Both the position numbers and the translations under genes were made by a program. This document shows positions 1-11,669 of a stretch of 11,669 nucleotides of DNA, piece by piece; the stretch's first letter is position 1; each line of letters starts with the position of its first letter. The notes beneath the pieces were generated by a model that had not been told where the DNA came from, searched no databases, and worked only from the letters and a program-made list of their open reading frames with translations. The DNA is from Clostridiales bacterium (GTDB taxonomy: Bacteria > Bacillota_E > Sulfobacillia > Sulfobacillales > JAIMBI01). The stretch covers positions 1 to 11,669 of the forward strand of contig DAHVOH010000089.1 of NCBI GenBank assembly GCA_027318915.1. The letters are read 5' to 3'.

Positions 1-348
1 CCTCGCCCGCGATGCGGCCCAAGCCAGCACCGTCTCCACCAGGGCATCGCCGACGCCCTGGCCCCGTGCCCAGGGAGCCACCCACAGGGAGAGCAGCTCC
101 GCCTCCTTGGGCGCCTCACCACCCCCATCGGCGCCGCTGACCATGCCGGCCGGAGTCCCTCTCACCTCGGCCACGGCGTTGAAGGCAACCGACTGCAGAC
201 GGTCGCGCCAGCGCCACTCGGCGTCCCCGTCCCCCTGCCACTCGCTCAACCGGGACCCGAAGGCATACGGGGCCTCCGCCAGGGCCTGCAGTCGGAGTGT
301 GCGCCAGAGCGGCCACTCTGAGGGCAAAACCGCCCGCACTCTGATCAT
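1..348 (-). CDS. GNAT-family N-acetyltransferase, partial (C-terminus outside window)
   Basis: 116 codons are visible, from the ATG at 348-346 to the window edge. An in-frame TGA lies four codons upstream, so this start is fixed, and an AGGAG sits 12 nt before it. The start MIRVRAVLPSEWPLWRTLRL is typical of GNAT proteins, where the first strand leads into the R..D/E..W.L.R.LRL helix. Residues 84-92 (ELLSLWVAP) form the acetyl-CoA-binding strand, followed by ARGQGVGDALV at 94-104, the motif A pyrophosphate loop (consensus Q/RxxGxG/A). The fold predicts acetyl transfer from acetyl-CoA to an amine, but the substrate cannot be read from the sequence. The rest of the domain lies beyond position 1. 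The gene is divergent from the riboswitch-controlled EAL gene and no functional link between them is visible. Confidence 0.85.
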   Translation of the reverse strand, partial: MIRVRAVLPSEWPLWRTLRLQALAEAPYAFGSRLSEWQGDGDAEWRWRDRLQSVAFNAVAEVRGTPAGMVSGADGGGEAPKEAELLSLWVAPWARGQGVGDALVETVLAWAASRAR

Positions 349-662
349 CGCGACGTCTCACTCCTCTCGCGGCGGCGGCAGATCCGGGCCGCCCGCCGAT
401 CCACCCCGCGGGGACGCTCCGGCCGCCCCGCACTGCGCCTCCCATTGTATCCCGTTCGCGCGCCCATCCCGGCCCCGGAGGCTTGCGGTCCGGGCAGCCG
501 CGCCGCGGGCCGGCTCCCGCGTGGTCCCTGTCGAAAGATACGGCACCGCTCGCGTTCGGACGCGGGCGGGCGAGCCCTGCGATGCGCTCTTCGGGCCGAT
601 GGGACGCCACCGACGATGGCGGCGAAGTATCCCCTGCGATCGCGCCGTTTTGTCGAAAATCG
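349..662. other. intergenic region, no gene seen
   Basis: This very G+C-rich stretch lies between the divergent GNAT and EAL transcription units. Open frames exist on both strands, but their composition is arginine/glycine/proline-rich, they lack ribosome binding sites and they resemble no family. Apart from the possible GNAT -10 box at 444-449, nothing recognisable is present. Confidence 0.6.
444..449 (-). promoter_or_regulatory. possible -10 box for the GNAT gene
   Basis: On the minus strand, TACAAT (5 of 6 to TATAAT) is preceded by GGGA. It is one of the few A/T-containing stretches in this leader, about 95 nt before the GNAT start codon. No convincing -35 box is seen 16-18 nt upstream, so this is a weak call. 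Confidence 0.3.
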
Positions 663-691
663 TTGACAGACGCCCTTCCTTGCGCTACGAA
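663..691 (+). promoter_or_regulatory. sigma-70-type promoter for the riboswitch/EAL transcript
   Basis: A perfect -35 box TTGACA (663-668) is followed, after 17 nt, by TACGAA (686-691), a partial -10 box. Transcription would start near 698, about 40 nt before the riboswitch aptamer, leaving a leader of about 195 nt before the EAL start codon. Confidence 0.6.
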
Positions 692-738
692 TGATTTGCA
701 GACGGTGAAAGTTCATAGGTGCCCGTGTCCATCCTGTT

Positions 739-820
739 CCCGGCAAAGTCGGCGAAAGTCGGCGACGCAAAGCTATCGGGCCTTCGAGGGCGTGAGCCCC
801 CATGGTAGCCAGTTGCCAGG
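739..820 (+). promoter_or_regulatory. cyclic-di-GMP-I (GEMM) riboswitch aptamer
   Basis: The core of the GEMM class I aptamer is present in order. CGGCAAA (741-747) forms the 5' side of the closing helix. GTCGGC-GAAA-GTCGGC (748-763) is a six-pair hairpin, including two G-U pairs, capped by the GAAA tetraloop known to dock in this class. Then comes the invariant ACGCAAAGC (765-773). GCTATC (772-777) pairs with GGTAGC (804-809) to make the second arm, which holds GGGCCT and a GGGC-GTGA-GCCC hairpin (788-799). TAGCCAGTTGCC (806-817) closes the aptamer, with GGC 742-744 pairing GCC 815-817 and CC 739-740 pairing GG 819-820. The sequence agrees closely with the family consensus as I remember it. 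The next gene is an EAL-domain c-di-GMP phosphodiesterase, exactly the type of gene expected under this ligand. Confidence 0.92.
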
Positions 821-866
821 ATGATAAGGGTTACGACGGTGTGACGCTTCGGGATTAGGGCTCCGG

Positions 867-893
867 GCGCCTCTGAGCAAGGAGGCGCGTTTT
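867..893 (+). terminator. riboswitch expression platform: hairpin overlapping the ribosome binding site
   Basis: GCGCCTC (867-873) pairs perfectly with GAGGCGC (882-888) around an eight-base loop, and a G and four Ts follow (889-893). The 3' arm contains most of the Shine-Dalgarno sequence AAGGAGG (879-885) of the EAL gene. The hairpin could act as a weak intrinsic terminator ending just before the start codon, as a translation-blocking stem, or as both. I could not identify a convincing competing stem with the aptamer. GAGGGCG at 786-792 could pair with CGCCTC if one base bulged, but this is speculative. Confidence 0.6.
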
Positions 894-894
894 G

Positions 895-1581
895 GTGTTG
901 ATCGCCGGGCCGGGATCCCTCAAGACGCTGACCGTGGCGCTCCAACCGATCCGTGATCTGTCGACCCGGGACGTGCTGGGCTACGAGGCGCTTCTGCGCG
1001 GCCCGCGCGGGCGTTCTGTTCCGGTGCTGGCGTGGTTTGACCAAGCCGCCCGCGAGGGATGGTTGGACGCTCTCTCGGCGCAGGCATGGGACTTGGCGTT
1101 CGAGACCGCGGCGCGCCATCTGTCTTCGGATCTGTGGCTGTTTGTGAACTGGGACCAACGTCTGCCCATTCCGAGCCACCTGCCCCGTCCCCGCACCGTC
1201 ATCGAGCTGTCCGAGCGCCGGCCCATTGAGCCGCACCAGGTGGCCGCCATTCACGGTCTGGGCGCACTGGCCGCGATGGACGACTACAGTCAGGGCGCCA
1301 CGGCCCTCAGTATTCTCGCGACCAGCCCCCTCGACATCATCAAGTTGGACCGGCAATTGACGGCCGGCGTGGCTCGGCATTCGCGGCGCCAGCGGTGGTT
1401 GACGGACTTGGTCGCGCTGATGCGGATGGTGCGTCCCGACATGCGCGTGGTGGCGGAGGGCCTGGAAAACGAAGAGGACTCGCGCGTCATCGAATCGTGC
1501 GGGGTGCACTATGGCCAAGGCTATTGGCTCGGCCGGCCGCAGGTGATGGACACCGAATTGGGCGTGGCCGGCGGCCGCTGA
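895..1581 (+). CDS. stand-alone EAL-domain cyclic-di-GMP phosphodiesterase
   Basis: A 228-residue protein consisting almost entirely of one EAL domain, with no membrane segment and no GGDEF or sensor domain. EAL enzymes hydrolyse c-di-GMP to pGpG using two metal ions. All the key positions of the family can be found: E31 in YEALLRG, N85 in FVNWD, E104 in IELSE, D129/D130 in MDDYSQG, K150 in DIIKLD, E188 in VVAEGLE, and Q208 in YGQGYWLGRP. It therefore looks catalytically competent, although the usual DDFGTG loop is changed to DDYSQG. The start is taken as GTG 895, 9 nt after GGAGG; TTG at 892 or 898 is also possible. The leader carries a c-di-GMP riboswitch, so expression should follow the level of the enzyme's own substrate. 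It converges on membrane protein B with a 25-nt gap. Confidence 0.93.
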   Translation: MLIAGPGSLKTLTVALQPIRDLSTRDVLGYEALLRGPRGRSVPVLAWFDQAAREGWLDALSAQAWDLAFETAARHLSSDLWLFVNWDQRLPIPSHLPRPRTVIELSERRPIEPHQVAAIHGLGALAAMDDYSQGATALSILATSPLDIIKLDRQLTAGVARHSRRQRWLTDLVALMRMVRPDMRVVAEGLENEEDSRVIESCGVHYGQGYWLGRPQVMDTELGVAGGR

Positions 1582-1594
1582 GGCGTCCGGCGTT

Positions 1595-1619
1595 GGTCGC
1601 CCGCCGTCAGCGGGCGGCC
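1595..1619. terminator. hairpin between convergent genes, without a T tract
   Basis: A ten-pair stem with one G-T pair (1595-1604 with 1610-1619) around the loop CGTCA. It lies between the convergent EAL and membrane-protein-B genes, and the loop holds the stop codon of the latter (TCA on the plus strand). No run of T follows on either strand, so a role as bidirectional terminator is only plausible. Confidence 0.35.
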
Positions 1620-2590
1620 AGGGGCGCCGAAGACGCCGGGTCTCCGGGGTCGCCCGCCACCGCCGGTCGCGCGCCCCGAGCTCCGACCCACAGCGGCGCC
1701 CACAGCGCGACGGCCAGCAACATCCAGACCGGGCCCGTGTTGGGATCGGTCGACACGCCGCCAAAGAGACCGCCCAGGTTCTCCCCGACCCACCACACGG
1801 CCGCAAACCACAACAGAGCGGCGAGCATCGTCCCGCGATGGTCCGGTCTCAGCACGATGCCCAGGCCCACCGCCAGCATCAGCATCACCACGACCAGATT
1901 GCCGGCCACGGGATGGAGACCCGCCATGCGCACCGCCCACGCAATCGGCGCCGTGCGGTCCGATACCGGTGTGAGGACCAGGTTGGCCCGGATCTGCTCG
2001 GCCAGGGCCCCCGGCGCCCACCAACCCGGCAGCGCCTGCAACATCGCGGCCAGGATCCACCAGCCGCCGAGCGTCTGCCGCAACCGTCTCACAAAACGCG
2101 CGGACCCAAAGCGCGACGCCGGCCACAGCAGAAGGACCGCGCCGTAGGCATACAGCACCACCGAGCCCGGTCCGTTGGTCAGAAAGCTCATGCCGGCGAA
2201 CAGCGAACCCATCCATTCGGCCAAGATCCAAACCACCAGCGCCCAGCCCAGCGACACATACAGAGCGGCACGGCCCCAGCGGCGCTCGCGCCCCAGCCAG
2301 AAGGCGCCCGCCAAGCCCACCTGAATCGCGAGCACCAGCCCATCCAGGTAACCCGCCCAATGATTTTGATAAATCCACGTCACCACGTGATTGCTGAGGA
2401 AATTGAGGTACCAAGCCGGCTGATCCCAGCCGCCCATCAGGATAATGTCCAATTGGTCCATCGGCATGTGGGGCTGTAGGGACAAGAGTCCATCCACGAG
2501 CCAGAGAAAACCCAGCCCCCACCAGAGGACGGTGCGCGTCAGAGCACCCGCCGGCGACGCGTCCTCCTGCCTGTGGGCGGCCCGCCTCAT
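1607..2590 (-). CDS. multi-pass membrane protein B of the copper/oxidase operon (paralogue of protein A)
   Basis: A 327-residue polytopic membrane protein with about eight hydrophobic segments. Landmarks: WLVDGLLSLQPHM at 30-42, AEWMGSLFAG at 124-133, GPGSVVLY at 140-147 followed by LLLWP, HPVAGN at 226-231, and ENLGGLFGGVSTDPNTG at 270-286. The same landmarks in the same order occur in the protein at 4867-5964, so the two are diverged paralogues. Within each, the E..G.LF.G..(S)...G segment occurs once per half, which suggests an internal duplication. The function is unknown to me. Proteins with this WLLDG..Q.QP / DPNTG pattern occur in other bacteria as hypothetical membrane proteins. The ATG at 2590 lies 12 nt after the ctaG stop and has only a poor ribosome binding site, so translational coupling to ctaG is likely. 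A role in oxidase assembly or copper handling is inferred from its neighbours. Confidence 0.85.
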   Translation of the reverse strand: MRRAAHRQEDASPAGALTRTVLWWGLGFLWLVDGLLSLQPHMPMDQLDIILMGGWDQPAWYLNFLSNHVVTWIYQNHWAGYLDGLVLAIQVGLAGAFWLGRERRWGRAALYVSLGWALVVWILAEWMGSLFAGMSFLTNGPGSVVLYAYGAVLLLWPASRFGSARFVRRLRQTLGGWWILAAMLQALPGWWAPGALAEQIRANLVLTPVSDRTAPIAWAVRMAGLHPVAGNLVVVMLMLAVGLGIVLRPDHRGTMLAALLWFAAVWWVGENLGGLFGGVSTDPNTGPVWMLLAVALWAPLWVGARGARPAVAGDPGDPASSAPLAAR

Positions 2591-2602
2591 CGGCTGACGA
2601 GG

Positions 2603-3481
2603 CTAGCCCGGTCGCACGGCCCGTATTTCGCCGTCGCCCACCGGAACCGGAAGCCCATCGATGCCGAGCGCTGTGCGCACGTCGCGCTGGTGTTCGCGAT
2701 CCGCCCATTGGCGGAACCACCCCAGGGCCAACCATCCGAAGGCGACATGGACCCCCACCAGGCAGAGGATGGCGCCCATTTGTTGGTCGCCCACCAGGGA
2801 CAGGCCCCAGACCCGAGGGGCGGCCCCGTAGGCGGCGGCATAGAGGGGCGACGTGTCCAGGGCCACGATGGCCAGGGGCAGAATCATCGGCAGACCGTCC
2901 AGGAACAGATACAGCAAGCGGATGCCGGGGTGCAGTCGGGGCCATTCCGGCAGCGGACTCAGGAGCGGCCACCACATGAACAGGCCCACCACCACCAGCA
3001 GCAGGTGCAGCCCCACCATGATGGGCATCGATCGCACCATCGCCGTAATCACCGGGGGCGCCACCATGAGTCCGAACACGATGTTGAACACGAGGATGGC
3101 CATCAGGGGCCGCGTCATCCACCGCCAGCCCGCCGCCACCCCCGGCAGGCGGAGAAAGCGCCGCCACATCCATTCGGGCACCCCGAAAATCAGCAGCGGC
3201 GGCACGACCAGCGCGGCCAGCATATGCTGCAGCATGTGGGCGGCGAACAGGTACCCCATGGCCAGGACCCCGACCGGGCTGCCCAAAGACAGGTACAACG
3301 CCAACAGCGCGCCCGAAAAGAACAGTGCCTGGCGGCGGGTGGGCAACACCGCGTCGGGCCACCGCTGCAAGCCCGGTCCGTAGGTGATCCACCTATAGGC
3401 CAAACCCACCAGTCCCACCGCCAAGAGCGTCGTGGGCGTGAACCAAGCCCACACCGGGATGGACGCGAGTCCCGGCTCCAT
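2603..3481 (-). CDS. ctaG: CtaG-family cytochrome c oxidase assembly protein (caa3_CtaG type)
   Basis: A 292-residue membrane protein with about seven hydrophobic helices. The family signature is clear: AHMLQHML at 81-88 (H82 and H86, likely metal or haem-site ligands), further histidines such as H159 in a transmembrane helix, and GDQQMGA at 231-237 near the C-terminus. Bacillus CtaG is needed for formation of active caa3 oxidase. It is unrelated to the Cox11-type protein that shares the name. The start chosen is ATG 3481, which has GAGG 8 nt upstream; a GTG three codons earlier (3490) is in frame but lacks a good site. It is the third gene of the operon, after the SCO-like gene (88-nt gap) and 12 nt before membrane protein B. 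With SCO it points to Cu-A/Cu-B site maturation. Confidence 0.92.
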   Translation of the reverse strand: MEPGLASIPVWAWFTPTTLLAVGLVGLAYRWITYGPGLQRWPDAVLPTRRQALFFSGALLALYLSLGSPVGVLAMGYLFAAHMLQHMLAALVVPPLLIFGVPEWMWRRFLRLPGVAAGWRWMTRPLMAILVFNIVFGLMVAPPVITAMVRSMPIMVGLHLLLVVVGLFMWWPLLSPLPEWPRLHPGIRLLYLFLDGLPMILPLAIVALDTSPLYAAAYGAAPRVWGLSLVGDQQMGAILCLVGVHVAFGWLALGWFRQWADREHQRDVRTALGIDGLPVPVGDGEIRAVRPG

Positions 3482-3541
3482 CACCGCCACCTCTCTCTTG
3501 TTTTACCATGGTGAGCCCAGGAATGCTCGGAAATCTTCCCG

Positions 3542-3569
3542 GCGGGCGCGGAGAAAATCCGGCGCCCGC
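3542..3569 (-). other. strong intra-operon hairpin after the SCO stop codon
   Basis: GCGGGCGC and GCGCCCGC (3542-3549 with 3562-3569) form a perfect eight-pair stem extended, past one bulged base, by GGA/TCC around a five-base loop. It begins directly after the SCO-like gene's stop codon in the 88-nt gap before ctaG. No T tract follows on the minus strand, so it is more likely an RNA stability or partial-termination element than a full terminator. Confidence 0.4.
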
Positions 3570-4877
3570 TCAGCGCAGGCGAATCCACAGCCGCCGTCCG
3601 GGTTCCCAAATCCACCGCGCCGCGCCGCGGCTCGAGCCGGTCACCTCAATGCGCCCGTTCCTGCTCAGCGTCACCACCGCCCCGGCCGGCACCGCGGGCG
3701 GCGCCGGCGCCATCGGGCGCCACGGGCCGCCCGCGCTGCTCCGGAGGAGACCGGAGCGCGTCAGCACGACCGCCACCCCGTCGGGGCCGGCCGCCAGCGG
3801 CTGCCGGACGGGGATGAACAGATCGTCGGGCGGCAGCACGTCGGGCGACGTCCAGACCTTGCCCCAATCGTCGGTGTAGAACGTCACCGGGCTTTCGGTG
3901 TAGCCCCACGGCAGCACCATCGCCCACGCTTGTCCGGGCGCGCCGTACGCCACCACCATGCCGCCCCGCTTGGTGACGCCGGGCGGGCTCACATTGGTCC
4001 ACACCCGGCCCCGATCCGTCGTGCGCTGCAACACCTCGTAGGCCCCCTGGGTGGTCAATCGCCAGGCGTCGGCCGCCGTCACCCGATGCACGTCCTGATT
4101 GCCGCGGGGCCAGGCCGGACCGATGCGGCCGGAGAAGGGCAGCGGCATCGGGGTCGGGGTCGACGCCGTCGGCGCCAGGGCGGTGGGAGACTGTCCCAAC
4201 AGGGTCAGCACATACGCCGCCAGCAGCTGCGCCGTGCCGTCGAAGGCGCCCGGCGTGTCGGCGGGATTGCTCACATAGCGCACGGACCCCGCCCGGCCAA
4301 TCAAATAGAACACCTGGGAATGGTTGACCATGCCGTTGCGGGGCGCGGAGACCGCCACATAATAGTCGTGCCAGACCTGCCGCAGCACGGCCAAGTTGGG
4401 GTCGGTGAGAAACTGCCAGGTGGGCAGGCCATTCATCTGCTCCGCCCGATCGAACGCCTGCACCGCCGCCTCGGAGTACACCACCGGATTGGCGACAATG
4501 GCCACCAGCTCGACGCGGGCGCGGTCGCGCGCGGGCAGATCGTTCCACATCAGCTTCAGGTCCTGGGCCTGCAGCGGGCACTGATACCAGCAGACCGGGT
4601 CCAGAAACGTCAGCACGACCACGCGCCCGCGAAACTGGCTCATCTGAACGGTCTGGCCCCTCTGGTTCTGCAGCCGGAAATTCGGCGCGCGAAATCCCGC
4701 CACCGTCGTCATGCCGTCTTCCGCCAGAGCCTGCGCGGCCGGGGCCGTCAGGTTCAGGCTGGTGGTGGGGTCCGGGGCCGGCGCGCCGAGCCACGTGCCG
4801 ATGCGAATGCCGATGACGACCATGGCCAAAACCAAGAGCCCCCACCCGCCCCACCAAGCCCACCGCTTACCCGCCAT
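3570..4877 (-). CDS. SCO1/SenC-like copper chaperone fused to an Asp-box (BNR-like) domain
   Basis: A 435-residue membrane-anchored protein. An N-terminal transmembrane helix (about 9-28) is followed by an extracytoplasmic thioredoxin-like SCO domain (about 60-225). The SCO copper ligands are present: C96 and C100 in VCWYQCP (CxxxC) and H186 in NHSQVFYLIG. SCO proteins bring copper to, or reduce, the Cu-A site of cytochrome oxidase. After a Pro/Thr-rich linker (about 230-255) comes a further 180 residues with Asp-box-like signatures, TTDRGRVWT (286-294) and YTDDWGKVWT (334-343), as in sialidase/YCF48-type beta-propeller repeats. Typical SCO proteins are about 200 residues and lack this part. 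The ATG at 4877 has GGAG 7 nt upstream and overlaps the end of membrane protein A by 11 nt, so the two are translationally coupled. Confidence 0.88.
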   Translation of the reverse strand: MAGKRWAWWGGWGLLVLAMVVIGIRIGTWLGAPAPDPTTSLNLTAPAAQALAEDGMTTVAGFRAPNFRLQNQRGQTVQMSQFRGRVVVLTFLDPVCWYQCPLQAQDLKLMWNDLPARDRARVELVAIVANPVVYSEAAVQAFDRAEQMNGLPTWQFLTDPNLAVLRQVWHDYYVAVSAPRNGMVNHSQVFYLIGRAGSVRYVSNPADTPGAFDGTAQLLAAYVLTLLGQSPTALAPTASTPTPMPLPFSGRIGPAWPRGNQDVHRVTAADAWRLTTQGAYEVLQRTTDRGRVWTNVSPPGVTKRGGMVVAYGAPGQAWAMVLPWGYTESPVTFYTDDWGKVWTSPDVLPPDDLFIPVRQPLAAGPDGVAVVLTRSGLLRSSAGGPWRPMAPAPPAVPAGAVVTLSRNGRIEVTGSSRGAARWIWEPGRRLWIRLR

Positions 4878-5964
4878 GGGACGACTCCGCCGGCGCGGGC
4901 GCCGGGGCCACGCCGTGCCCCCACACGCCCGCCAGGCGACCGTAGGCGACCACGCCTCCCAAGAGAATGGCGCCGGTGTTGGGGTCCGTCCCCATCCCCC
5001 CCAAGACGCCCAAGTCCTGTCCGAAATACCAGACGGCCAGGATGAAGCCCACCGTCGTCCAGAGGGTGGCGGGCCGGCTCGGCCGAAAGAGCCACAGGGC
5101 CAGCACCGCCAGGATGGCGGCGAGGATGGCGGCGTTCCATGCGACGGGGTGGAGGGCGAGACTGGCGTGCCACGCATACAACGGGCCGGAGAACCAGCTC
5201 GGCTGCGGCATCGTGGCCATGCTGCGCACGTATCCGGCCAAGCCCCTGACCGTCCACCAGCCGTTGGCCGGCCACGCCTCCAGCGCCGCCATCAGACTCA
5301 ACCAGGCGATCCAAAACCACCGGCCCCACCGTCGCCAGCGCGGATCCAGCCATCGCTCGGCGGGCCACAGCAGCGCGCCGGCCGCCAGAGCATACAGGAG
5401 TCCCGAGCCGGGGGACCCCACCAGAGGACCGCCCCCGCTGAAGAGACTCCCAAAAGCTTCCCCGCCCGCCCAGACGGCGAGTCCCCAGACGGCGGAGGCG
5501 ACCAGCGCCCAGCGCCGCCAGCCGGACCCGTCCCGGGCGAACAGCAGCGAGAGCCCCAGCACAAGCTGGAGATAGGCGGCGCCCACATTCCACCAGATGG
5601 GGCTCATCCCCCAGAGACGGATGCCCAAGTCCACCACCGCGCGGACAAATCCGGGCTGTCCGGACAGCAACGGGGCGAGAAATCCCCCGATGAAGCGCGT
5701 CACCATCGCCGGCTGGGCTTGAAGAAATCCGTCCAGGGTCCACAGCACCCCGAGCCACAGGACCAGCCCTTCCCGAGCCGGCACCTGCAGCCGAGCGGGG
5801 TGGAACGCCGGCGACCCACCCGCCGGTGACCCCCGCCGGAGCAGCCAGAGCCCCAGCACCACCAGCGCCAACACCAGCCCCACCAAGCCGGCGGCGTGAT
5901 AAAACAGGGCCACGGCCAGCGCCGAGGGATAATTGGGCATCACCATCGACGGCATGAGGGGCAC
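4867..5964 (-). CDS. multi-pass membrane protein A of the copper/oxidase operon (paralogue of protein B)
   Basis: A 365-residue polytopic membrane protein, first gene of the operon. The start is taken as GTG 5964, 6 nt after a good GGAGG (5975-5971); the frame is open much further upstream, but that part has no membrane-protein character. An extra N-terminal helix (about 14-42) distinguishes it from protein B. Shared landmarks: WTLDGFLQAQPAM at 75-87, GEAFGSLFSGGG at 168-179, GSPGSGLLY at 183-191 followed by ALLWP, HPVAWN at 272-277, and QDLGVLGGMGTDPNTG at 316-331. The C-terminal tail is Ala/Pro-rich and ends in SSHGG. The gene overlaps the SCO-like gene by 11 nt. I recognise no characterised homologue. 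Participation in copper supply or oxidase biogenesis is inferred from the operon only. Confidence 0.85.
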   Translation of the reverse strand: MPLMPSMVMPNYPSALAVALFYHAAGLVGLVLALVVLGLWLLRRGSPAGGSPAFHPARLQVPAREGLVLWLGVLWTLDGFLQAQPAMVTRFIGGFLAPLLSGQPGFVRAVVDLGIRLWGMSPIWWNVGAAYLQLVLGLSLLFARDGSGWRRWALVASAVWGLAVWAGGEAFGSLFSGGGPLVGSPGSGLLYALAAGALLWPAERWLDPRWRRWGRWFWIAWLSLMAALEAWPANGWWTVRGLAGYVRSMATMPQPSWFSGPLYAWHASLALHPVAWNAAILAAILAVLALWLFRPSRPATLWTTVGFILAVWYFGQDLGVLGGMGTDPNTGAILLGGVVAYGRLAGVWGHGVAPAPAPAESSHGG

Positions 5965-6005
5965 GCTTCGCCTCCATTGACGATACGGTCGGCTCGGTTG
6001 GCTAT

Positions 6006-6034
6006 ACTCTACACCGGAAGGCGTCGTAGACCAA
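6006..6034 (-). promoter_or_regulatory. possible promoter of the copper/oxidase operon
   Basis: On the minus strand, TTGGTC (6034-6029) and TAGAGT (6011-6006) are spaced 17 nt, about 40 nt before the GTG start of membrane protein A. The boxes match consensus only partly. The overlapping TATAGC just downstream could be the true -10 box. The -35 box falls inside the small palindrome GACCAAAGGTC (6029-6039). Confidence 0.35.
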
Positions 6035-6054
6035 AGGTCCCCGGGGCGGCGCGC

Positions 6055-6091
6055 CAAACGCGCCCCGCCCGGCCGGGGCGGAGCGCGTTTG
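6055..6091. terminator. long G+C-rich dyad, possible terminator of the dsrE-fmdE transcript
   Basis: CAAACGCGC (6055-6063) is the exact reverse complement of GCGCGTTTG (6083-6091). Inside it, CCCG/CGGG (6064-6067 with 6074-6077) can extend the stem. An alternative inner hairpin pairs 6061-6067 with 6074-6080. Read on the minus strand, the alternative hairpin is followed by CGTTTGG, a very short T run. Position downstream of fmdE fits a terminator, but a protein-binding dyad upstream of the copper operon is equally possible. Confidence 0.4.
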
Positions 6092-6118
6092 CCGATCCCT
6101 CGCGTCGCGTCGTCTCCG

Positions 6119-6172
6119 CCCGGTGTCCGACGGACCCCCGAACGGCGTGGAGAGGTCCCGCCGGACACCCGG
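6119..6172. repeat. imperfect inverted repeat in the fmdE/copper-operon intergenic region
   Basis: GGTGTCCG (6122-6129) pairs exactly with CGGACACC (6162-6169). Outside it CC/GG (6119-6120 with 6171-6172) pair, and inside it GGACC (6132-6136) pairs with GGTCC (6154-6158). This makes a stem of 15 pairs with small internal loops and a 17-base loop. No T tract is attached. Confidence 0.45.
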
Positions 6173-6228
6173 TGAGCCGGCTGCCGACGCGCAGGGTCCA
6201 TACCTCGCCGGGCCTCAAAAACCGGCGG

Positions 6229-6909
6229 CTAGGGCGACGAGCGCGGCACCTCTTTGAAAAGGACGTCGGTTCGGATCCCGAGGTGCCCATAGGGCACCGC
6301 CGTCCACGTGAACGCCGTCTCTTCGGCGCAGGGATAGACCGCCGCCCAGTCCGACGGGAGCAGCACATCGCGCACCCACGCCCATTGGGCTTGCTGCAGG
6401 CGATCTAAGGTCTCCGGAGCCGCGACGCCTTCGCTCACCAGGCGACTTTCCAGCGCCGTCAGTTCAGCCGGGTAGAATCCGGCCGCCTCCCGCACCGAGA
6501 CGGTCCGCCCGTTGTCCAGGCGCTGCACGATGAACCAAACGCCCGGGTCGTCGCGGACATCCTGACTCCCAAAGCGCACGCGGCCCCCGGTGAGGTACGC
6601 GGCCACGTCGCCCAGACAGGGACTGTTTTTGGACAGCACGCGCGTGGCGGTGCGGTCGATGCGACCGTCGGGATAAAGCCGCGGCAAGGCTTGCGCCAAC
6701 GCGATGCCGCCGCGGAACAGACCGTCGCAAGCGTGGCCGTGAAACTTCACCAGGTCGGTGAATTCGATGGTTTTGGTGCGCGACGCGTAGCGCCCATGGC
6801 TCGACTCCGTGTCCCACACCGAAAAGCGCGGCAACGGAGCGTCGGCGGCCCATGCCGGCCAATACCACGGAATCGACCCGTCTCGTCCCCCCTCTTCCCC
6901 GTGTGTCAT
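6229..6909 (-). CDS. FmdE-family (formylmethanofuran dehydrogenase subunit E-like) protein
   Basis: A 226-residue soluble protein. The FmdE signature is FHGHACDGLFRG at 56-67, containing H57, H59 and C61; the usual form is HGHxCPG, so the proline is replaced by Asp here. A second family-like block is SPCLGDVAAYLTGGRVRFGS at 96-115, with C98 before the DA/DV..LTG segment. C194 lies in a third cysteine-containing segment near the C-terminus. FmdE domains bind metal through the His/Cys residues and occur far outside methanogens, where their reactions are mostly unknown; methanofuran chemistry should not be assumed. The ATG at 6909 comes one base after the dsrE-like stop codon with no separate ribosome binding site, so the pair is translationally coupled. 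The first 45 residues are poorly conserved in character and an internal start is possible. Confidence 0.8.
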   Translation of the reverse strand: MTHGEEGGRDGSIPWYWPAWAADAPLPRFSVWDTESSHGRYASRTKTIEFTDLVKFHGHACDGLFRGGIALAQALPRLYPDGRIDRTATRVLSKNSPCLGDVAAYLTGGRVRFGSQDVRDDPGVWFIVQRLDNGRTVSVREAAGFYPAELTALESRLVSEGVAAPETLDRLQQAQWAWVRDVLLPSDWAAVYPCAEETAFTWTAVPYGHLGIRTDVLFKEVPRSSP

Positions 6910-6910
6910 G

Positions 6911-7261
6911 TTAAAACGTCATCACCGTGTAGCCCTCCCGGGCATAGCGGGAGAAGGCGTCCCGAGCAAACTCGGCCTGCACGCCCATTTCCGTCGCGGC
7001 ATCCCGCAATCCCCAGTCATGCAACTGATTGGCACAGCCGCCCACCAGAATGCCGTCGCGAATCAGCTCGTCAATCAGCCGGCCCAACTCTCCGTCGCGC
7101 TCTGCCAGCAGGCGCACTCCCTGGGTGAAGAGAAACACCTCCACCGCATCCACGCCGTTTTCCACCCGCGCATCGTACATCCGCTTGGCGACATGAAGAC
7201 CCGCCCCGGCCCGAGCCGGGTTGTCCGCTCCCGACAGCACCACCACCGCGATCTTCGTCAT
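6911..7261 (-). CDS. DsrE/DsrF-like family protein
   Basis: A 116-residue protein with the DsrE-like Rossmann-type fold pattern: MTKIAVVVLSGADNPARAGA opens with a beta strand and loop, then HVAKRMYD helix, VEVFLFTQGVRLL (strand plus helix), and ILVGGCANQLHDWGL at 71-85 with a single cysteine, C76. In DsrE and TusD the cysteine in this part of the fold carries persulfide sulfur, so C76 is a plausible sulfur-carrier site, although many family members have other or unknown roles. The start ATG 7261 has an excellent site (AAGGAGGA, GGAGG ending 6 nt before the codon). The fmdE-like gene follows one base after the stop. Pairing with an FmdE-like protein suggests the two act together; proximity to the ars locus is suggestive only. 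Confidence 0.87.
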   Translation of the reverse strand: MTKIAVVVLSGADNPARAGAGLHVAKRMYDARVENGVDAVEVFLFTQGVRLLAERDGELGRLIDELIRDGILVGGCANQLHDWGLRDAATEMGVQAEFARDAFSRYAREGYTVMTF

Positions 7262-7526
7262 GGGGCTCCTCCTTCATCTCCGGACCCTCTGCCTGACCGC
7301 CGCCGCGCACTCCGCACGGATAGGATGGACGTCCTCGGCAGGGGCTAGACCTTGGCCGCGCCCTCCCGCCCCGCTCGCTCCCCGCCCATCCGCCGCCAGC
7401 GCCCTGACCGCCCGCGATGCAGTCGGCGCGGCTGCGGGGACGGAGCGGCCATCTCGTCCCGCACGGCTCCGAGACAGCGGGTCACCGCGCCGGACGGCCC
7501 GTGGGCCGGATTCGAAACGACTCCGG

Positions 7527-7946
7527 TCAGCCGCCCGCCCGCCCCTCTCGTCCCCGCGAACCGATGTGAGCCTCGCCGGGGGCACCGACGGGTTCGGTGG
7601 CGGACCACGCCGCCGTCTCGTCCCCCACCGCGCAGCGATCCTCCACGCGGTGCGTTTTCAGCCACGCGACATCCTCCGGGTCTTCGGGCAGATCGCGGAT
7701 CTGCGCGGCCACGAGGGGGGGCAGGTCGGGCCGCAGGGCATAGTACATCCAATATTTCTGCCGCCGTTCCCGAACCAGGCCCGCCTGCTTCAGCCGACGG
7801 AGGTGCTGGGAAACGGCCGGCTGGCTGACGGGCAGGCGCTCCACCATCTCGCAGACGCAGGCTTCGCGCACGTTGAGCATGGCAAGGATGCGAAGGCGGA
7901 TGGGATCCCCCAGCGCTTTGTACAGCTCGGCCATCTCTTCGTACAA
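7527..7946 (-). CDS. arsR: ArsR/SmtB-family transcriptional repressor with an As(III)-type CVC site
   Basis: A 139-residue winged-helix protein. LYKALGDPIRLRILAML (8-24) is the classic first helices. ACVCEM (29-34) places C30 and C32 in the recognition-helix region, matching the ELCVCDL As(III)-binding motif of plasmid R773-type ArsR; a third nearby cysteine of that type is absent. VSQPAVSQHLRRLKQAGLV (40-58) is the DNA-recognition helix, followed by the wing KYWMYYAL. The C-terminal 50 residues are longer than usual and include C105. The start is taken as TTG 7946, because the perfect anti-Shine-Dalgarno match GAGGTGAT lies just before it; GTG 7955 and ATG 7934 are alternatives. It is divergent from arsB and should repress the locus until arsenite or antimonite binds. 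Confidence 0.92.
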   Translation of the reverse strand: MYEEMAELYKALGDPIRLRILAMLNVREACVCEMVERLPVSQPAVSQHLRRLKQAGLVRERRQKYWMYYALRPDLPPLVAAQIRDLPEDPEDVAWLKTHRVEDRCAVGDETAAWSATEPVGAPGEAHIGSRGREGRAGG

Positions 7947-7969
7947 CCCTATCACCTCATCGTGTTTTA

Positions 7970-7999
7970 CTTATACAGATTGGTGTGATACCGTGTCAA
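7970..7999 (-). promoter_or_regulatory. arsR promoter in the arsR-arsB divergent region
   Basis: On the minus strand a perfect TTGACA (7999-7994) is followed, after 18 nt, by TATAAG (7975-7970), 5 of 6 to the -10 consensus. Transcription would begin near 7963, giving a leader of under 20 nt that carries the GAGGTGAT site. The spacer and flanks contain an imperfect ATCAC...GTGAT dyad (7951-7989) that could be the ArsR operator. I see no equally good rightward promoter for arsB. Confidence 0.7.
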
Positions 8000-8031
8000 G
8001 CGGCACCCCACACGAGGAGGATCATCGTTCC

Positions 8032-9327
8032 ATGGTCCATGTCCTGGTTCCCGTGGCCCTGTTCGTGGCCGTCCTGGCTCTGGTGATCATCCAACCGCGC
8101 GGACTGTCCATCGGCTGGCCGGCGGCGGTGGGCGGCGGGCTGGCCGTTCTGCTGGGAGTGGTGTCCTGGACCGATGTGGTGACCGTCATCGCGATCGTCT
8201 GGGACGCGACGCTCACCTTCGTGGCCGTCATCCTCATCTCCCTGGTGCTGGATCGGGTGGGCGTCTTCGAATGGGCGGCGCTCCACATGGTGCGTCTGGC
8301 CCGCGGGCGCGGGCGCGCCCTCTTCGTGTACACGCTGCTCCTCGGCGCCGCCGTGGCGGCGCTGTTCGCCAACGACGGCGCCGCGCTCATTTTGACGCCC
8401 ATCGTCTATGAACAGGTGCAGGCGCTCAATTTCCGGCGCGAAGCCGTCCTCGCCTTCGTCATGGCGGGCGGCTTCATTGCCGACGCCACCTCGCTTCCGC
8501 TCGTGGTCAGCAATCTGGTCAACATCGTCTCGGCCGACTTCTTCCACATCGGGTTTGTGAGCTACGCGGCCGACATGGTGCCGGTGGACCTGGTGGCGTT
8601 GGCCGCCAGCATTGGAGCGCTCTGGCTGTTGTTTGGGCGCCGGCTGCCGACATCGATCCCGACCACCGGGCTTAAGGCCCCCGCCGACGCCATTCGCGAT
8701 CCACGCCTGTTTCGCTGGACCTGGCCGATTCTGGGTGCCCGGCTGGCCGGCTACCTGTTGACGGAGACGGCGCACCTGCCCGTCTCGCTGGTGGCGGGCT
8801 CGGCCGCGGTGGTGCTGCTGGTGCTGGCTCGAAAGAGTCCCGCCATAGAGATTCCTCGCTTGGTCCGGGAGGCGCCCTGGAAGGTGGTCGTCTTCTCCAT
8901 AGGCATGTACGTCGTGGTGTTTGGTCTCAAGAACGCCGGCCTCACCGCGCTCCTGGCGCACTCCATCGCCTGGGCGGCGTCCCGCGGGACCCTGGCCGGC
9001 ATTCTGTACACCGGCTATCTGGCCGCCGGTCTCTCCTCGGTCATGAACAACATGCCCACCGTGATGGTCAACGCGCTGGCCATCCGCGCGGCCGGGGTGC
9101 CGCCCCATGCGCTCGCCCTGCCGCTGGCCAACGTCATCGGCAGCGACTTGGGGCCGAAAATCACGCCGATCGGCTCGCTGGCCACGCTGCTGTGGCTGCA
9201 TGTCCTGGAGCGGCGCGGCATGCGCATCGGCTGGGGCTATTACATGCGTGTCGGCTTGGTGTTGACCATCCCGGTGCTGGCGGTGACACTGGGCGCGTTG
9301 GCCGGACTGCTGGCCTGGCGCGCGTAG
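8032..9327 (+). CDS. arsB: arsenite efflux pump ArsB
   Basis: A 431-residue inner-membrane protein, close to the roughly 430 residues usual for ArsB, with about 12 hydrophobic helices. ArsB exports As(OH)3/Sb(III) using the proton gradient. Family landmarks: ALFANDGAALILTPIV at 110-125, DATSLPLVVSNLVNIVSADF at 151-170, MNNMPTVM at 338-345, and IGSDLGPKITPIGSLATLLW at 369-388. All are typical of ArsB rather than of other ion-transporter-superfamily members. The ATG at 8032 follows AGGAGG by 11 nt, a little far; the frame is open upstream, but the arsR promoter and coding region lie there, so 8032 is the sensible start. It is divergent from arsR and 69 nt before the flavoprotein gene, which is probably cotranscribed. 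Confidence 0.95.
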   Translation: MVHVLVPVALFVAVLALVIIQPRGLSIGWPAAVGGGLAVLLGVVSWTDVVTVIAIVWDATLTFVAVILISLVLDRVGVFEWAALHMVRLARGRGRALFVYTLLLGAAVAALFANDGAALILTPIVYEQVQALNFRREAVLAFVMAGGFIADATSLPLVVSNLVNIVSADFFHIGFVSYAADMVPVDLVALAASIGALWLLFGRRLPTSIPTTGLKAPADAIRDPRLFRWTWPILGARLAGYLLTETAHLPVSLVAGSAAVVLLVLARKSPAIEIPRLVREAPWKVVVFSIGMYVVVFGLKNAGLTALLAHSIAWAASRGTLAGILYTGYLAAGLSSVMNNMPTVMVNALAIRAAGVPPHALALPLANVIGSDLGPKITPIGSLATLLWLHVLERRGMRIGWGYYMRVGLVLTIPVLAVTLGALAGLLAWRA

Positions 9328-9396
9328 CGCGGCCGGCGCCGCCGGCTCGGGTCGTGGACGGCGAGCTGTGAGACGATATCGAAACGAGGTGGACAC

Positions 9397-10746
9397 ATGA
9401 CCCACATCCTCATCATCGGCGGCAGCGACGCCGGCATCAGCGCCGCGCTCCGCGCCCGGGAATGGGACTCCTCCACGGACGTCACCCTGGTGCTCCGCGA
9501 CGACTATCCCAACTTCTCCATCTGCGGCCTGCCGTATTTCCTGAGCGGCGAGGTGCCCGACTGGCATCGCCTGGCGCACCGCAGCCGCGCCGAGCTGGAG
9601 GCGGCCGGCATCACCCTGCTTGGCGGCACGACGGCGACACGCCTTGACGCCGCCGGCCATCGCGTGGAGGTGCAGGACGATGTCGGCGCCCGCACCCTCC
9701 GCTATGACCGGTTGGTCATCGCCACCGGGGCCGAACCGGTGCGGCCGCCGCTGCCCGGCCTGGATGCGCCGGGCGTCTTTCTCCTGCACCACATGGGCCA
9801 GGGGCTGGCGCTGGCGGAGTACCTGGAGCGGCGGCGGCCGGCGCGCGCCGTCGTCATAGGGGCGGGCTACATCGGCTGCGAGATGGTGGACGCCCTGTCG
9901 CGCCGGGGCCTTCAGGTGACGGTCATGGAACAGGCCCCGGCCGTGCTGCCGACGGTGGATCCGGCACTGGGGCAGATTCTTGGCCGCCGGATGGCCGAGC
10001 GCGGCGTGGAGGTGCTGTGCGGAACGCCGGTGGCCCGCATCGAGCGGCGCCATTCCCTGGTGGTGGTCACCCGGGACGGGCAAGAGCGCGAGGCCGATCT
10101 GGTGCTGGTCGCGGCCGGCGTGCGGCCCGCGACCGCGCTGGCGCGGCAGGCCGGAATGAGGCTGGGCGTTTTGGGCGCCATCCCCGTCACGCCCACCATG
10201 GCCACGGACCTGCCCGACGTGTGGGCGGCCGGCGACTGCGTCGAAACCCGGCACGCCCTGCTGAACACACCCACGTATCTGCCCCTGGGAACGACGGCTC
10301 ACAAGCAGGGACGGGTGGCCGGGGAGAACGCCGCCGGCGGGGAGCGGGTGTTCGCCGGTTCGGTGGGCACGCAGGCCGTGCTCGTGTTCGACCTCGTCGC
10401 GGCCCGCACGGGTCTCCGCGACGCGGAGGCCGCCCGGGCCGGATGGGATCCGCGGACGAGCGAGCTGACCTGTTGGGACCACAAGGTCTATTACCCGGGA
10501 GCGGAGCCGCTCGTGACGCGCCTCACCGGTGATGAGCGCACCGGCCGGCTGCTGGGGCTCCAGCTTCTCGGCCATCGGAGCGGCGAGGTGGCCAAACGGG
10601 TGGACATTGCGGCGGTGGCTCTGCAGCAGGGGCTTTCCGTCGATGCGCTCTCCGACTTGGACCTGAGCTACACGCCGCCGCTCGGCAGCCCCTGGGATCC
10701 CCTCCAAATGGCGGCCCAGGATTGGAGCGCGACCCGCCGGATGTGA
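9397..10746 (+). CDS. FAD-dependent pyridine nucleotide-disulfide oxidoreductase (CoA-disulfide reductase/NADH oxidase-like)
   Basis: A 449-residue flavoprotein of the CoA-disulfide reductase, NADH oxidase and persulfide reductase group. The FAD-binding motif is IIGGSDAGISAA (6-17). A single redox cysteine, C43, sits in FSICGLPYFLSGE, the position of the active cysteine in this group, so it is not a two-cysteine glutathione-reductase-type enzyme. The NAD(P)H-binding motif is VIGAGYIGCE (153-162), and AAGDC (277-281) is the second FAD motif. The C-terminal dimerisation domain ends with LDLSYTPPLGSPWDPLQMAA (421-440), whose Tyr contributes to the active site in CoA-disulfide reductases. The start ATG 9397 has GAGGTGG upstream. 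Being directly downstream of arsB, it probably supports arsenic resistance, for instance by low-molecular-weight thiol or persulfide reduction; that role is inferred. Confidence 0.88.
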   Translation: MTHILIIGGSDAGISAALRAREWDSSTDVTLVLRDDYPNFSICGLPYFLSGEVPDWHRLAHRSRAELEAAGITLLGGTTATRLDAAGHRVEVQDDVGARTLRYDRLVIATGAEPVRPPLPGLDAPGVFLLHHMGQGLALAEYLERRRPARAVVIGAGYIGCEMVDALSRRGLQVTVMEQAPAVLPTVDPALGQILGRRMAERGVEVLCGTPVARIERRHSLVVVTRDGQEREADLVLVAAGVRPATALARQAGMRLGVLGAIPVTPTMATDLPDVWAAGDCVETRHALLNTPTYLPLGTTAHKQGRVAGENAAGGERVFAGSVGTQAVLVFDLVAARTGLRDAEAARAGWDPRTSELTCWDHKVYYPGAEPLVTRLTGDERTGRLLGLQLLGHRSGEVAKRVDIAAVALQQGLSVDALSDLDLSYTPPLGSPWDPLQMAAQDWSATRRM

Positions 10747-10989
10747 CGCGCGCTCCCCGCTGCGCCGCCGCCGACCGGCTCGCCCGGGTCGATTCCGGCG
10801 GGGGGAGACCGCGCCCGGCGGCCTCTCTGCCAACCGGCGGGCCCGCTTTCGCGCCGCGAGACTCGTGGGCCCGAACCGGCGCCGGCGGCCGGGCTTCCTC
10901 CGTCCGGGCATCGGCGCGGTGGGAGCCGTCGGTCCCGGGTCCATGGCGGGCGGCACCTCCCCGACCGCCTCTTGAGGGGCGCCACCCGG
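10747..10989. other. intergenic region, no gene seen
   Basis: This G+C-rich stretch follows the flavoprotein gene. Short palindromes are present, such as GCGGGCCCGC at 10837-10846, but none is a hairpin with a T run, so no terminator can be named. Open frames here lack ribosome binding sites and recognisable motifs. Confidence 0.55.
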
Positions 10990-11028
10990 TTTGACGGCCG
11001 ATCCCGAGAGCGTCATTCGACCGTCAAA
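10990..11028. repeat. inverted repeat upstream of the alcohol dehydrogenase gene, candidate operator
   Basis: TTTGACGGCCGA (10990-11001) and TCGACCGTCAAA (11017-11028) are reverse complements at 11 of 12 positions, separated by 15 nt. The arms are centred 27 nt apart. No T run follows on either strand, which argues against a terminator. The left arm contains TTGACG, a possible -35 box. A possible -10-like TAGCAT lies at 11069-11074, too far from TTGACG to pair with it. Confidence 0.5.
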
Positions 11029-11123
11029 ACTGCGCCGTCCGGCCCTGTCCGCCTCGTGGCCGCTCCGATAGCATGGGGGCGATGATGAATGCGTCCCGAG
11101 GACGGGATGGCCAGGAGGAGCGT

Positions 11124-11669
11124 ATGTACCAGGGCCTTCGCTATCATCTCCAACTGCCCCGGGTCGCCATGCAGCGGGCGCGCGCCGGGTGGGGAAAGCG
11201 CCTCGCCGTCGGATCGCTGCGGTGGGAGACCCTGCCCGATCCGGATCTCAAGGTGGCCGCGCCCTGGTTGGCGCTGGAACCGCGGATGAGCGGCATCTGT
11301 GGCTCCGACCTCGGTGTGTTGACCGGCCGCGCCTCGCCTTATCTGGCGCCGCTGACGTCATTTCCCGCCGTACTGGGACATGAGGTGGTGGCGGAGGTGC
11401 AAGGCTCCGCGGGACCATGGCCCCGCGGCACCCGCGTCGTGGTGGACCCGACCTTGGGCTGCCGCGCCCGCGGCCTGCCGCTGTGCTCCGCCTGCGCCGA
11501 GGGCCGCGACGACGGCTGCGAGCGGCGGGCCGACAGCAACCTCGGCCCCGGCCTCCTGCTGGAGCACGGGCACTTGAACGCGCTGCGACCACCCCTCCAG
11601 CTGTTCGGCGGCGGCGGCCCGGAAGGTGTCCGCCGCCCCCATCAGCACGCGGGCGCCCCGGGCGCGAAA
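11124..11669 (+). CDS. zinc-dependent alcohol dehydrogenase, N-terminal part only; reading frame runs into foreign sequence
   Basis: The ATG at 11124 has AGGAGG ending 6 bases before it. Residues 1 to about 146 are the GroES-like N-terminal domain of a medium-chain zinc dehydrogenase: MSGICGSDLGVLTG at 55-68 holds the catalytic-zinc cysteine C59, and VLGHEVV at 83-89 holds H86/E87. C113, C121, C124 and C132 are spaced like the four structural-zinc cysteines. After GPGLLL (141-146, to about 11561) the frame stays open to the window end but no longer resembles the family. The expected catalytic-site continuation and the Rossmann domain are absent. From that point the opposite strand encodes FtsY. 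The gene is therefore truncated, by rearrangement or by a chimeric join. The substrate of the enzyme cannot be told. Confidence 0.8.
   Translation, partial: MYQGLRYHLQLPRVAMQRARAGWGKRLAVGSLRWETLPDPDLKVAAPWLALEPRMSGICGSDLGVLTGRASPYLAPLTSFPAVLGHEVVAEVQGSAGPWPRGTRVVVDPTLGCRARGLPLCSACAEGRDDGCERRADSNLGPGLLLEHGHLNALRPPLQLFGGGGPEGVRRPHQHAGAPGAK
11541..11669 (-). pseudogene. ftsY: internal fragment of SRP receptor FtsY (GTPase domain), truncated at a junction
   Basis: Read on the minus strand from 11669, 43 codons match the SRP-type GTPase FtsY: RARGARVLMGAADTFRAAAA, then EQLEGW, then VPVLQQEAGAE. DTFRAAA-EQL is the highly conserved second GTPase motif of FtsY/Ffh, and the EGW..RV.VPV spacing favours FtsY. 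After GAE, where FtsY normally continues with a PAAV-like segment, the resemblance stops; the plus strand there is the alcohol dehydrogenase gene. The upstream part would lie beyond the window. FtsY is essential, so a copy lacking the rest of the GTPase domain cannot be the only one if the sequence is correct. Confidence 0.8.

Follow-up and report, generated by a model that had tools for sequence, protein, structure and literature searches.

A c-di-GMP-I riboswitch before a stand-alone EAL gene, with a predicted OFF platform that includes a 5' leader clamp

We describe a small c-di-GMP control unit in an 11,669 nucleotide stretch of Clostridiales bacterium DNA (contig DAHVOH010000089.1; this whole stretch is called the window). 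A full-length c-di-GMP-I (GEMM-I) riboswitch aptamer is followed by a gene for an EAL-only protein, predicted to be a c-di-GMP phosphodiesterase, and the evidence supports that riboswitch and isolated gene form one unit. Folding of the leader suggests that binding of c-di-GMP probably turns the EAL gene OFF, most likely at the level of translation, be it by this or by a transcriptional route. The kind of arrangement is already known and this member of it is new; its main interest lies in the predicted sign together with a putative clamp formed by the 5' leader. The features of the unit are:

663..668, plus strand: TTGACA, a possible -35 box (sequence)
711..725, plus strand: 5' strand of the putative long-range clamp P0 (anti-sequestor), upstream of the aptamer and complementary to 864-878
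730..736, plus strand: 5' strand of the putative closing helix P1a, pairing with 817-823 (sequence, folding)
732..820, plus strand: c-di-GMP-I (GEMM-I) riboswitch aptamer, RF01051 (cmscan)
817..823, plus strand: 3' strand of P1a (sequence, folding)
864..878, plus strand: 3' strand of P0, sharing bases with the 5' arm of the sequestering hairpin
867..888, plus strand: hairpin GCGCCTC/GAGGCGC over the ribosome-binding site, 867-873 with 882-888 (terminator scan)
879..885, plus strand: Shine-Dalgarno sequence AAGGAGG, its GAGG within the hairpin stem (sequence)
895..1581, plus strand: stand-alone EAL gene, predicted c-di-GMP phosphodiesterase, GTG start, 228 amino acids

The riboswitch, its gene and their surroundings

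The covariance-model search with RF01051 that the first-pass annotation had proposed gave a match at 732-820 on the plus strand, with 61.6 bits against a gathering threshold of 35 and an E-value of 2.3e-10 (cmscan). The match spans model positions 1-87 of 87 and is thus a full-length aptamer. Besides two overlapping, lower-scoring matches of the same clan, nothing else in the window matches Rfam at E <= 1. The GEMM-I aptamer which that annotation had recognised in the leader therefore stands, with its extent corrected to 732-820 for the aptamer proper; the expression platform, consisting of the hairpin 867-888 and the 5' clamp, had gone unnoticed. Two pairs deviate from the RF01051 model and the core is intact.

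At the ligand-selectivity position the aptamer has a G (G742), located by alignment to model column 11, where equating this column with G20 of the Vibrio cholerae riboswitch Vc2 is our own mapping by alignment to the model. A G at the selectivity position is described for c-di-GMP and an A for c-AMP-GMP (PMC9481103), and the position is characterised as a selectivity factor and no hard filter (PMC9262584). The G at 742 disfavours c-GAMP, which we rejected as the likely ligand on the strength of such a factor, not a filter.

The putative closing helix P1a has seven perfect pairs (730-736/817-823). A complementary run like this is reached by 2,147 of 5,000 composition-preserving shuffles and so is not beyond chance, and in the unconstrained fold 730-736 pairs with bases of 850-858 instead of 817-823.

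The DNA of the window is GC-rich and TTGACA occurs in it as a single copy per strand. The hexamer that the first-pass annotation took for a promoter is indeed present at 663-668, followed at 17 nucleotide spacing by a -10 candidate, TACGAA (686-691). Since this candidate matches at only three of six bases and a sigma-70 promoter scan of 1-3000 found none, the promoter is only plausible, and for the latter reason the transcription start near 698 is an assumption. The EAL gene begins 74 nucleotides after the end of the aptamer. Its start codon is most likely GTG 895 rather than TTG 892, because the near-identical predicted protein P0001 starts there, and nine bases separate it from AAGGAGG.

Riboswitch and EAL gene lie as one plus-strand unit between two minus-strand reading frames, an upstream acetyltransferase-like one (1-348, named by eye and open at the window end) and a convergent one downstream (1607-2590). 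The latter and 4870-5955 (minus strand) encode paralogous predicted membrane proteins (by eye), with 35% identity over 274 aligned positions and no Pfam match. Between these paralogues there are a CtaG gene (2603-3490, minus strand) and a gene for a SCO1/AhpC-type domain with a long C-terminal part (3573-4871, minus strand). Among the protein relatives listed with an organism name the nearest is a CtaG protein (57%) from a 'Firmicutes bacterium', which makes a Bacillota origin of the window likely. Further along, at 6229-7261 (minus strand), an FmdE-domain protein adjoins a 116 amino acid protein without Pfam or NCBIfam match. An ArsR-type regulator (minus strand), an ArsB arsenite pump (plus strand, 8032-9327) and a CoA-disulfide-reductase-like flavoprotein (plus strand, 9397-10746) make up 7530-10746, an arsenic-linked cluster in which the flavoprotein is an unusual partner.

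The EAL protein matches Pfam PF00563 (EAL) with 98.1 bits over residues 10-215 of 228, and no second domain was found in it by Pfam and NCBIfam searches, which bears out the earlier description of an isolated EAL-only unit without a sensory domain. NCBIfam gave 13 partial matches, all under the cut-off and mostly to c-di-GMP phosphodiesterases. In an alignment of the protein with 12 homologues, E31-A32-L33, E104, D129, D130, K150, E188 and Q208 are invariant in all 13 sequences, and N85 and E107 are nearly so. From work on RocR-type enzymes, we take E31, N85, E104, D129, D130, K150, E188 and Q208 to be metal-binding or catalytic residues; the expected set is thus present, as had been claimed for this gene at first reading. 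The AlphaFold2 model has a pLDDT of 90.3 and its best Foldseek matches are solved EAL domains (4q6j with E 1.8e-15, 3u2e and 3n3t). Lmo0131 (4q6j) and a standalone V. cholerae EAL protein (6ifq, 6ij2) share the fold by Foldseek, and the EAL proteins of known structure have 23-24% identity to the window protein. Some proteins with an EAL fold are inactive receptors. From its sequence the window protein is predicted to be a c-di-GMP phosphodiesterase.

Expression platform and predicted sign

Directly before the start codon there is a perfect 7 bp hairpin (867-873/882-888), the 3' arm of which begins with the GAGG of the ribosome-binding site. Watson-Crick hairpins of 7 bp with a loop of 3-8 were seen in only 25 of 2,000 shuffles of 824-905. 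Upstream of the aptamer, leader bases 711-725 match 864-878 as complements at 14 of 15 positions (G-U counted) and would therefore compete for the 5' arm of this hairpin. The duplex of leader and platform was computed at -33.7 kcal/mol, a value equalled in 28 of 2,000 shuffles of both flanks.

We propose the following switch. Without ligand, leader 711-725 would clamp 864-878, extended by pairing of 727-736 with 850-861, which would keep the hairpin open and the ribosome-binding site free, the ON state. With ligand bound, the aptamer and P1a would hold 730-736 and weaken the clamp, so that hairpin 867-888 could cover the ribosome-binding site or end transcription, the OFF state.

In the free RNA 698-905 the clamp has a probability of 0.99, is prolonged by 727-736 with 850-861, and leaves the hairpin at 0.001. 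When the aptamer and P1a are imposed on the same RNA (six of the P1a pairs were used as constraint), the hairpin rises to 0.87 and the clamp falls to 0.12. A rise in hairpin probability of at least 0.8 was seen in four of 300 sequences with both flanks shuffled and in one of 300 with only the 5' leader shuffled. We predict the sign OFF because of this shift towards the hairpin and its rarity in shuffles. The clamp itself is a rare feature: just six of 300 shuffles open the free hairpin, and about as many (four) show the switch, so the OFF direction largely follows from having a clamp. A shift of at least 0.5 in the opposite direction occurred in four of 300 shuffles.

For robustness we compared 20 combinations, that is, four parameter sets with five settings of transcript ends and temperature each. 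In 19 of the 20 settings, imposing aptamer and P1a improved the standing of the hairpin against the clamp by 0.3 to 5.5 kcal/mol, and in one the change was 0.0; in all 20 the hairpin was favoured in the imposed state. The clamp was favoured in the free RNA in 12 of 20 settings, among them none of the five with Andronescu parameters and none of the four reaching base 1000, where the hairpin was preferred even when free. At length 920 the hairpin probability in the free RNA went up to 0.34.

The predicted switch depends on P1a in these models: with the aptamer core alone imposed on 698-905 the hairpin stays at 0.01, and the clamp is still ahead in four of five Turner 2004 settings. The 5' end of the transcript also matters. 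Starting at 711, the hairpin has a probability of 0.13 with the aptamer imposed; starting at 718 or later, it is dominant in both states. The energetic price of the imposed aptamer is 6.5 kcal/mol at length 826 and rises to 11.0 kcal/mol at length 905, and switching would therefore need a decision during transcription. When folding is followed step by step, P1a disappears from the free RNA at length 868, and the ligand would have to bind earlier. The OFF prediction is accordingly a moderate one: it depends on P1a, on where the transcript begins and ends, on the choice of energy parameters and on kinetics.

Parts of the same folding data are compatible with an ON switch, in which the bound aptamer would join the two P0 strands and free the ribosome-binding site, phosphodiesterase would go up and c-di-GMP down. 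P0 encloses the aptamer and the secondary structures of both are compatible. By minimum free energy, the clamp state and the hairpin state come out equal (-72.0 each) once aptamer and P1a are imposed, and with the aptamer imposed the clamp prevails at lengths 872-884 (probability 0.88-0.98), before the 3' arm of the hairpin is complete and the hairpin can form. Riboswitches also typically feed back on the pathway of their own ligand (PMC6366702). Against this, P0 is favoured over the hairpin in none of the 20 settings once aptamer and P1a are imposed, and the platforms of relatives are read as OFF, which makes an ON switch unlikely in our view. The first-pass annotation had suggested a simple homeostat and had left the sign unsettled by the sequence. 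The sign is still a prediction, and the folding of the platform now points to OFF. A homeostat needs an ON switch and is therefore disfavoured; we rejected it as the favoured reading.

An OFF switch could also act on transcription, with hairpin 867-888 and the following GTTTTGG as an intrinsic terminator. A terminator scan of 1-3000 returned six terminator-like sites, with 1.2 expected, and this hairpin was among them, scored with eight pairs of which six are G-C. Terminator-like hairpins follow the aptamer in relatives as well (genomes G508, G510 and G505, see below). The T run has just four bases and leads into the start codon, and the ribosome-binding site lies within the hairpin at normal spacing, which directly fits translational control. 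Taken by itself, this transcriptional sub-case of the OFF reading seems somewhat unlikely to us, and we retain OFF control of translation as the preferred route.

Relatives and distribution of the pairing

Two protein homologues, P0002 (72% identity) and P0003 (61%), are closer than any of the genome matches. Among viral contigs no relatives were found. A scan of genome contigs with the EAL protein gave three distant EAL loci (29-33% identity), and no RF01051 match was found in the stretches around them. In the phylum of genome G001 (that of locus L003, Anoxynatronum buryatiense) RF01051 occurs in 122 of 149 genomes, and an EAL search of 398 genomes of this phylum pointed to genome G370 and its class. 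This class comprises 154 genomes, with RF01051 in 137 and EAL in at least 101. RNA-family searches covered 15 of the 30 EAL loci retrieved from the 398-genome search and 20 of the 27 new EAL loci of the class, and gave no match at any of these.

The closest EAL genes in the class, among the matches listed, are one in G486 (52% identity) and two in G485 (49-50%). Whole-genome searches placed no RF01051 match near any of the three, where for the G486 gene about 200 nucleotides lie upstream before the contig ends; RF01051 occurs once in G485 (contig C5) and twice in G486 (C260 and C85). We thus rejected conservation of the riboswitch-EAL pairing. When EAL and riboswitch positions were compared by eye across the 154 genomes, a riboswitch just upstream of an EAL gene was seen, among the matches listed, only in G508 (C50) and G510 (C79), so the riboswitch/EAL-only pairing is rare in this class among those matches.

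We also looked from the riboswitch side, at 60 RF01051 matches in 37 of the 154 genomes, 57 of these matches being above the cut-off. Within 1.5 kb downstream, where the contig allowed (at locus L136 it ends about 95 nucleotides after the aptamer), four have an EAL domain and one has a broken EAL gene. The four are two identical EAL-only proteins of 281 amino acids (G508 and G510) and two longer proteins (G505 and G510).

Some further observations concern these loci. In the broken case (L147, G505:C100) a 61 amino acid fragment in one frame comes after the riboswitch, with EAL-like sequence beyond, and intact relatives of this gene are found in G508 and G510. At G521:C1:1658158-1658964 a riboswitch lies about 60 nucleotides after an EAL match on the same strand. 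The position equated with Vc2 G20 is A in 17 of the 60 loci (L130-L189, 37 genomes), G in 40, T in one, C in one and unreadable in one. Variants that bind c-AMP-GMP typically have A at this position (PMC9481103), and with 17 such loci the class merits attention for possible c-GAMP signalling.

Like the window, G508 and G510 have a riboswitch before a stand-alone EAL gene with a predicted OFF sign; they differ in having a terminator-like platform and an EAL protein of another clade, with about 40% identity. A tree built from 47 EAL rows, 44 of them different, places the window protein in a nine-row group (support 100/99) that includes G485 and G486. The EAL protein behind the riboswitch in G508/G510 falls into another group (100/97), beside paralogues from the same genomes without a riboswitch match. 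Because the two riboswitch-linked EAL proteins sit in separate groups, the pairing probably arose twice or was lost often.

In G508 and G510 an 11 bp terminator-like hairpin follows the aptamer, and in the nascent RNA the 5' arm of this hairpin is taken up by the 3' strand of the aptamer itself (CGGGTTGCC with GGCGACCCG). At equilibrium the hairpin has a probability of 0.97-0.98 without the aptamer and 0.98-0.99 with it, and the antiterminator appears only in the nascent fold. The OFF reading of these two is kinetic, since the hairpin wins at equilibrium in either state; for the same reason we did not accept equilibrium folding as proof. In the broken G505 copy, nascent and equilibrium folds both show the antiterminator (hairpin 0.00-0.01 free, 0.98-0.99 with the aptamer). 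The T runs after the hairpins of G508/G510 and G505 are weak. On these models we read the layouts of G508/G510 and G505 as the usual OFF layout.

The distribution bears on whether the riboswitch acts on the EAL gene at all. The leader could be decayed or a chance product, or the protein an inactive c-di-GMP receptor, as might be suspected from the lack of a riboswitch at the closest EAL homologues with examined DNA, from the two deviating aptamer pairs and from the thermodynamic cost of the modelled switching. A score of 61.6 bits with an intact core, a sequestered ribosome-binding site and a matching leader that are each rare in shuffles, and the presence of the expected catalytic residues argue the other way, and we regard a riboswitch without meaningful action as improbable.

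Known systems and meaning of the sign

Many of the genes associated with GEMM riboswitches have to do with making or degrading c-di-GMP or with its signalling, and the pairing of riboswitch and degrader as such is therefore not new (PMC7266159). Vc2, of the same aptamer family, acts on translation as an OFF switch, and P1 is its decisive switching element (PMC9262584). In the window, unlike in Vc2, the opposing strand is the 5' leader upstream of the aptamer. Vc2 is, to our knowledge, not located before a c-di-GMP phosphodiesterase gene. Cd1 of Clostridioides difficile (flgB operon) belongs to the same family too and is an OFF switch (PMC6366702; PMC9262584); unlike the predicted switch of the window, it is transcriptional and controls flagellar genes, and it is described as having no detected P1 helix (PMC9262584). 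At raised c-di-GMP in C. difficile, one GGDEF-EAL phosphodiesterase gene goes down 5.1-fold, without a riboswitch link in the excerpted text of the source, and tandem-domain genes as a group tended upward (PMC6200980). Among the titles and abstracts listed by our literature searches, we found none on a c-di-GMP-I riboswitch before an EAL-only gene.

In the window, sensor and degrader make up one compact unit that has no sensory domain. Which of two opposite behaviours results depends on the sign of the switch: ON would give homeostasis, OFF commitment and memory. With the predicted OFF sign, c-di-GMP at high levels would reduce its own breakdown. Such a double-negative and thus self-reinforcing loop would favour two stable states and not homeostasis. 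OFF is a concrete, testable prediction with named strands, and two different platforms point the same way. Tentatively, and with less confidence than in the OFF sign itself, we suggest that the unit may be a one-gene bistable c-di-GMP memory, built here with a leader clamp and separately with a terminator in a related lineage, so that self-reinforcing wiring of this kind may have been selected at least twice.
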